In this document: in pieces, positions 1 through 64,000 of the stretch
Numbering within the stretch: the stretch's first letter is position 1
How the letters are laid out: every line of letters starts with the position of its first letter
Source: Jiangella alkaliphila
GTDB lineage: Bacteria > Actinomycetota > Actinomycetes > Jiangellales > Jiangellaceae
DNA: 64,000 nt
Assembly (NCBI RefSeq): GCF_900105925.1
Contig: NZ_LT629791.1
Coordinates: forward strand, 7,596,001 to 7,660,000
Direction of reading: 5' to 3'
The notes under the pieces: model-generated
The model's input: only the letters and a program-made list of their open reading frames with translations
Database searches by the model: none
Told to the model about the DNA's origin: nothing
Program-made: the position numbers and the translations under genes

Positions 1-2
1 CG

Positions 3-86
3 GCCTGGCGCGCGGCGCTGCGCGAGGTCGCCGACGGCGCACCCGCGGCCGGCGTGCGGGCCGCGCTGGAGTTCGTGCTGGCCTGA
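3..86 (+). CDS. C-terminal end of an unidentified protein (truncated by window edge)
   Basis: An open frame enters from the left edge and stops at TGA 84-86. Only 27 codons are visible; they encode an Ala-rich helical tail (ending LEFVLA) with the G/C-ending codon use of the neighbouring genes. It runs towards the aminotransferase gene, with 18 bp between the two stop codons. The family cannot be told from so little; the frame is favoured only because its composition is gene-like. Confidence 0.45.
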   Translation, partial: AWRAALREVADGAPAAGVRAALEFVLA

Positions 87-104
87 GCCGGCGAGCCGGC
101 GCCG

Positions 105-1280
105 TCAGACCAGCTTCGCCAGGCGACTCAGCCGCTCGACGGCGTCGTGAAGCACATCGTCACGCTTGCAGAACGCGAACCGGACCAGCGACGCCGCCGC
201 CTTCGGGTCGTCGTGGAAGACAGAGACCGGGACCGCCGCGACGCCGATCAGCTCGGGCAGCCGCTGGCACAGCTCGACGCCGTCGGCGAACCCGAGCGGC
301 GCGGCGTCGGCGACGACGAAGTACGTCCCGCGCGGCACCGACACCGCGAACCCGGCCGCGCGCAGGCCGTCGACCAGCAGGTCGCGCTTGGCCTGCAGCC
401 CGTTCGCCAGCCCGGCGTAGAAGTCGTCGCCGAGGCCGAGGCCGGTCGCGACCGCCGGCTGCAGCGGCCCGGCGCTGACGAACGTGAGGAACTGCTTGAC
501 GGCGCGGGCGGCGGCGACCAGCTCGGCCGGCCCGTGCAGCCAGCCGACCTTCCAGCCGGTGACGGAGAACGTCTTGCCCGCGGACGAGACCGTGACGGTG
601 CGCTCGGCCATGCCCGGCAGCGTCGTGATCGGCACGTGGACGGCGTCGTCGTAGACCTGGTGCTCGTAGACCTCGTCGGTGACGACCACGGCGTCGTGCT
701 CGACCGCCAGCGCGCCGATCAACTCCAGCTCGGCCCGGTCGAACACCTTGCCGGTCGGGTTGTGCGGCGTGTTGAGCAGGACGACCCGGGTGCGCGGCCC
801 GAACGCGGCCCGCAGCTCCGCCTCGTCCAGCCCGAAGTCCGGCCAGCGCAGCGTGACGGTGCGCTTGACAGCGCCGGCCAGCGCGATCGATGCCGCGTAG
901 GAGTCGTAGACCGGGTCGAACGTGACGACCTCGTCGCCCGGCTCGCACAGCGCGAGGATCGTGGCCGCGATCGCCTCGGTCGCCCCGGCGGTGACCAGCA
1001 CCTCGCTGCCGGGGTCGACGTCGAGGCCGTAGAAGCGCTGCTGGTGCCGGGCGATCGCCGCGCGCAGTACCGGCACACCGGGACCGGGCGGGTACTGGTT
1101 CTGCCCACCGTGAATGGCCGCGCTCGCGGCGTCGAGGATGACCGCCGGGCCATCGGTGTCGGGGAAGCCCTGGCCGAGGTTGATCGCGCCGGTGCGGGTC
1201 GCCAGCGCGGTGATCTCGGCGAAGATGGTCGACGTGAACGGGCGCATCCGCTCGACGAGCGCGGGTCGGCGTGGTGGCAC
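105..1280 (-). CDS. PLP-dependent class I/II aminotransferase (DapC/methionine aminotransferase-like)
   Basis: A fold-type I aminotransferase of about 391 residues. Visible signatures are the N-terminal INLGQGFPD motif, the substrate/PLP segment NTPHNPTGKVF, the Asp-Tyr pair in VVTDEVYEH and the Schiff-base lysine in SSAGKTFSVTGWKVGW. These place it with succinyldiaminopimelate, kynurenine and methionine aminotransferases; the amino-acid substrate cannot be told from sequence. The frame is open to ATG 1325, but that start would cover the first codons of the divergent nucleoside hydrolase. GTG 1280, just before PPRRPALVERM, is preferred. Only about 19 bp would then separate the two divergent starts, so one or both transcripts may be leaderless. 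Confidence 0.85.
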   Translation of the reverse strand: MPPRRPALVERMRPFTSTIFAEITALATRTGAINLGQGFPDTDGPAVILDAASAAIHGGQNQYPPGPGVPVLRAAIARHQQRFYGLDVDPGSEVLVTAGATEAIAATILALCEPGDEVVTFDPVYDSYAASIALAGAVKRTVTLRWPDFGLDEAELRAAFGPRTRVVLLNTPHNPTGKVFDRAELELIGALAVEHDAVVVTDEVYEHQVYDDAVHVPITTLPGMAERTVTVSSAGKTFSVTGWKVGWLHGPAELVAAARAVKQFLTFVSAGPLQPAVATGLGLGDDFYAGLANGLQAKRDLLVDGLRAAGFAVSVPRGTYFVVADAAPLGFADGVELCQRLPELIGVAAVPVSVFHDDPKAAASLVRFAFCKRDDVLHDAVERLSRLAKLV

Positions 1281-1299
1281 GCGTTCACCGTACCTGCGC

Positions 1300-2130
1300 G
1301 TGGTTGTCGACACCGACTGCGGCATCGACGACGCACTGGCCCTGCTCTACCTGGCCGGACGGCGTGCGGAGGGTGAGCTGTGCGCCGTCACGACGGTGCA
1401 CGGCAACGCGCCGGTCGACGCCGTGGTCGCGAACGCCGGGCACGTGCTCGGGCTGGCCGGGCGGGCGGACGTGCCGGACGCCGTAGGCGCGGCGGGACCG
1501 CTCGGCGGCGCGCCGCTGCGGACCGCGCCGGGGACGCATGGCGCCGACGGACTGGGCGACGTCGTCGCGGCGAGGACGCCGCCGCGGGTCGTCGTCGACG
1601 CACCGGCCGCCGAGTACCTGGCCGGCCTCGCCCGCGACCGGCCCGGCCACTACGACCTGCTGACGCTCGGCCCACTGACCAACGTCGCGCTGGCGCTGGA
1701 CCTGGAGCCGGCGCTGCTGACGCTGTTCCGGTCGGTCGTGGTGATGGGCGGGCCGGGGCCGGACGAGACCAACGTCCGGCGCGACCCCGAGGCGGCCGGC
1801 CGGGTGCTGCGCGCGCCCGCGCCGGCTGGCCGGCTCACCGTCGTCGGGGTGGACGTCACCGCGACTGTCGTGGTCGGCGACGACGCCGTGCGGCGGCTGC
1901 GCGCCGCCGGGAGGGAGCCGGCCGGGTTCGCCGCCGCGCTGGTCGAGCGGTACCGGTCGATCCGGGAACGCACGGTCACCCCGGTGCACGACGTGCTGGC
2001 CGCGGCGCTGCTGCTGCGACCGGACTGGATCACGGCGAGCCGTCCCGGCCCGCCGGTCGTCGTGACCGACGTGGACCGGGTGGCGTTCCTCGCCGGCTTC
2101 CTCGACACGTTGACGATGGATTTTGGATAA
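1300..2130 (+). CDS. Nucleoside hydrolase (inosine-uridine preferring family)
   Basis: Hydrolyses the N-glycosidic bond of ribonucleosides to base and ribose (purine/pyrimidine salvage), presumably in the cytosol. The N-terminal VVVDTDCGIDDALAL contains the Asp cluster that binds calcium and ribose. TVHGNAP, THGADGLGD, GPLTNVALAL and the late PVHDVL histidine also fit the family. The product is about 276 residues, shorter than the usual 300-320. The MGG segment is followed by PGPDETNVRRDPEAA rather than the standard AEFN motif, so substrate range may differ. GTG 1300 is chosen because it directly precedes the metal motif; no clear Shine-Dalgarno is seen. The gene is divergent from the aminotransferase. 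Confidence 0.82.
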   Translation: MVVDTDCGIDDALALLYLAGRRAEGELCAVTTVHGNAPVDAVVANAGHVLGLAGRADVPDAVGAAGPLGGAPLRTAPGTHGADGLGDVVAARTPPRVVVDAPAAEYLAGLARDRPGHYDLLTLGPLTNVALALDLEPALLTLFRSVVVMGGPGPDETNVRRDPEAAGRVLRAPAPAGRLTVVGVDVTATVVVGDDAVRRLRAAGREPAGFAAALVERYRSIRERTVTPVHDVLAAALLLRPDWITASRPGPPVVVTDVDRVAFLAGFLDTLTMDFG

Positions 2131-2170
2131 AACTCGGTCCGGAGGGATGATTTCCGCGGGTTCGGCCGCT

Positions 2171-2292
2171 TAAGATGAACGAAGCCCCGGAGCACCACTT
2201 GTGCTCTGATGCGTCTGCCCGGTCACTGGGCAGCTGGTTCGGCGGTCACCTTGGACCGTCTCCAACCAACCCTGCCCCCGTGTGGAGACCCA
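2171..2292 (+). promoter_or_regulatory. Structured 5' leader (candidate riboswitch) of the ABC transporter operon
   Basis: A -10-like TAAGAT at 2171-2176 would start a leader of about 110 nt. It holds four consecutive hairpins: 2190-2195 with 2201-2206, 2215-2220 with 2228-2233, 2243-2247 with 2254-2258, and 2258-2264 with 2283-2289. The last stem pairs GTCTCCA with TGGAGAC and so hides the GGAG ribosome site. In addition CACTGG at 2224-2229, in the second hairpin's loop and stem, is complementary to CCAGTG at 2290-2295, which covers the GTG start codon. This looks like translational control by a folded RNA. I could not match it to a known riboswitch class. Confidence 0.5.
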
Positions 2293-3309
2293 GTGGCGCT
2301 ATCCCCCTCCCGATCGTTGCGTGCTGCCCTCGTCGTCGTCGCGGCGGGCGCGCTCGCGCTGGCCGGCTGCTCGTCCTCCGATGGCGACGACGACGACGCG
2401 ACCGAGGCCGCGTCGACCGCCGGCGCCGGTGAGTTCGCGCCGGTCACCGTCGACAACTGCGGCTTCGAGGTTACCGTCGACAGCCCGCCCGAGCGCGTCG
2501 TCACCATCAAGTCGACGGCCACCGAGATGATGCTCGCCCTCGGCCTCGCCGACCGGCTGGCCGGCACCGCGTTCGCCGACGGCCCCGTCCCCGACGAGTA
2601 CGCCGGCGACCTCGACGACGTCCCCGTCCTGTCCGACGACGCCCCCGGCCAGGAGGCGCTGCTCGACGTCGAGCCCGACTTCGTCTACGGCGGCTGGGAG
2701 AGCAACTTCGGCGCCGACACCGCCGGTGAGCGGCCGTCGCTGGCCGACTTCGGCGTCGCGACGTACGTGTCGCCGGCCGCCTGCCAGGAGCCCGAGTATC
2801 AGCCGAACCCGATGACGTTCGACGAGCTGTTCGCCGAGATCCACGAGGTCGCCTCGTTCTTCGACGCCACCGAGGCCGCCGACGCGCTGGTCGCGGAGCA
2901 GCAGGCGCTGCTGGACCAGGTCGACGCGCCCGGCGACGGCCTGACGGCGCTCTGGTACTCCTCCGGCGAGGACGCGCCGTTCGTCGGCGGTGACATCGGC
3001 GCGCCCGCGATGATGATGCGCGAGCTCGGCGTCGAGAACATCTTCGCCGACGTCGACGCCACCTGGTCGAACGTCAGCTGGGAGCAGATCATCGACCGGA
3101 ACCCCGACGTGATCGTCCTGGTCGACGCCGCGTGGAACACCGCCGACAGCAAGATCGAGCGGCTCGAGGGCAACCCGGCGACCGCCGCGCTGCCGGCCGT
3201 CGCCGAGCAGCGGTACCTGACGTTGCCGTTCCCGGCCGCCGAGGCCGGCGTCCGCAACGCCCAGGCCGTCGTCGACCTCGCCGCGCAGCTGGAGGAGCTG
3301 GGCCTGTGA
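2293..3309 (+). CDS. ABC transporter substrate-binding lipoprotein (putative F420-0 / cobalamin-iron type)
   Basis: A periplasmic-binding-type lipoprotein of about 338 residues, class III (BtuF/FhuD-like). The signal peptide ends in lipobox LALAGC (Cys about 26), followed by an acidic linker. The mature part begins NCGFEVTVDSPPERVVTIKS, then STATEMMLALGL, an arrangement I associate with the actinobacterial cassette proposed to import coenzyme F420-0; iron-siderophore or corrinoid binding is the alternative. GTG 2293 follows GGAG by 6 nt; an upstream in-frame ATG at 2209 lies inside the hairpin leader and is rejected. It heads a three-gene operon overlapping the permease gene by 4 bp (GTGA). 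An F420-dependent oxidoreductase gene nearby favours the F420 reading. Confidence 0.8.
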   Translation: MALSPSRSLRAALVVVAAGALALAGCSSSDGDDDDATEAASTAGAGEFAPVTVDNCGFEVTVDSPPERVVTIKSTATEMMLALGLADRLAGTAFADGPVPDEYAGDLDDVPVLSDDAPGQEALLDVEPDFVYGGWESNFGADTAGERPSLADFGVATYVSPAACQEPEYQPNPMTFDELFAEIHEVASFFDATEAADALVAEQQALLDQVDAPGDGLTALWYSSGEDAPFVGGDIGAPAMMMRELGVENIFADVDATWSNVSWEQIIDRNPDVIVLVDAAWNTADSKIERLEGNPATAALPAVAEQRYLTLPFPAAEAGVRNAQAVVDLAAQLEELGL

Positions 3310-4366
3310 CGGCGACCGCCGCTCCTCCCTCCGTGCCGGCCGCGCCGCCGGCCCGGAGGGCGGGTGCGCGCACGACCGCCTGGATCACCGTCATGGCGGT
3401 CGTGCTGGCCGCGTCGGTGACCCTGGCGGTGACGATCGGCTCGGCCGACCTGCACCCGCTGGACGTGTGGCGCTCGATCGGCGACCACCTGGGGCTGTCC
3501 TCGTCGTCGCTGTCGCAGCTGCGCGACGGCATCGTGTGGGAGCTGCGGCTGCCGCGGGTGCTGACGGCGGCCGCGGTGGGCGCCGCGCTGGCCCTCTGCG
3601 GCGCCGTCATGCAGACGCTGACCCGCAACCCGCTGGCCGACCCGTACCTGCTGGGGCTGTCGTCGGGCGCGTCGGTGGGCGCGGTGGCGGTGCTGATCCT
3701 CGGTGCCGGGTCGCTCGGGCTGCCGGCGGCCGCGTTCGCCGGTGCGCTGCTCGCGCTGCTGGTGACGTTCGCGCTGGCCAACCGGCGCGGCGAGCTCGCG
3801 CCGACGCGGACGGTGCTGGCCGGGCTGGCGGTGTCGTACCTGTGCTCGGCGGCGACGTCGTTCGTCATCTTCTGGTCCGCGACCGGCGACTCCTACCGCG
3901 AGATCCTCAGCTGGCTGCTGGGCTCGCTCGGCGGTGCGTCGTGGACCGACGCCGCGATCGTCTGGGTGGCCGTCGTCGTGGTGGGAACGGTGCTGGTGTC
4001 GCGGGCCCGGACGCTCGACGCGTTCGCGTTCGGCGACAGCACTGCCTCGACGCTGGGCATCAGCGTCAACGCGACCCGGTGGACGCTGCTGACGCTCGTC
4101 GCGCTGCTCACCGGCGCCGCGGTCTCCGTCAGCGGCGCCATCGGGTTCGTCGGGCTGATGCTGCCACACGCCGTCCGGTTCGTCGTCGGCTCCGGGCACC
4201 GGCGGGTGCTGCCGCTGGCGGCGCTGGCCGGGGCGAGCTTCATGATCTGGGCCGACACGCTGGCCCGCACGCTGTTCGATCCGCGCGAGCTGCCGGTGGG
4301 AGTCGTCACCGCCTTCCTCGGCGCGCCCGCGTTCGCCGTCCTGTTGCGCCGCCGAAGGGTAGGCCG

Positions 4367-4370
<4 letters not shown>
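3306..4370 (+). CDS. FecCD/BtuC-family ABC transporter permease
   Basis: An integral membrane permease of about 354 residues with many hydrophobic segments and family signatures GAVMQTLTRNPLADPYLLG and a late FVGLMLPHAVRF. It forms the channel for the substrate delivered by the upstream lipoprotein. GTG 3306 overlaps the preceding stop (GTGA), indicating translational coupling, and its own stop overlaps the ATPase start (ATGA). The longer frame to 3132 would overlap the lipoprotein gene and is rejected. Substrate class follows that of the operon (F420-0, corrinoid or ferric chelate) and is inferred. Confidence 0.87.
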
Positions 4371-5167
<797 letters not shown>

Positions 5168-5212
5168 CCGTCCGGTCCGCGGCCGGTGGGGTGGGAGCTT
5201 GCCCCTACCCCC

Positions 5213-6139
5213 TCAGGACGCCAGGTGATGCGCGGCGACCGCACCGTCGGCGTAGAGCTCGGTGGCGGCGCGGACGAATCCGGCGATCTGCGGTGAGCGG
5301 GAGTGCTCCGGCCAGACGGCGGCGATCGTGTACGGGCTGGCGTCCACGACGAGACGATAGGCGACGTCCGCGCGCGGGTGCTGGGCCGCGAGCGACCGTG
5401 GGACCAGCGCGACCGCCTGGCCGAGCGCGACGACCTCGATGAGCTGGGCGGGGTCGTGCACCAGCGGCCCGGCCGGCCCGGGCTCGCCGGCGCCGGCGCC
5501 GGGGTGGTCCTGGCCGGCCCAGTAGGCGCGTTCGGCACGGGAGGCGCCGGGCCAGTGCGGGATCGGCTCGCCGCGCAGGTCCGCGCAGTGCAGCCGCGTC
5601 CTGGCGGCCAGGCGGTGCCCGATCGGCACCGCGGCCACGCGGGGTTCGACGGTGAGCGGCTCGCTGTCCAGGCCACGGGCGTCGAAGTACGTGCTGAGCA
5701 GGCCGACGTCGGCCCGTCCGTCGCGCACCATGGCGGCCTGCTCCCGGTAGCCGCTGACGGCGGTGGTGACGCGGATCGCGCCGGGCAGTGCGCTGTAGGC
5801 GTCGACGATGCGGCGCGCCATGCCGGTCGCGATGCCCGGCTTCGCGGTGATCACCAAGGTCGGTTCGGACTGCGCCGCGCGGTGGGCGCGGCGAGAGACG
5901 GCGGCGACCACGTCGAGCGCGTGGCGCGCGTCGTCCAGCATGCCCGCCCCGAGGTCGGTCAGCGCGACCGAGCGGGTGTCGCGGTGGAACAGCGGCGCGC
6001 CCAGCCGGCGCTCCAGTTGGCGGATGGCCCGCGACAGCGGCGGCTGGGCGATGCCGAGGCGACCGGCCGCCCGGGAGAAGTTCAGCTCTTCGGCCACGGC
6101 GACGAAGTAGCGCAGGTCTCGCAGCTCCAGCGAATCCAT
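5213..6139 (-). CDS. LysR-family transcriptional regulator
   Basis: A DNA-binding regulator of about 308 residues. The N-terminal winged HTH is plain (LRYFVAVAEELNFSRAA, then LGIAQPPLSRAIRQLERRLG), followed by a LysR effector-binding domain. ATG 6139 (MDSLELRDL) is chosen because homologues begin right before the HTH; the frame to 6274 would run into the divergent DoxX gene. It is divergent from the DoxX gene with a 70-bp gap, the classic LysR layout, so it probably controls DoxX and itself. A dyad near 6150-6170 (TATGAGTCCAGAGCGCAT) could be the operator, but this is weak. Confidence 0.85.
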   Translation of the reverse strand: MDSLELRDLRYFVAVAEELNFSRAAGRLGIAQPPLSRAIRQLERRLGAPLFHRDTRSVALTDLGAGMLDDARHALDVVAAVSRRAHRAAQSEPTLVITAKPGIATGMARRIVDAYSALPGAIRVTTAVSGYREQAAMVRDGRADVGLLSTYFDARGLDSEPLTVEPRVAAVPIGHRLAARTRLHCADLRGEPIPHWPGASRAERAYWAGQDHPGAGAGEPGPAGPLVHDPAQLIEVVALGQAVALVPRSLAAQHPRADVAYRLVVDASPYTIAAVWPEHSRSPQIAGFVRAATELYADGAVAAHHLAS

Positions 6140-6209
6140 ACCGCCAGAGTATGAGTCCAGAGCGCATCGGTCCTTCTCGTCGCCCACCCGGCGGTGATGC
6201 GGTGAAGGC

Positions 6210-6674
6210 ATGACGAAGGACACGATCACCCGCCGGCTCGGCCGGTTCACCCTCGACGAAGGCACCAGGCGCACCGGTCACGACCTCGGCCTGGTCGTCC
6301 TGCGCCTCGCGGTCGGCACGGTCTTCATCGCCCACGGCTGGGGTGACGCGACGCAGCCCGGCGGCGCCGGCGCGAACGTCGAGAACTACCGCGGCGCCGG
6401 CATCCCGCTCCCCGAGCTGAGCGCCTGGTACGGCGCCTACCTGCAGCTCATCGGCGGTGCGGCGCTGATCCTGGGCGGCCTGACCCGGCTGGTCGGGCTT
6501 GGCCTCGCGACCGTCATGGCCGGCGCGCTCATCTGGGTCCACCGGGGCGAGCCGCTGGTCATGGGTCAGGACGGCTCCGGGTCGGGCTTCGCGTTCATCA
6601 TGCTCGCCGCGTCCCTCGCCCTGGTCGGCATGGGCGCCGGCCGGTACAGCGTCGACGGCGTTGTCAGGCGGTGA
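6210..6674 (+). CDS. DoxX family membrane protein
   Basis: A small integral membrane protein of 154 residues with four hydrophobic segments: around residues 26-42 (LVVLRLAVGTVFIAHGW), 72-90, 92-108 and 125-140. The RLAVGTVFIAHG motif is typical of DoxX/DoxD-like proteins, which are linked to membrane redox and oxidative stress; the reaction here is unknown. It is preceded by GTGAAGG, a weak ribosome site, before ATG 6210. It is divergent from the LysR gene, and its 3' end overlaps the convergent F420-dependent oxidoreductase by 11 bp. Confidence 0.8.
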   Translation: MTKDTITRRLGRFTLDEGTRRTGHDLGLVVLRLAVGTVFIAHGWGDATQPGGAGANVENYRGAGIPLPELSAWYGAYLQLIGGAALILGGLTRLVGLGLATVMAGALIWVHRGEPLVMGQDGSGSGFAFIMLAASLALVGMGAGRYSVDGVVRR

Positions 6675-7653
6675 GCTTGGGCAGCACCTCGCGGCCGAAG
6701 ACGTCGATCCAGGTGACCTGGTCGGGGCCGGCGTCGTGCAGGTAGATGTGCGTGGCGCCGGCGTCGAGGTAGCGCTGGATCTCTTGCCGGTGCACGTCGA
6801 GGTCCGCGGAGATGGTGACCCGGCCGTCGAAGTCCTCGACGCGGACCATCCGGGCGATCTGCTCGACGTCGTGCGGGGAGCGGATGTCGGCCTTCGAGAA
6901 GCGCATGGCGCCGTTCGGCCACTCGCGCAGCGCCTGGGCGGCGGCCTCGGCCGGATCCGGCGCCCACGACAGGTGCACCTGGACGATCTTCGCCAGCGCC
7001 GACGGGTCCTTGCCGGCCGAGCGGGCGCCCTCGTCGAACCGGCCGAAGAGCGCGGCGACCTTGTCGGGCGTGCTGGCGACGGTGATCATGCCGTCGCAGG
7101 AGGCGCCGGCCCGGCGGGCGGTGATCGGGCCGGACGTCGCGATGTAGACCGGCGGCGGCGTGTCGGGCATCGTCCACATACGGGTGCGCTCGAGGGTGAA
7201 GAACCGGCCGTCGTGGCGGACGTCGCGGCCGGTGAAGAGCTTCTGGATGATCTCGACGGCCTCGAACATGCGGGCGATCCGCTGCGGCGCCTCCGGCCAG
7301 TAGCCGCCGACGACGTGCTCGCTGATGGCCTCGCCGGACCCGATGCCCAGCCAGTGCCGGCCCGGGTACAGCTGCTCCAGCGTCGCCGCCGCCTGCGCGA
7401 CGACCGCCGGGTGCCAGCGGAACGACGGGCAGGTCGCGCCGACGCCGACCGAGCCGCGGGTGCGCTCGGCCATCGCCGTCATGACGTTCCAGACGAACCC
7501 GGCCTGCCCCTGCTGCGGCGTCCACGGCTGGAAGTGGTCGTCGGCCATGACGCCGTCGAACCCGGCCGCCTCGGCGGCGACCGCCAGCCGCACCACCTCG
7601 GACGGCGCGAACCGCTCGAGCATCGCCGAGTACCCGACCCGCGCACGGCTCAT
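6664..7653 (-). CDS. LLM-class F420-dependent oxidoreductase, G6PD-like family
   Basis: A TIM-barrel flavin/F420-dependent oxidoreductase of 329 residues. The N-terminus MSRARVGYSAMLERFAPSEV, the ADDHFQPW segment and the following PQQGQAGFVWNV, with LGIGSGEAISEH later, match the F420-dependent glucose-6-phosphate dehydrogenase-like subfamily. Start ATG 7653 has GGGGAG 4 nt upstream, so the upstream ATG at 7680 is rejected. It is expected to use reduced or oxidised F420 for hydride transfer; the physiological substrate is unknown. Its presence shows the cell uses F420, which bears on the putative F420-0 importer at 2.3-5.2 kb. Confidence 0.85.
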   Translation of the reverse strand: MSRARVGYSAMLERFAPSEVVRLAVAAEAAGFDGVMADDHFQPWTPQQGQAGFVWNVMTAMAERTRGSVGVGATCPSFRWHPAVVAQAAATLEQLYPGRHWLGIGSGEAISEHVVGGYWPEAPQRIARMFEAVEIIQKLFTGRDVRHDGRFFTLERTRMWTMPDTPPPVYIATSGPITARRAGASCDGMITVASTPDKVAALFGRFDEGARSAGKDPSALAKIVQVHLSWAPDPAEAAAQALREWPNGAMRFSKADIRSPHDVEQIARMVRVEDFDGRVTISADLDVHRQEIQRYLDAGATHIYLHDAGPDQVTWIDVFGREVLPKLTA

Positions 7654-8033
7654 CGTCTCCCCTTCGCCTACCGATGTCACCGGCTTCCCGGCGGTCGGAC
7701 CTCAACGGATCCAGTATCGCCGCGCACCGGCCAGGCCTGTACGGTGCCTGATCCGCGCAGCGGCAGCTGGACGATCGGCGTTCCGGCAGATGTCAACCGA
7801 TCGCTGCGGCAAACCTAAGGCTCATGCTGATCCACGAGGTCCAGCGGGTCCCTGAGCTTCCGGGCTGCCGGGACGAGGAGACGCTGTCGTGCCGCTGGAG
7901 GTCTGCCGTCTCATCCGACGGCAGACCTCCAGCGGGTCGAGCGGCTCCGGTGGCCCATGCTGGGCCGTCAGCCGACGAGGTCGACCCGGGCGCCCTCCTC
8001 GGCGAACTTCATGTCCTGGACCGCCCAAGGCCC
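7654..8033. other. Intergenic region between oxidoreductase and sialidase, with an in-frame coding-like tail
   Basis: No complete gene is supported here. The region holds a long perfect hairpin (7892-7935, listed separately). Directly behind the sialidase TAG, 21 further sense codons in the same minus-strand frame run to TGA 7968-7970 and read like protein (AVQDMKFAEEGARVDLVG). This may be the decayed end of a longer C-terminus or of another gene. The part from 7654 to 7820 presumably contains the promoter of the oxidoreductase, but no convincing -35/-10 pair stands out. Confidence 0.4.
7892..7935. terminator. Long perfect hairpin, probable terminator
   Basis: A perfect 19-bp inverted repeat (7892-7910 and 7917-7935) with a 6-nt loop (TCATCC). 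It lies about 100 bp downstream of the sialidase stop and has no U-tract, as is common for actinobacterial terminators. The core GTCTGCCGTC resembles that of the hairpin at 57512-57559. Confidence 0.6.
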
Positions 8034-9884
8034 CTAGGACGCCCGGCGCAACTCGTCGAGCGGCAGGTGCACGAGCGCGTCTGCGACGGTGTCGCCCGCG
8101 GCCAGCGCGGCCACCTCGTCCGCCGACGCGGCGCGGCCGAGCAGCCAGACGTCGTCGAGGTCGCCGAGCAGCTGGTTGGCGGCGTCCGGGCGCTGACCGA
8201 GGTGCAGGCCGACGGTCGCGTCGGTGGTGACGGAGCCGGCGACCGGCCCGGCCGACGCGGCCAGGACGCCGTCGACGTACAGCGCGAGGCCGCCGGCGCC
8301 GCGGGTGAGCGCGACGTGGTGCCACGCGCCGTCGGCGAACGAACCCGGCGCCGTCAGCGTGGCGGCGCCGAGGTCGGTGTCGACGAGCGCCCGGATCCGG
8401 TTGCTGCCCGGCTCCAGCCGGACCCACCACTGCGACCGCCCGCTGCCGGTGTTGTACGCCCACAACAGCGCCTGGTCGGCGGCGACGCCGGTCCGGAACC
8501 AGCCGGCCGCGGTGAACGGTCCGTCCCCGACGTCGAGGCGCTCGGTCCGGGGTACGGCGACGTGGTCGCCGGCGGCCGCGAGCCGCAGGGCACCGCTGAC
8601 GGCGCCGTCGGACACCGTCACCGGCGCGCCGCCGACTACACCGTCCTGCCCGCCGCCGGACGCGTCGGGCGTCGTCACGACCGGCGCCACCCCGTGGTCG
8701 AGCTGCGCCTGCGGGACCCGGGCGAAGGTGATCCGCTCGTACGTGCCGGTGTCGCCGTTCTCGTACAACACGCCGAGCGTCCGCCCGCCCGCCTCGACCA
8801 GGTCGGAGTACGCGGCCGGCCCGTCGTGCAGGACCGGCCCGGCGGTCCACGTCGCGCCGGCGTCGAGGCTGTACCGCAGCTGCAGCGTCCGCCGCGCCGC
8901 CGGGTTCGACGGGCCTGCGTAGACGAGCCGGTCGTCGGCGCGCGGCAGCCGCAGCACCGAGCCCTGGACGACCGGCGTCACGATGGCCGGTTCCAGCACG
9001 AACGGCGCGTCGAACGTCTCGCCGCCGTCGCTGCTCGTGGTCGTCGCTCGGGTGCCGACGCCGGTGCCGTTCTGGTCGCGGGCGTTGAAGTAGAGCGTGC
9101 CGTCGGCCAGCTCGGTGACGGTGTTCTCGTTCGGGTTCACGACGCCGGTCAGCGGCGTGTCGATGTCGCCGAGCTGCCAGGTCAGGCCGCCGTCGTCGCT
9201 GTAGAGGGAGTGCGCGCCGTAATACTTCGCCTCCTGCCCGGTGTCGGACGAACCGGCCGGCGGGCTGGTCGAGTGGTTGGCCGGCGCGACCAGCCGGCCG
9301 CGGTGCTCGCCGTGCTCTAGCGCGATGGCATGCACCGGTCCGGTCGCGTACCAGCGCCACTCCGGCAGCTTCGTCGCGGCGGTGATGTCCTGCGCCGCCG
9401 ACCAGGTGGCGCCGTCGTCGGTGCTGCGCTGGACGGACACGCGGCGGCTCTGCTCGGGCGTGACCTCGCCGCGCATGATCTCCGCCTCGGTGGCGTCGCC
9501 GGCGTTGTGCGTGCTGAGCAGGACGATGTCGCCGGTCGCGGGGTCGACGACGGGCGTCGGGTTGCCGAACACGTTCAGGCCGTTGTCGCCGACCACCTGC
9601 AACGGCCCCCAGGTGCGGCCGTTGTCGTGGGAGCGGCGCAGCACCAGGTCGATGTCGCCGGTGTCGCCACCGCCGCCGACCCGGCCCTCGGCGAACGCCA
9701 GCAGCGTCCCCTCCTCGGACCGGACGATCGCGGGGATGCGGAACGTGTCGTAGCCCTCGGTGCCTGACTCGAAGACGACGGTCTGCCGGACCGCGGCCGG
9801 CGTCGCCGCCTGAGCAGGAGCATGAGCAGCAAGAACGCTCGCCGGCAAGGCGAGCGTGAGAGCGAGGACGACGGGCAGGCGCAT
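8034..9884 (-). CDS. Secreted exo-alpha-sialidase (GH33) with C-terminal LamG-like domain
   Basis: Releases terminal sialic acid from glycans outside the cell. The product of about 616 residues starts with a signal peptide (MRLPVVLALTLALP, cleaved near AQA). The catalytic six-bladed propeller shows the FRIP motif (YDTFRIPAIVRS), the Arg triad region and Asp-boxes SHDNGRTW, STDDGATW, SDDGGLTW and SLDAGATW. From about residue 430 a concanavalin/LamG-like domain (LWAYNTGSGRSQWW, then HHVALTRGAGGLALYVDG) probably binds carbohydrate. ATG 9884 has GGAGG 5 nt upstream. The gene is divergent from the kelch protein at 9994, with shared palindromes between them, so the two are probably co-regulated for sialic acid use. 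Confidence 0.88.
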   Translation of the reverse strand: MRLPVVLALTLALPASVLAAHAPAQAATPAAVRQTVVFESGTEGYDTFRIPAIVRSEEGTLLAFAEGRVGGGGDTGDIDLVLRRSHDNGRTWGPLQVVGDNGLNVFGNPTPVVDPATGDIVLLSTHNAGDATEAEIMRGEVTPEQSRRVSVQRSTDDGATWSAAQDITAATKLPEWRWYATGPVHAIALEHGEHRGRLVAPANHSTSPPAGSSDTGQEAKYYGAHSLYSDDGGLTWQLGDIDTPLTGVVNPNENTVTELADGTLYFNARDQNGTGVGTRATTTSSDGGETFDAPFVLEPAIVTPVVQGSVLRLPRADDRLVYAGPSNPAARRTLQLRYSLDAGATWTAGPVLHDGPAAYSDLVEAGGRTLGVLYENGDTGTYERITFARVPQAQLDHGVAPVVTTPDASGGGQDGVVGGAPVTVSDGAVSGALRLAAAGDHVAVPRTERLDVGDGPFTAAGWFRTGVAADQALLWAYNTGSGRSQWWVRLEPGSNRIRALVDTDLGAATLTAPGSFADGAWHHVALTRGAGGLALYVDGVLAASAGPVAGSVTTDATVGLHLGQRPDAANQLLGDLDDVWLLGRAASADEVAALAAGDTVADALVHLPLDELRRAS

Positions 9885-9920
9885 GGGGTCCTCCTTCGTC
9901 GGGGAAGACTCATCCCACAT

Positions 9921-9937
9921 CACATATCGGATATGTG
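9921..9937. promoter_or_regulatory. Palindromic operator, sialidase/epimerase divergent promoter
   Basis: CACATATC, a central G, then GATATGTG form a perfect 17-bp palindrome between the two divergent genes, about 37 bp upstream of the sialidase start. It is AT-rich against the GC-rich background. Its size and symmetry suit a GntR/FadR-like dimer; the regulator is not in the window. Confidence 0.55.
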
Positions 9938-9983
9938 TCAAGATTGTGTCGAACCCATTGACGAGCGGTCGCGCAACTTGTTC

Positions 9984-9996
9984 CATATCCGACATG
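9984..9996. promoter_or_regulatory. Second copy of the CATATC operator overlapping the epimerase start
   Basis: CATATCCGACATG repeats the core of the palindrome at 9921-9937 with one half degenerate, and it includes the ATG of the kelch protein gene. Occupancy would block start-site access or the promoter of a leaderless transcript. Confidence 0.4.
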
Positions 9997-11220
9997 ACGG
10001 ACCTCACGCGGCGAGCGGCCCTCGCCCTGGCAGCGGCGGCCGGCCCGGTGACATGGGCGGCGGCCTCGACGACGACAGCGGGCGCGGCGACGGGTGCTGG
10101 CGGCGGGGCGACCTGGCGCCGACTGCCGGACGTCCCGGCCAACACCACGGACTGGCACGACGCGATCCCCGTCGGCGAGCCGTACTGGACGCAGCTCGGC
10201 CTGGCCGGGCCGCTCGCCGGCGCGCACGGCGACCACCTGATCGTCGCCGGCGGGGCGAACTTCCCGGAGACGGCGCTGACCGCGACCCGGGCCAACACGC
10301 TCGGCAAGGTCTACTGGACCGACGCGTTCGTCTACTCGCGGCGGACAGGCGGTTGGCAGGCGGCCGGTCAGCTGCCTGACGCCGTCGGCTACGCGGCGAC
10401 GGTGAGCACCGGCGACGGCGTGCTGGTGATCGGCGGCGAGGGCTACCGCGGCGGTCCCGGCGGCACCCTGCAGCGTCCGGCCGAGAAGTTCGCCGATGTC
10501 TACTACCTGCGCTGGGACGCCCGCGGCGGGCGCCTCGTCCGCATCGACCTGCCGCCGCTCCCCCGCCCGATGTCCTACGCCGTCGCCGGCATCGTCGACG
10601 ACGTCGTGTACGTCGCCGAGGGCGGGGACTTCGTCGCCCTCGGCCTGGACCACCCGGACCGTGGCTGGACGACGCTGCCACGATGGCCGGGCGACCCCCG
10701 CACCGTCGCCGTCGGCGCCGCGCAGGACGGCCGGTTCTTCCTGCTCAGCGGCCGGGCCCAGCACGCGGACAAGTCGTGGACGTTCTACCGCGACGCCTAC
10801 GCCTACTCGCCGCGGCGCCGGTCGTGGGAGCGGATCGCCGACCTGCCGTGGTGCGTGACGGCAGGCCTCGCGCATCCCACCGGCCGCACCGGGCTGGTCG
10901 TCGTCGGCGGCGACAAGGACATCGATCGCTGGAACCTCATCGAGCACCACGTCGCGCTGCGGGCCGCCGCGCCGCCCGGGTCGCCGGAGTGGCACCGTCA
11001 GAACGACATCGTGACCTGGATCTACGACCACCACACCGGCTTCAACGGCGAGCTGCTGCGCTACGACACCCGGCGCGACCGCTGGACCACGGACGGCTGG
11101 TTCCCCGGCCCGCCGCCGGCCACCACCCCGGCCGTCAACTGGGACGGCGACCTGGTCGTCGCCAGCGGCGAGGTCGGCCCCGGCATCCGCACCCCCCGCG
11201 TCTGGCAGGCCGAGTTCTAG
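9994..11220 (+). CDS. Exported kelch-repeat protein, N-acetylneuraminate epimerase (NanM)-like
   Basis: A kelch/galactose-oxidase-type beta-propeller of about 408 residues with a Tat-like N-terminus (MTDLTRRAALALAAAAG). Repeats include HLIVAGGANFPE, GVLVIGGEGYRGG, VYVAEGGDF, RFFLLSGRAQ and GLVVVGGDKD. The GGANFP motif and propeller layout are those of NanM/YjhT cyclic mutarotases, which interconvert sialic acid anomers after sialidase release. The divergent sialidase neighbour supports that role; the exact substrate is inferred. ATG 9994 is picked because the twin-arginine signal starts there; no Shine-Dalgarno is seen, so the message may be leaderless. The frame extends to 9856 but would cross the operator region. 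Confidence 0.75.
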   Translation: MTDLTRRAALALAAAAGPVTWAAASTTTAGAATGAGGGATWRRLPDVPANTTDWHDAIPVGEPYWTQLGLAGPLAGAHGDHLIVAGGANFPETALTATRANTLGKVYWTDAFVYSRRTGGWQAAGQLPDAVGYAATVSTGDGVLVIGGEGYRGGPGGTLQRPAEKFADVYYLRWDARGGRLVRIDLPPLPRPMSYAVAGIVDDVVYVAEGGDFVALGLDHPDRGWTTLPRWPGDPRTVAVGAAQDGRFFLLSGRAQHADKSWTFYRDAYAYSPRRRSWERIADLPWCVTAGLAHPTGRTGLVVVGGDKDIDRWNLIEHHVALRAAAPPGSPEWHRQNDIVTWIYDHHTGFNGELLRYDTRRDRWTTDGWFPGPPPATTPAVNWDGDLVVASGEVGPGIRTPRVWQAEF

Positions 11221-11265
11221 GAGCGACGCACGACGGGGCCGGCTCGCGCCGACCCCGATCGCTCC
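11220..11265. terminator. Terminator hairpin after the kelch protein gene
   Basis: GGAGCGA (11220-11226) pairs with TCGCTCC (11259-11265). Inside, CGGGG (11234-11238) pairs with CCCCG (11253-11257), and CGGC with GCCG. The stem begins on the last base of the stop codon and lies between convergent genes, so it could serve both strands. Confidence 0.6.
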
Positions 11266-11279
11266 CTGCGGCTCGCCCG

Positions 11280-11447
11280 CTACCTCAGCAACGCAACGAA
11301 CTGGTGCAAGGTGACACCCAGAACCGAGAACGCTCCGATGACCAACGGCCGCAGATCCCTCAGGATCTGTCCGATGACCTCGGTGTGCTGGCGCAGCTTT
11401 CGTAGCCTGCTCAGCATCGATCGCTCTCGCCTGTTGTTGTGGGCCAC
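11280..11447 (-). CDS. Small 55-residue protein with basic N-terminus and one hydrophobic segment
   Basis: GTG 11447 is preceded by AGGAAGG (11455-11461 on the complement) at a 7-nt spacing, a good ribosome site. The product begins with a strongly basic stretch (MAHNNRRERSMLSRLRKLRQ) and ends with a hydrophobic segment (LVIGAFSVLGVTLHQFVALL), as in small single-pass membrane peptides. An internal ATG at 11417 gives a 45-residue alternative. A promoter-like pair, TTGACG and CATGAT with 18 bp between, lies upstream on the same strand (11580-11585 and 11556-11561). Codon use is less GC-biased than in neighbours. No family is recognised; function unknown. Real-gene status rests on the ribosome site, promoter and intact frame. 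Confidence 0.45.
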   Translation of the reverse strand: MAHNNRRERSMLSRLRKLRQHTEVIGQILRDLRPLVIGAFSVLGVTLHQFVALLR

Positions 11448-11687
11448 TCGGATGCCTTCCTGAGTGCTGAGGGCACCGGTGAACCGCTCTAACAGTCCGC
11501 CCGGTAGCCCATCTCTGGACTACGCCGGGCGAATTCCCGATGTAGTTAGCCGACCATCATGACATTCGGACAATCAGCCCGTCAACGGCTACCATGGGCA
11601 GTGGCTGGAGTAGGTGCTCTAACACCGTTGATCCCGGCCAAGCCCCGGTGCGTGCTGTTGTGGCCGCGCGCCGGGGCTTCTTCGTGC
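11448..11687. other. Intergenic region with hairpins and a direct repeat
   Basis: No protein gene is supported here. The region is less GC-rich than its surroundings. It contains a hairpin around 11497-11530 (CGCCCGGTAG against CTACGCCGGGCG with a bulge), the direct repeat GCTCTAACA at 11486-11494 and 11616-11624, the promoter-like pair described for the small gene, and the terminator at 11640-11679. No tRNA fold could be built. Confidence 0.4.
11640..11679 (-). terminator. Terminator hairpin downstream of the DUF2891 gene
   Basis: AAGCCCCGG (11640-11648) and CCGGGGCTT (11671-11679) form a 9-bp stem around a 22-nt GC-rich loop, starting 8 bp beyond the TAG of the DUF2891 gene. Confidence 0.5.
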
Positions 11688-12713
11688 CTACTCCGTCAGG
11701 TAGCCGACGGCGTAGGCGGCGAGCCAGTGCTCCACCATGTAGTCGCCGACGACGACGTAGGGCAGGCCGGCCTCGGCGTGCACCGCGGCCGACTCCGTCA
11801 GGGCGGGCGCGGCGAGTGAGCCGGCCGGGAGCGCGCCCGCGACCGCCAGCATCGACCACGCCCGGCTGAGGTTGAGCCCGGCCAGATGCGCCAACTGCCC
11901 GTCCGACGGGTCGGAGACGGTGACCGGCGCGAACAGCTGCGCCGGTGACGACGTCGCGGCGCCGGGCAGGAACGCGGCGAACCACCCGCCGAACTCGTCC
12001 GGCGGAAGCACCCGTGCCACCAGCTCGGCCTCGGCCAGCGCCGGCGACAGGAAGTCGCTGCCGGACGGCTCATAGTGCGCCGGGTAGTCGGTGTCGGCGA
12101 GGTACCAGCGGCGGACGGCGTCGTCGATCGCGGCCCGCAGCTCCGTGTCCGCCGACGCCCAGTCGTACGAGCGCAGCAGCCCGAACGCCGAGTTCGGGTG
12201 CAGCCCGCCGCGCACCGGGTAGGTCTGCGACGGCAGCCAGGCCAGCAGGTTCGCCGTCAGCACGTCGGCCAGCGGACGGACCGCGGCCGCCCACGCGACA
12301 CCGTCAGGGTCGGACCACAGGCGCAGCTCGTGCGCCAGCGTGAGCAGCCAGCCCCAGCCGTACGGCCGTTCGCGAGCGCGGCCGTACCCGGAGGCGAAGA
12401 ACTCGGCCTCGCGCTCCAGGTTCGACAGGGCCAGGTGCGCGCCGAGGCCCGCCCGGACCTCGTCGGCCAGCGCCGGAGGCAGGTCAGAGCCGGCCAGCCG
12501 CAGCAGCCGGATCAGCACCCAGTGCATCTCGACCGCCGAGTGCCAGTCGAGCGAGCCGTAGAACGCCGGGTGCTGGTCGCGGTGCTGCCGGTACGGTCCG
12601 GGCTCGACGGCGTAGATCATCGGCAGGTGCGGGTACTCGCGGCCGATGCAGGTCAGCGCGGTGCGGGCGTAGGCGGCCGCGTTCTCGCCCAGCACGTCCA
12701 GGCGGTCGATCAC
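11688..12713 (-). CDS. DUF2891 family protein
   Basis: A soluble protein of 341 residues matching the DUF2891 family by its overall pattern: HPAFYGSLDWHSAVEMHW near the start, RPYGWGWLLTLAHEL, LPSQTYPVRGGLHPNSAFGL and HYEPSGSDFLSPAL. The conserved His, Trp, Glu and Asp residues and the alpha-helical layout suggest a glycosidase-like alpha/alpha barrel, but no biochemical role is established to my knowledge. The GTG start overlaps the stop of the upstream lipoprotein gene (GTGA at 12710-12713), so the two are translated as a unit. Confidence 0.8.
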   Translation of the reverse strand: MIDRLDVLGENAAAYARTALTCIGREYPHLPMIYAVEPGPYRQHRDQHPAFYGSLDWHSAVEMHWVLIRLLRLAGSDLPPALADEVRAGLGAHLALSNLEREAEFFASGYGRARERPYGWGWLLTLAHELRLWSDPDGVAWAAAVRPLADVLTANLLAWLPSQTYPVRGGLHPNSAFGLLRSYDWASADTELRAAIDDAVRRWYLADTDYPAHYEPSGSDFLSPALAEAELVARVLPPDEFGGWFAAFLPGAATSSPAQLFAPVTVSDPSDGQLAHLAGLNLSRAWSMLAVAGALPAGSLAAPALTESAAVHAEAGLPYVVVGDYMVEHWLAAYAVGYLTE

Positions 12714-13240
12714 CCGGCCGCCCCCTCGGGATCCAGCGGCGCGCCGTCACCCGACGGTGGCAGGTCTCCCCGCTCCACCGGCGTGCCGCCATCGACGCCT
12801 GGAAGGAGCTCGTCCAGTTCCTCGGCGTTCGGCGGGCGCGCATCGTCGACCGCGGCGCGCAGCGTGTCCTCGTCGACCAACTCGACCGGCGCGCTCAGGG
12901 TGACCGCGACGCCGTCGTGCACGGCGACGCACTCGTGCTGGTCGCCCGCGACGACGCAGCCGGCGTCGGCCCCGCCGCTCGGGTCGGTGGTGAGCATCGC
13001 GATGCCGCCCTCCGGCGACACGTACGCCGTACTGAACCCGGCGTCACCGGACACGCCGACCGACTGTGAGGCCGGCTCGAACCCGTCCAGCGAGACCGCG
13101 TAGACGGCGTCCGGATCGACGCCGATCGAGGCGGCGCGGGAGGCCAGCTCGTCCCCGTCGGCCGGTTCCGAACCACACGCGGCCACGACCAGCACAGCCA
13201 GCGGCACCACCAAGCGTCGCAACACCCTCATGCCGGCCAT
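12710..13240 (-). CDS. Putative lipoprotein of unknown function
   Basis: About 176 residues. A short basic start, hydrophobic stretch and lipobox (VVAAC, then GSEPADGDE) indicate a lipid-anchored exported protein. The mature part is acidic, carries two cysteines in a CVVAGDQHECVAV segment that could form a disulphide, and ends in a Pro/Gly-rich tail. No known domain is recognised. Start is either ATG 13240 or ATG 13231; the second gives the more typical signal peptide. It is co-transcribed with, and overlaps by 4 bp, the DUF2891 gene. Confidence 0.65.
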   Translation of the reverse strand: MAGMRVLRRLVVPLAVLVVAACGSEPADGDELASRAASIGVDPDAVYAVSLDGFEPASQSVGVSGDAGFSTAYVSPEGGIAMLTTDPSGGADAGCVVAGDQHECVAVHDGVAVTLSAPVELVDEDTLRAAVDDARPPNAEELDELLPGVDGGTPVERGDLPPSGDGAPLDPEGAAG

Positions 13241-13252
13241 GCTCTCAAGCGA

Positions 13253-13287
13253 ACGGCCCGGGCCCCCACGCAGGGGACCCGGGCCGT
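13253..13287 (-). terminator. Terminator of groEL
   Basis: ACGGCCCGGG (13253-13262) pairs with CCCGGGCCGT (13278-13287), and CCCC with GGGG inside, leaving a small ACGCA-type loop. This very stable stem begins 22 bp after the groEL stop, with no U-tract. Confidence 0.75.
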
Positions 13288-13309
13288 CGTCGAACAGAGA
13301 GGCAGAACC

Positions 13310-15010
<1,701 letters not shown>

Positions 15011-15018
15011 TCAGCGCG

Positions 15019-15318
15019 TCACTTCTGGACGATCGCCAGAACGTCACGGCCGGAGAGGATGAGCAGCTCGTCGCCGCCGTACTTCACCTCGGTGCCGCCG
15101 TACTTGGAGTAGAGCACCACGTCGCCGACCTTGACGTCGAGCGGGATGCGCTTCTCGCCCTCGTCGTCCCAGCGGCCCTCGCCTACGGCGACGACCTCGC
15201 CCTCCTGGGGCTTCTCCTTGGCGGTGTCAGGGATGACGAGCCCGGACGCCGTGGTCTGCTCCGCTTCGAGCGGCTTGACCACGATGCGGTCCTCGAGTGG
15301 CTTGATGGAGACCGACAC
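15019..15318 (-). CDS. groS: 10-kDa co-chaperonin GroES
   Basis: The heptameric lid of the chaperonin, 99 residues, normal length. The family start [20 protein letters not shown], the mobile loop [15 protein letters not shown] and the [15 protein letters not shown] roof segment are all present. GTG 15318 follows GGGGAGG. It is the first gene of groES-groEL, transcribed from a region with two CIRCE operators (15410-15436, 15445-15471). Some GroES message probably ends at the hairpin before groEL, which would raise the GroES:GroEL ratio (inference). Confidence 0.97.
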
Positions 15319-15409
15319 TTGTCTGACCTCCCCTTTCGCGGGATGTCACGAATGCTTCTGTGGACCGGCCGCATGCCGCCGCCGTCGCGGGTGCCGGCGA
15401 CCTCGACCG

Positions 15410-15436
15410 TTGGCACTCTCATGGTGAGGGTGCCAG
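15410..15436. promoter_or_regulatory. CIRCE-like operator (promoter-proximal copy)
   Basis: TTGGCACTC, 9 bp, GGGTGCCAG: a variant of the CIRCE inverted repeat bound by HrcA, about 90 bp upstream of the groES start. It shows the correct 9-9-9 layout with one changed base pair from consensus in the right arm. Confidence 0.7.
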
Positions 15437-15444
15437 TCCTCAAG

Positions 15445-15471
15445 TTAGCACTCGGTCGAGATGAGTGCTAG
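15445..15471. promoter_or_regulatory. CIRCE operator (canonical copy)
   Basis: TTAGCACTC, 9 bp, GAGTGCTAG: near-perfect CIRCE, 8 bp from the variant copy. HrcA binding here represses groESL under non-stress conditions in many bacteria. Confidence 0.9.
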
Positions 15472-15498
15472 TCCGCACCTGGTGAGAGGCTGACGGCC

Positions 15499-16677
15499 GT
15501 GCAGACGGCCACGTTCGACGCGCTCCGGACCGCCGCCGGCGCCGCGCTGCTGGCCGAGGCGACCGCGGCGTACGGGCGCGAGGACGGGTTCGCGCTGGGC
15601 ACCCGGCTGCGGCGGACGCACGACCCGGACCTGGTGGCGGCGGCGCTGACGCAGGCCCGGCTGCGGGCCCGCGCGACGGACAAGTTCGCGCCGGCCGACG
15701 CGGCCCGGATGTTCTTCACGGTGGACGGCTACGAGCAGGCGACCCGGGTCGCCGTCGCCCGGCACCGGGCGGCGCGGCTGGCGACGGCGCTCGGGCCCGG
15801 CGCGGCCGTCGCGGACCTGTGCTGCGGCGTCGGCGGCGACCTCGTCGAGCTGGCCCGGGCCGGGCTGACGGTGACCGGCGTCGACGTGGACCCGCTGACG
15901 GCGGACATGGCGACGGCGAACGCCGAGGCGCTGGGCGTGCGGGCCGAGGTCGTGTGCGCCGACGCGACGACCGTGGACCGGACGGCGTACGCGGCGGTCG
16001 TCTGCGACCCGGCCCGCCGCGGCGGCCGCGGCCGGGTGTTCGACCCCGACGCGTACCGGCCGCCGTGGTCGTTCGTGCTGGAGCTGCTGGCCGGGACGGC
16101 GTGCGTCAAGGTCGCGCCCGGACTGCCGCACGAGCGGATCCCCGGCCGCGTCGAGGCGGAGTGGGTGTCCGAGCGCGGCGAGGTCAAGGAGGCCGCGCTC
16201 TGGTCCGGCGGACTCGCCGGCGACGGCGCCCGCGTCGGGCGGCGGGCGACGCTGCTCCCGTCGGGGGCGACGCTCACCGACCGGGACGATCCTGGGCCGG
16301 TCGTCCGCCCGCTGGGCGAGTTCCTGTACGAGCCGGACGGCGCCGTCATCCGGGCCGGCCTGGTGACGGCGGCGGCCGCGCGGGTCGGCGGCGGCCTGAT
16401 AGACCCGTCCATCGCGTACGTCACCGCCGACGCCGCCGTCAGCACCCCGTTCGCCCGCGGCTACCTCGTCCTCGACACGCTGCCCTATGACGTCAAGGCG
16501 CTGCGCCGGTACGTGCGCGACCACGGCATCGGCGTGCTGACGGTGAAGAAGCGCGGCGTCGGCGTCGAGCCGGAGAAGCTGCGGGCGGCGGTCCGGCCGC
16601 GCGGCGACCGGACCGCGACGTTCGTCGTCACCCGGGTGGCCGGCACGGCGACGGTGATCGTCGCCGACCCGCTCTGA
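15499..16677 (+). CDS. Class I SAM-dependent methyltransferase with THUMP-like C-terminal domain
   Basis: About 392 residues. The SAM-binding motif I is ADLCCGVGGDLVELA, followed by the acidic end of strand 2 (VTGVDVDPLT) and a motif IV-like VVCDPARRGGRGRVFDP. The C-terminal third (PYDVKALRRYVRDHGIGVL, then TVKKRGVGVEPEKLR) fits the THUMP-like domain seen in actinobacterial RNA-methyltransferase-related proteins, so a tRNA/rRNA substrate is likely but not proved. GTG 15499 is the start; no strong ribosome site is visible. The gene is divergent from groES across the CIRCE region and is followed after 13 bp by a NUDIX gene on the same strand. Confidence 0.78.
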   Translation: MQTATFDALRTAAGAALLAEATAAYGREDGFALGTRLRRTHDPDLVAAALTQARLRARATDKFAPADAARMFFTVDGYEQATRVAVARHRAARLATALGPGAAVADLCCGVGGDLVELARAGLTVTGVDVDPLTADMATANAEALGVRAEVVCADATTVDRTAYAAVVCDPARRGGRGRVFDPDAYRPPWSFVLELLAGTACVKVAPGLPHERIPGRVEAEWVSERGEVKEAALWSGGLAGDGARVGRRATLLPSGATLTDRDDPGPVVRPLGEFLYEPDGAVIRAGLVTAAAARVGGGLIDPSIAYVTADAAVSTPFARGYLVLDTLPYDVKALRRYVRDHGIGVLTVKKRGVGVEPEKLRAAVRPRGDRTATFVVTRVAGTATVIVADPL

Positions 16678-16690
16678 GATCCTTGTGGAC

Positions 16691-17155
16691 ATGGCGGGCA
16701 AGCAGAGCGCGGGGATCCTGCTCCACCGGGCCGGACCGGACGGCGTCGAGGTGCTGCTAGGGCACATGGGCGGGCCGTTCTGGGCGAAGAAGGACGCCGG
16801 CGCGTGGTCGCTGCCGAAGGGCGAGTACGACGACACCGAGACGCCGGAGGCGGCCGCGCGGCGCGAGTTCACCGAGGAGCTGGGCCTCCCGGTGCCGGCC
16901 GGCGAGCTGGTCGAGCTGGGCACCGTCAAGCAGTCCGGCGGCAAGACGGTGACGGCGTGGGCGCTGCGCGGCGACCTCGACCCCGGCGCCGTCGTGCCCG
17001 GCACGTTCGAGCTGGAGTGGCCGCCGCGCTCCGGCCACACCCAGGAGTTCCCCGAGGTCGACCGCGTCGCGTGGTTCCCGCTCGACGTCGCCCGCGAGAA
17101 GATCGTCAAGGCCCAGGCCGCCTTCCTCGACCGCCTGGCCGGGCTGGTCAGCTGA
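16691..17155 (+). CDS. NUDIX hydrolase
   Basis: A pyrophosphohydrolase of about 154 residues. The NUDIX box is GEYDDTETPEAAARREFTEE followed by LGL, with all metal-binding glutamates present. The N-terminus (AGILLHRAGPDGVEVLLGHM, then GGPFWAKKDAGAWSLPKGE) is typical of the bacterial NUDIX group that acts on nucleoside di- or triphosphates or diadenosine polyphosphates; the substrate is not defined. ATG 16691 is preferred, with GTG 16685 as an in-frame alternative. It lies close behind the methyltransferase gene, and its end overlaps the convergent phosphodiesterase gene by 8 bp. Confidence 0.85.
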   Translation: MAGKQSAGILLHRAGPDGVEVLLGHMGGPFWAKKDAGAWSLPKGEYDDTETPEAAARREFTEELGLPVPAGELVELGTVKQSGGKTVTAWALRGDLDPGAVVPGTFELEWPPRSGHTQEFPEVDRVAWFPLDVAREKIVKAQAAFLDRLAGLVS

Positions 17156-17846
17156 AGCGGGCGACCGCCGCGACCAGGCGGTCGACGTGGTTGCCGTAGA
17201 CGGCGTCGACGCCGGTGGCGAGCAGCTGGTCGATGGCCGAGCGGCTCTGCGCGTCCCAGCCGAACGCGTGCACGCCGACCTCGTGGAACAGGTCCACGTA
17301 GATCGGCGTCCAATCCAGCCGGTGCAGGTTGACCGCGTCGACGCCGCGCGCCGCCAGCGTGCGGGCCCGGCCGCGGACGCCGTCCTGCAGGCGGCTCACC
17401 CGGGTGGAGTCGACCAGCCGGACGTCGGACGCCTGCGCCCGCCACGCGGTCACCACCGACAGTGACGGGTGACACAGCCAGGTCCGCTCCGGCGCGCCGC
17501 CCGCTCGGACCGCCGCGACCACTGGCGCGAACGCGGCCGGGTCCTTGACGTCCAGCGACAGCTCGAAGTCGGTGCCGCAGGCGGCGTACAGCTCCGCCAG
17601 CGACGGCACGTGCGCCGGCAGCTCCGAGCGCGGCAGCTCCGCGATCGGCCGGCGCCGGAACCGCGGCCCCACCACGCCGTCGTGGTCCAGCACGACGACG
17701 CCGTCGGCGCTCACCCAGGCGTCGCTCTCGAGGCCCGACGCGCCCAGGCGCAGCGCCAGCTCGAACGCCGACAGCGTGTTCTCGCGCTCCCGCGCCATGG
17801 CGCCACGGTGCGCGAACGTGATGGGCGGGATCCTGGGGACGCTCAT
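17148..17846 (-). CDS. Glycerophosphodiester phosphodiesterase family protein
   Basis: A TIM-barrel phosphodiesterase of 232 residues. The catalytic start FAHRGAMARERENTLSAFE carries the HRG and ENT elements, ESDAWVSADGVVVLDHD supplies the metal-binding acidic residues, and GVHAFGWDAQSRSAIDQLL is the late Trp segment. The second acidic motif reads LESD where E-x-D is usual, which is consistent with activity. Substrates are glycerophosphodiesters or similar lipids' head groups. No signal peptide, so it is probably cytosolic. The gene is convergent with NUDIX, and a 254-bp gap separates its start from the glutamate-cysteine ligase gene. Confidence 0.85.
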   Translation of the reverse strand: MSVPRIPPITFAHRGAMARERENTLSAFELALRLGASGLESDAWVSADGVVVLDHDGVVGPRFRRRPIAELPRSELPAHVPSLAELYAACGTDFELSLDVKDPAAFAPVVAAVRAGGAPERTWLCHPSLSVVTAWRAQASDVRLVDSTRVSRLQDGVRGRARTLAARGVDAVNLHRLDWTPIYVDLFHEVGVHAFGWDAQSRSAIDQLLATGVDAVYGNHVDRLVAAVARFS

Positions 17847-18100
17847 CGGTGCATCCTCTCAACCCTTGTCACGACGTGGTCGTGCTGCGAGGATTGGATC
17901 TTGAGCCAGCCCGCTCACCGCTTGCCCATGCCCGCCGCTGGCCGCGTCGGGTGCGCGTCGTCCCCGCCAGGCGCGATGCCTGTGACTCGCACTCGCTGGC
18001 GAAGCGATGCCTCTTGTCAATGCGTTGAGTGGTTTCACTACGCAAAAGGCGTGAGATTGGGCATTCCGTAATTAGCGGAAGGCGTGTAACACTTCCGGAC

Positions 18101-19231
18101 ATGCAGATCCCCTTCACGTCGTCCACCCACAGCAGCCTGGGCGTGGAATGGGAACTGCAACTGGTCGACCCCGAGACCCGCGAACTGACCTCCGGAGCCG
18201 TCGAGATCCTGGACGAGATCCGCCCGGCCGGCGCCGACGAGCACCCCAAGGCCAAGCACGAGCTGCTGCAGTCGACCATCGAGGTCGTCACCGGGGTGTG
18301 CCAGACGGTCGGCGAGGCCCGGGCCGACCTCGCCGAGACGGTGCGCACGGTGGCCAAGGCCGCCGACCGCCGGGGCCTGGCGCTGATGTGCGCCGGCACC
18401 CACCCGATCACCAACTGGAACAGCCAGAAGATCAGCCCGAAGCCGCGCTACGAGCAACTCGTCGAGAATCTGCAGTGGCTGGCCCGCCGGCTGCAGATCT
18501 TCGGCGTCCACGTCCACGTCGGCGTGCGCTCGCCGGAGAAAGTCATCCCGATTGTCAACGCGCTGACGTCGTACGTGCCGCACTTCCTGGCGCTGTCCGC
18601 CTCGTCGCCGTACTGGGTGGGCCACGACACCGGACTGGCGTCGGCGCGCAGCAAGGTGTTCGAGGCGCTGCCGACGGCCGGGCTGCCGTACCAGCTGTCC
18701 GGCTGGGACCAGTTCGAGAGCTACATGGGGACGCTGATCTCCACCCGCACCATCGACTCGGTCCGCGAGGTCTGGTGGGACATCCGCCCGCACCCCGACT
18801 TCGGCACCGTCGAGCTGCGCATCTGCGACGGCCTGCCCACGCTGGACGAGGTGTGCACCATCGCCGCGCTGGCCCAGTGTCTGGTCGAACGGCTGGATCG
18901 CGAGATCGACCGCGGCTACCGGCTGCCGTCGCCGAAGAACTGGGTGGTCCGCGAGAACAAGTGGCGCGCGGCCCGGTTCGGCCTCGACGCGGAGATCATC
19001 GTCGACGACCAGGACACCGTCGTGCCCGTGCGCAGGGCGTTGCTCGATTTGGCCGACGAACTCATGCCCATTGCCCGTAGACTGTCCTGCACCGCCGAAC
19101 TCGCCGGCATCGAACGCATTGTCGCGCAAGGTGCCAGCTATCAGCGGCAACGGACAATTGCAGAGGCGAACGGCGGTGATTTGACCAAGGTCGTCGACAG
19201 CCTCTTGGAAGAGATGGCAACGGGGTTGTGA
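18101..19231 (+). CDS. Carboxylate-amine ligase, YbdK/glutamate-cysteine ligase family
   Basis: An ATP-grasp-like ligase of 376 residues of the GCS2 family. The start LGVEWELQLVDPETREL carries the metal-binding glutamates; EHPKAKHELLQSTIEVVTGV, FGVHVHVGVRSPEK and EVWWDIRPHPDFGTVELRI are family hallmarks. It likely condenses glutamate with cysteine or another amine; gamma-glutamylcysteine formation is the named family activity. ATG 18101 fits family N-termini; the frame to 18029 is too long. A small hairpin (CGGAAG near 18078 against CTTCCG near 18096) ends just before the start, and no normal ribosome site is seen. It is followed after 4 bp by an M20 hydrolase on the same strand. Confidence 0.85.
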   Translation: MQIPFTSSTHSSLGVEWELQLVDPETRELTSGAVEILDEIRPAGADEHPKAKHELLQSTIEVVTGVCQTVGEARADLAETVRTVAKAADRRGLALMCAGTHPITNWNSQKISPKPRYEQLVENLQWLARRLQIFGVHVHVGVRSPEKVIPIVNALTSYVPHFLALSASSPYWVGHDTGLASARSKVFEALPTAGLPYQLSGWDQFESYMGTLISTRTIDSVREVWWDIRPHPDFGTVELRICDGLPTLDEVCTIAALAQCLVERLDREIDRGYRLPSPKNWVVRENKWRAARFGLDAEIIVDDQDTVVPVRRALLDLADELMPIARRLSCTAELAGIERIVAQGASYQRQRTIAEANGGDLTKVVDSLLEEMATGL

Positions 19232-19235
19232 CCGA

Positions 19236-20408
19236 GTGACCTACGACTGGCTTGCGAGCTGGCTCGATCTTCATACCGACGAACTCATCGCGCTGCGCCG
19301 CATGATCCACGCGCGGCCCGAGCTCGGCCTGAAGGAGCACCAGACCACCGACCTGCTCGTCCGGCAGCTGACGATGTCCGGCCTCGAGCCGCGGGTCCTG
19401 CCGCGCGGCACCGGCGTGGTCGTCGACATCGGCACCGGCTCGCGCACCGTCGCGCTGCGCGCCGACATCGATGCTCTGCCGCTCCCGGACCTCAAGGACG
19501 TCCCGTACCGCTCCACCGTCGACGGCGTCTGCCACGCCTGCGGCCACGACGCGCACACCGTCATGGCGCTCGGCGCGGCCATGGCGCTGGCGAAGGTGCC
19601 GCAGCTGCCCGGCCGGGTGCGGGTGATCTTCCAGCCCGGCGAAGAGATCATGGCCGGCGCCCGCGAGGTCATCGCCGCCGGCGCGCTCGAGGGCGTCGAG
19701 CGGGCGTTCGCGCTGCACTGCGACCCGCGGCTGCCGGTCGGCCAGGTCGGCGTGCGGTCCGGGCCCATCACGGCGGCCTGCGACCTCGTCGAGGTGCGCC
19801 TGTCCGGCCCCGGCGGCCACACCGCGCGGCCGCAGCTGACCGTGGACATCGTCGACACCATCTCGCGCATCGCGGTCGACGCGCCGGCGCTGCTGGCCAG
19901 GCAGATCGACATCCGCGCCGGGTTCTCGCTGGTGTGGGGGTCGGTCCAGGCCGGCGGCCCGCCCAACGCCATCCCGTCCGAGGGCGTCCTGCGGGGCACC
20001 GTCCGGGTGCTCGACCACGCGGCCTGGGCCGACGCGGAGAAGTACGTCCGCGCCGTCGTCCGCGACCTCGCGCACCCCAGCGGCGCCCGGGTCGAGATCG
20101 ACTACGAGCGCGGTGTGCCGCCGGTGGTGAACGACGAGGCCAGTGTCACGCTGATGCGCCAGGCCCTCGCCGCCGAGCTCGGCGCGCACGCCGTCACCGG
20201 CACGTCGACCAGCATGGGCGGCGAGGACTTCGCCTGGTACGGCGAGCACGTGCCACTGGCGCTGGCCCGCATCGGCGTGCACGGCAGCGCGCTGGCGAAG
20301 ATGGGCGACCTCCACCAGGGCGACTTCGACATCGACGAGAAGGCGCTGGGCTACGGCGTGCGGGCGTTCGTCAGCACGGCGCTGGCCGCGCTGACCGCGT
20401 CGCGCTGA
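19236..20408 (+). CDS. M20 family amidohydrolase (aminoacylase/hippurate hydrolase-like)
   Basis: A zinc-dependent amidohydrolase of 390 residues. Metal ligands and catalytic acids are seen in ALRADIDALPLPD, VCHACGHDAHTVMALG, IFQPGEEIMAGA and FALHCDPRLPVG; the dimerisation lid begins LSGPGGHTARP, and TSTSMGGEDFAWY carries the last ligand region. Such enzymes cleave N-acyl amino acids or small amides. GTG 19236 starts 4 bp after the ligase stop, so the pair forms an operon; a ligase and an amide hydrolase made together suggests turnover of one small amide-linked metabolite (inference). Confidence 0.87.
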   Translation: MTYDWLASWLDLHTDELIALRRMIHARPELGLKEHQTTDLLVRQLTMSGLEPRVLPRGTGVVVDIGTGSRTVALRADIDALPLPDLKDVPYRSTVDGVCHACGHDAHTVMALGAAMALAKVPQLPGRVRVIFQPGEEIMAGAREVIAAGALEGVERAFALHCDPRLPVGQVGVRSGPITAACDLVEVRLSGPGGHTARPQLTVDIVDTISRIAVDAPALLARQIDIRAGFSLVWGSVQAGGPPNAIPSEGVLRGTVRVLDHAAWADAEKYVRAVVRDLAHPSGARVEIDYERGVPPVVNDEASVTLMRQALAAELGAHAVTGTSTSMGGEDFAWYGEHVPLALARIGVHGSALAKMGDLHQGDFDIDEKALGYGVRAFVSTALAALTASR

Positions 20409-20417
20409 CCTCGCCGG

Positions 20418-20708
20418 CTAACAGGGGTCGCCGGTGGCGACGACCTCCCACACGGTGGCGGCCGGGCCGATGTACTGGCTCTCGCCGGCGGGAACGCAGT
20501 CGTAGTTGAACGGCGCCGGCGGCAGGACGATGTGCCAGCGGACCTCCTGCCCCTGTGACGTGCAGTTCGACCAGTAGCGGTTGCCGTTGACCACGTAGGT
20601 TCCGCAGACCTCGGAGGCGGGCGCCGGAGCGACCCCGGCGGCCAGCAGGCTCGCCACGAGTCCGGCCGCCGCCGCGCTCAGCCCCAGGGTTCGTCGGGAT
20701 CGCTGCAC
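20418..20708 (-). CDS. Small secreted protein, DUF6355-like
   Basis: A 96-residue exported protein. The signal peptide covers about residues 1-32 (GLVASLLAAGVAPAPAS cleavage area). The mature part has four cysteines in a pattern C-G-x-Y, W-x-N-C, Y-D-C-V, G-D-P-C, as in the small actinobacterial proteins filed under DUF6355. Two disulphides are likely. GTG 20708 is preceded by GGAGG. The gene overlaps the end of the upstream small secreted protein gene by 31 bp and is probably co-transcribed. Function unknown. Confidence 0.7.
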   Translation of the reverse strand: MQRSRRTLGLSAAAAGLVASLLAAGVAPAPASEVCGTYVVNGNRYWSNCTSQGQEVRWHIVLPPAPFNYDCVPAGESQYIGPAATVWEVVATGDPC

Positions 20709-20896
20709 GGTTCCCCCTCCGAATAGGCGTTGACGATCGGGTCACGGAAATAGCCGGAAACGTGGACGAATGCGGTACCCACCTGGTAGTAGCCGCATGG
20801 GGGTGGCACCGCCGCGGCCGGGGCTGCCGCACCGCCGGCCAGCAGGCCGCCTGCGGTCACCGCGGCGACGGCGCACGACACAATTGCCCGTTTCAC
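20678..20896 (-). CDS. Small secreted protein, short paralogue of the next gene
   Basis: A 72-residue protein with a clear signal peptide (AVAAVTAGGLLAGGAAAPAAA) and a short mature part starting PPPCGYYQVGTA. The CGYY start resembles the downstream 96-residue protein, but the Cys pattern is cut short and the C-terminus (CSDPDEPWG) is unrelated because the frame runs into the next gene's signal-peptide region. It may be a truncated paralogue. GTG 20896 has GGAG 8 nt upstream. An inverted repeat at 20927-20949 lies in its promoter region. Confidence 0.62.
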   Translation of the reverse strand: MKRAIVSCAVAAVTAGGLLAGGAAAPAAAVPPPCGYYQVGTAFVHVSGYFRDPIVNAYSEGEPCSDPDEPWG

Positions 20897-20926
20897 GGTA
20901 GTTTCTCCATTTCAATGTGGGAACAC

Positions 20927-20949
20927 GTAGTTACATTTCCACTAACTAC
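20927..20949. promoter_or_regulatory. Inverted repeat upstream of the small secreted protein genes
   Basis: GTAGTTA, 9 bp, TAACTAC: a perfect 7-bp dyad in an AT-rich stretch about 31 bp upstream of GTG 20896. GTAGTT recurs at 20898-20903 next to the ribosome site. This looks like an operator for an unknown repressor or activator. Confidence 0.45.
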
Positions 20950-20982
20950 CCCATGATGAAACGCATAAACCCCTTGTGGCTT

Positions 20983-22614
20983 TCAGCCCGGGCAGCCCTG
21001 CTGCTCGGCGCCGTCGACGGGGACCGGCAGGGTGCCGCGGGCCGGTGACGTGCCGGCCAGCACCTCGGCCAAGGCCCGGAACGCTCCGGGCGTCCGCCCG
21101 TACAGCGCGATCTTCACCGGCGCGTCGCTGGCGCCCAGGGCGTACGGGCGGTCCAGCGCCACCACGACGTCGCCCGAGCCGGGCTCCGTCCCGCCGAGCA
21201 GCCGCACCGTGGTCGGCGCGCCGGCATCGGTCGTGAGCCCGGCGGCGGCCGCGGCCTCGTCGAAGCGGACGCGGTCGGCCTCCTCACCGCCCACCACCCG
21301 GATGACGCCGTCGACCAGCGGCCCCGCACAGGCTCCGGCGACCACCGTCACGCCGCCCAGCGACTCCGCGTAGGAGAGGTCCTCGTGCGAGCCGACGGCG
21401 GCCGCGTCGGGCGCCGGGCCGGCCGCCTCGTGCAGCATGAGCGCGACGCCGCGGGTGGCCGCCTCGGCCAGCCGGTCCGCGGGCAGCTCGCCGCTCGCGA
21501 CCGCGTCGACGATGGCGGTGTGCGCGGCCTCGACGTCGGCCGGCATGAGCACGATGTCCGCGCCGGCGGCCAGCGCCCGCACGGCGGCCGCGCCGGAGCC
21601 GTAGCCGTCGCTGATCGCGGCCATGTCCTGCGCGTCGGTGACGACCGCGCCCTCGAAGCCGAGCTCGTCCCGCAGCAGGCCGATGACCTCCGGCGACAGC
21701 GACGACGGCACGCCCGGGTCGACGGCTTCGACGTCGATGTGGGCGACCATGATCGCTTCGGCGCCGGCCTCGACCGCCGCCTGGAACGGGACGAAGTCGC
21801 GGGCACGCAGCTCGTCCAGGCTCGACGTCTGCACCGGCAGCTCCTCGTGGCTGTCGGCCGGCACCGAGCCGTGCCCCGGGAAGTGCTTGGGCACCGCGAC
21901 GATGCCCGACTCGGCGTAGCCGCGCAGCGACGCCTGGACGGTCTCGGCGACGACCTGCGGGTCCGACGACGCCGACCGGGTGCCGATGGTGGGGTCGTCG
22001 GCGCCGGTCGTGACGTCGGCGTCGGGCGCGAACACCATGGTCAGCCCCATGGCGCGCAGCTCCTCGCCGCTGGCCTGCGCGACCTGCGCAGCCAGTTCCG
22101 TGTCGCGGGACGCGCCCAGCGTCATGTAGGCGGGGAACTCCGTCGCCGGCTCGGTGATCCGCGCGACCGTGCCGCCCTCCTGGTCGATGCCGACGATGAC
22201 CGGGTAGCCGCGGTCGCCGCCGGCCTCCTGGATGGCCGCGGTCGCGTCGGTGACCTGCTGCGGCGACTCGACGTTGTCGCCCATGAGGATGACGCCGCCG
22301 AGCCCGAGGTCGGCGATGCGCTCGACCGGCGGCTCGAGGCCCGCGTACCGCGCGACGATGACCTGGCCGGCCTGCCGCTCGACCGGCAGGTCCGCGACGA
22401 TGGCGGCGGCCTGGTCGTACTCGTCCTGCGTGGGTCCCCAGGCCAGCGGCGGGGCGGTCGTGGGGGTCGGCGACGGGCTGGTGGTCGGTGCGCTCGACGT
22501 CGTGGCCGGGGTGTCGGCGTCGTCGTCGCTGGAGCCGCCGGTGTCGCCGTCGCCTCCGGAACCGCAGGAGGCCAGCAGCACCGCGCCGGCGAGGAGGAGG
22601 ATCAGTCGCCGCAT
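20983..22614 (-). CDS. GH3-family glycosidase lipoprotein (beta-N-acetylhexosaminidase/NagZ-like)
   Basis: A lipid-anchored glycoside hydrolase of 543 residues. The signal peptide ends in lipobox LLASC, followed by a long Ser/Thr/Pro linker (about residues 20-55). The catalytic domain shows VIVGIDQEGGTVARI, KHFPGHGSVPADSHEELP (the NagZ His-loop with catalytic Asp-His) and VTDAQDMAAI with the candidate nucleophile. Members remove terminal N-acetylglucosamine from cell-wall fragments. ATG 22614 is chosen because the lipoprotein signal starts there; the frame upstream to 24084 would lie antisense to the P450. A C-terminal extension of about 130 residues carries two further cysteines. Confidence 0.83.
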   Translation of the reverse strand: MRRLILLLAGAVLLASCGSGGDGDTGGSSDDDADTPATTSSAPTTSPSPTPTTAPPLAWGPTQDEYDQAAAIVADLPVERQAGQVIVARYAGLEPPVERIADLGLGGVILMGDNVESPQQVTDATAAIQEAGGDRGYPVIVGIDQEGGTVARITEPATEFPAYMTLGASRDTELAAQVAQASGEELRAMGLTMVFAPDADVTTGADDPTIGTRSASSDPQVVAETVQASLRGYAESGIVAVPKHFPGHGSVPADSHEELPVQTSSLDELRARDFVPFQAAVEAGAEAIMVAHIDVEAVDPGVPSSLSPEVIGLLRDELGFEGAVVTDAQDMAAISDGYGSGAAAVRALAAGADIVLMPADVEAAHTAIVDAVASGELPADRLAEAATRGVALMLHEAAGPAPDAAAVGSHEDLSYAESLGGVTVVAGACAGPLVDGVIRVVGGEEADRVRFDEAAAAAGLTTDAGAPTTVRLLGGTEPGSGDVVVALDRPYALGASDAPVKIALYGRTPGAFRALAEVLAGTSPARGTLPVPVDGAEQQGCPG

Positions 22615-22695
22615 TTCCGCCAGTCTGCCACGCCGGCCGTCCGCCCCGTGAGCGAACGGGTGGCGGTGGCGGCGGCGCGCTCGTAGCGTCAGGGT

Positions 22696-24024
22696 ATGCG
22701 CCGCCCGCTGCCGGTCGTCGGTGATCTGCTCGCGTTCCAGTCCGATCGGCTCCGCTTCGTCACCTCGATGCACCGCGACCAGGGCGACGTCGCCCGGTTC
22801 CGGCTCGGGCCGTTCCCGGTGTGGCAGCTGGCGCATCCCGACTACGTCCGTCAGGTGCTGGTGACCGACGCGGCCGGGTTCCGCAAGGGCATGGTGCTGC
22901 AGCGCGCCCGCGTCGTGCTCGGCGACGGCTTGCTCACCGCCGAGGGCGACGTGCACCGTCACCACCGCGACCTCGTGCAGCCGGCGTTCCACTCGCGGCG
23001 GATCACCGGCTACGGGTCGGTGATGATCGACCGCGCCTCGGCCGTCGCGTCGTCGTGGCCGGCGCGGGAGCCGCTGGACGTGCACGCGGCGACGGTCCGG
23101 ATGACGGTCGAGACCGCCGGGTCGACGCTGCTCGGCGCGTCGGTGGACGTCGGGACGGTCGAGGGGGCGCTGGCGGACTTCCTCAGCGCCTACAAGCTGG
23201 CGTTCCTGCCGTTCAGCCAGCGGCTGCAGGGGCTGCCGGTCGGCCCGATGCGGCGGCTGCGGCGCGGGCGGAAGCGGCTGCACGGCGTGGTCGACGCGGT
23301 GGTCGCCGAGCGCGAGACGTCCGGCCGCGACGGCGGCGACCTGCTGTCGGCGCTGGTCCTGGGCTCGCCGGACGAGCGGCTGTCCGACGAGGAACTGCGC
23401 GACGAGGCGACGACGCTGCTGCTGGCCGGCCACGAGACGACGGCCAACACGCTGGCGTTCGCTCTGCACCTGCTGGCGTCGCACCCGTCCGTGCAGGCGT
23501 CCGTGCACGACGAGGTCGACGCGGTGGTCGGCGGGCGTGGCGCCGACGACGCCCGGCCGGAGCCGTCCGATGCCGACCGGCTGCCGCTGTGCCGCGCCGT
23601 CGTCTCCGAGGCGCTGCGCCTCTACCCGCCGTCGTGGATGATGGGCCGCCAAGCACTCGTCTCGCACCAGGTGGGCGACCAAGTCATCGAGCCGGGCGAC
23701 CTCGTCCTCCTGCCCCAGTGGGTCGTCCACCACGATCCGCGCTGGTGGCCGCAGCCGTTCTCGTTCGACCCGGAGCGCTGGCTGGACGGCGCCGGGGCCG
23801 GCTCGGGCTCGGGCGACCGGCCGCGGTGGGCGTTCTTCCCGTTCGGCGCCGGGCTGCGCCGCTGCATCGGCGAGGGGTTCGCCTGGACCGAGGCGGTACT
23901 CGGCCTCGCCACCATCGCGCGGCGCTGGCGGCTGCGCCCCGTCCCCGGCCGACCGCTGCGGCTGGACCCGCTGATCACCCTCCGACCCCGCGGCGGTCTC
24001 TGGCTGATCCCCGAGCCCCGCTAG
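22696..24024 (+). CDS. Cytochrome P450
   Basis: A soluble haem monooxygenase of 442 residues. The I-helix oxygen-activation motif is LLAGHETTANT, the ExxR motif is SEALRLYPPSW, the PERW motif lies in SFDPERWLDG and the haem-ligand loop is FPFGAGLRRCIGEGFAW. The PERW/FPFGxGxRxCIG style is closer to CYP102/CYP4-like bacterial P450s than to the short macrolide-type CYPs. No ferredoxin or reductase gene is adjacent, so redox partners come from elsewhere. Substrate unknown. It is divergent from the GH3 gene and followed by a perfect hairpin terminator. Confidence 0.92.
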   Translation: MRRPLPVVGDLLAFQSDRLRFVTSMHRDQGDVARFRLGPFPVWQLAHPDYVRQVLVTDAAGFRKGMVLQRARVVLGDGLLTAEGDVHRHHRDLVQPAFHSRRITGYGSVMIDRASAVASSWPAREPLDVHAATVRMTVETAGSTLLGASVDVGTVEGALADFLSAYKLAFLPFSQRLQGLPVGPMRRLRRGRKRLHGVVDAVVAERETSGRDGGDLLSALVLGSPDERLSDEELRDEATTLLLAGHETTANTLAFALHLLASHPSVQASVHDEVDAVVGGRGADDARPEPSDADRLPLCRAVVSEALRLYPPSWMMGRQALVSHQVGDQVIEPGDLVLLPQWVVHHDPRWWPQPFSFDPERWLDGAGAGSGSGDRPRWAFFPFGAGLRRCIGEGFAWTEAVLGLATIARRWRLRPVPGRPLRLDPLITLRPRGGLWLIPEPR

Positions 24025-24066
24025 CTGCGGCGTCGCCGCGCTGGAGTCGGTGCATCCGTTCGGACG

Positions 24067-24105
24067 TGTTGACTTGAGCGCCAACTGTTGGCGCTCAAGT
24101 CAACA
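24067..24105 (+). terminator. Long perfect hairpin after the P450 gene
   Basis: An 18-bp perfect inverted repeat (24067-24084 and 24088-24105; left arm begins TGTTGACTTGAGC) with a 3-nt loop and no U-tract, 42 bp after the P450 stop. Confidence 0.7.
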
Positions 24106-24164
24106 GGCGCGAACGCACCTTGACCTCCCGGCCCCGCGCCGACCGGGGTCGATAACGTGGCGGC

Positions 24165-24812
24165 ATGGATGCGGTGGTCTTCGATCTCGACGGCGTGCTG
24201 GTCGACTCCGAGCGGGCGTGGGACGAGGTGCGGCGGGCGGTGGTGGCGGAGCACGGCGGGGCGTGGACTGACGCCGCGACGCGGGCCATGCAGGGGATGA
24301 GCACGCAGGAGTGGGCCCGGTACCTGGTCGACGACCTCGGGGCGAACCTGACGCCGGACGAGGTCGCGAAGGCCGTCGTGGACGAGATGGCCCGCCGGTA
24401 CGCCGACGCGCCGCCGGTCATCGACGGCGCGGTCGACGCCGTGCGGGCGGTCGCCGCGCGGCAGCCGGTCGGCATCGCCAGCTCGTCCCCGCCGGTGCTG
24501 ATCGCGTCGTTCCTGTCGTACGCCGGTCTGACGAAGCTGGTGCCGGTTGTGGTGTCCAGCGAAGAGGTCGCCGTCGGCAAACCTGCCCCGGACGTCTACC
24601 TCGAGGCCGCCCGCCGCCTGGACGCCGACCCGCGGCGCTGCGCCGCAGTCGAGGACTCTACCAACGGGCTGCGCTCGGCCCACGCCGCGGGCATGACCGT
24701 CATCGCGGTGCCGAACCCGCACTTCCCGCCCGACCCGGACGTCCTCGCCGCGACCGCCAGCGCCGTCCTCGACGACATCGCCACCCTCCCGGCCGCGCTC
24801 GACAAGCTCTAA
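24165..24812 (+). CDS. HAD-IA family hydrolase (phosphoglycolate phosphatase/phosphoglucomutase-like)
   Basis: A haloacid-dehalogenase-type phosphatase of 215 residues. Motif I is [12 protein letters not shown] (nucleophile and acid/base Asp), motif II is GIASSSPP, the motif III Lys lies in [15 protein letters not shown] and motif IV is [14 protein letters not shown]. The cap insert of subclass IA follows motif I. The substrate is a small phosphate ester, not determined. The stop codon overlaps that of the convergent tsaD gene. Confidence 0.87.
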
Positions 24813-25858
24813 CCGACCAGCACCTGGGTGACCGGGAGCGAGGAGTCGGAGGCGAAGTCCAGCGACGACGGCGGCAGCCCGCGCTCGACGACGGCGGCGC
24901 CGAGGGCGGCGATCATCGCGCCGTTGTCGGTGCAGAGCGAGAACCGCGGCTGCCGCAGCTCGATGCCGGCCGCGGCGCAGCGCTCGCGGGTGAGGTCGCG
25001 CAGCCGGGCGTTGGCCGCCACCCCGCCGGCCAGGACCATCGTCGAGATGCCGCGTTCCTGACAGGCCAGCACGGCCTTGCGGGTGAGCACGTCCGCGACC
25101 GCCTCCTGGAAGCCGGCGGCGACGTCGGCGACCGGCACGGTCTCACCGGCCCGCTCCGCCGTCTCGACCCAGCGCGCGACCGAGGTCTTGAGCCCGGAGA
25201 AGGAGAAGTCGTAGCGATGCCGCTCCAGGTCGCGCGGGCTGGTGAGGCCGCGCGGGAACCGGATCGCCGCGGGGTCGCCGCCGACCGCCGCCTTCTGGAT
25301 GTTCGGCCCGCCCGGGTACTTCAGCCCGATCAGCCGGGCGACCTTGTCGAACGCCTCGCCGGCGGCGTCGTCGAGGGTCTGGCCGAGCAGCGTGGCCGAG
25401 GTCGCGATGTCCTCGACCAGCAGGATCTCGGTGTGGCCGCCGGACACCAGCAGCGCGACGACGGGCTCGGTGAGCGGGCCGTTCTCGAGCTGCTCCGCGG
25501 CGACGTGGCCGACCAGGTGATTGACGCCGTAGAGCGGCTTGCCGAGGGCGACGGCCAGCGCCTTGGCCGCCGACACCCCGACCATCAGCGCGCCGGCCAG
25601 GCCCGGCCCGGCGGTGACGGCGACCGCGTCGACGTCCGCGAGCGTCACCCCGGCCTCGGACAGCGCCCGGTGCAGCGTCGGCACCATCGCCTCGAGGTGC
25701 GCCCGGCTGGCCACCTCGGGGACGACGCCGCCGAAGCGGACGTGCTCGTCGACGGAACTGGCGACGGCGTTGGCGAGCAACGTGGTGCCGCGCACCAGGC
25801 CGACGCCGGTCTCGTCGCAGGAGGTCTCGATGCCGAGGATCAGGGGCTGGTCGCTCAC
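24809..25858 (-). CDS. tsaD: tRNA N6-adenosine threonylcarbamoyltransferase TsaD
   Basis: Transfers the threonylcarbamoyl group to A37 of ANN-decoding tRNAs, working with TsaB and TsaE. 349 residues, normal length. The start [17 protein letters not shown], the metal-binding [11 protein letters not shown] (H-x-x-x-H), [10 protein letters not shown] and [17 protein letters not shown] are diagnostic. GTG 25858 is chosen; the frame continues upstream through rimI without meaning. It starts 8 bp after the rimI stop, completing the tsaB-rimI-tsaD run. Confidence 0.95.
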
Positions 25859-25866
25859 GCCGTTGA

Positions 25867-26349
25867 TTATCGCTCCGCCTCGGCCGCGGCCCGCAGCCAC
25901 TTCCGCAGGACCAGTCCGTCGCGGCCGCCGCCGTAGTACCGGCGCCGCACGGCGATCCGCTCGAATCCGTGCCGCGCGTAGAACGTCTTGGCCGGCTCGT
26001 TGTCGGCGCGCACGTCCAGCAGCAGCTCGGTGGCGCCGCGGCGGCGGGCCTCCGTCTCGAGCGCCGTCATCAGCAGCGTGCCGACGCCGCCGCGCTGGTG
26101 GGCTGGGCTGACGGCGATGGTCATGACGTCCGCGGGGTCGCCCGCGAAGACCGGGGCCTGCAGGCCGGCGTAGCCGACGACCTCGCCGCCGGCCTCGGCG
26201 ACGAGGTACCAGCGGGTGTCCGGGACGCCGGCCAGCTCGGACCGGAACTGCTCGGCCGACCACGGCGGGTCGCCGGCGAACAGCTCCTGCTCCAGCGCCA
26301 CGACGACATCGAGGTCGGCCGGGGTCATCGGCCGCAGCGCGGCCGTCAC
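25867..26349 (-). CDS. rimI: Ribosomal protein S18-alanine N-acetyltransferase RimI
   Basis: A GNAT acetyltransferase of 160 residues. The acetyl-CoA loop region is [17 protein letters not shown] and the family end [20 protein letters not shown], then [14 protein letters not shown], is characteristic of RimI. It acetylates the N-terminus of S18 in other bacteria; in actinobacteria the range may be wider. It overlaps tsaB by 4 bp (26346-26349) and lies directly before tsaD, the standard arrangement. Confidence 0.92.
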
Positions 26350-26996
26350 CGCGCGAGGACGCTCTTGCGCGCGCTCGGCGGCGTGGCGTCGGGGCGGCGC
26401 AGGTAGAGCGGGTCGGGCGGGAGGATCTCGACGGCCCGCGCGACGACCGCGGCGGCGAGGTGCGCGGCAGACGGGTACTCGGGGTCGAGTGCGCGGGCGA
26501 ACGCGCCGGGGTAGAGCCGCGGACCCGCGCCGGCGGCCGGCCGGTCCTGTGCGCCGAGGGCGTCGGCCGGGCCGACGTCGGGCCCGCCGGTGCGCGCGCC
26601 GTCGGCATCGTACGTGGCCCAGTACACCTCGCGGCGGCGCGCGTCGGTGGCGACGGCGAACGGCTCGCCCGGCGGGTCGGTGACCAGCGCGCCGTACGCG
26701 AGCACGTCGAGGCTGCAGACGCCGCGGACCGGGAGCTCGAGGACGGCGCCCATGGTGCGCGCGGCGGCCAGGCCGACCCGCAGCCCGGTGAACGGCCCCG
26801 GCCCGACGCCGACGGCCAGCTCGGTGAGGTCGCGGCGGCCGGCGCCGGCCTCGGCCAGCACCGACGTGACCAGCGGCATCAGCAGCTCGGTGTGCCGGCG
26901 CGGGTCGACGGTGGTCGCGTCGGCCAGCACCCGCTCGCCGTCGTGCAGAGCGACGGTCACCGCGGGCGTCGACGTGTCGAGGGCCAGCAACAGCAC
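26346..26996 (-). CDS. tsaB: tRNA threonylcarbamoyladenosine biosynthesis protein TsaB
   Basis: The non-catalytic partner that dimerises with TsaD in t6A formation, 216 residues. The start [16 protein letters not shown] is the ASKHA nucleotide fold, and [20 protein letters not shown] is the TsaB signature. The usual tsaE gene is not directly upstream here: three accessory genes (27079-30051) separate tsaE from tsaB. Transcription therefore needs its own promoter in the 82 bp facing the divergent MFS gene. Confidence 0.92.
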
Positions 26997-27078
26997 CCGC
27001 CTACCCTACGTCCGCGGCGCCTACCTCACCCAGTTCGGGTGACACGCTCGCGGCGGCCCGGCCGGAGGCTGGACGTCC

Positions 27079-28623
27079 ATGAGCGATCAGACCCGCACCG
27101 CCGGGATGTCCGTCCTCGTGCTGGTGTCGATGATCCTGGCGGTCTCCATGTCGTTCATCGACCAGACGATCGTCGCGATCGCGTCGCCGGACCTCCAGCG
27201 CGACCTCGGCCTCACCAGCAACCAGGGCGAATGGGTGATCAACGCCTACCTGGTCGCGCTCGCGGCCACCTTCGCGCTCGGTGGCCGGGTCGCCGACGTC
27301 TGGGGCGCGCGGAGGATGGTGCTGATCGGCGTCGCCGGGTTCGCCGTCACCTCGGCGTTGTGCGGCGCCACGCCGGACACGTCGTGGGCCGAGACCTGGC
27401 TGATCGCGGCGCGGACGGCGCAGGGCGTCTTCGCGGCGGTGTTGCTGCCGGCCGCGATCTCGATCGTGTACGGCGCCGCGCCGCCGGAGAGGCGCGGCCG
27501 GTCGATGGCGATGTTCTTCGGCCTGACCGGCGCGTTCACCGCACTGGGCCCGATCCTGGGCAGTTATCTGCTGGAGTGGTCGTGGCGGACGATCTTCTGG
27601 ATCAACCTGCCGGTCGCGGCGGCCGCGCTCGTCACCGTCGCCCTGGCACCCATCGACGAGCGCCGCCGGACGGGCCGGATCGACTGGCTCGGCGCGGCGA
27701 TCGTGGCGGCCGGCATGGCGCTCAGCGTGGTCGGCTTCTCGCAGGCGACGGAATGGGGGTGGGGCAGCGTCCGGACCTGGGCCTGCCTGGCCGGCGGCGC
27801 GGGCCTGCTGGTGCTGTTCGCCGGGGTCGAGCGGCGGCGTCGGCCACCGCTGATCCGGCTGGACATCTTCCGGCTGCGCGGCTTCCGGGTCGACTCCGGC
27901 GTCCTGTTCTTCGCCATGATCGCGTTCGTCCCGGTGTCCTACTTCCTCAGCGTCTACGCCAGCGTGTCGCTCGGCTTCGACGCGGCCGACGCCAGCCACC
28001 TGCTGCTCCTGTACTTCCTCGGCTTCCTGATCGCGGCGCAGGTCGGCGGGCGCATCTTCGACGCCCGCGGCGCGAAGCCGACGATCCTGCTCGGCTGCGT
28101 GACCGCCGTCGCCGGCTACGTGTGGTGGGCGACGCAGGTGACGACGCTGGACGGCTCGGCCCAGCACCACCCGCTGCTGCTGGCCGGCGCCGGGATCGGG
28201 TTCCTCCTCGGGCCGTCCAGCGCCGACGCGGTCAGCCGCACGCACGACGCGTCCTACGGCGAGGTCACCGGCATCAACCAGACCATCCGCAACTACGGGT
28301 CGGCGCTCGGGTTCGCGGTGCTCGGCACGCTGGCCACCCACGTGTTCACCGATCGCTTCTCGTCGTCGCTGGTCCGTCTCGGCCTCGGCCGTAGCACCGC
28401 CGACGAGCTGGCCGGGCGCGCGGCGTCCGGCGGCGGCACTGGCACCGACCTGGGCGACGTCCCCGCCTCGGCGCGCGGCGCCGTCGAGCGGGCCGTGGCC
28501 CACGACTTCGCCGTCGGCATGCGCGCCGTGCTCATCGCGATGGCGGTGGCGCTGGCAGTCGCGTTCGTCATCGCGCTGCGGCATCCTGGTGACCGGCCGG
28601 CCCAGCTGGACACAACCGGCTGA
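27079..28623 (+). CDS. MFS drug/H+ antiporter, DHA2 (EmrB/QacA) family
   Basis: A transporter of 514 residues with 14 predicted hydrophobic segments. It begins with the DHA2 first helix (LVLVSMILAVSMSFIDQTIV) and carries the loop motif LGGRVADVWGARRM and the motif C-like segment GLTGAFTALGPILGSYLLEW. It probably exports toxic compounds by proton exchange; substrates unknown. It is read opposite to the tsa genes and sits between tsaB and tsaE with the Uma2 gene 77 bp behind, suggesting an acquired or rearranged block. No adjacent TetR-type regulator is present. Confidence 0.9.
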   Translation: MSDQTRTAGMSVLVLVSMILAVSMSFIDQTIVAIASPDLQRDLGLTSNQGEWVINAYLVALAATFALGGRVADVWGARRMVLIGVAGFAVTSALCGATPDTSWAETWLIAARTAQGVFAAVLLPAAISIVYGAAPPERRGRSMAMFFGLTGAFTALGPILGSYLLEWSWRTIFWINLPVAAAALVTVALAPIDERRRTGRIDWLGAAIVAAGMALSVVGFSQATEWGWGSVRTWACLAGGAGLLVLFAGVERRRRPPLIRLDIFRLRGFRVDSGVLFFAMIAFVPVSYFLSVYASVSLGFDAADASHLLLLYFLGFLIAAQVGGRIFDARGAKPTILLGCVTAVAGYVWWATQVTTLDGSAQHHPLLLAGAGIGFLLGPSSADAVSRTHDASYGEVTGINQTIRNYGSALGFAVLGTLATHVFTDRFSSSLVRLGLGRSTADELAGRAASGGGTGTDLGDVPASARGAVERAVAHDFAVGMRAVLIAMAVALAVAFVIALRHPGDRPAQLDTTG

Positions 28624-28700
28624 CGTGCGCGGACGCGACAGCCGCGGACGTTCGTTGATACCCTCGAAGCGGTGGGTGCCTAGTCGGAAGGAGGTGTCGC

Positions 28701-29312
28701 ATGGTCGCCGAAACACTGTCCGCGCCGGTCGCGGAACCGGTGCCGACCTGGGTGTATCCACCCGGGGGGTTCACCGCAGAGAAGTTCTTGAAGCTCGAGG
28801 GGCTACCGAAGCACACCCAGCTGATCGACGGGAGCCTCGTCTTCGTGAGCCCGCAAACAAGTTGGCACGTGCGTGTCATCAATCTCCTGCTCGACGCGCT
28901 CGACAGGCAGGCGCCACCGGAGCTGCGGGCTGACCGCGAGATGTCCGTGCGACTTGCGGTACGTCAGGTGCCGGAGCCGGACGTCCTGGTCGTTGCGGCG
29001 CGCGCCTACGACCGCGAGCAGCCGTTCACGTTCTACAACGCCGCCGACGTCCTGCTCGCGGTCGAGGTGGTGTCGGCCGACTCTGTCGAGCGCGACCGCG
29101 ACACCAAGCCGCGCCGCTACGCCGCTGCGGGAATTAAGTACTTCTGGCGGGTCGAGCACGAGCAGGGCCGGACGGTCGTCTACGCCTATGAGATCGACCC
29201 GGCGACCGGCGGCTACGGCCTGGGCGGGATCTACCATGATCGGCTGGTGCTGTCGGTGCCGTACGACATCGACATCGACCTGACGAAGGTGGGCGCAAGG
29301 CCGCCGCGCTGA
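28701..29312 (+). CDS. Uma2 family (DUF820) endonuclease-like protein
   Basis: A 203-residue protein with the PD-(D/E)xK-like core of the Uma2/DUF820 family: YPPGGFTAEKFLKLEG near the start, VPEPDVLVVAARAYD, then LLAVEVVSADSVERDRDTK with the candidate metal acids, and YAAAGIKYFWRVEHEQGR. The family is predicted to be nuclease-like and is often found in multiple copies in actinomycetes; cellular role unknown. A near-perfect ribosome site, AAGGAGGTG, precedes ATG 28701. Lower local GC than its neighbours and the position inside the split tsa cluster suggest acquisition. Confidence 0.82.
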   Translation: MVAETLSAPVAEPVPTWVYPPGGFTAEKFLKLEGLPKHTQLIDGSLVFVSPQTSWHVRVINLLLDALDRQAPPELRADREMSVRLAVRQVPEPDVLVVAARAYDREQPFTFYNAADVLLAVEVVSADSVERDRDTKPRRYAAAGIKYFWRVEHEQGRTVVYAYEIDPATGGYGLGGIYHDRLVLSVPYDIDIDLTKVGARPPR

Positions 29313-29316
29313 GCCG

Positions 29317-30051
29317 TCAGTCGACAACGATGCCGAGTTGGGCGAGCAGCTTCGCCGCCTGCTCACCCGAGATCGTGGCGCCGGCCAGCAGGTAGGCCTC
29401 CTGCCAGGAGAAGTCGCCGAGGTCGGCGCCGCGCAGGTCGGCGCCGTCGAGCTCGGCCGCCCGCAGCACCGCGCCGCGCAGCCGCGAGTCGGACCAGACA
29501 GTGTCGCGCAGGTCGGCGCCGGACAGCACGGCGTCGTCCATGCGCAGGCCGTCGAGCTGCTGGCCGCGCAGGCTGATGCCGGACAGCCCGGCCAGCATGA
29601 GGTTGCAGCGCTGGAACGTGGCGCCCAGGCCGCGCGACTCGTCGAACCGGGCGCCGACCATGCGGCAGCCGGTGAACGCCGTGCCGGCGATCAGGGTGCC
29701 GCGCCAGGTGGTGTTGGCGAGGTCGACGCCGTCTAAGGTGGCGTCGGAGAGGTCGGCGTGCGAGAAGGCCGCCTTCGGCGCCGTGCCGCCCTTCCACACC
29801 GAGCCGTCGAGGTCGGCGCGGCCGAACCCGGCGGCGTCCATGGTGCAAGCCTCGAACGTCGCGCCGACGAGGGCGGCGTTGGTCAGCCGGGCCTCGGTGA
29901 GATCGCAGCGGCGGAACACCCGTGGCGCCGGCCCGGGCTGCTCCAGCAGCTCCGACAGGTCGCGTCCGGCGAGGTCGGCGTTCTCGACGTCGGCGCCGGC
30001 GGCCAGCAACGCGGCCAGTTCGTCGTCGGTGAGCGGCTGCCGGTCGGTCAT
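29317..30051 (-). CDS. Pentapeptide repeat protein
   Basis: 244 residues built from A(D/N)Lxx-type pentapeptides after a short N-terminal helix region (LTDDELAALLAAGADVENAD). Runs such as LSGADLRDTVW, LRGAVLRAAELDGADL and RGADLGDFSW form a right-handed quadrilateral beta-helix. Some relatives mimic DNA and protect gyrase from quinolones, but function is unpredictable from sequence. The ATG overlaps the tsaE stop (ATGA at 30048-30051), so it is translated with tsaE, an unusual partner. The frame to 30222 is antisense to nothing useful and inside tsaE, so rejected. Confidence 0.85.
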   Translation of the reverse strand: MTDRQPLTDDELAALLAAGADVENADLAGRDLSELLEQPGPAPRVFRRCDLTEARLTNAALVGATFEACTMDAAGFGRADLDGSVWKGGTAPKAAFSHADLSDATLDGVDLANTTWRGTLIAGTAFTGCRMVGARFDESRGLGATFQRCNLMLAGLSGISLRGQQLDGLRMDDAVLSGADLRDTVWSDSRLRGAVLRAAELDGADLRGADLGDFSWQEAYLLAGATISGEQAAKLLAQLGIVVD

Positions 30052-30542
30052 GGCCGCACCGCCACGGCCAGCGCCGCCTCGTCCCATCGGGGGCCGACGG
30101 CGCGGACGTGCACGTGCCGCACCTCGGCGCCCTCGGGCCCCGCGTCGTCGCCGCCGTGGGAGCGGTCGATGTGGATCTCCAGCCGTTCGCCGGCCAGCCC
30201 TTCGGCGACGCCCTCGCCCCACTCGACCAGCGTGACCGCCTCGTCCAGCGTCGCCTCGAGGTCGATGTCCTCGAGCTCGTCCCAGCCGCCCAGCCGGTAG
30301 GCGTCGACGTGCACCAGCGGCGGGCCGTCGACCAGCGACGGGTGCACGCGCGCGATGACGAACGTCGGCGACGTGACGGGGCCGCGCACGCCGAGCCCGG
30401 CGCCGACGCCCTGCGCGAGCGTCGTCTTGCCCGCCCCGAGGTCGCCGCCCAGCAGCACGAGGTCGCCGGCCCGCAGTACGGCCGCGAGCCGCTCACCCAG
30501 CGCCGTCATGGACTCGGCGTCGGGGACGTCGAGGTCGATCAC
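30048..30542 (-). CDS. tsaE: tRNA threonylcarbamoyladenosine biosynthesis ATPase TsaE
   Basis: A P-loop ATPase of 164 residues that turns over the TsaB-TsaD complex in t6A synthesis. Walker A is GGDLGAGKTTL, switch I-like threonine lies in VTSPTFVIAR, and HVDAYRLGGWDELEDIDLEA, then VTLVEWGE are family hallmarks. It overlaps the upstream alpha/beta hydrolase by 4 bp and the downstream pentapeptide gene by 4 bp. In most actinobacteria tsaB follows directly; here it is displaced. Confidence 0.93.
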   Translation of the reverse strand: MIDLDVPDAESMTALGERLAAVLRAGDLVLLGGDLGAGKTTLAQGVGAGLGVRGPVTSPTFVIARVHPSLVDGPPLVHVDAYRLGGWDELEDIDLEATLDEAVTLVEWGEGVAEGLAGERLEIHIDRSHGGDDAGPEGAEVRHVHVRAVGPRWDEAALAVAVRP

Positions 30543-31672
30543 CGCTCGTCCTCCTTGCTGCGCCGCCGGCGCACGGACGCGATGCGGCTGCTCAGCCGCC
30601 GCGGCCGGCCGCCGCGGCGGGTCCGGTCGATCAGGGTGCGCAGCGCGTCGGTGACCACCTCGTGCCGTTCCAGCAGCACCATGTGCCCGGCGTCGGTGGC
30701 CTCGATGTACTCGACGTCGACCAGCGCGTCGGCGAGGTCGCGGCCGTGCTGCACCGGCGTCATCTGGTCGCGTTCGCCGCCGATGACCAGCACCGGGATC
30801 TTCGACAGGACGGGGATCGCCCCGGCGGCGTCGAGCTCGCCGAACAGCGGGAAGAACCGCGCGACGACGTCGATCGGCACGGCCGCGTTCATGATGGCGG
30901 TGAACTCGACCAGCTTCGGCGAGCCGCCCTCGGCGAACGCGTAGCGCCTGGTCAGTACGTAGGCGAGGTCGCTGCCCATCTTGCGGCCGCGCTCGACCAG
31001 CTCGGGCTTGCGGGCAAGGATCGAGACGGCGGCGGGTGCGGCGCGCCCGGCCAGCCGGCCGAGGTAGCCGGGCAGGCCGAGCCCGGACACGTCGAGCTTC
31101 TGCCCGCTGGTGGCGATGAGCGCGACGGCGACGACCCGCTTGCCGAACAGCTCGGGGCGGTCTTCGGCCAGCGCCTGCAGCGTCATGCCGCCCATGGAGT
31201 GCCCGATCAGCACGATCGGCCCCTTCGGCACCACCTCGTCGAGCACCTGGCCGAGATCGGCGCCGAGCCGGCGGAACGACAGTTCGCCGTCGTCGGGCAG
31301 GGGGCCGGACCGGCCGTGCCCGCGCTGGTCCCAGAACACCAGCCGGGCGGTGCCGCGCAGGTCGCGGCGCTGGAAGTGCCAGGCGTCGGTGGTGAGGGCG
31401 AAGCCGTGGCAGAACACCAGCGTGGGTGCGTCGCGGGCGTCGGGCGCTTCGTCGACCTCCACGTGCAGGTCGACGCCGTCGTCGGTGGTGACGGTACGGG
31501 CGGCGCCGCGCAGCGAGCCGAACGGCTCGTCGGCGTACGGGTCGTCCTTCTTCAGCGACCGGCCCATGGCGTAGCGCTCGGCGGCGAACCCGACGGCGGC
31601 GCCGGCGGTCGCCACGCCGACCCAGGCGCCGATCAGGCCGGCGGTGCGCCCGGCCGCGACGAGCCTGCTCAC
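30539..31672 (-). CDS. Alpha/beta-fold hydrolase with N-terminal membrane-like segment
   Basis: 377 residues. The first 35 residues are hydrophobic (TAGLIGAWVGVATAGAAVGF) and may anchor the protein or act as a signal. The hydrolase core has the oxyanion region VFCHGFALTTDAW, FWDQRGHGRSG, the nucleophile elbow LIGHSMGGMT, a late Asp in LVIGGERDQMTP and the catalytic His in ATDAGHMVLLERH. Substrate unknown. GTG 31672 overlaps the alr stop (GTGA). It is a conserved guest between alr and tsaE in actinobacteria. Confidence 0.87.
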   Translation of the reverse strand: MSRLVAAGRTAGLIGAWVGVATAGAAVGFAAERYAMGRSLKKDDPYADEPFGSLRGAARTVTTDDGVDLHVEVDEAPDARDAPTLVFCHGFALTTDAWHFQRRDLRGTARLVFWDQRGHGRSGPLPDDGELSFRRLGADLGQVLDEVVPKGPIVLIGHSMGGMTLQALAEDRPELFGKRVVAVALIATSGQKLDVSGLGLPGYLGRLAGRAAPAAVSILARKPELVERGRKMGSDLAYVLTRRYAFAEGGSPKLVEFTAIMNAAVPIDVVARFFPLFGELDAAGAIPVLSKIPVLVIGGERDQMTPVQHGRDLADALVDVEYIEATDAGHMVLLERHEVVTDALRTLIDRTRRGGRPRRLSSRIASVRRRRSKEDER

Positions 31673-32844
31673 AGCTCTCCGTTGACGTAGACGCGGGGCA
31701 GCCGCGGGGCGAACCGGGTGACGATCTCGTACGAGATGGTACCTGCGGCGTCGGCCCAGTCCTGCGCCGTGGGCTCGCCGGCCTCGGCGTCGCCGAACAG
31801 CACGACCTCGTCGCCCGCCCGGACGTCGTCGTCGCGCAGGTCGACGACGAACTGGTCCATGCAGACCCGGCCGGCGATGCGCCGGGTGACGCCGCGCACC
31901 AGTACCGGCCCGCCCGGACCGGCGGAGCCGCCGGACGCGTGCCGCGGGACGCCGTCGCCGTAGCCGAGCGGCACCAGCCCGAGCGTGGACTCGCGGTCGG
32001 TGACGTACAGGTGCCCGTACGACACGCCCTGACCGGCCGGGACCCGCTTGACCAGCGCCAGCCGGGCCCGCACCGACATGGCCGGGCGCAGCCCGACGTC
32101 GGCCGGCCCGACCTGCTGCGGCACCGGCGACAGCCCGTACGTGGCCAGGCCCGGCCGGACGAGGTCGAAGTGGGCGTCGCGCAGGGTCAGCGTGGCGGCG
32201 GAGTTGGCGAGGTGCCGGACCTCGGGCCGGACGCCGCGCGACTCGGCCAGCGCGGCGGCGTCGCGGAACGCGGCCAGCTGCTGGGCGTTGGCGGGGTGCT
32301 CGGGCTCATCGGCGCAGGCCAGGTGCGACCAGAGGCCGACGACCTCGACCAGCCCCTCGGCCTGGGCCTTCAGCGCGTCGTCGACCAGCGTCGGCCAGTC
32401 GGCCAGCGGCGCGCCGGACCGGCCCATGCCGGTGTCGGCCTTGAGGTGCAGCCGGGCGGTGTGGCCGGTCTCGCGGGCCGCGGCGGTGATCTCGGTGACC
32501 GCCCACGGCGCCGACGCGGACACGTCCACATCGGCGGCCAGCGCGTCGGCCCACCGCTCGCCGGGCGCGCACAGCCAGGCCATCAGCCGTCCGCCGACCC
32601 CGGCGGCCCGCAGTGCGAGCGCCTCGGCCAGCGTGGCGGTGCCCAGCCAGGTGGCGCCGCCGGCCTGCGCCGCGCGCGCCGACGGGACCAGCCCGTGGCC
32701 GTACGCGTCGCCCTTCACGACTGCCATGACCTGCGCGGGAGCGGCCCGAACGGCGAGCTCGGCGACGTTGTCGCGGATGGCGGCCAGGTCGACCCGCACC
32801 TCCGCGTGCGGCACGGGCCCGGGGCCGTACTGATCGGTCACCAC
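31669..32844 (-). CDS. alr: Alanine racemase
   Basis: A PLP enzyme that makes D-alanine for peptidoglycan, about 391 residues. It starts near EVRVDLAAIRDNVAELA; the PLP lysine lies in VMAVVKGDAYGHG, and the catalytic Tyr of the C-terminal domain in GQGVSYGHLYVT; LVPLGYGDGVPR and VCMDQFVVDL are family segments. GTG 32844 (or the adjacent GTG 32841) follows GGGG and is taken as start; the frame to 33153 would read through the MITE-like element. It leads the alr-hydrolase-tsaE-pentapeptide operon. The 241-bp foldback element lies 77 bp upstream, so its promoter is either inside or beside that element. Confidence 0.93.
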   Translation of the reverse strand: MVTDQYGPGPVPHAEVRVDLAAIRDNVAELAVRAAPAQVMAVVKGDAYGHGLVPSARAAQAGGATWLGTATLAEALALRAAGVGGRLMAWLCAPGERWADALAADVDVSASAPWAVTEITAAARETGHTARLHLKADTGMGRSGAPLADWPTLVDDALKAQAEGLVEVVGLWSHLACADEPEHPANAQQLAAFRDAAALAESRGVRPEVRHLANSAATLTLRDAHFDLVRPGLATYGLSPVPQQVGPADVGLRPAMSVRARLALVKRVPAGQGVSYGHLYVTDRESTLGLVPLGYGDGVPRHASGGSAGPGGPVLVRGVTRRIAGRVCMDQFVVDLRDDDVRAGDEVVLFGDAEAGEPTAQDWADAAGTISYEIVTRFAPRLPRVYVNGEL

Positions 32845-32920
32845 GTCCCCGATTGTGTCAGCCGCCGCCGACAACGACTGTCCGCCCCTCGCGACCGGGC
32901 GGGCGGGGTGGTCGCTGCGC

Positions 32921-33161
32921 CCTTTGCAATGAGCACCGATACGCACCACCCGGGCTCCAGGCGGCGGCGGTGCGTAGAGGAGCTCTTCGCAAGCACTGTG
33001 CGGCGGCGCTGTGGCTGCCCGGCCGCCACCGTGCGGCCGCGCTGTCGTCAGGGCCGTAGCGCACCCACACCGTTCCCACAGCCGCGCCGCACAGAGGCGG
33101 CCGAGGTCGCCGCCGGGGCCGCGCATCAGGCAGCGGTGCGTATAGGTGCTCATTGCAAAGG
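32921..33161. mobile_element. MITE-like foldback element upstream of alr
   Basis: A 241-bp non-coding element bounded by 27-bp terminal inverted repeats, 32921-32947 (begins CCTTTGCAATGAGCACC) and 33135-33161, with one mismatch. The trinucleotide CGC on both flanks could be a target duplication. Inside, 32969-32993 is a degenerate inverted copy of the left end, and 32996-33014 pairs with 33076-33094 (17 of 19). It encodes no transposase. It fills most of the 326-bp gap between alr and nnr. No other copy is in the window. Confidence 0.6.
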
Positions 33162-33170
33162 CGCGGACGA

Positions 33171-34643
33171 CTACTCAGCGGTCAAGGGGTGGACGGCACC
33201 CGCACCGACAACGCCGCGCAGGGACCGCAACACCCCGGGCAGCGCGGCCAGGACGTCGGCGGCGCTCGGGTAGCCGGAACCGGCCGCCGCGCGCTGCCCG
33301 GCCAGCCCGTGCGCGTACGCCGCCACGCTGCCCGCGTCGAGCGGCGACAGCCCGCCGGCCAGCAGCGATCCCGCCAGCCCGGCCAGGACGTCGCCGGTCC
33401 CGGCGGCGGCCAGCGCCGACGTGCCGGTCGGGTTGACCCGCACCCGCCCGTCCGGCGCCGCGACCACCGTCGTCGAGCCCTTGAGCAGCACGACCGCGTT
33501 CCACCGCGTCGCAGCCGCCCGCGCGTGGTGCAGCCGGCGCGCCTCGACCTCGGCCCGCTCGACGCCCAGCAGCCGGGCCAGCTCGCCGGCGTGCGGCGTC
33601 AGCAGCGCCGGGCCGGCGAACCGCTCCGGCAGCCCGCGCAGCCCGTCGGCGTCGACCAGCACGGGCAGCCCGGCGCCCAGGGCCGCGCGGACGTCGTCCT
33701 CGCGGCCGTCGCCCAGCCCGGACCCGACCGTCCATGCCTGTACGCGCCCGACGACGTCCGGCGACGGCCCGGCGATCGCCTCGGGCCACCGCTGCCGCAC
33801 CTCGACGGCGACGGCGTCGGGCCCGGCGTAGCGGACCATCCCGGCGCCGCCGTGCAGCGCACCGCCCACCGCCAACACCGCCGCGCCCGGAAACTGCGCC
33901 GATCCGGCCAGCACGCCGACCACGCCGCGGGAGTACTTGTCCGACTCGCGGCCCGGATCGGGCAGCAGCGTCGCGACGTCGGCGTCGTCGAGCACCGTCA
34001 GCTCCGGCGACGGCAGGTACGGCCCGAGCCCGATGTCGACGTGGTGCACGACGCCGGCCACCGTGGCCGCCGGGTCGACGACCAGCGCCGTCTTGCCGGT
34101 CCCGAACGTGACGGTGTGGTCGGCGACGACATGCTCGCCGGGGGTCTCGCCGGTGTCCGGGTCGACGCCGCTGGAGAGGTCGACGGCGACGACGGCGCCG
34201 GCCGTGCGCCCCGCCCGCAGTAGCGCCGCCAGCTCGGCCGCGTCGCCGCGCAGCCCGCCGCGCCCGCCGATGCCGAGGATGCCGTCGAGCACCAGGTCGG
34301 CCGCGGCCAAGGCGCCGGCGGCGGCGCCGAGGTCCACCAGCCGCCCGCCGGCGGCGCGGAACGCCGCCAGCCCCTCGGCGTGCGCCTTATCGGGGTTCAG
34401 CAGGACGGCGTCGGCGTGCGCACCGCGCCGGGCCAGCCGCGCGCCGGCCCACAGCGCGTCGCCGCCGTTGTTGCCGGCCCCGGCCAGCACGACCACGCGC
34501 GCGCCGTACACCCCGTCGAGCAGTCCCGCGCACACCGTCACCAACCCCGCGACGGCCCGCTGCATGAGCGCGCCGTCGGGCAGCCGGGCCATCAGCGCGT
34601 CCTCGGCGGCCCGGATCTCCTCGACGGTGTGGACGCCGATCAC
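33171..34643 (-). CDS. nnr: Bifunctional NAD(P)H-hydrate epimerase / ADP-dependent dehydratase
   Basis: A metabolite-repair enzyme of 490 residues that restores damaged NAD(P)H hydrates. The N-terminal YjeF_N epimerase domain (about 1-210) shows [15 protein letters not shown] and [16 protein letters not shown]. The C-terminal ribokinase-like dehydratase (about 230-490) shows [31 protein letters not shown] and the GTGDVLAGL anion hole. GTG 34643 overlaps the acpS stop (GTGA). The gene order acpS-nnr-alr is standard for actinobacteria, but here the MITE-like element separates nnr from alr. Confidence 0.93.
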
Positions 34644-34999
34644 CGGCCCGCCCCCTCGAGGATCACGATGGCCGACGCGACCCCGGCGTCGTGCGACAGC
34701 GACAGGTGCACCGTCTCGACGCGCAGGTGCTCGCAGCGGGCCTTGACCGTCCCGCGGACCTCGAACCACGGCCGTCCGTCGGCGTCGCTGACCACCTCGG
34801 CGTCGTGCCAGAGCAGCCCCTTGGGCGCGCCGAGCGCCTTGGCCAGCGCCTCCTTGGCGGCGAACCGCGCGGCCTGCGACGCGATCGACCGGGACCGCTC
34901 CGCCGGGGTGAAGACCCGGACCGCCAGCCGCGGCGTCCGCTCCAGCGTCTCGGCGAACCGCCGCACGTCCACGACGTCGATACCCACGCCCACGATCAC
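34640..34999 (-). CDS. acpS: Holo-[acyl-carrier-protein] synthase
   Basis: Transfers phosphopantetheine from CoA to acyl carrier protein. 119 residues, normal length. The start [19 protein letters not shown] holds the metal-binding Asp, and [13 protein letters not shown] contains the second metal Glu and Lys. [14 protein letters not shown] is the family end. GTG 34999 is preceded by AGGGTGG. It heads the minus-strand run acpS-nnr, divergent from a GNAT gene. Confidence 0.93.
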
Positions 35000-35061
35000 C
35001 TGCACCACCCTAGGGGGTGCATCCACGGGGCGTTCCGCATGCCGATACGCCATGGTCGACC

Positions 35062-35067
35062 TACACT
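35062..35067 (+). promoter_or_regulatory. -10 element of a probably leaderless GNAT transcript
   Basis: TACACT, matching TANNNT, lies 7 bp before ATG 35075, and there is no Shine-Dalgarno. Transcription would start at or next to the A of the ATG. Confidence 0.45.
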
Positions 35068-35074
35068 CGCGCGT

Positions 35075-35563
35075 ATGGGCGAATTGACACTCGTGGGCGG
35101 ATTGGCCGGCGAGCATGTCGTCCTGCGCCCAGTAGCCGCCGACGACGTGCCGATGCTGCTGCACATCATCAGCACGCCGGAGGTCAAACAGTGGTGGGAT
35201 CCGGCCGGCCTCGGCGACGGCTGGCTGCTCGATGACAGCTCGACGACGCGGTACACGATCCTGGCCGGGCGGCGCATCGCCGGGCTGATCCAGTACTGGG
35301 AGATCGACAACCCGCGCGACCGCCACGCCGGCATGGAGATCCTGCTCGACCCCGACCTTCACGGCCGCGGGCTGGGCCGCGAGGCCGTCGGCACGCTGGC
35401 CCGGCACCTGTTCGACTCCTGCGACCACCACCGCATCGTCGTCGAGACCGCGGCGACGAACGAGGTCGCGATCCGCTGCTACGCCGCCGTTGGCTTCCGC
35501 CCGGTCGGGCTGATGACCGGGCGCGACGGCTTCGTCATGGACCTGCTGTCGAGCGACTTCTGA
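35075..35563 (+). CDS. GNAT family N-acetyltransferase
   Basis: 162 residues. The RimJ/aminoglycoside 6'-type layout is seen: [18 protein letters not shown], the Trp pair [25 protein letters not shown] with the acetyl-CoA P-loop, and [20 protein letters not shown], then FRPVG. The HxxMxI/LDPxxxGxGxG style recalls AAC(6')-type proteins, but resistance activity cannot be claimed. Start ATG 35075 is supported by the -10 element just upstream. It is convergent with glmS, with 7 bp between stops. Confidence 0.82.
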
Positions 35564-35570
35564 GCGCCGC

Positions 35571-37418
35571 TCACTCCACCGTGACGCTCTTGGCGAGGTT
35601 GCGCGGCTGGTCGACGTCGAAGCCGCGGGCGCTGGCCATCTCGCAGGCGAACACCTGCAGCGGCACCGTCGAGACGACCGGCTGCAGCAGCACCGGGCAC
35701 TCGGGCACGCGGATCAGGTGGTCGGCGTACGGCACGACGTCCTCGTCGCCCTCTTCGGCGATGACGATGGTGCGGGCGCCGCGGGCGCGGACCTCCTGGA
35801 TGTTGCTGACGATCTTGTCGTGCAGCACCGACCGGCCCTTGGGCGACGGGACGACGACGATGATCGGGACGCCCTCCTCGACCAGTGCGATGGGGCCGTG
35901 CTTCAGCTCGCCGGCGGCGAACCCCTCGGCGTGCATGTAGGCGAGCTCCTTGAGCTTGAGCGCGCCCTCCAGGGCGACCGGATAGCCGACGTGGCGGCCG
36001 AGGAACAGCACCGACGTCGAGTTCGACAGCAGCCGGGCCAGCTCGCGCACCGGCTCCATGGTCTCGAGAACGAGGTCGACCTTGGCCGGCAGGTCGGAAA
36101 GGTCGCGGACGACGGAGCGGATCTCGTCGCCCCACTTGGTGCCGCGGACCTGGCCGAGGTAGAGGCCGACCAGGAAGCAGGCGATCATCTGCGTGAGGAA
36201 CGCCTTGGTGGAGGCGACGGCGACCTCGGGGCCTGCGTGGGTGTACAGGACGGCGTCGGACTCGCGCGGGATGGTGGCGCCGTTGGTGTTGCAGATGGCC
36301 AGCACGCGGGCGCCCTGCTCGCGGGCGTACCGCAGCGCCATCAGGGTGTCCATGGTCTCGCCGGACTGGCTGATCGCGATGACCAGCGTCTGGCGGTCGA
36401 CGACGGGGTCGCGGTAGCGGAACTCGCTGGCCAGCTCGACCTCGCAGGGCAGCCGGGTCCAGTGCTCGATGGCGTACTTGGCGACCATGCCGGCGTGGTA
36501 GGCGGTGCCACAGGCCACGACGACGACCTTGTCGACCTCGCGCAGCTCCTCGTCGGACAGCCGCATCTCGTCCAGCGCGAGCAGGCCGTCCTTGCCGATG
36601 CGCCCGAGCAGCGTGTTGGCGACCGCCTTGGGCTGCTCGGCGATCTCCTTGAGCATGAAGTAGTCGTAGCCGTCCTTCTCGGCGGCCGACGCGTCCCAGT
36701 CGACGTGGAAGTGCTTCCCCTCGACGGCGTTGCCGAAGAAGTCGGTGAGCGTGACGTCGTCGGGCGTGATCTCGACGATCTGGCCGTCGCCGATCTCGAG
36801 CGCCTCGCGGGTGTGCGCGATGAACGCGGAGACGTCGGAGGCGAGGAAGTTCTCGCCCTCGCCGACGCCGATGACCAGCGGCGAGTTGCGGCGGGCGGCG
36901 ACGACGCGGTCGGGGACGTCGGCGTGCACGGCGAGCAGCGTGAAGGCACCGTCGAGGCGGCGGCAGACCGCGCGCATGGCGTCGGTCAGGTCGGACCCGG
37001 CGGCGACCTCTGCCGCCAGCAGGTGCGCGACGACCTCGGTGTCGGTCTCGGACTCGAACCGGACGCCGGTGTCCTCGAGCTCGGCGCGCAGCCGGGCGAA
37101 GTTCTCGATGATGCCGTTGTGGATGACGGCGACCCGGCCGGACTCGTCGAGGTGCGGGTGGGCGTTACGGTCGGTGGGCGAGCCGTGCGTGGCCCAGCGG
37201 GTGTGGCCGAGCCCGGTGCCCGACACCGGCAGCGGCCGCTCCTCGAGCGCCTTCTCGAGGTTCACCAGCTTCCCGGCCCGCTTGACCGAGGCCAGCGCGC
37301 CGTCGGCGACGACCGCCACACCCGCGGAGTCGTACCCGCGGTACTCGAGCCGGCGCAGCCCCTCGACGACGACGTCGAGCGCTGCGCGATGTCCTGTGTA
37401 TCCCACGATCCCGCACAC
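35571..37418 (-). CDS. glmS: Glutamine-fructose-6-phosphate aminotransferase (isomerizing)
   Basis: Makes glucosamine-6-phosphate from fructose-6-phosphate and glutamine, the first step to UDP-GlcNAc. 615 residues. GTG 37418 directly precedes the catalytic Cys ([13 protein letters not shown]), as required for an N-terminal nucleophile. [15 protein letters not shown] and [14 protein letters not shown] belong to the glutaminase domain; two SIS domains follow ([28 protein letters not shown]), and the end [12 protein letters not shown] is the typical GlmS tail. The gene pairs functionally with glmM at 39598. Confidence 0.96.
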
Positions 37419-37490
37419 GGCGGTCACTGTAATCGCAGTCGACCCCGGAGCGCGCATCGCCAGGACAAGTCGGCCAGAATGAGGGCCATC

Positions 37491-38438
37491 ATGACTGTCG
37501 TCCGTGACTCCTCACCGTTCGTCGACCTGTCTCGCGCCGACTGGGCGCGGCTGCGGGACGAGACGCCGCTGTCGCTGACGGCGGCGGAGCTCGAGGAACT
37601 GCGCGGGCTCGGCGACGCCGTCGACCTCGACGAGGTGCGCGACGTCTACCTGCCGCTGTCGCGCCTGCTCAACCTGCGGTTCCGGGCCACGGCGCGGTTG
37701 CACGAGGCGACCACGACGTTCCTCGGCGGGTTCGCCGAGCGCACCCCGTTCGTCATCGGCATCGCCGGCTCCGTCGCGGTCGGGAAGTCGACGACGGCCC
37801 GGCTGCTGAAGGTGCTGCTGGCCCGCTGGTCCGAACATCCCCGGGTGGCGTTGGTCACGACCGACGGCTTCCTGCTGCCCAACGCCGAGCTGCAGCGACG
37901 CGGCCTCATGCAGCGCAAGGGGTTCCCCGAGTCCTACGACCGGCGGGCACTGCTGCGGTTCGTCACGGCGGTGAAGTCGGGCGAGCAGGTCGTGACGGCG
38001 CCGGTGTACTCGCACCTGACCTACGACATCGTCGAGAACGAGCGGACCAGCGTCGAGCGGCCGGACATCCTGCTGATCGAGGGGCTGAACGTGCTGCAGC
38101 CGGCCCGTCCCCGCTCCGACGGGGTCGCCGGCCTGGCGGTCAGCGACTTCTTCGACTTCTCCCTCTACGTCGACGCCTCGCCCAAGGACGTCCGCCGCTG
38201 GTACGTCGAGCGGTTCCTGCGGCTGCGCGAGACGGCGTTCCAGCGGCCGGAGTCGTACTTCCGCCGCTACGGCGACCTCGACCACGACGCCGCCGTCACG
38301 CAGGCCGAGCAGCTCTGGGACACCATCAACGGGCCCAACCTCGCGCAGAACATCCTGCCCACGCGCGGCCGGGCCACGCTGACGCTGACGAAGGGCCCGG
38401 ACCACTCGGTGCAGCGCATCAGGCTGCGCAAGATCTGA
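37491..38438 (+). CDS. coaA: Type I pantothenate kinase
   Basis: Phosphorylates pantothenate, the first step of coenzyme A synthesis. 315 residues. Walker A is [47 protein letters not shown] and [11 protein letters not shown] are the pantothenate/CoA-binding signatures, and the end [20 protein letters not shown] is conserved. ATG 37491 has GAGGG about 6 nt upstream; an in-frame ATG at 37479 is possible. The gene is divergent from glmS and convergent with a GNAT gene. Confidence 0.94.
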
Positions 38439-38447
38439 ACGACGCGC

Positions 38448-39440
38448 TCAGATATCCCGCTGGTAGGCGGCGGACCAGCCCGCGACCTGGTAGCCGAGCG
38501 TCTCGTTGATGGCGATCATGTGCGTGTTGGAGTCGGCGTTCCACGTCCACACCGTCTGCACGCCGGGCCGGTCAGCCAACAGCTGACGCAGGTTGGCCGC
38601 CTTGAGCAGCAGGCCGAGCCGGTGGCCGCGGTGGCGAGGGTCGACGATGGTGGCGTCCTGGAAGCCGCTGACGTCGCTGTCGCGCGACACCGTGATCTCG
38701 GTGACGCCGGCCATGTCGCCGTCAGGGGCCAGGGCCGCCGCGACCCACGTCGCGCGGTTCATGCGCTCGCGTCGCTGCTCGGAGGTGCGGATGCGCGCGG
38801 CGTCCCAGACCTCGGGCTCGTAGTCGAGCTCGCCGAGCGGCGCGTCGGTGCTCATGCGCCCCTCGAGCCGGGCGTACTCGTCGACGTACTCGTCGGGTGC
38901 CCTGTCGCGCCAGGTGACGATGCGGTAGTCGGCGGCGTGCGGCCGGGCCGCCTCTTCCGCCCGGGCGATGCCGTCGAGGTCGAACGGCGGCCGCTGCACC
39001 CGGGTGATCTCGGTCATGCGGCGGGTGAAACCGTGCTTCTCGGCGAACACCGTGCCCGACGTGCCGTCGCTGCCCGTGGGTCCCTCGATGTAGAGCAGCT
39101 GGCTGGTGCGCCCCGCGGCCTTCGACGCCTCGTCGAGGGTGGCCAGCAGCGCGCTGCCGACGCCCCGGTGAGCGTCGTCGGGCCGGACGAAGACCTCCGG
39201 CTCGGCGAGCGTGAGGTTGTCGCGCAGCGGCAGCCCCAGCAGTGCGGCGCCGACGGCCTTGCCGCCGTCCTCGGCCAGCCACAGCTTCGCGGCGTGGTGC
39301 TCGGTGCCCGCGTAGACGACCTTCAGCTCGGGTTCGAGCCACTGCGGGCCGGTGGGGTGGTCGGCCAGGCGCGCGCCGAGGTAGACCTCGTACCAGGCGG
39401 CGAAGTCGGGGTCGGAGGCGTGGATCGGTCGGATCTGCAC
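38448..39440 (-). CDS. Tandem-GNAT acetyltransferase
   Basis: About 330 residues with two GNAT domains, as in mycothiol synthase-like proteins. The first has VFVRPDDAHRGVGSALLAT, and the second ATIVDPRHRGHRLGLLLKAA followed by TWNADSNTHMIAINETLGY. The late N-x-M-x-x-I-N-x-x-LGY segment is typical of actinobacterial two-domain GNATs. Substrate unknown. GTG 39440 (VQIRPIHA) is taken as start. It lies downstream of glmM on the same strand across a foldback hairpin. Confidence 0.8.
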   Translation of the reverse strand: MQIRPIHASDPDFAAWYEVYLGARLADHPTGPQWLEPELKVVYAGTEHHAAKLWLAEDGGKAVGAALLGLPLRDNLTLAEPEVFVRPDDAHRGVGSALLATLDEASKAAGRTSQLLYIEGPTGSDGTSGTVFAEKHGFTRRMTEITRVQRPPFDLDGIARAEEAARPHAADYRIVTWRDRAPDEYVDEYARLEGRMSTDAPLGELDYEPEVWDAARIRTSEQRRERMNRATWVAAALAPDGDMAGVTEITVSRDSDVSGFQDATIVDPRHRGHRLGLLLKAANLRQLLADRPGVQTVWTWNADSNTHMIAINETLGYQVAGWSAAYQRDI

Positions 39441-39489
39441 CCGTCGAGCCTCGCCCGTGCCGCCCCGGCACGGCAACCGGTTTTCGCGG

Positions 39490-39588
39490 GTCGGAGGGGC
39501 GCAGGACGCTGCGCCGGCTCCGCTTCGCGGCGGTGAAGCATGCCGCGTGCGCTCTTGACGCCGGCTCCGCGTCCTCCGCCCCTCCGAC
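39490..39588. repeat. 99-bp foldback between glmM and the GNAT gene
   Basis: Arms 39490-39509 (starts GTCGGAGGGGCG) and 39569-39588 match in 19 of 20 positions. The intervening sequence contains a near-perfect direct repeat of CGCCGGCTCCGC (39512-39523 and 39559-39570). It lies 9 bp beyond the glmM stop and probably ends glmM transcription; it could also be a small repeat element. Confidence 0.6.
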
Positions 39589-39597
39589 TCGGTTTCG

Positions 39598-40947
39598 CTA
39601 GAGGGCCAGTTCGGCCTGGACGGTGGCGGCGAGGCGGCGGGCGACGGTCTCGGCCTGCTCGGGGGTGGCGGCCTCGACCATGACCCGCACGAGCGGCTCG
39701 GTGCCGGACGGGCGGAGCAGGACGCGGCCGGTGGCGCCGAGCTCGGCCTCGGCCTCGGCGAGGGCGGTCTTGACGCCTTCGTCGAGCGTGACCCGGCTCT
39801 TGTCGACGCCCTTGACGTTGACCAGGACCTGCGGGAGCCGCTGCACGACCCCGGCCAGCTCGGCCAGCGGCGTGCCGGTCGACGCGACCTGGGCGAGCAG
39901 GTGGACGGCGGTCAGCACGCCGTCGCCGGTGGTGCCGTGGTCGAGCATGACGACGTGACCGGACTGCTCGCCGCCCAGGTTGTAGCCGCCGGACTTCATG
40001 GCCTCGAGGACGTAGCGGTCGCCGACGGCGGTGTCGATGACGTTGACGCCGGCCTGGCGCATGGCCAGCCGGAAGCCCTCGTTGGACATGACGGTGGCGA
40101 CGACGGAGTCGCGGCGCAGCGCCCCCTGGGACCGCATGGCCAGCGCGAGGATGGCCAGGATCTGGTCGCCGTCGACGACCTCGCCGGTGGCGTCGACCGC
40201 CAGGCACCGGTCGGCGTCGCCGTCGTGCGCGATGCCGACGTCGGCGCCGGCGGCAACGACCTCGGCCGCGACGACGTCGAGGTGGGTGGAGCCGCAGTTG
40301 TGGTTGATGTTCAGGCCGTCGGGCTCGGCGCAGACCGCGACGACATCGGCGCCCAGGCGGCGCAGCGCCTCGGGAGCGGCGCGGTAGGCGGCGCCGTGCG
40401 CGCAGTCGACGACGACGCGCAGCCCCTCGAGGCGGCCCGGCGCGGTGCCCACGACGTGGGAGATGTACGTCTCGAGGCCCTCGGGGTGCTCGTGGACGCG
40501 GCCGACCTCGGCGCCGGTGGGCCGGTTCCACGGCTCGCGCAGCCGGGCCTCGATGGCGTCCTCGATGGCGTCGTCGAGCTTCTGGCCGCCCTTGGCGAAG
40601 AACTTGATGCCGTTGTCGGGCATCGGGTTGTGGCTGGCCGACAGCATGACGCCGAGATCGGCGTCGAGCATGCCGGTGAGGAACGCCACGGCGGGGGTGG
40701 GCAGCACGCCGACCCTGAGGACGTCGGCCCCGGCGCTGGCGAGGCCGGCCACGACGGCCGCCTCGAGGAACTCGCCGGAGGCCCGTGGGTCGCGGCCGAC
40801 GACCGCGACCGGGCGACGCCCGGAGCCGAACGCGCCGATCTCGCCCAGCACGTGGGCGGCGGCGACGGAGAGGTCGAGGGCGAGCTCGGCCGTGAGATCG
40901 GAGTTCGCCAGGCCGCGAACGCCATCGGTGCCGAAGAGACGAGCCAC
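39598..40947 (-). CDS. glmM: Phosphoglucosamine mutase
   Basis: Interconverts glucosamine-6- and glucosamine-1-phosphate for UDP-GlcNAc synthesis. 449 residues. It starts [13 protein letters not shown]; the phosphoserine loop is [18 protein letters not shown], the metal loop is [13 protein letters not shown], the sugar loop is GGEQSGHVV, and the phosphate loop [18 protein letters not shown] 40947 follows GGAG by 8 nt. It is read in the same direction as rplM-rpsI, 103 bp downstream of them, beyond a strong terminator. Confidence 0.96.
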
Positions 40948-40987
40948 TGAGGGTGCTCCTAGTGGGGGCGGCGGAAGAGGTGGAAAC

Positions 40988-41028
40988 GCGAACGGCCCCG
41001 GAGTTCGTGTACCCCCGGGGCCGTTCGC
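40988..41028 (-). terminator. Terminator after rpsI
   Basis: GCGAACGGCCCCGG (40988-41001) pairs perfectly with 41015-41028, a 14-bp stem with a 13-nt loop. A second small hairpin, ATTCGCGCA (41032-41040) with TGCGCGAAT (41043-41051), sits on the rpsI stop codon. Confidence 0.75.
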
Positions 41029-41050
41029 GGAATTCGCGCAGGTGCGCGAA

Positions 41051-41542
41051 TCAGCGCTTGCTGTACTGCGGAGCCTTGCGGGCCTTCTTCAGACCGGCCT
41101 TCTTCCGCTCGATGACGCGGGCGTCGCGAGTGAGGAAGCCGGCCTTCTTCAGCGCCGGGCGGTTGTTCTCGGTGTCCACGGCGTTCAGCGCGCGGGCGAT
41201 GCCCAGCCGCAGCGCACCGGCCTGGCCGGTGACGCCGCCGCCGCCGATGCGGGCGATGACGTCGTAGCGGTCGGTGAGCTCGAGCTCGACGAACGGCGAG
41301 CTGACCAGCTGCTGGTGCACCTTGTTCGGGAAGTAGGTGTCGAGCGTGCGGCCGTTGATGGTCCACTGGCCGGTGCCCGGAACGATGCGGACCCGGGCGA
41401 TGGCCTGCTTGCGCCGGCCGGTGGCCGCACCGGGCTCGATGTTCGAGACGCGCGACGGCGCGGACTCGGAGGTGTAGCTCTCGGTGGGAGCCTCGGTGGG
41501 CGCCTCGTCGGTGTCGACCTCGTCGACGGTGGTCTCAGTCAT
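41051..41542 (-). CDS. rpsI: 30S ribosomal protein uS9
   Basis: 163 residues. The conserved part [40 protein letters not shown] and the basic C-terminus (RKAPQYSKR) whose last residues contact P-site tRNA are all present. It has an acidic N-terminal extension of about 35 residues ([15 protein letters not shown]), as is common in actinobacteria. ATG 41542 follows GAGG; GTG 41554, overlapping the rplM stop, is an in-frame alternative. It is co-transcribed with rplM. Confidence 0.97.
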
Positions 41543-41550
41543 GTCCTCAC

Positions 41551-41994
41551 TCACTGCGCGACCTGGCCGATCTCGTACGGCACGGGCTGCTGGGCCTGGT
41601 GCGGGTGCTCCGGGCCCGCGTACACCTTCAGCTTGGACAGCATCTGCCGGCCCAGGCTGTTGTGCGGGAGCATCCCCTTGACGGCCTTCTCGATGGCTCG
41701 GCGCGGGTTCTTGTCGAGGAGGTCCCGGTAGGTCGTGGAGCGCAGACCGCCCGGCCGGCCGGAGTGCCGGTAGTCGATCTTCTGCTCCAGCTTGCTGCCG
41801 GTGAGCGCGACCTTCTCGGCGTTCACGACAATGACGAAGTCGCCCGTGTCGACGTGCGGCGCGTAGACGGGCTTGTGCTTGCCACGCAGCAGGGTCGCGG
41901 TCTGGCTGGCGAGCCTGCCGAGAACGATGTCGGTGGCGTCGATGACGTGCCACTGGCGCTGGACATCGCCGGGCTTGGGGCTGTACGTGCGCAC
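41551..41994 (-). CDS. rplM: 50S ribosomal protein uL13
   Basis: 147 residues, full length. [53 protein letters not shown] and the end [14 protein letters not shown] are typical. GTG 41994 has GAAGG about 9 nt upstream. The same reading frame is open far upstream, through a frameshifted GNAT gene, with no stop in between, but a good promoter at 42078-42107 shows that rplM has its own transcript. The rpsI gene follows directly. Confidence 0.97.
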
Positions 41995-42077
41995 GGTGTA
42001 AGCCTTCGCTGAGGTCGAGAGGATGGATCTGGATGGGTGGTCGGCGTGCCGCGCTCCGGTACGCACAACGACACGAC

Positions 42078-42107
42078 AGGATACCTGTGCGGGCGCCGCA
42101 TGGTCAA
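42078..42107 (-). promoter_or_regulatory. Promoter of rplM-rpsI
   Basis: On the minus strand TTGACC (42102-42107) and TATCCT (42078-42083) are 18 bp apart, a good housekeeping-sigma match. Transcription would start near 42071, giving a leader of about 75 nt before rplM. Confidence 0.65.
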
Positions 42108-42136
42108 AACGGTGAAGAATCCCCACCGGACGCCGG

Positions 42137-43011
42137 TCACACGTTCCCGTGCACCATCTCATACTGCGCCAGTTCCTCGCGAACCCAGCCGTCGCGCGGA
42201 AGAACTCGGCCCCGTCCGGCTCCGGCACCAGCGGCGGCACCGTCCAGCGTCGTCCCGGGAACGCGTCGCGCAGCGCGGCCAGCAGCGCCCGTCCGTGACC
42301 CCGCCGCCGGGCGGCCGGATCGGTGTGGACGGCGCTCAGCACCGCGGCGGTCTCGGTGATGCTGATCAGCGCCGAGGCCGGCCCCAGGGCATACGCCTGG
42401 CGCGGCGGCCCGGCGGCGGCCAGCGTCTCGGGCGCGAGCTGCCACGGCGGCTCGTCCGCACTCCTCAGCCCCGCGGCCACCCCGCGGGCGAACCGCGACG
42501 GGTCGATCGCCGCCGGCGCCGTCTGAGGCACCGGCCCGGCCGCGCCCGGGCGGTCCCAGCGGTAGCCGACCAGCGTCCGGGCGATGCGGAAGCCGAGCCG
42601 CTCGTACAGCCGCACAGCCGCCGCGTTGCTGGTGATCACCTCGAGCGTGATCCTGGTCGCACCGGCCTCGACGCACCGGACCACGGCCCGCTCCATCAGC
42701 GCCCGGCCCACGCCGACGCCACGGTAGGCCGGCGTGCAGCCGAACCCGCCGATGCGCGCCGTGGCGCCGCGCCGGGTGATCAGGCAGATGCCCACGAGGT
42801 CGTCGCCGGCGGTGTAGACCTCGCTCAGGTAGCGGTCGAGGTGCTCGGCGCCGAACCGCCGCTCGAACGCCGGCCCGTCGACCGACACCGGCACGATGTA
42901 GCCCTCGAACGACCGCGTCATCGCCTCGGCCGCCTGCTCCGACGTCAGCGCTGCGACCGGGCGCGCCGTCAGCACGCCGGCCCGGGTGGGGATCTCCTCG
43001 GCGGCGGCCAT
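42137..43011 (-). pseudogene. Tandem-GNAT acetyltransferase with an apparent C-terminal frameshift
   Basis: The main frame begins at ATG 43011 ([18 protein letters not shown]) and carries two acetyl-CoA loops ([18 protein letters not shown] and [18 protein letters not shown]). After GAEFFRA the frame turns into nonsense and stays open into rplM, whereas the alternative frame continues with the expected [17 protein letters not shown] and stops at 42137-42139. The switch maps to a CGCGCG run at 42193-42198, consistent with a one-base loss. This may be a real mutation, a sequencing error, or less likely a programmed shift. Joined, the protein would be about 291 residues. Substrate unknown. Confidence 0.7.
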
Positions 43012-43070
43012 CCTCCGATTGTGCCCCGGCCACAGGAGTAGCGTGTCGACAGGATCGGCCGGGGGCGCCC

Positions 43071-44735
43071 ATGACGACTGCCGAGGCACGGGAACAGGGC
43101 CGGGCCGCGTTCGAGACGCGAGCCTGGGAGCAGGCGTACGCGCAGTTCACGGCCGCCGACGCCGCGTCGCCGCTGCCCACCCGCGACCTCGAGCTGCTCG
43201 CCCTCGCCGCGTTCCTGGCCGGCCACGACGCCGAGAGCGCGGCGCTGCAGGAGCGCGGCTACCGCGAGCTGGTGCGCGAGAGCCGGCCGCTGGCGGCCGT
43301 CCGCTGCGCGTTCTGGCTGGCGGTCGTCCTGCTCAACCAGGGTGAGTTCGCCCGGGCCGGCGGCTGGCTGGCCCGCGCGGACCGGCTCCTCGACGACGCC
43401 GGGCGCGACTGCGCCGAGAGCGGCTACCTGCTCGCGGCCCGGGCCCGGCAGACGGTGGCCGCCGGCGACCCCGCGGTGGCGGCGGAGATGTTCGCCGAGG
43501 CCGTCGCCGCCGGTCAGCGGCACCACGACGTCGATCTGGTGATCCTCGGCCGCATGGGCCGCGGCCGGGCGCTGGTCGGCATGGGCAAGGTCGCCGAGGG
43601 TGTCGCGCTGCTGGACGAGGCCATGGTCGACGTGACGGCGGGCGCGGCCGGCCCGCTGCTCACCGGCATCGTGTACTGCACGGTCATCGACGCCTGCCGG
43701 GCGACGTTCGACGTGCGCCGGGCCCGCGAGTGGACGGCGGCGCTGACCCGGTGGTGCGACGCGCAGCCGGACCTCGTGCCGTTCCGCGGCGAGTGTCAGG
43801 TGCACCGTGTCCATGTGCTGCGCGACCAGGGCGCCTGGACCGACGCGCTGGCCGAGGCCGGGCGCGCGTGCCGCCAGTTGTCCGACCCGCCGGGCCAGCC
43901 GGCCGCCGGCGCCGCCCACTACGAGCAGGCCGAACTGCACCGGCTGCGCGGCGAGGCGGCGGCCGCCGAGGACGCGTACCGGCGGGCCGGGCTCGGCGGA
44001 CTGGACCCGCAGCCCGGGCTGGCGCTGCTCCGGCTGGCGCAGGGGCAGGTGGCGGCCGCCGTCGCGGGGCTGCGCCGGGCCCTGGACGAGACGCCGAGCC
44101 CGATCGAGCGGCCGGGCCTGCTCGCGGCCCTGGTCGAGGCGCTGGTGGTGGCGGGCGACGTCGGCGACGACGGTGACGGCGGCGCGGCGGACGCGGCGGA
44201 CGCGGCGGCGGAGCTGGCCGAGATCGCCGACGCGGCCAGGGTGCCGGTGCTGACGGCGATGTCGGCGTACGCGACGGCGTCGGTGCGGCTCGCGCGCGGC
44301 GACGCTGCTGGTGCGCTGACGGCCGCGCGGCGGTCGTGGGCCGCCTTCCGCGAGGTCGACACCCCGTACGACGCCGCCCGGGCCCGCGTCCTGGTCGGGC
44401 TGGCCTGCCGCGACCTCGGCGACGCCGACGCCGCCCAGCTGGAGTTCGAGTCCGCGCTGCGGACGTTCCGCCGCCTGTCGGCCGGCCCGGACCTCGAGCG
44501 GCTGCGGTCGCTGGCCGGAACCGGCGGCGGTGCGGCCACGGACGGCGGGCTGACGCCGCGTGAGCTGGAGGTGCTGCGGCTGGTGGCCGCCGGGCGGACC
44601 AACCGGGCGGTCGCCGACGCGCTGGTGCTCAGCGAGAAGACGGTGGCGCGGCACCTGAGCAACATCTTCGCCAAACTCGGCGTCTCGTCCCGCGCCGCGG
44701 CGACCGCCTACGCCTACGAGCACGGCCTGGTCTGA
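43071..44735 (+). CDS. LuxR-family regulator with TPR-type helical domain
   Basis: 554 residues. Most of the protein is Ala-rich helical repeat of TPR kind (for example [27 protein letters not shown]-like units, [16 protein letters not shown]). The last 65 residues are a LuxR/Nar[40 protein letters not shown] and [20 protein letters not shown]. No N-terminal ATPase (LAL P-loop) is present, so this is the short type. ATG 43071 has no strong ribosome site. The neighbouring flavoprotein gene is the likely target; paired LuxR-TPR and FAD genes of this kind recur in actinobacteria, as I recall. Confidence 0.85.
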
Positions 44736-44764
44736 CCGCTCCGCCGGACGTCGGCCTGGGCACA

Positions 44765-44819
44765 CCTTGATCATGTTCCCTCGCGGTCGCTGACACGCCG
44801 CGAACGCACATGATCATGG
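44765..44819 (+). terminator. Hairpin after the LuxR gene
   Basis: TGATCATGT (44768-44776) pairs with ACATGATCA (44808-44816), extended with one mismatch on the outside, and TCGCGG (44781-44786) with CCGCGA (44798-44803) inside. There is no U-tract. Confidence 0.5.
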
Positions 44820-44947
44820 ACGCGACGCCTAGACAGTTCTCCCCATGCCGCCGTGGCCGGGAAGATGCATGGTTCGCCCGATGCGGCGACACCCCCGCGC
44901 TCTCTAGCGTCAAGGCCTGACCTGGCCGAACGTACGGGGAGGGCGTC

Positions 44948-46063
44948 ATGGACCAGCACATCGAGACGATCGTGGTCGGGGGCGGGCAGGCAGGCCTGAG
45001 TGTCGGCTACCACCTGAAGAAGCGGGGCCGGCCGTTCCTGATCCTGGACGAGCGCGGGCGGACCGGGGACAACTGGCGGCGGCACTGGGACACGCTGCGG
45101 CTGTACAGCCCGGCCCGCTACGACGGCCTGCCGGGGCTGCGCTTCCCCGGGCCCGGCCGGGCGTTCCCGACGAAGGACCAGGTCGCGGACTATCTGGAGG
45201 CGTACGCCGCCCGGTTCGAGCTGCCGGTCGAGCACGGCGTCCACGTCGAGGCCCTGACCGGCGGCGACGGCCGGTACGTCCTGGACTGCGGCGACCGCCG
45301 GTTCACGGCGGACCACGTCGTCGTGGCGACGGGGACGTTCGGGACGCGGGCGTACGTGCCGCCGTTCGCGTCCGAGCTGGACCCGGCCATCGCGCAGCTG
45401 CACTCCACCGACTACCACCGCCCTGACCAGCTCACGGACGGGCCCGTCCTGGTCGTCGGGGCGTCGCACTCGGGCGCGGACATCGCGATCGAGACGGCCC
45501 GCGAGCACCACACCATCCTGTGCGGCCGCACGAACGGGCAGCTCCCGGTCCCGCTGGAGTCGCGCCGGGCGCGGGCCGCGTTCCCGGTGCTGTGGTTCCT
45601 GGCCCGGCACGTGCTCACAATGCGCACGCCGATCGGGCGGAAGCTGCGCCCGGAGATCCGGACGCACGGCGGGCCGCTGCTGCGGGTCCAGGCCGACGAC
45701 CTCGCCGCCGCCGGGGTCGAGCGGGTGACCGAGCGGGTCGCCGGCGTGCGGGACGGGAAGCCGGTCCTGGACGGCGGCCGGGTGCTCGACGTCGCGACGG
45801 TGGTCTGGTGCACGGGGTTCCGGCAGGACTTCGGCTGGATCCGGTTGCCGGTCCTGGGCGACGACGGCTGGCCGCTCGAGGAGCGCGGCGTGGTGCCGTC
45901 GTCGCCCGGCCTCTACTTCACCGGCCTGGCCTTCCAGAGCGCGTTCAGCTCCATGCTGGTCGGTGGCGCCGGGGCCGACGCGGAGTACGTGGCCCGGCAC
46001 CTCGCCGCCGCGCGCCCCGTCAGGGCTGCTCGAACACCGCGACCGTCCGTGCCGGGACGGTGA
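44948..46063 (+). CDS. NAD(P)/FAD-dependent oxidoreductase (flavin monooxygenase-like)
   Basis: 371 residues. The FAD-binding GxGxxG is IVVGGGQAGLSVGYHL, followed by GRTGDNWRRHWDTLRLYSPA, an FMO-like WxxRWDxLxLxTP segment; the second nucleotide site is VLVVGASHSGADIAIE, and the late ATG-like motif is TVVWCTGFRQDFGWI. Likely a monooxygenase or electron-transfer flavoprotein with NADPH; substrate unknown. ATG 44948 follows GGGAGGG. It lies 212 bp behind the LuxR/TPR gene. The 3' end overlaps the convergent pullulanase gene by 44 bp. Confidence 0.85.
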   Translation: MDQHIETIVVGGGQAGLSVGYHLKKRGRPFLILDERGRTGDNWRRHWDTLRLYSPARYDGLPGLRFPGPGRAFPTKDQVADYLEAYAARFELPVEHGVHVEALTGGDGRYVLDCGDRRFTADHVVVATGTFGTRAYVPPFASELDPAIAQLHSTDYHRPDQLTDGPVLVVGASHSGADIAIETAREHHTILCGRTNGQLPVPLESRRARAAFPVLWFLARHVLTMRTPIGRKLRPEIRTHGGPLLRVQADDLAAAGVERVTERVAGVRDGKPVLDGGRVLDVATVVWCTGFRQDFGWIRLPVLGDDGWPLEERGVVPSSPGLYFTGLAFQSAFSSMLVGGAGADAEYVARHLAAARPVRAARTPRPSVPGR

Positions 46064-49000
46064 CGCCGGCTGCCCCCGCCGTGGCGGTCCGGACGACAGG
46101 GTCGGCGCCGGCCGCCTGGATCGGGTGCAGCCGCAGGCTCGCCCCGTCCTGCACCGGCGCCGTCACCGCCGACGGCGTCGCGTTGAAGACGACGACCAGC
46201 CGCTCGCGGTCCGGGTCGAGGTCCGCACCCGAGCGGTCGTCGAGCTGCATGACGATGACGCCGGCCGGCTGCGACGGTCCCCCGTCGCCGAAGGAGAGCC
46301 GCTCCTGCACCAGCGCCGCCGACCCGAGCCGGAACAGCGGCGACGAGTACCGCAGCCGCAGCAGGTCCTGCGCCATCGTCGTCGACGCGGCCAGGTCGGC
46401 CGGACCCGGCCGGACCGCCGGGTCGGCGAGCAGCGGCCGCATGAAGTCCCACTTCGCCTCGTTGTCCGTCGCGGGCGGCAGCCCGGACCCGAACGTGCTC
46501 TGCTGCGCGGTCCAGTCGATGCGGTTGAACCAGTCGCCGGAGTCGTAGGAGTTGCGGTCCAGCGACTTCGACCGCAGCAGGTCCGCGCCCGCGTGCCAGA
46601 ACGTCGGACCCTGGCCGAGCGCCGTCGTGGCCAGCGACAGGACGTTCATCCGGACGCGGTCGGCCATCGGCGTGTCCGCCGGCAGTTTGTACGCCAGCGC
46701 GTCGAACAGCGTCTCGTTGTCGTGCGCGTCGACGTAGGTGATCACCTCGGCCGGGTCGGCGGTGTAGCCGGCCGGCGAGCCGTTGTAGTCGACGTCGGCG
46801 CCGGTCACGGTCGCGCCGGTGGCGTCGGTGAAGTAGTAGTCGCGCAGGTTGCCGGTCAGCCCGACCCTGATGAGGTCCTGCAGGTGCAGCAGCCGCGCGC
46901 GCTGCTCGTCCGGCGTGCCGTTCACGGCCGCGCCGTTCGGGTCGGTGAACAGGCCGCTGCCGAAGCCCTGGATCCGCGGGTCCTCGTCGAACGGGCCGCC
47001 GCCGCGGACGCCGTCGCGCAGCCGGTCGTTGAACGTGCCGATGCCGGCTCCGTACAGCTCCAACTGTGTGGCCTGCTGGAACCGGGCGTTGTCCGCGACC
47101 TCGCCGAAGTTCCAGCCCTCGCCGTAGACGTACACCGCCGCGCCGTCGACGCCGTCGCGCGCCACCGTCAGCTCGTCCAGCGCCGCGCGCACGCGCTCCA
47201 TCGTCGCCCGGCTGTGGTGGCCCATGAGGTCGAACCGGAACCCGTCGACCTTGTAGTCGCGCGCCCAGGTGACGACGGAGTCGACGATCAGCTTCTCCAT
47301 CATCGCGTGCTCGGACGCGGTGTTCGCGCAGCACGTGGACGTCTCGACGGTGCCGGTCGCGGACAGCCGCTGGAAGTAGCCGGGCACGATGCGGTCCAGC
47401 ACCGACTGGTCGTCCTGGCCGGCGGCGTGGGTGTGGTTGTAGACGACGTCCATGACGACGCGCAGGCCGGCGCCGTTGAGCGCGGCCACCATCTCGCGGA
47501 ACTCGCGCGTGCGGCCAGGCCCGTCCGGGTTCGTGGCGTACGAGCCCTCCGGGACGGTGTAGTGCAGCGGGTCGTAGCCCCAGTTGAACCCGTCCTGACC
47601 GGCGACGGCAGCGGTGCACTCCTGCTGCGCCGTGCCGGCCGGGTCGGCTGCGGTCAGCGCCTCGAGATCGCAGTCGGGCGTCGCCTGGTCGGCGCGCGAC
47701 TCCGGCACGGTCGCGAGGTCGAACACCGGCAGCAGGTGAACGGTGTTCAGCCCGGCGTCGGCGAGCGCGGACAGGTGCCGCATGCCGGCCCCGTCCGCCT
47801 GCGTGAACGCGCCGTAGGTGCCGCGCTGCGCCTCAGGCACGGACGTGTCGCCGATCGAGAAGTCGCGCACGTGCAGCTCGTAGATGGCGGAGTCCTCCGG
47901 CTGGGCCAGCGCAGGCTTCTCCAGACCGGCCCAGCCCGGCGGCGCCAACGCGGCGTCGTCCAGATTCACCACCAGCGACCGCGCGGAGTTCGTCGTCAGC
48001 GCCAGGCTGTACGGGTCGGTGACGACGTTGGTCTCGACGGTGTCGGTCGCCGGCACGTACACCTGGACGGCGAACGCGTACGCCGCGCCGGCCCAGCGCG
48101 GGTTGCCGCGGGCGGTCCAGACGCCGTCGCGGTCGCGGCGCATCGGAACGGTCTGTTCGGTCGCCGACCCGGGCAGGGTGAGCAGCAGGTCGACGTGCTT
48201 CGCCGTCGGCGCCCAGAGCGCGATGTCCGGACGCCGTCCGTGCCAGACGACGCCCAGCTCGCGGTCCGCGGCGCCGGCGTAGACGTCGTCCAGGACGCCG
48301 GGCAACTGCACACCGGTCGCGTCGACCAGCCGGCCGAGGTCGTCGTAGGCGGCGACGGCGACCTGCCCGGTGAGGACGTCCTCGATGCCCTTGATGTCAG
48401 CGGTCAGCCCGTCGTAGGCCGCGAGATGCGGGTACTCCTCACGGACGGACTCCGGCAGCGCACCGAGCGTCAGCGGGTACGACGTCCCGCCGGTCACCGC
48501 CTCGGCGTCGACCTCCATGCCGCCCGACGGCGCGGCGTGCAGCCGGAACGTCCAGTCCGCCGCGGCCGCCGGCAGGTCCCAGGCCAGCAGCCCGCGCTCC
48601 AGCCAGTGCGCCTTCTGCAGGGTGAGGTCGGCCTGCGACTCCGCGGCCGACGACGTCACCGTCAGCACGTGCGTGGCGACGTCGTAGCTGAACGTCGTCC
48701 GTGCACCGGCGGGCACGGTGAACGGGATGTTCGCGCCGTCCGGCGCGCCGCCGGCTCCGTAGTTCTTGTCGAAGCTCAGTCCGTGCGTCACCTTGGCCTC
48801 GTACGTCCCGGCGGCGATGCCCGTCGTCGACAGCGTGTAGACGCCGTCGCCGTCGGGGTCCTTCAGCCACGATCGCATGCAGGCCGGGTCCCAGTCCGCC
48901 CCGCAGCCCAGCTCGGACTGGAACGACCCCGGCACGGTGACGATCGGGTCCTGCGCGTCGCTGGTGGCCCAGTGCGTCGCGTGGTCGTAGTAGAAGGTGA

Positions 49001-51785
49001 CGTCGCCGGCGGCGGCCAGCGGCAGCGGGATGTTCGGGCCGTCGCGGCGGGCGCCGAGGCCGTAGTTCTCCGCCCACGAGCCGTCGATGGCGGCCTTGTA
49101 CTCGAAGTCGCCCGCGGGCAGCGCGAACGTGCCCTTCCAGACGTCGTCGTTCGGATCCAGCGTGAGCCCGGCCTGCGCGCACGCCGGGTCCCAGTCGCCG
49201 GGGCAGCCCATCTCGCTGTTCAGGCTGCCGGGGACGGTGACGCGGTCCGGCTGCTCGACCGGCCCGCCGGTGCCCGGGTCCTCGCCGTCGTCCTGCGGCT
49301 CGCCGACCACGCCGTACGTCGACGCGACGGACAGGTTGCCGGAGTGGTCCTTCAGCACGGCGCGGTACTCCAGGAGCGTGCCGTGCGGGAGGTCGGTCAC
49401 GTCGTGGAAGACCCGGTACGGCGCGTTGTCGTCGGTGCCCAGCGCGGTCCACTCGGACGTCCCGAGCGGACGCCAGGCCAGCGTGACCTGGTTGAACCCG
49501 CCGGCCGGCACGGAGACGCCGACCTCGGCCCGGCCGCCCACGGTGCCGCCGGGCCCGGGCGTGCGGAAGTGCAGCGCGGGCGCGTCCTTCGACGCCTTCA
49601 GCGGCTTCGGCGCCCGCCAGACGACGGCGGACAGCGGCGGGACGGTGACCGACACCCGGCCCTGCGCGTCGGACCGCACCGACGCCGTCCCCGCCGGCCA
49701 GACCGGCTGGAACGTCGTCCGCGGGTTGAACGTCGCGAAGCCGACCGTCTGCGGGTCGGTCGAGTTGTTCGTGGCGACGACGTACTCGACCTGCTCCTCC
49801 GCGTCGATGCGGCTGAACGCGTAGACGCCGGCGTCGTCGCTCGCGTACCGGTGGATCTGCGCGCCGTCGGCCAGCGCGGGGTGCTCGTCGCGCAGGGCGG
49901 ACAGCTCGCCCAGCCGCTGGTAGATCGGGTGCTCCGGGTCGAAGCTCTCCTCCGCCGTCGTGGCGTCGGTGCCGATGAGGTCGTCGTCGTTGTAACTGGC
50001 CACCTGGCTGCCGAACATGTCCTGGCGGGCGTCCTTGTCGCCGCCGTCGCCGGTGAAGCCCTGCTCGTCGCCGTAGTAGACGACCGGCTGGCCGCGGGTC
50101 AGGTACATGAGGTCGTGCGCGAGCAGCGAGCGGTCCAGCTGCTCGTCCGGCGCCACCCCGGTGTCCTGGACGAACATCCCGATGCGGCCCATGTCGTGGT
50201 TGCCGAGGAAGGTCGGCAGCGAGTACGCGTTGGAGTCGGGGTCGGTGTAGTGGTCGTCGCCGGCGAACAGGTCGCGCAGCTCCGTCGTGGGGCGGCCGGT
50301 CGCGAAGCCCTGCGCGCGGGCCTGGAAGCCGAAGTCGATGGTCGCCTGCAGCCCGCCCTCGGTCGTGTACCGCGACATCGCGGCCGGGTTCGCGTCGTAC
50401 ACCTCGCCGAACATGAAGAAGTCGTCGGCGCCTGACTCGTGCGCCGCGTCCAGCACCTCGGGCGCGAACCGCTGCCAGAACTCCATGTTGACGTGCTTGA
50501 CGGTGTCGATGCGGAACCCGTCGACCCCGAACCCGGCCCAGTACTGGTAGATGTCGATCATGCCGTCGCGGACCGCCGGCTGCTCGGTGAACAGGTCGTC
50601 CAGCCCGACGAAGTCGCCGTACAGGTCGCCCTCGGTGCCGTCGAAGGCCGCGTTGCCGCGGTTGTGGTAGAGCGTCGGGTCGTTCAGCCAGGCCGGCACC
50701 TTGACGGTCTCGTCCTCCGGCGTCCGGAAGAACGGCGTGTACGGGAACGACGTCTGCGGGTAGAGTTCCGGGAACGTGTCGCCGGCCGCGTACTGCGAGT
50801 CGTCGAAGACGGTGCCGGCGGCGTCGACGTACGGGACCTCCGACTTCGGGACGTACGTGTACGCGCCCTCCTCGTAGTCGATGACGTCGGCGGTGTGGTT
50901 GGTGATGATGTCGAAGAACACCTTGATGCCGCGCGCGTGCGCCTCATCGATGAGGAGGCTCAGCTGCTCATTGGTGCCCAGGTGCGGGTCGATCCGGGTG
51001 AAGTCGGTGATCCAGTAGCCGTGGTACCCGGCGCTGACGTCGGCGCCGCTGCCCTGCACCGGGCGGTTCATGAACGACGGTGTCAGCCAGATCGCGGTGG
51101 TGCCGAGGTCCTCGATGTAGTCCAGCCGGTCGAGGATCCCGGCCAGGTCGCCGCCGTGGTAGAAGCCCTTGTCCTCGGGGTCGTACCCGTGCACCAGCCG
51201 CGGCTCGGCCGTCCCCGGCGGCACCTCGTGGCCGCCGGTGTCGTTCGACGGGTCGCCGTTGTCGAACCGGTCGGCCATGACGAAGTAGAACCGCTCGTCG
51301 GTGAGCCCGGCGCGCAGGCTGTCGCCGGCCAGCTCGCGGTCGGCGTCGGTCAGGCCGGGCTGCGGGTGGGTCGGCGCGACGGCGATGCGGTGCGAGCCGT
51401 GGTCGTAGGAGAACGTGACCTCGGCGTCCGCCTCCAGCACGAGCGGGAGGTTGGGTCCGTTAGCGACGCCCCCGGCGCCGTAGTTCTCGTCCCAGCCGCC
51501 GTTCAGGGCGACCTTGAACTCGTACGAGCCGGCCGGCAGCTCGACGGCGCGCGCGTAGCTGCCCGCGTCGGTGAGCGTCAGTTCGGTGGCGGCGCAGGCC
51601 GGGTCCCAGTCGGCGGCGCAGCCGAGCTCGCTCTGCAGGCTGCCGGCCAGCGTGACGACGCTCGGCGGCGGGGTGTGGTCGGCGACGGCGACCTGTGTGG
51701 TCGCGGCGACGAGTCCTAAGGGAACGACCAGTCCCAGGGAGGCGGCGAAGACGAGGAGACGGCGGGCAGGCGGCAGGGTCGGCAT
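46020..51785 (-). CDS. Secreted amylopullulanase (pullulanase-type alpha-1,6-glucosidase with GH13 alpha-amylase module)
   Basis: A 1921-residue extracellular enzyme for starch, glycogen or pullulan. After a signal peptide (residues 1-35) come one X25-like module (about 43-136), an alpha-amylase GH13 domain (about 160-640; [34 protein letters not shown]), a fibronectin-like segment (about 725-830), two more X25-like modules (about 848 and 947; each with E-(L/M)-G-C-x-x-D-W-D-P-A-C), a pullulanase N-terminal domain and a C-terminal GH13 pullulanase domain ([51 protein letters not shown]). Both catalytic triads look complete. CTTGCAG-type repeats upstream suggest MalR-like control. Confidence 0.93.
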
Positions 51786-51847
51786 CGGTACTCCCGGGCG
51801 GACGTCGATGTCACGGTGCCCGAGACGCTAGCCACCCCCGGCGGTCG

Positions 51848-51866
51848 TTGCAAGACTTGCAGCAAG
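51848..51866. promoter_or_regulatory. MalR/Reg1-type operator repeats upstream of the amylopullulanase
   Basis: TTGCAAG (51848-51854), CTTGCAG (51856-51862) and CAGCAAG (51860-51866) alternate in orientation about 60 bp before the pullulanase start. CTTGCAG heptamers are the known sites for the LacI-family maltose repressor at Streptomyces amylase and mal genes. No such regulator gene is in the window. Confidence 0.6.
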
Positions 51867-51923
51867 CTTTCAACGATGGGTCGAGGTGTGCCCAAGCCGT
51901 GACGTATGGAATCATCGAGAGTC

Positions 51924-52466
51924 ATGACACCCGCTCGCGTCGTCGTGTCCACTCTCGCCGCGGCGGGAGTGGTGTTCGCGTGCGTCGCGTGCTCCGGGGA
52001 GTCCAACGAGCCCACCGGCCTCGAGACGTCCTCCACGCCTGCTGAGACGACCGACCCGACGCCCACCGACGACCCTGCGGTCGCCGAGGTCGAGGCCGCC
52101 TATGCGCAGTACTGGGACGTGCTGGTCGCCTCCGAGAACAACCTCGACGAGACGTACGAGCCCCTGGTGAGCGTCATGTCCGACGAGCTCGCCCAGCGCC
52201 AGGTCGCCGACATCCGCGGCCTCGTCGCCGACGGCGTCACCCGCGACGGCGCACCCGACACCGGCGCCCCCGAGGTGAGCGTCGACGGCGACACCGCGCG
52301 GGTCGAGAGCTGCGTCGACGAGACCCCCTGGAACGTCTACTACAACGAGCAGCTGGTCCCGCAGGAGACCGGCGTGCGCGTTCGCGTCATCGACTTCGAG
52401 CGCATCGACGGTGAGTGGATCGTCGTCGATCTTGTCGACCAGAGCGAGGCGACCATCTCATGCTGA
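51924..52466 (+). CDS. Putative lipoprotein of unknown function
   Basis: About 180 residues. A hydrophobic signal (VVVSTLAAAGVVFACVAC) precedes a Ser/Thr/Pro-rich linker (about residues 20-45) and a compact acidic domain with a nuclear-transport-factor-like feel: VEAAYAQYWDVLVASENN early and VRVIDFERIDGEWIVVDL late, the latter typical of extracytoplasmic NTF2-like proteins. The lipobox is imperfect (VFAC or CVAC). ATG 51924 has GAGAG just upstream; ATG 51906 is an in-frame alternative. The stop overlaps the next gene start, so the two form an operon. Confidence 0.65.
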   Translation: MTPARVVVSTLAAAGVVFACVACSGESNEPTGLETSSTPAETTDPTPTDDPAVAEVEAAYAQYWDVLVASENNLDETYEPLVSVMSDELAQRQVADIRGLVADGVTRDGAPDTGAPEVSVDGDTARVESCVDETPWNVYYNEQLVPQETGVRVRVIDFERIDGEWIVVDLVDQSEATISC

Positions 52467-53362
52467 CCCGTATCGCGGCCTGTCTGACGCTGTGCGTCGC
52501 GCTGGTCGCCACCGCCCTCTTCACCATCGTCCCGACGGCGGCGGCCCAGGACGGCGAGAACTGCTGGCTCGAGGAGGTCGATGCCGGCGAGGGCGAGACC
52601 GAGTGGGTCGAGCACTGCGACGACTCCGGTGGCGGCGGTGGCGAGGACGACGACGGTGACAACGGCGACGGCGAGTACGAGCCGCAGTGCGATCTCAGCA
52701 TCTTCGACGACGTCCACGACGGCGCTTCGTTCTGGTGCGAGGGCACCACGGCGTGCTGGGGCAACTTCCCGTCGGTCTTCCCCGAGGACCAGTGGGAGGA
52801 GCTCGCCGGGTCGCCCTCGCCGGGCGAGGGCTACATCGTCACGTTCGTCGAATGCGTGCCGGGCGACGGCGGCGACTGGGCGTGGGTGCTGCCGCCCGAG
52901 GAGCAGGGCCCGAGCCTGTGGGATCTCGCCTGGCAGGCCTTCGGCAACCTCGCGACGCCCGACTTCACGCTGGCGTTCTCGCCGCCGGACCAGTCCTTCG
53001 TCAACCTGCCCACCTGGTACTGGGCCGACGGCCCGGCCGACGGCGAGCTGATCGGCGAGTCCACCGGCGCGGTCAACGCCATCGCGACGCCCAACCGCAT
53101 CGAGGTCGACCCCGGCGACGGCAGCGGCGTCCTGGAGTGCCCGTTCGCCGTCGCCGAGAGCGACGAGTGCAACCACGTCTACGCGCAGGCGTCGGTCGAC
53201 CACCCCGACGGCTACCCGGCCACCATGCGGCTGGTCTACGACATCGCCTTCACCAACGACGGCGCGCCGCTCGAGATCGACGGCCTGCCGACGACGCTCG
53301 AGAGCCCCTGGGTCGACGGCCCGCTCCCGGTCGCCGAGGCGCAGTCCATCATCATCGACTGA
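52460..53362 (+). CDS. Secreted acidic protein of unknown function
   Basis: 300 residues. The signal peptide (CLTLCVALVATALFTIVP, cleavage near AAA) is followed by a Gly/Asp-rich linker (about residues 55-75) and a Trp-rich mature domain. SFVNLPTWYWADG and ATPNRIEVDPGDGSGVLECP resemble actinomycete exported proteins encoded next to small lipoproteins; six or more cysteines suggest disulphides. No enzyme motif is seen. It overlaps the upstream lipoprotein gene by 7 bp and is convergent with a citrate synthase gene, 10 bp apart. Confidence 0.7.
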   Translation: MLTRIAACLTLCVALVATALFTIVPTAAAQDGENCWLEEVDAGEGETEWVEHCDDSGGGGGEDDDGDNGDGEYEPQCDLSIFDDVHDGASFWCEGTTACWGNFPSVFPEDQWEELAGSPSPGEGYIVTFVECVPGDGGDWAWVLPPEEQGPSLWDLAWQAFGNLATPDFTLAFSPPDQSFVNLPTWYWADGPADGELIGESTGAVNAIATPNRIEVDPGDGSGVLECPFAVAESDECNHVYAQASVDHPDGYPATMRLVYDIAFTNDGAPLEIDGLPTTLESPWVDGPLPVAEAQSIIID

Positions 53363-53372
53363 GTGCGGCCGC

Positions 53373-54512
53373 TCAGGCGGCCGGCACAGGGACGGGCGGC
53401 GGCGGGCCCACGTAGCGCGCCGCCGGCCGGATGATCTTGCTGTCGGCGGCCTGCTCGAGGATGTTCGCCGTCCAGCCGACCACCCGGGCGACCGCGAACG
53501 TCGGGGTGAACATCGCCCGCGGCAGCCCGCACTGCTCCATGACGACGCCCGCGTAGAACTCGACGTTGGTGTGCAGCTCGCGGTGCGGCTTGAGTTCGGC
53601 CAGGATCGCCTCGACCTGCCGTTCCACCTCGACGGCGAAGTCGGCCAGCGGGCCGCCGAAGCCGACCGCGATCTCGCGCAGCAGCCGCGACCGCGGGTCC
53701 TCGGTGCGGTAGACCGGGTGGCCGAAGCCCATGATGCGGTCGCCGGCCAGAACGCGCTCGCGCACCCACGACTGGATGCGGTCCGGCGTCCCGATGGCGT
53801 CGAGCGTGTCCAGCGCCCGGCTCGGCGCGCCGCCGTGCAGCGGTCCGGACAGCGCCGCGATGCCGCCGACCAGGCAGGCGGCGACGTCGGCGCCCGTTGA
53901 GGCGATGACCCTGCCGGTGAACGTCGACGCATTGAAGCCGTGGTCGATGGTGGAGATGAGGTAGCGCTCGACGGCGCGGGCGTGCTCGGGCGCCGGCTCC
54001 TGGCCGGACAGCAGGTACAGGTAGTTCGCCGCGTGCCCGAGATCGGCGCGCGGCTCGACCGGATCCAGCCCCTGCCCGAGCCGGTACAGCGCCGCCAGCA
54101 GCGTCGGCACGACGGCGCCGGCCAGCAGCGCGTCGTCGCGCCGCTCGGCGTCGGTGAGGTCGAAGACCGGCCGGAACCCGGCCGCGGCGCCGGTCAGTGA
54201 CAGCGCCGTGCGCAGCCCGGCCATCGGGCCGGACGCCGCGCTCGCGCGGGCGATCGCCGGCAGCGCCGCGCGCACCTCGTCGGGCAGCACCCGCAGCTCG
54301 GCGACCCTGCGGGCGAACGCGGCCCCCTCGACGGCGGACGGCAGCGCGCCGTTCAGCATCAGGTACCAGACGTCCTCGAAGCCACGTGTCGCGGCCAGCT
54401 CGACGGCGGAGTACTCGCGGTAGTGGTAGAAGCCCTCGCGGCCACGGACGTCGCCGAGCATCGTCTCCGTGACGACGACCCCGGCCAGCCCACGCGGCAC
54501 CTGTGCAGTCAT
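53373..54512 (-). CDS. Citrate synthase/methylcitrate synthase
   Basis: 379 residues. Catalytic histidines are in ISTIDHGFNASTF and MGFGHPVYRTEDPRS; LSGPLHGGAPSRAL is the oxaloacetate/CoA loop. The usual catalytic Asp position (N-V-D-F-Y) reads NVEFYAG here, so the acid is Glu. The end ARYVGPPPPVPVPAA is typical. It condenses acetyl-CoA or propionyl-CoA with oxaloacetate. ATG 54512 has an excellent AGGAGGAG. It is divergent from a second, HTH-bearing citrate synthase gene, and the 194-bp gap contains several dyads. Confidence 0.88.
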   Translation of the reverse strand: MTAQVPRGLAGVVVTETMLGDVRGREGFYHYREYSAVELAATRGFEDVWYLMLNGALPSAVEGAAFARRVAELRVLPDEVRAALPAIARASAASGPMAGLRTALSLTGAAAGFRPVFDLTDAERRDDALLAGAVVPTLLAALYRLGQGLDPVEPRADLGHAANYLYLLSGQEPAPEHARAVERYLISTIDHGFNASTFTGRVIASTGADVAACLVGGIAALSGPLHGGAPSRALDTLDAIGTPDRIQSWVRERVLAGDRIMGFGHPVYRTEDPRSRLLREIAVGFGGPLADFAVEVERQVEAILAELKPHRELHTNVEFYAGVVMEQCGLPRAMFTPTFAVARVVGWTANILEQAADSKIIRPAARYVGPPPPVPVPAA

Positions 54513-54550
54513 GATCTCCTCCTACCGGCATCAATCAATCTCAGAATTCA

Positions 54551-54649
54551 GGTCATGCAAGGATCACGAACTCTCTCCAATCGGCATCCGCCCTGGACCG
54601 AGGACTCAGGGAGCCTTCGGCCCCCGTCGCCCTCGGTACTTGCATGACC
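54551..54649. promoter_or_regulatory. Inverted repeat pair in the citrate synthase intergenic region
   Basis: GGTCATGCAAG (54551-54561) and CTTGCATGACC (54639-54649) are perfect complements 77 bp apart. They could be two operator sites for a looped regulator or a stem in RNA. Confidence 0.45.
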
Positions 54650-54677
54650 CTCAAGGGTTGATTGACATGATAGATAT

Positions 54678-54693
54678 ATTGATTCGAGTCAAT
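54678..54693. promoter_or_regulatory. AT-rich palindrome at the promoter of the HTH-citrate synthase gene
   Basis: ATTGATTCGAGTCAAT is a 16-bp near-palindrome (one mismatched pair) 13 bp upstream of ATG 54707, just behind TTGACA (54662-54667) and TATATT (54675-54680). It is the likely operator for the HTH of the adjacent citrate synthase or another regulator. Confidence 0.45.
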
Positions 54694-54706
54694 CTGGGGG
54701 TGGCCG

Positions 54707-55957
54707 ATGGCAGAGCGCCGGCTGACGACGCAACAGGTCGCGGCCCGGCTCGGGGTGAAGCCCGAGACGGTGTACGCCTACGTCAGCCGCGGCCTGCTCG
54801 GCAGCCGCCGCGGACCCGGCGGCCGGGCCAGCACGTTCGACCCCGACGAGGTCGAGCGGCTGGCGCGGCGGCGACGCGGCCGCCCGGACGCCGCTCCCCT
54901 GTCGGCCCGCGACCAGGACGCCGCCGGCCCGGTCTATAGCGCCGTCACGCTGATCGAGGGCGACCGCTACTTCTACCGCGGCGTCGACCCGGTGGCGCTG
55001 GCGCAGCGGGTCTCGTTCGAGGCGGTCGCCTGGTGGCTGTGGACCGGCGACCAGCGGCCCGGGCCGGCGTTCGAGGCGCCGGCCGCGGGACTGGCCGCGG
55101 CCCGGGCGGTCGGTGCCGCGCTGCCGCCGCAGGCCGGGCTGGTCGACCGCTTGCGGGTGGCGGCGGTCGCGGCGGCCACGGCCGACCCGGTCCGGTTCGA
55201 CCTGCGCCCCCGCACTGTCGCGGCGACGGCCCGCGGCCTCATCGCCACCTTCGTCGACGCGCTGCCCCGCCGCGACGGCGGCGACGGCGACCCCGCCGGC
55301 GACTCGATCGCGGCGCGGTTGTGGCCGCGGCTGACCACTCGCCCGGCCGACCCGTACGCCGTCGCGACGCTCGACACCGCGCTGGTGCTGCTGATCGACC
55401 ACGGGCTGGCCGCGTCCACCGTCACCGCGCGGGCGGCGGCGTCGGCGCGCGCGCATCCGTACGCCGTCGTCTCCGCGGCCCTCGGCGCCGCCGAAGGACC
55501 GCTGCACGGCGCCGCCAGCGGGTTGGCGCACCGGATGCTCACCGACGTGCTCGAGCGGGGCGCCGGGCCGGTCGTCGCGGAGCACCTGCGGGCGGGGCGG
55601 CGGCTGCCCGGCCTGGGGCACCGGCTCTACCGCGCGACCGACCCGCGGGCGCAGGTGCTGTTCGAGCGGCTCGCGGCGGTCCCCGAGGCCGCGCCCGTGC
55701 TGGCCGCCGCGCACGCCGTCACCGAGACCGCCGCGACCCACCTGCCGCTGCCCGCGAACGTCGACCTCGCACTGGCCACGCTGTCCGTCTCGGCCGCGAT
55801 GCCGCCGGAGGCCGGCGAGACGATCTTCGCGGTGGCGCGGACGGCCGGCTGGATCGCGCACGCGCTGGAGGAGTACGACGAGCGGGCGCTGCGGGTGCGG
55901 GTCACCGGGCGGTACGAGGGCCCGCCGCCACCGCAGCCGCTGCCGTCACTGCGCTGA
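54707..55957 (+). CDS. Citrate synthase-like protein with N-terminal MerR/excisionase-type HTH
   Basis: 416 residues. Residues about 5-55 form a helix-turn-helix (LTTQQVAARLGVKPETVYAY, then SRGLLGSRRGPGGRASTFDPDEV), and the remainder is a citrate synthase fold with catalytic His in LLIDHGLAASTV and LPGLGHRLYRATDPR and Asp in LPANVDLALA. The partner-type loop EGPLHGAASGLAH is retained. Whether it is an active enzyme, a DNA-binding sensor or both is open. A GGGGGTGG ribosome site lies before ATG 54707. It is divergent from the plain citrate synthase gene. Confidence 0.85.
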   Translation: MAERRLTTQQVAARLGVKPETVYAYVSRGLLGSRRGPGGRASTFDPDEVERLARRRRGRPDAAPLSARDQDAAGPVYSAVTLIEGDRYFYRGVDPVALAQRVSFEAVAWWLWTGDQRPGPAFEAPAAGLAAARAVGAALPPQAGLVDRLRVAAVAAATADPVRFDLRPRTVAATARGLIATFVDALPRRDGGDGDPAGDSIAARLWPRLTTRPADPYAVATLDTALVLLIDHGLAASTVTARAAASARAHPYAVVSAALGAAEGPLHGAASGLAHRMLTDVLERGAGPVVAEHLRAGRRLPGLGHRLYRATDPRAQVLFERLAAVPEAAPVLAAAHAVTETAATHLPLPANVDLALATLSVSAAMPPEAGETIFAVARTAGWIAHALEEYDERALRVRVTGRYEGPPPPQPLPSLR

Positions 55958-56305
55958 CGGCTCCGGCAGGTGCTCGACGGCCCAGGCGGAAATCTGGTCG
56001 AGCGCCGGCATCAGCGCCCGGCCGTGCTCGGTGAGCTCGTAGCTGACCGAGACCGGCGGGCCCTCGTCGACCTGGCGGTGCACCAGCTGGTGCTGCGTCA
56101 GCTCGGCCAGCCGGTCGGCCAGGACGGAGTCGCTGAGCCCTTCGATGGCACGGGACAGCTCGCGGAACCCGGCCGGGCCCGCTGACAGGCCGCCCAGGAC
56201 CAGGGCGCTCCAGCGCTTGCCCAGGATCGTGAAGGCCCGGGTGAGGGCGGCGTCGGTGCGCCCACAGGCCTCCACGTCAGGGGTGGCCCGGACGCTCGCG
56301 GTCAT
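55946..56305 (-). CDS. HxlR-family transcriptional regulator
   Basis: A winged-HTH regulator of 119 residues. AFTILGKRWSALVLGGLSAG, FRELSRAIEGLSDSVLADRL and VSYELTEHGRALMPAL are the HxlR hallmarks. A cysteine (VEACGRTDAAL) near the N-terminus is where redox- or aldehyde-sensing relatives carry their reactive Cys. ATG 56305. It is divergent from an FAD oxidoreductase with palindromes between them, and its stop overlaps the citrate synthase-like gene by 12 bp (convergent). Confidence 0.88.
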   Translation of the reverse strand: MTASVRATPDVEACGRTDAALTRAFTILGKRWSALVLGGLSAGPAGFRELSRAIEGLSDSVLADRLAELTQHQLVHRQVDEGPPVSVSYELTEHGRALMPALDQISAWAVEHLPEPSAQ

Positions 56306-56342
56306 GTGAGGAATACTAACGCGATCGACGTTGCTTCGATTT

Positions 56343-56369
56343 TCGTAGCCGCTACGAGAAGACTCGTAG
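56343..56369. promoter_or_regulatory. Overlapping CGTAG palindromes, likely HxlR operator
   Basis: TCGTAGC (56343-56349), C, GCTACGA (56351-56357) form one dyad; CTACGAG (56352-56358), AAGA, CTCGTAG (56363-56369) form another that shares the middle arm. The sites lie between the HxlR and oxidoreductase starts. Confidence 0.6.
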
Positions 56370-56393
56370 CTTCGACTCTCCGAGGAGTACTCC

Positions 56394-57503
56394 GTGACCG
56401 AGACCCACGGCTCGCGCCCCTCCGTCGTCATCGTCGGCGGCGGGTTCGGCGGCATCAACGCCGCCAAGGCGCTCGACGAGGTGGCCGACGTGACGCTGGT
56501 CGACCCGTCCGACACGTTCCTGCACAACCTCGCGTCCTGGCGCGCGCTGGTCGAGCCGGCGTGGCTGGACCGGATCTTCCTGCCGTACGACCGGCTGCTC
56601 GCCCACGGCCGGTTCGTCCGCGACCGGGCCGTCGACGCCGACGGCACCGGCGTCACGCTGGCCTCCGGCGAGCGGCTGGCCGCCGACTACGTCATCCTCG
56701 CGACCGGCTCGTCCTACCCGTTCCCGGCCAAGACCGACGAGACCGACGTCGCCGTCGCGCGCAGCCGGTTCCTGGAGGCGCACCACGCGCTGCGGGAGTC
56801 CGGCCGCGCCCTGGTGATCGGCGCCGGCGCGGCCGGCCTGGAGCTGGCCGGCGAGATCAAGTCCGCCTACCCGGAGAAGGACGTCACGCTGGTCGACCTG
56901 GCCGACGACATCCTGCCCGGCCCGTACGACCAGGAACTGCGCGAGGAGCTGCGCCGCCAGCTCGACAAGCTCGGCGTCAGGCTGGTCCTCGGCAGCCCGC
57001 TGCACGCGCTGCCGGACGCCCCGGCCGCGACGGCGGCGCCGGTCACCGTCACCACCGAGGCCGGTGAGGAGCTGACCGCCGACATCTGGTTCCGCGCCTT
57101 CGGCGTGACCCCGGCCACCGGGTTCTTCACCGGCGCCCTGGCCGCGGCCCGCGACGCCCAGGGCTACCTGCGCGTCGACGACCAGCTGCGGGTCGCCGGC
57201 CACGACACCGTGTACGCGATCGGCGACATCGCCGACGCCGACCGCAACATGGCGGCGACCGCCCGGCTGCAGGCGGAGCTGGTCGCGGCCAACCTGACCG
57301 CGCGGATCACCGGCGAGGGCGAGGTGGCCGGCTACCAGAAGCTGCCGCCGCTGGTCGCCATCCCGCTCGGTCCCGAGGGCGGCGCCGGCCAACTCCCCGG
57401 CATCGACGGCGTCGCCGGCCCCGAGGTGATCTCGCAGGTCAAGGGCCGCGCCATGCTCATGGACAGCTACGACGACCTCTTCAACGTCGAGCCGGCGGCC
57501 TGA
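56394..57503 (+). CDS. FAD-dependent NAD(P)H oxidoreductase (NDH-2/FSP1-like)
   Basis: 369 residues. FAD-binding SVVIVGGGFGGINAAKALDE, ATGSSYPFPAK, the NAD(P)H site ALVIGAGAAGLELAGEI and TVYAIGDIADADRNMAATA. The pattern fits type II NADH dehydrogenase/AIF-like pyridine nucleotide-disulphide oxidoreductases that reduce quinones. No transmembrane segment is obvious. GTG 56394 follows GAGGAG. Divergent from the HxlR regulator, which likely controls it in response to electrophile or redox stress. Confidence 0.86.
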   Translation: MTETHGSRPSVVIVGGGFGGINAAKALDEVADVTLVDPSDTFLHNLASWRALVEPAWLDRIFLPYDRLLAHGRFVRDRAVDADGTGVTLASGERLAADYVILATGSSYPFPAKTDETDVAVARSRFLEAHHALRESGRALVIGAGAAGLELAGEIKSAYPEKDVTLVDLADDILPGPYDQELREELRRQLDKLGVRLVLGSPLHALPDAPAATAAPVTVTTEAGEELTADIWFRAFGVTPATGFFTGALAAARDAQGYLRVDDQLRVAGHDTVYAIGDIADADRNMAATARLQAELVAANLTARITGEGEVAGYQKLPPLVAIPLGPEGGAGQLPGIDGVAGPEVISQVKGRAMLMDSYDDLFNVEPAA

Positions 57504-57511
57504 CCGCTTCG

Positions 57512-57559
57512 ATGGGTGAGCGTCTGCTGTCGCCAGGACGACAGCAGACGCTCACCCAT
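57512..57559. terminator. Long perfect hairpin between convergent genes
   Basis: A perfect 21-bp inverted repeat (57512-57532 and 57539-57559) with a 6-nt loop (CCAGGA) between the convergent oxidoreductase and GNAT genes. A probable bidirectional terminator without U-tract; the core GTCTGCTGTC resembles the hairpin at 7892-7935. Confidence 0.75.
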
Positions 57560-57564
57560 GCCGT

Positions 57565-58407
57565 TCAGCGGGTGAAGGAGTACGCCGTCACGTCGGCGAC
57601 CGGGCGGTAGCCGAGGGCGGCGTAGACGCGGTTCGAGGTGGGGTTGGCCAGGTCGGTGAAGAGCGAGCTGCGCGACGCTCCCGCGTCCAGCACCGCCTGG
57701 CTGACCGCCGCGACCAGCGCGGACGCATACCCGCGGCGGCGCCGGTCCGGAGGCGTGTAGACCGGCGCCACCCGCGCGACGCCCGCGACCGTGCGTGAGA
57801 CGCCGACGAAGCAGGCCGGGCCGTCGTCGTCCCAGAGGTACGCGCGCTGCTCGGCGATCAGCAGGTCGACGACGCGCTCGGCGACGCTGGCGCCGGGCGC
57901 GGCGTTGGACTCCTCCTCGAACGCCATCGTCCAGGCGACCAGCAGGTCGCGGTCGGCCGGCCCGGCCACTCGCGCGGCACCGGACGACGGCCGCGGCGGC
58001 ACGACGGTGTCGAGCTCGAACAGCCGCTGGTCCATCGAGACGGCGACCGTGCCGCCGGTGCGGCCCGCCCACGCCCCGGCGTACGCCGCGGACTGCTCGG
58101 CGACCCCGGTGACGCCGTCGATCTCGGGGGAGTGCTCGAGCAGCGCCAGTGCGAGCCGCTCGGCGCCGGGCGGCGCGGCGGAAACGTAGGCACGGAACGG
58201 CGGCGTCCAGACGGCGACCCCGGCGATGGCGCCGCCCCGGCCATCCCCGCCGGGCAGGATCGCGAACACGCCACCCCGCCCGGCGCCGCGGCGCTCGCGA
58301 TCGACGGTGGTGAGCAGCACCGAGTGCAGCACGGGATCGCGCTCCAGCCACCCGTGCACGCGCTGCCAGAACTCCTGCGCATCGACACCGATCGAGACGG
58401 CCGGCAT
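57565..58407 (-). CDS. GNAT family N-acetyltransferase
   Basis: 280 residues. The N-terminal half is a degenerate GNAT-like domain (FWQRVHGWLERDPVLHSVLL), and the C-terminal half the active-type domain with VYTPPDRRRRGYASALVAAV as acetyl-CoA loop and LFTDLANPTSNRVYAALGYR at the end. The ATG overlaps the stop of the upstream ABC-F gene (ATGA at 58407-58410), so both are one transcription unit. Substrate unknown. Confidence 0.85.
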   Translation of the reverse strand: MPAVSIGVDAQEFWQRVHGWLERDPVLHSVLLTTVDRERRGAGRGGVFAILPGGDGRGGAIAGVAVWTPPFRAYVSAAPPGAERLALALLEHSPEIDGVTGVAEQSAAYAGAWAGRTGGTVAVSMDQRLFELDTVVPPRPSSGAARVAGPADRDLLVAWTMAFEEESNAAPGASVAERVVDLLIAEQRAYLWDDDGPACFVGVSRTVAGVARVAPVYTPPDRRRRGYASALVAAVSQAVLDAGASRSSLFTDLANPTSNRVYAALGYRPVADVTAYSFTR

Positions 58408-60083
58408 CAGCGCACCCGGGTGACGCGGCCCTCGTCCCAGACCGGCTCGGGCGCCTCGTAGACGGTGCCGTTGGCGCCGAACACCAGGAACCGGTCGAAG
58501 TCGCGGGCGAACCAGCGGTCGTGGGTGACCGCGAGCACCGTGCCGTCGAACGCCTCGAGACCCTCCTGCAGCGCCTCGGCCGACACGAGGTCGAGGTTGT
58601 CGGTGGGCTCGTCGAGCAGCAGCAACGTGGCGCCGGACAGCTCCAGCAGCAGGATCTGCAACCGCGCCTGCTGCCCGCCGGACAGCGACTCGAACGCCTG
58701 GTCGGCGGCGTGCGCCAGCTCGTAGCGGTCGAGCGCGCGGCTGGCCTCCTCGCGCGGCATGCCGGCCCGCCGGCCGTCGCCGCGGTGCAGGATCTCGAGC
58801 AGCGTGCGGCCCACCAGCTCGGGGTGGTCGTGCGTCTGCGCGAACCAGCCCGGGCGCACTCGCGCGCCCAGCCGGGCCAGCCCGGTGTGCGCGACCGGCG
58901 CGATCGGGACGTCGTCGACCGGCTCGTGCTCGGGCTCGGGGTCGGAGCCGCCGGCGGCCAGCAGCCGCAGGAAGTGCGACTTGCCCGAGCCGTTGGAGCC
59001 CAGGACGGCCACCCGCTCGCCGTACCAGACCTCGAGGTCGAACGGCTTCATCAGCCCGGTCAGCTCGAGCGACTCGCCGATGACGGCGCGCTTGCCGGTG
59101 CGCCCGCCGCGCAGCCGCATGCGCAGGTTCTGCTCGCGCGGCTGGTCCTCGGGCGGGCCGGCGTCCTCGAACCGCCGCAGCCGGGTCTGCGCCGCCTGGT
59201 AGCGGGCCGCCATGTCGGAGTTGTAGGCCGCCTTCTGCTTGTACATGAGCACGAGCGCCTTCAGCTTGGCGTGCTCTTCGTCCCAGCGCCGGCGCAGCTC
59301 CTCGAGCCGGGCGAACCGTTCGCGCCGCGCCTCGTGGTAGCTGCCGAAGCCGCCCGGGTGGACCCAGGCGGTGTTGCCGGCCGCACCCAGCTCGACGGTG
59401 ACGACGCGGGTGGCGGTGCGGTGCAGCAGCTCGCGGTCGTGGCTGACGTAGAGCACCGTCTTGGCCGACTCGACCAGCCGGTCCTCGAGCCAGCGCTTGG
59501 CCGGCACGTCGAGGAAGTTGTCGGGCTCGTCGAGCAGCAGCACCTCGTCGGGGCCGCGCAGCAGCGCCTCGAGCATCAGCCGCTTCTGCTCGCCGCCGGA
59601 CAGCGACGACACCTCGCGCCAGCGGCACCGCTCGAACGGGATGCCCAGCGCAGCCGTGGTGCAGACGTCCCACAGCACCTCGGTCTCGTACCCGCCGGCG
59701 TCGGCCCACTCGCCGAGCGCGGCGGCGTAGGTCATCTGGGTGGGCTCGTCGTCGCGGTCCATCATGGCCAGCTCGGCGGTGTCGACGGCGGCAGCGGCGG
59801 CCCGCACGCGCGGCGGCGCCACCGACAGCAGCAGGTCGCGGACGTCCTGGGCGTCGCGCGCCACGAACTGCCGCATGACGCCGAGCCCGCCGCTGCGCGT
59901 CACCGCTCCGCCGTGCGCGGCGAGGTCGCCGGCGACGATGCGCAGCAGGGTCGTCTTGCCCGACCCGTTCGCGCCGACCAGCGCGACCTTGGCGCCGTCG
60001 CCGACCCGGAACGAGACGTCGTCGAGCAGCACCCGCCCGTCGGGGAGGGTGAACGAGACGGCGTTGAGGTCGACGTGGCCCAT
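58407..60083 (-). CDS. ABC-F family ATP-binding protein
   Basis: A soluble, membrane-domain-free ABC protein of 558 residues with two ATPase domains. Walker A motifs are VGANGSGKTTL and LGSNGSGKSH; signatures are SSLSGGEQKRLML and ESLSGGQQARLQI; Walker B regions are LLLDEPDNFLD and LLLLDEPTDNLD. The helical interdomain linker (RRWDEEHAKLKALVLMYKQK) is of the ribosome-acting ABC-F type; members act in translation or antibiotic protection. Which antibiotic, if any, cannot be told. Confidence 0.9.
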   Translation of the reverse strand: MGHVDLNAVSFTLPDGRVLLDDVSFRVGDGAKVALVGANGSGKTTLLRIVAGDLAAHGGAVTRSGGLGVMRQFVARDAQDVRDLLLSVAPPRVRAAAAAVDTAELAMMDRDDEPTQMTYAAALGEWADAGGYETEVLWDVCTTAALGIPFERCRWREVSSLSGGEQKRLMLEALLRGPDEVLLLDEPDNFLDVPAKRWLEDRLVESAKTVLYVSHDRELLHRTATRVVTVELGAAGNTAWVHPGGFGSYHEARRERFARLEELRRRWDEEHAKLKALVLMYKQKAAYNSDMAARYQAAQTRLRRFEDAGPPEDQPREQNLRMRLRGGRTGKRAVIGESLELTGLMKPFDLEVWYGERVAVLGSNGSGKSHFLRLLAAGGSDPEPEHEPVDDVPIAPVAHTGLARLGARVRPGWFAQTHDHPELVGRTLLEILHRGDGRRAGMPREEASRALDRYELAHAADQAFESLSGGQQARLQILLLELSGATLLLLDEPTDNLDLVSAEALQEGLEAFDGTVLAVTHDRWFARDFDRFLVFGANGTVYEAPEPVWDEGRVTRVR

Positions 60084-60133
60084 GACGTCAGTCTCGCCCC
60101 GCCCAGCGGCACCGGTCGAGGGGTTTTCGCGGG

Positions 60134-60553
60134 TCAGAAGCCGGGCGGCTGCTCGCCGGACATGACGGCGACCAGGACGTCGGGGGCGAGGTCCTCCTTG
60201 TGGACGTACGCCCGCGCGCCGCTGGTGCGGGCGTCCTGCGGGAGGTCCGACGCCGGGTAGGTGGACATCAGCAGCACGACGGCGTCGGGCCGGGCGGCGA
60301 GCAGCCGGCGGGTGGCCTCGATGCCGGAGATGCCGGGCAGGTTGATGTCCATCAGCACCAGCCCCGGCCGCAGCGATGCCACCGCGGCCACCGCGTCCTC
60401 ACCGCTGGCGGCCTCGCCGGCGACCCGGAACCCGGGCGTGGCGCCGACCACGAAGCGCGCGACGGACAGATAGGTCTCCTGGTCGTCGACCACGAGGACG
60501 TCGACGACGGCGGGCGGAGCCTCGGCGTGGGGGGTGTGCGGACTACCGGCCAT
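60134..60553 (-). CDS. Stand-alone response-regulator receiver protein
   Basis: 139 residues consisting of one receiver domain: acidic pocket VLVVDDQETYLSV, phospho-acceptor Asp in LVLMDINLPGISG, Thr/Ser switch LLMSTYP and Lys in AYVHKEDLAP. There is no output domain. It lies 77 bp behind the NarL-type regulator gene on the same strand and is probably part of the two-component operon, perhaps as a phosphate sink or as a shared partner of the two kinases. ATG 60553 is preferred over 60625, which adds an Arg-rich non-conserved leader. Confidence 0.8.
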   Translation of the reverse strand: MAGSPHTPHAEAPPAVVDVLVVDDQETYLSVARFVVGATPGFRVAGEAASGEDAVAAVASLRPGLVLMDINLPGISGIEATRRLLAARPDAVVLLMSTYPASDLPQDARTSGARAYVHKEDLAPDVLVAVMSGEQPPGF

Positions 60554-60630
60554 GCAACCAGCATCGCTCGTGCGGTGCCCTCCGTGCCATCCGGCGGGCA
60601 CCCGAACCCGCGGGGGTGCCAGCACCCCCG

Positions 60631-61347
60631 TCAGCGCAGCGAGGCAAGGTACAGCAGGACGGCGCTGACCCGCCGGTGCACGTCGGGTTCGGCGGTGAGG
60701 CCGAGCTTGGCGAACAGCGCGTTGATGTGCTTCTCGACCGCGCGCTCGGTGAGCACCAGCGCGGCCGCGACGCCGGCGTTGCTCTTGCCCTGCGCGATCT
60801 GCTCGAGCACCTCCAGCTCGCGCTTCGTCAGCGCGGCGAGCGGGTCGCCCGGCGGGCGGGTGCCGGCCACCAGCACCTCGACGACGCGGGGGTCGACGAC
60901 GCTGCCGCCGCGGGCCACCTCGCGGACCGCCGCGGCCAGCTGGTCGGGCTCGCTGACCCGCTCCTTGAGCAGGTAGGCGCGCCGCTGCGAGCCGCCGGAG
61001 AGCAGCTCCAGCGCGTACGCGGGGGCGGCGTACTGCGACAGCACGACGACGCCGGTCTCGGGCGCGGTCTGCCGCAGCCGGGTGGCCGCGCGGATGCCCT
61101 CGTCGCTCGACGTGGGTGGCATGCGGATGTCCGTGACGACGACGTCGGGCCGGTGCTCGTCGACGGCGGCGAGCAGGCCGTCGAGGTCGCCGGCCACCGC
61201 GACGACCTCGAGGTCGTCGTACAGGCCGAGTACCCGCTGGACGCCCTCGCGCACCAGCAGGGCGTCGTCGGCGACGACGATGCGGACCCTGGCGGCTGTG
61301 GTCACGGGCGGGATCGTACCGGGTGCCGCTGTCACGGACGACGTCAT
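60631..61347 (-). CDS. NarL/LuxR-family response regulator
   Basis: 238 residues. Receiver domain with IVVADDALLVREG, phospho-acceptor Asp in VVVTDIRMPPTSSDEGI, and Lys in AYLLKERVSE; the DNA-binding HTH is LTKRELEVLEQIAQGKSNAG, then TERAVEKHINALFAKLGL. ATG 61347 overlaps the stop of the histidine kinase gene (ATGA). A GTG further in (before TTAARVRIVV) is an alternative start. The two upstream kinases are the likely phosphodonors. Confidence 0.9.
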   Translation of the reverse strand: MTSSVTAAPGTIPPVTTAARVRIVVADDALLVREGVQRVLGLYDDLEVVAVAGDLDGLLAAVDEHRPDVVVTDIRMPPTSSDEGIRAATRLRQTAPETGVVVLSQYAAPAYALELLSGGSQRRAYLLKERVSEPDQLAAAVREVARGGSVVDPRVVEVLVAGTRPPGDPLAALTKRELEVLEQIAQGKSNAGVAAALVLTERAVEKHINALFAKLGLTAEPDVHRRVSAVLLYLASLR

Positions 61348-63335
61348 ACCGGCAGCGTCCCGCGCACGACGGTGCCCCGGCCCGGCCCGCTGACGACGGT
61401 CAGCCGGCCGCCCAGCGCGCCGAGCCGGTCGCGCATGTTGACGAACCCGTGGCTGCGCCCGGCCGTGGCCGGGTCGAAGCCGGCGCCGTCGTCGCACACC
61501 TCGAACGCCAGCCCGGTGCCGTTCAGCCCGACGTGGACGGTCACCGTCGCGTCCGGCCCGGCGTGCTTCCCGGCGTTCTGCATGGCCTCCAGGCAGCAGA
61601 AGTACACGGCGGCCTCCGCGCCGGGGGCGAACCGGCGATCGGTGGCGACGTCGACGGTCGTCGGGCGGACGGCGTGACCGGCGGCCGAGCGCAGCGCTTC
61701 GCCCAGCCCGTGCTCGCGCAGCAGCGGCGGGTAGATGCCGTGCGCGAGGTCGCGCAGCTCCGCCAACGTCTCCACGACGTCGCCGCGCAGCTCGTCCAGC
61801 AGCGCCGCGGTGTCACCGGACGCGAGCCGGCGGGCCAGTCCCAGCCGCACCGCCAGCGCCACGAGGCGCTGCTGCGCGCCGTCGTGCAGGTTGCGCTCGA
61901 TCTCCCGCCGCGACGAGTCGGCCGCGGTGATGATCCGGGCGCGCGACTCGCGGACCTCGACCAGCTGCAGCGCGACGGCGGCCCGCAGGCCGGCGTTGTC
62001 CAGCTCCGGCCGGGCCGCGCCGACGGCGGCCTCCAGCAGGTCCCGCGGGGTGCCGGCCGTGGCGCCGACGCTCGCGATCGGCCGGTCCGGCGCGGAAAGC
62101 AGGACGTCGTCGTCGCCCGGGACCGCCGGCCGGCCGTCGCCGCTGACCCACTCGCCCCGGCCCTCGACCCAGTACGCCACCCGCAGGTCCGGGTCCGCGA
62201 GCGCTCGGCGGAGCACGTGCTCGATGGTCACGCCGGGCCGCGGGTCGTGGACGTGGTCGCGGACCATGCGCACGGCGTCGAACCGGCGCCGGTTGAACCG
62301 CCGGTCGACGGCGTCCTGCAGCCGTCCCCGCAGCGGCGCGGCCACGCTCACGGCGGCCAGGGTGGCGATGACGGCGGACAGCTGCGAGTCGCCGACGGCG
62401 GCGCCGGCCACGACCACCACGACGACGTACACCGCCGCCAGGACCGCGGTGAGCAGCGCGTACGTCAACGCCCGGCCGAGGATCCGGTCGACCTCGAACA
62501 GGTGGTACTGCGTGATGGCCAGCGCCGTCGCGACCGGCAGCAGCACGACGAACAGGCCGGCGACCACGCCCAGGACGGCCTGCGAACCCACGTACGACGC
62601 GACGAACGACGCCGCCACGAGCACCGGGATCAGCACGGCGGCCGGCGCCAGCCAGAGCAGCTGCTGCCGGGCCGTCCCCCGCGCCCGCCGGAACCGCACG
62701 AGCAGCGACACCGCGGCCACCACCAGGCCGGCGCCGGTCGCGATGATCACGGCGCCCCGGCCGACGTCCAGCACGTCACCGACGGCGCCGCCGGGCGCCC
62801 ACGGGTTGTCCAGACCATCCAGCGGCGGCTCCGCGAGCGAGGGCGTGAGCTGCACCAGCACGACGCCGAGCACTCCGGCCACGACGGTGGCCCGCGCCGC
62901 CCACGCCCACCGCGGCGACAGCGGCCGCCCGTCCGGCGTCAGGTGGAACACCAGCGCGATGGCGACGAACCACAGCACGAACACCGAGTCGGCGAACAGC
63001 CCGGCGGCGGTCGCCAGCGGCAGCTCGCCCGGCCGCGCGATGGCCCCGTACGCCGCGTAGCCGGTCAGCGCGGGCCCGATCGCCTGCAGGTCCGCGAGCC
63101 CGAGGAACAGCCAGCCGACGGGGTGCCGCGGCCGGTGCAGCGCCAGGCCGGCGCCGACGGTCGCCGCGCTCACCATCGCGAGGACGTAGACCAGCCCGTT
63201 CGTCACGCCCTGCGTGAGGTCGCCGCGTCCGGCGTCGCGCAGCAGCTCGTCGAAGACCAGGACCAGCGCGATCCCCGTGGGCACGATCGCCACCGCCACG
63301 GCGACGGCCGCGTACCGCAGCCTGGACGCGGTCAT
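61344..63335 (-). CDS. NarL-type sensor histidine kinase, membrane-bound
   Basis: 663 residues. About ten hydrophobic segments in the first 330 residues form the sensor/membrane part, followed by a GAF-like stretch (about 340-440) and the HisKA_3 box REIERNLHDGAQQRLVAL with the phosphorylated His, then HGIYPPLLREHGLGEAL and the HATPase region NAGKHAGPDATVTV, DDGAGFDPA and FVNMRDRLGALGG. The stop overlaps the response regulator start and the ATG overlaps the stop of the preceding kinase. Its C-terminal ~200 residues are strongly similar to those of the upstream kinase, indicating a tandem duplication. Confidence 0.92.
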   Translation of the reverse strand: MTASRLRYAAVAVAVAIVPTGIALVLVFDELLRDAGRGDLTQGVTNGLVYVLAMVSAATVGAGLALHRPRHPVGWLFLGLADLQAIGPALTGYAAYGAIARPGELPLATAAGLFADSVFVLWFVAIALVFHLTPDGRPLSPRWAWAARATVVAGVLGVVLVQLTPSLAEPPLDGLDNPWAPGGAVGDVLDVGRGAVIIATGAGLVVAAVSLLVRFRRARGTARQQLLWLAPAAVLIPVLVAASFVASYVGSQAVLGVVAGLFVVLLPVATALAITQYHLFEVDRILGRALTYALLTAVLAAVYVVVVVVAGAAVGDSQLSAVIATLAAVSVAAPLRGRLQDAVDRRFNRRRFDAVRMVRDHVHDPRPGVTIEHVLRRALADPDLRVAYWVEGRGEWVSGDGRPAVPGDDDVLLSAPDRPIASVGATAGTPRDLLEAAVGAARPELDNAGLRAAVALQLVEVRESRARIITAADSSRREIERNLHDGAQQRLVALAVRLGLARRLASGDTAALLDELRGDVVETLAELRDLAHGIYPPLLREHGLGEALRSAAGHAVRPTTVDVATDRRFAPGAEAAVYFCCLEAMQNAGKHAGPDATVTVHVGLNGTGLAFEVCDDGAGFDPATAGRSHGFVNMRDRLGALGGRLTVVSGPGRGTVVRGTLPV

Positions 63336-64000
63336 GGCTCGGCCGGCGCCAGCGCGGCTGTCGGGATCGTGCCCCGGATGACGGTGCCGGCGCCGGGCGC
63401 GCTGTCGACGGTCAGTTCGCCGCCGAACGCGCCGAGGCGGTCGCGCATGTTGACGAAGCCGTGGCTCTCGCTGGTGGCCGCGGGGTCGAAGCCGGCGCCG
63501 TCGTCGGCCACCTCGAACTCCAGCCCGCCCGACGCGGACCCGCCGACCCGCACCGTCGCCGACGCGCCCGGACCGGCGTGCTTGCCGGCGTTCTGCAGGG
63601 CCTCCAGGCAGCAGAAGTACACCGCCGCCTCCGCCTCGGGCAGGTAGCGGGCGCCGTCGGCCTCGACGGTGGTCGGGACGGCGGCCCGGCCGGCGGCGTT
63701 GCGCAGCGCCTCGCCGAGGCCGTGCTCGCGCAGCAGCGGCGGGTAGATGCCGTGCGCCAGCTCGCGCAGCTCGGTCAGCGTCTCCTGGACGTCGGTGCGC
63801 AGCTCCTCCAGCAGCGCGGCGGAGTCGCCGGTGGCCAGCCGGCGGGCCAGCCCCAGCTTCACCGCCAGCGCGACGAGCCGCTGCTGCGCGCCGTCGTGCA
63901 GGTTCCGCTCGATCTGCCGCCGCGACGCGTCGGCCGCGGAGACGATGCGGGCCCGCGACGCCTGCAGCTCGGCGTTGCGGCGGCGCAGCTCCTCCAGCGA
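63332..64000 (-). CDS. NarL-type sensor histidine kinase, C-terminal part (cut by window edge)
   Basis: The 223 visible codons run off the right edge. HisKA_3 box RQIERNLHDGAQQRLVAL, HGIYPPLLREHGLGEALR, NAGKHAGPGASATV, DDGAGFDPA and FVNMRDRLGAFGGEL show a complete phosphoacceptor/ATPase part. It is a close paralogue of the next kinase. Its stop overlaps that ATG (ATGA at 63332-63335), so the two are coupled. The sensor part lies outside the window; an apparent internal ATG at 63862 is not the true start. Confidence 0.92.
   Translation of the reverse strand, partial: SLEELRRRNAELQASRARIVSAADASRRQIERNLHDGAQQRLVALAVKLGLARRLATGDSAALLEELRTDVQETLTELRELAHGIYPPLLREHGLGEALRNAAGRAAVPTTVEADGARYLPEAEAAVYFCCLEALQNAGKHAGPGASATVRVGGSASGGLEFEVADDGAGFDPAATSESHGFVNMRDRLGAFGGELTVDSAPGAGTVIRGTIPTAALAPAEP

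Follow-up and report, generated by a model that had tools for sequence, protein, structure and literature searches.

A candidate class of riboswitch-like RNA leaders upstream of FO-supply genes in actinobacteria

Several described systems bear on the locus considered here. The cobalamin riboswitch (RF00174) is a cis-acting element that lies 5′ of BtuFCD-type cofactor importers (FecCD/Peripla_BP_2 proteins) and can hide the ribosome site. The FMN riboswitch (RF00050) exerts feedback control on the supply of a flavin-type cofactor, and the purine riboswitch (RF00167), one of the small three-way-junction aptamers, is built from a closing helix, P1, and the hairpins P2 and P3, whose loops are conserved. 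Among proteins, the families TIGR03868, TIGR03869 and TIGR03873 describe a putative F420-0 importer. Pretomanid and delamanid, two tuberculosis prodrugs, are activated by F420, which also drives many reductions in actinobacteria. No F420 or deazaflavin riboswitch was found in the open-access literature searched.

The window (the whole stretch of Jiangella alkaliphila DNA that was analysed, 64,000 nucleotides) carries an operon in which each gene has one of these three families as its best model, two of the three scoring above the curated cut-off:

2293..3309, + strand: substrate-binding protein, GTG start (TIGR03868, 434.7 bits; cut-off 392.4)
3306..4370, + strand: permease (TIGR03869, 475.7 bits; cut-off 437.35)
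4367..5167, + strand: ATPase (TIGR03873 as best family, 341.1 bits; below the cut-off of 372.4)

The permease and ATPase are kin to BtuC and BtuD. In contrast to what the F420-0 label implies, the Jiangellaceae genomes that carry the leader element described below are without cofG/cofH and, where searched, keep cofD, so the cargo is more likely FO than F420-0; FO is our best guess for what the TIGR03868 importer carries. An inosine-uridine nucleoside hydrolase gene (PF01156, window 1297–2130) ends ~40 nt 5′ of the importer promoter, and an LLM-class oxidoreductase gene (F420-dependent family TIGR03557, 292.8 bits; cut-off 210.4) is found on the minus strand at window 6664–7680, 1.5 kb past the operon. 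Since the sequence upstream of the importer promoter differs in several relatives, leader and importer appear to move as a unit.

The leader of the operon has the following features:

2171..2176, + strand: −10 promoter box TAAGAT, 5′ of the element (on the basis of TANNNT in 66/70 leaders)
2182..2240, + strand: candidate aptamer, a three-way-junction RNA of ~57 nt comprising P1, P2 and P3 (match to model R2)
2183..2186, + strand: P1 5′ strand AGCC, partner of 2236–2239
2188..2208, + strand: hairpin P2 (unconstrained fold, and double changes in 70 leaders)
2215..2233, + strand: hairpin P3 with a conserved loop (stem 2215–2220/2228–2233)
2236..2239, + strand: P1 3′ strand GGTT, partner of 2183–2186
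2241..2260, + strand: extra hairpin, Jiangellaceae only
2258..2263, + strand: anti-Shine-Dalgarno strand GTCTCC, partner of 2284–2289
2284..2289, + strand: GGAGAC, which includes the Shine-Dalgarno GGAG (2284–2287), partner of 2258–2263

A first-pass annotation of the window had placed four hairpins here, and all four are present (2188–2208, 2215–2233, 2241–2260 and 2258–2263/2284–2289), with GGAG at 2284–2287 buried in the last. Its leader boundaries need revision, as P1 (2183–2186/2236–2239) was missed: by sequence comparison, the conserved unit is 2182–2240, closed by P1, with the third and fourth hairpins added in particular lineages. The leader is more stable than after dinucleotide shuffling (z −2.07, 2/200). 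A pseudoknot had also been proposed over the GTG start; its two strands, CACTGG at 2224–2229 and CCAGTG at 2290–2295, do exist in the window, but CACTGG occurs in 3/18 leaders (L001, L003 and L009) and the others read AGTGG, so this pairing was rejected. A coding extension of the 366-aa open reading frame from ATG 2209 was ruled out as well, as frame and stops vary between species.

Orthologues of the importer, with ~69–93% protein identity, occur in Jiangella, Phytoactinopolyspora and Haloactinopolyspora. In an alignment of 18 Jiangellaceae leaders, the core that runs from GCCC through the third hairpin is 87% identical and its flanks have diverged. Pair cells, P1 included, are standard in 98% of cases, versus 37–48% when partners are slid by 1–3 columns. 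P1 is paired in 97% and P3 in 100%, and the extra hairpin at 2241–2260 is 97.6% paired, with UA-to-CG changes. The GTCTCC strand is kept in 11/11 Jiangella leaders read, but not in all Phytoactinopolyspora leaders. A model of the core from Jiangellaceae leaders only (R1) was searched against 394 genomes of the class, yielding one copy in each of 19 Jiangellaceae genomes and none in the other 375. The element is thus present in 19 of 22 Jiangellaceae genomes, as a single copy that is always 5′ of a TIGR03868-type importer. Across 84,980 species, each represented by one genome, matches to an exact pattern were likewise limited to Jiangellaceae, one of them a metagenome-assembled genome.

The structure itself extends further. 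Of 350 genomes in a second family (f36), 96 encode importers above the TIGR03868 cut-off, as do 7 of 246 in a third (f26); the two families are perhaps Microbacteriaceae and Nocardioidaceae. Their leaders contain a ~57-nt three-way junction, consisting of P1 (typically GACC/GGTC), P2, a linker that often reads TGCGTC, P3 with a GGATTT-like loop, and the P1 3′ strand. Free alignment of all leaders with MAFFT misregistered P1, so a model (R2) was built on a uniform subset of 18 f36 leaders, with no Jiangellaceae sequence among them. R2 matches most of the remaining f36 leaders, ~12 more Jiangellaceae leaders at the same place, and window 2182–2240, the top-scoring place of the whole stretch (20.6 bits; E 0.006 in 273 kb). 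In the reverse test, R1 matches f36 leaders at the element, and its seven best matches are all there. Five further f36 importer leaders (L103, L106, L109, L093 and L105), which R2 misses or misplaces, resemble diverged elements and may reveal dispensable bases.

Compensatory change was assessed in an alignment of 70 leaders (A5). Changes on both sides were seen in 12/16 pairs, and 147 such cells were counted versus 55 in shuffles (0/500), in an alignment that was fitted to the structure and so biases pair counts towards it. P1 is 94.5% paired, with changes on both sides in 3/4 pairs, while double changes occur in all 6 modelled pairs of P2 and in 3/6 pairs of P3. When isolated elements were folded freely and without an alignment, mean pair probabilities were 0.62 (P1), 0.75 (P2) and 0.64 (P3). 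The covariation search that the first-pass annotation proposed was thus positive, and a conserved 5′-leader RNA structure with compensatory changes is what is expected of a riboswitch. Judged by these comparisons, the element spans several actinobacterial families as one class.

A further model, R3, was searched over 330 f36 genomes, where its matches lie 5′ of the importer with few exceptions; roughly one-third of f36 importers are without a match. In the whole J. alkaliphila genome, R3 matches at a single place. Weak class-wide R3 matches in G115, G152, G305 and G313 were discarded, as they overlap long open frames (five were inspected, including G462), and a second match in G415 looks like chance, by eye alone.

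The position of the element relative to the promoter is also conserved. A TANNNT box lies 3–9 nt 5′ of the element in 66/70 leaders, versus 3.8 expected from shuffles, which puts the 5′ end of the RNA close to P1; in the window, transcription should start at ~2182. Farther upstream is a TTTTGGAT-like block, which at window 2116–2135 reads ATTTTGGATAAAA and whose f36 counterpart is a TGGATCCA palindrome. It was seen ~50–60 nt 5′ of the element in L061, L092, L096, L098, L101 and L111, and its spacing to the downstream promoter is similar in several leaders from two families. This block is perhaps a repressor site.

The element does not correspond to a catalogued RNA. Rfam yielded nothing at gathering score over the whole window and, around the leader on the sense strand, nothing even at E ≤ 10, in keeping with the earlier view that the leader belongs to no known class. 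With Rfam 15, the element has no matching family, whether one looks at the window, at twenty f36/f26 leaders or at the further over-cut-off loci scanned. The FMN riboswitch model had no covariance match in the window or those twenty leaders. The cobalamin riboswitch model had none in the window at any threshold, and none at the five over-cut-off f36/f26 importers scanned. It was found at 10 of 11 sub-cut-off importer homologues scanned, of 35–48% identity (L020, L027, L028, L030, L075, L076, L077, L078, L081 and L089). Some loci of homologous importers have two substrate-binding genes in tandem.

Genes of the F420 pathway offer a guide to the ligand. A search for FO synthase, which covered the Jiangellaceae, found cofG and cofH in none of the 19 element-bearing genomes. 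On the other hand, cofE is present in 19/19 of them, and cofD in 13/13 of those searched (G000–G011 and G015). Absence of cofG/cofH with retention of cofD/cofE is the pattern of FO salvage, seen here in Jiangellaceae only and for cofD in those 13 genomes; such cells should need external FO. A complete FbiC is encoded by G012, a member of the Jiangellaceae that has no element.

In the neighbour survey, 17 loci were searched for known F420 and transporter genes. A cofD gene follows the ATPase by ~20–140 nt on the same strand in 9/15 f36 loci; its identity was confirmed for two of these nine proteins and for that of G448. At the two f26 loci, an LLM oxidoreductase gene comes right after the ATPase, and one of the two products is above the TIGR03557 F420-family cut-off. 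In the f36 genome G448, the element (30.7 bits) lies behind a TATACT box and 5′ of fbiC, followed by cofD, with no importer at that place, as if FO synthase had been substituted for the importer. The 3′ side of this element, CACTGGGCAGCAGGTTC, differs from that of the window, CACTGGGCAGCTGGTTC, by one base. This fbiC instance is one genome, and its score alone could be chance (E 0.0046 per genome, over 330 genomes), although the position 5′ of fbiC makes chance unlikely. The element was not found in six fbiC leaders outside f36, which rules out its placement before fbiC as a general rule.

Taken together, the TIGR03868-type importer, cofD and fbiC form a consistent regulon that fits one metabolite, and the gene context points to a ligand of the F420 pathway (FO, F420-0 or F420). 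Of the ligands first suggested, the F420 pathway therefore stands; a corrinoid does not, given that cobalamin riboswitches belong to a separate group of homologues, and for an iron chelate no supporting context was found.

How the element might act on expression was examined by folding. In the window, the probability that the Shine-Dalgarno is unpaired falls from 0.34 when free to 0.02 with P1–P3 enforced, and the Shine-Dalgarno is mostly paired in every state. In the free minimum-energy fold, GGGCAG (2228–2233) pairs with CTGCCC (2272–2277), disrupting P3. Over 59 leaders with the aptamer enforced, Shine-Dalgarno accessibility is lower in 21 and higher in 12. Neither GGGCAG/CCUGCC as a class-wide switch helix nor pairing of the P1 5′ strand with the Shine-Dalgarno fared better than shuffles over the class, and no expression platform shared by its members emerged. 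As the alignments and folds have it, an aptamer-like part is common to the class and the downstream part varies by lineage. The predicted drop in accessibility in the window fits an OFF switch; over the class, the change goes in both directions. The translational riboswitch of the first-pass annotation thus holds as a structured leader in a riboswitch-like position; the translational mode is plausible in Jiangella only, as the Shine-Dalgarno-hiding hairpin is not in all Jiangellaceae and a common platform was not found.

The computed structure, conservation, promoter position and gene context are best read as an undescribed actinobacterial class of cis-acting riboswitch-like RNA that controls FO supply, which we consider likely; from these we infer that a ligand is bound, that it is a deazaflavin (and which of FO, F420-0 or F420), and that the importer is turned OFF. 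On this model, the three-way junction at the mRNA 5′ end would bind an F420-pathway deazaflavin (FO, F420-0 or F420) and control the genes that supply FO, namely either FO synthase or the ABC importer, which in f36 is usually accompanied by cofD. With plentiful cofactor, the junction would be stabilised and the downstream RNA would fold to hide the ribosome site, in Jiangella by pairing of GTCTCC with GGAGAC, and importer synthesis would drop. By the logic of cofactor supply, ligand binding probably switches the importer off. On balance, we also favour the stronger statement that FO or F420 is bound directly by this RNA as a riboswitch class, which would be the first deazaflavin-cofactor RNA sensor and would control FO import in auxotrophs and, in a relative, FO synthesis, across at least three actinobacterial families.

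The same data can be read in other ways. A regulatory protein, either autogenous or F420-responsive, could bind the element in place of a small molecule. A small conserved junction at the mRNA 5′ end would serve such a protein, and the lack of a common expression platform suits one that blocks ribosome entry; the unpaired bases of loops and junction, however, are conserved in the way expected of an aptamer, and we regard a protein as unlikely. That a riboswitch of this kind senses another signal, such as FMN, riboflavin or redox state, draws on the origin of FO from an intermediate of the riboflavin pathway, but is rather improbable next to neighbours that are cofD, cofE, fbiC and F420-type oxidoreductases, and with no match to the FMN aptamer. 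The stems might instead merely stabilise the mRNA 5′ end, as hairpins at +1 can do, or tune translation constitutively, in line with a window Shine-Dalgarno that stays largely paired whatever the state; conserved loop and junction sequence, association with FO-supply genes only and one copy per genome make a non-sensing role quite improbable. A variant cobalamin riboswitch 5′ of a corrinoid importer, suggested by the kinship to BtuC/BtuD and by the cobalamin riboswitches of homologous importers, is largely refuted and very improbable: RF00174 has no match at any threshold, the element has 57 nt versus 189 model positions, and the five scanned importers above the TIGR03868 cut-off are without it. 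A DNA operator is hardly credible, for despite inverted repeats near the promoter and a TTTTGGAT-type block upstream as well, G-U pairs are common, P2 varies in sequence but still pairs, and the element is 3′ of the −10 box.

With this element, two questions become testable together: what the TIGR03868 importer carries, and how uptake is regulated in cells without FO synthase. It further suggests an exchange of FO among soil bacteria.

Compared with the described systems, the element appears to resemble the purine riboswitch in its closing helix and two hairpins with conserved loops, but has no Rfam match. It resembles the FMN riboswitch in its proposed role, but differs in architecture and in having F420 genes as neighbours. 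A further parallel is the cobalamin riboswitch. The element lacks its sequence and structure and is one-third its size (57 nt versus 189 model positions), and the importers of the two RNAs fall into different sequence groups; yet both are cis elements 5′ of homologous cofactor importers, the element may likewise hide the ribosome site, and the two alternate with one another among those importers.

Follow-up and report, generated by a model that had tools for sequence, protein, structure and literature searches.

The palindromic element between nnr and alr belongs to a family of about 50 interspersed copies in its genome. The copies lie close to gene 3' ends, many are retained at orthologous sites in related genomes, their two arms change together, and one base of the arm has changed in place across a species. 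We consider it about an even chance (probability roughly 0.5) that this is a REP-like family whose members are retained as cis-acting sites at gene ends and read by a putative trans-acting factor. The window is the whole stretch of DNA that was analysed (64 kb), G000 is the genome that contains it (7.7 Mb, one contig), and G000 to G011 are the 12 Jiangella genomes compared.

A family of interspersed palindromes

BLAST of the element against G000 returned 113 matches, and the 15-mer GGTGCTCATTGCAAA, allowing at most one mismatch over the whole genome, gave 45 forward and 44 reverse matches (reversed control, 0). Fifty of these places were read, and 45 of them were complete two-ended elements. 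The family unit consists of two 25-nt half-sites in inverted orientation, TTTGCAATGAGCACCnnnACGCACC, with the arm profile TTTGCAATGAGCACC-nnn-ACGCACC (positions numbered from 0), in which the outer 14-nt block is nearly invariant. A half-site alone forms no hairpin of the REP type. The G000 elements fell into size classes of 50 bp (15 elements), 60–62 bp (13), 69–72 bp (6), 77 bp (1) and 131–237 bp (10), and the predicted fold energies were -39.0 kcal/mol for a 50-bp copy and -44.9 kcal/mol for a 61-bp copy.

Several larger or compound copies were also observed. Six G000 loci (L070, L071, L080, L085, L086 and L102) form a subclass of about 180–200 bp with a related core and a second hairpin with TTGGC/GCCAA arms, and in some of these copies the homology passes beyond the TTTGCAA ends. 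Tandem duplications anchored at the element were found in G001 (L177–L185 and L188), including eight half-sites with a period of about 38 bp at L177 and three right ends with a 149-bp period at L178. At one gene end, a large copy with a single end lies, as read by eye, between direct repeats of about 25 bp (L093, 1450–1474 and 1627–1651).

Structure of the element in the window

The sequence-only reading described a non-coding foldback element with near-perfect 27-bp terminal inverted repeats, a third degenerate inverted end and a second inner hairpin, and all of these were recovered (Table 1). The arms at 32921–32947 and 33135–33161 are complementary at 26 of 27 positions, with one mismatch. 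The region of the third half-site also matches 33129–33158 at 83% as direct repeat D2, and together with the left half-site it makes a 71-bp palindrome that fits the 69–72 bp size class. At 237 bp the window copy is the longest of the G000 elements; it consists of this 71-bp palindrome, whose right arm has decayed, then a hairpin unique to this copy and then another right arm. No copy of the inner hairpin was among the matches listed elsewhere in G000 or the genus. It is thus an atypical, rearranged, enlarged and partly decayed family member.

Table 1. Features of the element and its neighbouring genes (window coordinates).
Feature	Position	Strand	Description
alr (alanine racemase; name from the sequence-only reading)	31669..32844	-	gene call; 78 bp from the element
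Left half-site	32923..32947	+	TTTGCAATGAGCACCGATACGCACC; 49.4 of 51.9 bits against the 224-arm profile; inverted repeat I1
Third, decayed half-site	32969..32993	-	17.3 bits (maximum 51.9); orientation of a right end
Inner hairpin, left arm	32996..33014		inverted repeat I2, 19 nt, 89%
Inner hairpin, right arm	33076..33094		inverted repeat I2, 19 nt, 89%
Right half-site	33135..33159	-	consensus sequence, 51.9 bits
nnr (name from the sequence-only reading)	33171..34643	-	gene call; stop 11 bp from the right half-site

Only these three half-sites exceeded 14 bits in the 64-kb window, in agreement with the earlier remark that it holds no second copy, and three shuffled windows gave no match. The longest exact arm (17 nt) lies at the top of the range of 20 shuffles (13–18 nt); arm length alone is therefore not enough, and it is the copy number in the genome that places the repeat beyond chance. 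The flanks of the window copy (...GCGCC/GGCGC...) are mirror-symmetric. In an Rfam search the element gave only a match to Hrs13, at 16.7 bits and thus below the gathering score of 52.

The gene alr was matched in all 12 genus genomes, and nnr was likewise matched in genus genomes. The alr frame stays open across the whole element (window 31669–33153), as far as an ATG within the right half-site, which is a trap for annotating the alr start site. A second alr-like gene (G000:C1:4074138–4075138, L084), with 66% identity to the alr DNA, also has an element copy alongside, both in G000 and in G001 (L210).

Position relative to genes

Location, spacing and pairing were analysed in a set of 112 copies (45 from G000, 44 from G001 and 23 from G010), in which orthologous sites are not independent. 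With neighbour genes called by a home-made codon score and no annotation pipeline, 99 copies could be placed: 50 between convergent, 36 between tandem and 13 between divergent genes. The rest comprised three copies called inside a gene, one without a neighbour and nine on loci that were too short. As a baseline, the gaps of at least 40 bp in the window included 4 convergent and 13 divergent ones. Adjacent gene 3' ends lay at a median distance of 31 bp (n=136) and adjacent gene starts at 83 bp (n=62), and in nine cases the TGA of the element end is itself the stop codon of the neighbour. None of the 224 flanks had a U-tract (at least four T in 10 nt). The strand favoured by wobble pairs did not clearly follow transcription (16 same, 11 opposite), and an RNA role is thus not supported by the wobble test.

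Spacing of the half-sites and pairing of the arms

Gaps of up to 40 bp between the two half-sites of the 112 copies were concentrated at 0 bp (47 copies), 10–12 bp (39) and 19–22 bp (11), with single copies at 14, 24, 25, 27 and -10 bp and none at 1–9 bp. The same gap classes came out of a pattern search in which the inner CGCA and TGCG blocks could be 2 to 32 bases apart. Two readings of these classes remain: the half-sites may be bound on one helical face, or the classes may have been inherited from a few founder lengths. Some orthologous sites differ in gap by amounts other than whole helical turns (21 to 25, 187 to 0 and 11 to 14 bp).

At the variable positions 14–17, the two arms of a copy agreed more often than arms shuffled between copies in all three genomes: 137 of 176 positions in G001 (shuffled mean 114.4; reached by 0 of 2000 shuffles), 75 of 92 in G010 (59.3; 0 of 2000) and 144 of 180 in G000 (132.8; 5 of 2000). 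The four bases were identical in 31 of the 39 copies of 60–62 bp, and matched in only 17 of the 47 copies of 50 bp. Among 21 diverse 50-bp copies, 16 cells were doubly changed with pairing kept (shuffled mean 6.1; reached by 0 of 500 shuffles), and columns 6 and 45 form A-U, C-G or G-C depending on the copy. Such covariation of the arms could come from selection on pairing or from quasipalindrome correction.

Orthologous copies and a species-wide change

Orthologous copies, identified through their flanks with the element masked, comprised 20 pairs between G010 and G001, 12 between G010 and G000 and 17 between G000 and G001. In the pairs between G000 and G001, 702 of 714 core positions were identical (98%), compared with 0.88 identity in the flanks at 20–120 bp. 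Introgression of element alleles between these two genomes was considered and rejected, as the flanks are no more alike close to the element than further away.

Position 23 of the arm differed between species at these same sites. In G010 it was T in 42 of 42 arms at orthologous sites, while the G001 orthologues of the G010 sites carried C/C in 17, T/T in 2 and A/A in 1 of 20 cases and the G000 orthologues C/C in 12 of 12. In the G010/G001 pairs, position 23 differed in 36 of 40 arm pairs, compared with 28 of 800 comparisons at the other 20 core positions. The G010 set came from a pattern that fixed positions 8–13 and 19–22 of both arms, so that identity there is by construction, and left position 23 free; over all 25 matches to this pattern, T was found by eye in 49 of 50 arms.

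Private features of single sites were kept beside the changed base: TTG triplets (L328/L212), an asymmetric CAT/TATG arm pair (L297/L224) and a private loop, ACCTGGTGCC (L329/L214). Copying between sites therefore does not explain the change everywhere, since at those sites the tracts copied ectopically would have to be only a few bases long; at other sites the triplet changed together with position 23. We read the change as sites that probably adapted to a changed trans-acting factor, while a motif-specific mutation process may be an alternative.

Distribution in the genus

A covariance model built from 21 copies, with most palindromes counted twice (once per strand), gave 113 matches in G001, 72 in G000, 62 in G010, 12 in G011, 6 in G009, 4 each in G003 and G007 and 2 in G006, and none in G002, G004, G005 and G008. 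None of the 10 genomes searched from other Jiangellaceae genera contained the motif. Single exact matches in a viral contig and in two MAG records of no relation were taken as chance, and the family is probably specific to Jiangella.

The search of the genome and its relatives that the sequence-only reading proposed thus found a multi-copy family with a patchy presence at the nnr-alr site, where the element occurs in G000, G001, G010 and G011 (4 of 12 genomes). The junction is compact and without element in G002, G004, G005, G007, G008 and G009, and occupied by unrelated spacers in G003 and G006. At the G004 junction (L150) the alr leader is duplicated in tandem and the element is absent.

G008 groups with G001 and G010 in the alr and nnr tree, and its identity to G001 over 12 loci is 90–97% (85–93% between G000 and G001). 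G008 had a copy at none of the 17 orthologous sites where both flanks could be aligned. Some of its empty junctions are collapsed, a form that G005 has in common with it at several sites, and others hold unrelated hairpins, including another repeat family (by eye, unrelated hairpins stand at L254, L256 and L274). Despite its lack of covariance-model matches, G005 carries one long copy with both ends (L111); a loose automatic flag of elements at 3 of 11 G005 loci was rejected, as none was present in the sequence inspected (for L290, nt 1–420 of 529). The compact state may be ancestral or may reflect repeated loss.

Tests for a mobile element

The 45 two-ended copies showed no excess of 2–3 bp flanking direct repeats over shuffled flank pairs, although repeats of 7 and 9 bp occurred at one locus each. 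With this result and the mirror symmetry of its flanks, the CGC target duplication suggested earlier for the window copy is not supported. Insertion into a longer palindrome was also rejected, since the flank tests were negative. The Y1 transposase (PF01797) was found in none of the 12 genus genomes, whereas the control detected it in 5 of 14 named genomes; a transposase of another class may be present. Around eight single-ended loci, no second end above 10 bits lay within the locus of about 3 kb, and no copy with a coding core was seen. Two elements lying 1.4 kb apart in G000 (L106) were considered as an autonomous copy and proved to be two separate elements around a regulator-like gene, whose translated product we take to be a MocR-type regulator. 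A plasmid origin was tried and gave no match.

The description of the window copy as MITE-like thus stood for the foldback structure, the terminal inverted repeats, the copy number and the patchy occurrence in relatives, and found no support for the target duplication or for a transposase with the same ends, none of which was seen (the class excluded being Y1/RAYT, in the 12 genus genomes). A classic MITE reading of the family is not supported, and the copies retained at orthologous sites in separate species, the core more alike than its flanks between G000 and G001 and the in-place change of position 23 speak against a passive MITE.

Comparison with known palindromic repeats

REP and REPIN sequences are described, in the parts of the sources available, as short intergenic palindromes with paired inverted units and preferred spacings, mostly between convergent or unidirectional genes (PMC3116915, PMC3733652). 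The Jiangella family resembles them in its intergenic palindromes, two inverted half-sites, preferred spacings and tens of copies, and its location follows the REP-like pattern outlined in the available part of PMC3733652. It differs from REPIN/RAYT systems in having no Y1 transposase in the 12 genomes and no GTAG tag in the arm ends or flanks, and from REP/REPIN sequences in the in-place change of its orthologous copies throughout a species. The same source, in that part, also describes CGTC-tagged REPs as palindromic repeats for which no dedicated transposase is known (PMC3733652). The Jiangella family is likewise palindromic with no dedicated transposase known, but its unit has no terminal CGTC, spans at least 50 bp and has a nearly invariant 14-nt outer block.

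With MITEs the family shares terminal inverted repeats, a non-coding sequence, a length of 50–240 bp and dispersal, but no target duplication and no parent transposon were found. Like intrinsic terminators, it has a stable hairpin at gene 3' ends, but no U-tract. It is closer in this respect to the U-poor terminators of Streptomyces, which the available part of PMC12207403 describes as long stable hairpins near stop codons with few Us; the Jiangella hairpins are also long, stable, U-poor and near stop codons, but their primary sequence is conserved across unrelated genes. In anatomy the family belongs with the REP-like palindromic repeats, and it lacks the duplication of MITEs and the Y1 enzyme and tag of REPIN/RAYT systems. 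The accessible open-licence literature on REP/REPIN, actinobacterial palindromic repeats, Jiangella repeats and palindrome concerted evolution contained no report that we recognised as this family, and the accessible part of the J. gansuensis genome paper (PMC5292007) mentions no such repeat.

Proposed gene-end sites and alternative explanations

We propose that the palindromes would have spread in the past by a REP- or MITE-like process, with the pair of inverted 25-nt half-sites as the probable functional unit, and that the copies would now persist as cis-acting sites at the 3' ends of genes. They are predicted to fold as hairpins, in RNA or in extruded DNA, and a putative sequence-specific trans-acting factor would read them, preferring half-sites on one helix face (gaps of 0, about 11 and about 21 bp). 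The most plausible role would be the termination or insulation of transcription between adjacent genes, which are often convergent. The gene-end location, the retention at orthologous sites, the change of position 23, the covariation of the arms, the discrete gap classes and the unrelated hairpins at several G008 sites that lack the element all speak for this reading. The species-wide change in place is unusual and points to a present function. Against the reading, the 21 conserved positions out of 25 far exceed what an ordinary protein site needs and suit recent copying, and four genomes manage without any copy detected by the covariance model. The lack of U-tracts, the wobble result, the possible descent of the gap classes from a few founders, the low share of 50-bp copies with matching bases at positions 14–17 and the gap changes of other than whole turns also weigh against it.

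An explanation that we hold to be rather unlikely is that the family is a MITE- or REPIN-like palindrome, mobile but non-autonomous, which a putative transposase would move in trans, and that the present copies are functionless remnants. The dispersed, non-coding and highly identical copies with their patchy presence among species agree with it, as do the tandem duplications anchored at the element in G001 and the subclass with a related core; neither target duplications, nor Y1_Tnp, nor a coding-core copy were seen, many G000 and G001 sites are orthologous, and position 23 was altered in place and not through new insertions. Ordinary GC-rich actinobacterial hairpin terminators, shaped by RNA folding only and with arms homogenised by quasipalindrome template-switch repair, would need no specific factor at all. 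The strong hairpins and their 3'-end location fit such terminators, for which the available parts of two sources provide precedents, namely U-poor, long and stable terminator hairpins in Streptomyces (PMC12207403) and homogenisation of inverted-repeat arms by template switching (PMC8604942). We nevertheless find this account improbable, as sequence beyond pairing is kept across dispersed copies, one base changed species-wide, and G008 has unrelated hairpins at the same sites, so that the family sequence is unnecessary for a hairpin there. A regulatory RNA or leader specific to alr, which the sequence-only reading would have favoured for a single copy conserved in all relatives, is hardly credible: the element does lie upstream of alr and has the weak Rfam match, far below threshold, but there are about 50 copies beside many genes and the site is empty in 8 of the 12 genus genomes.

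Returning to gene-end sites read by a factor, a bolder version can be offered only tentatively, at clearly less than even odds. The sites would form a genus-specific set spread over the genome, the factor would need its two 25-bp half-sites to lie 0, 1 or 2 helical turns apart, its recognition sequence would have switched in place at nearly every site, in both half-sites, in one species, and the set would be gone in a close relative; the family would then record a natural and recent change of DNA-recognition specificity. How short bacterial palindromic repeats spread, and whether they have any function, is a long-standing question. With a species-specific base at the same sites in three genomes and absence in a fourth, the trans partner would be traceable by genome comparison and binding tests, and the spacing classes make a sharp, testable prediction of the binding mode.

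Other repeats

Three other hairpins in the window (57512–57559, 24067–24105 and 7892–7935) have exact arms of 19–21 nt, longer than any in 20 shuffled windows. A separate palindromic repeat, CATGATCATCAACCTT (L267, L273), gave 80 matches in G008, 75 in G002 and fewer elsewhere in the genus, and several of the G002 matches lie near contig starts, as expected for an insertion sequence or a derivative of one.
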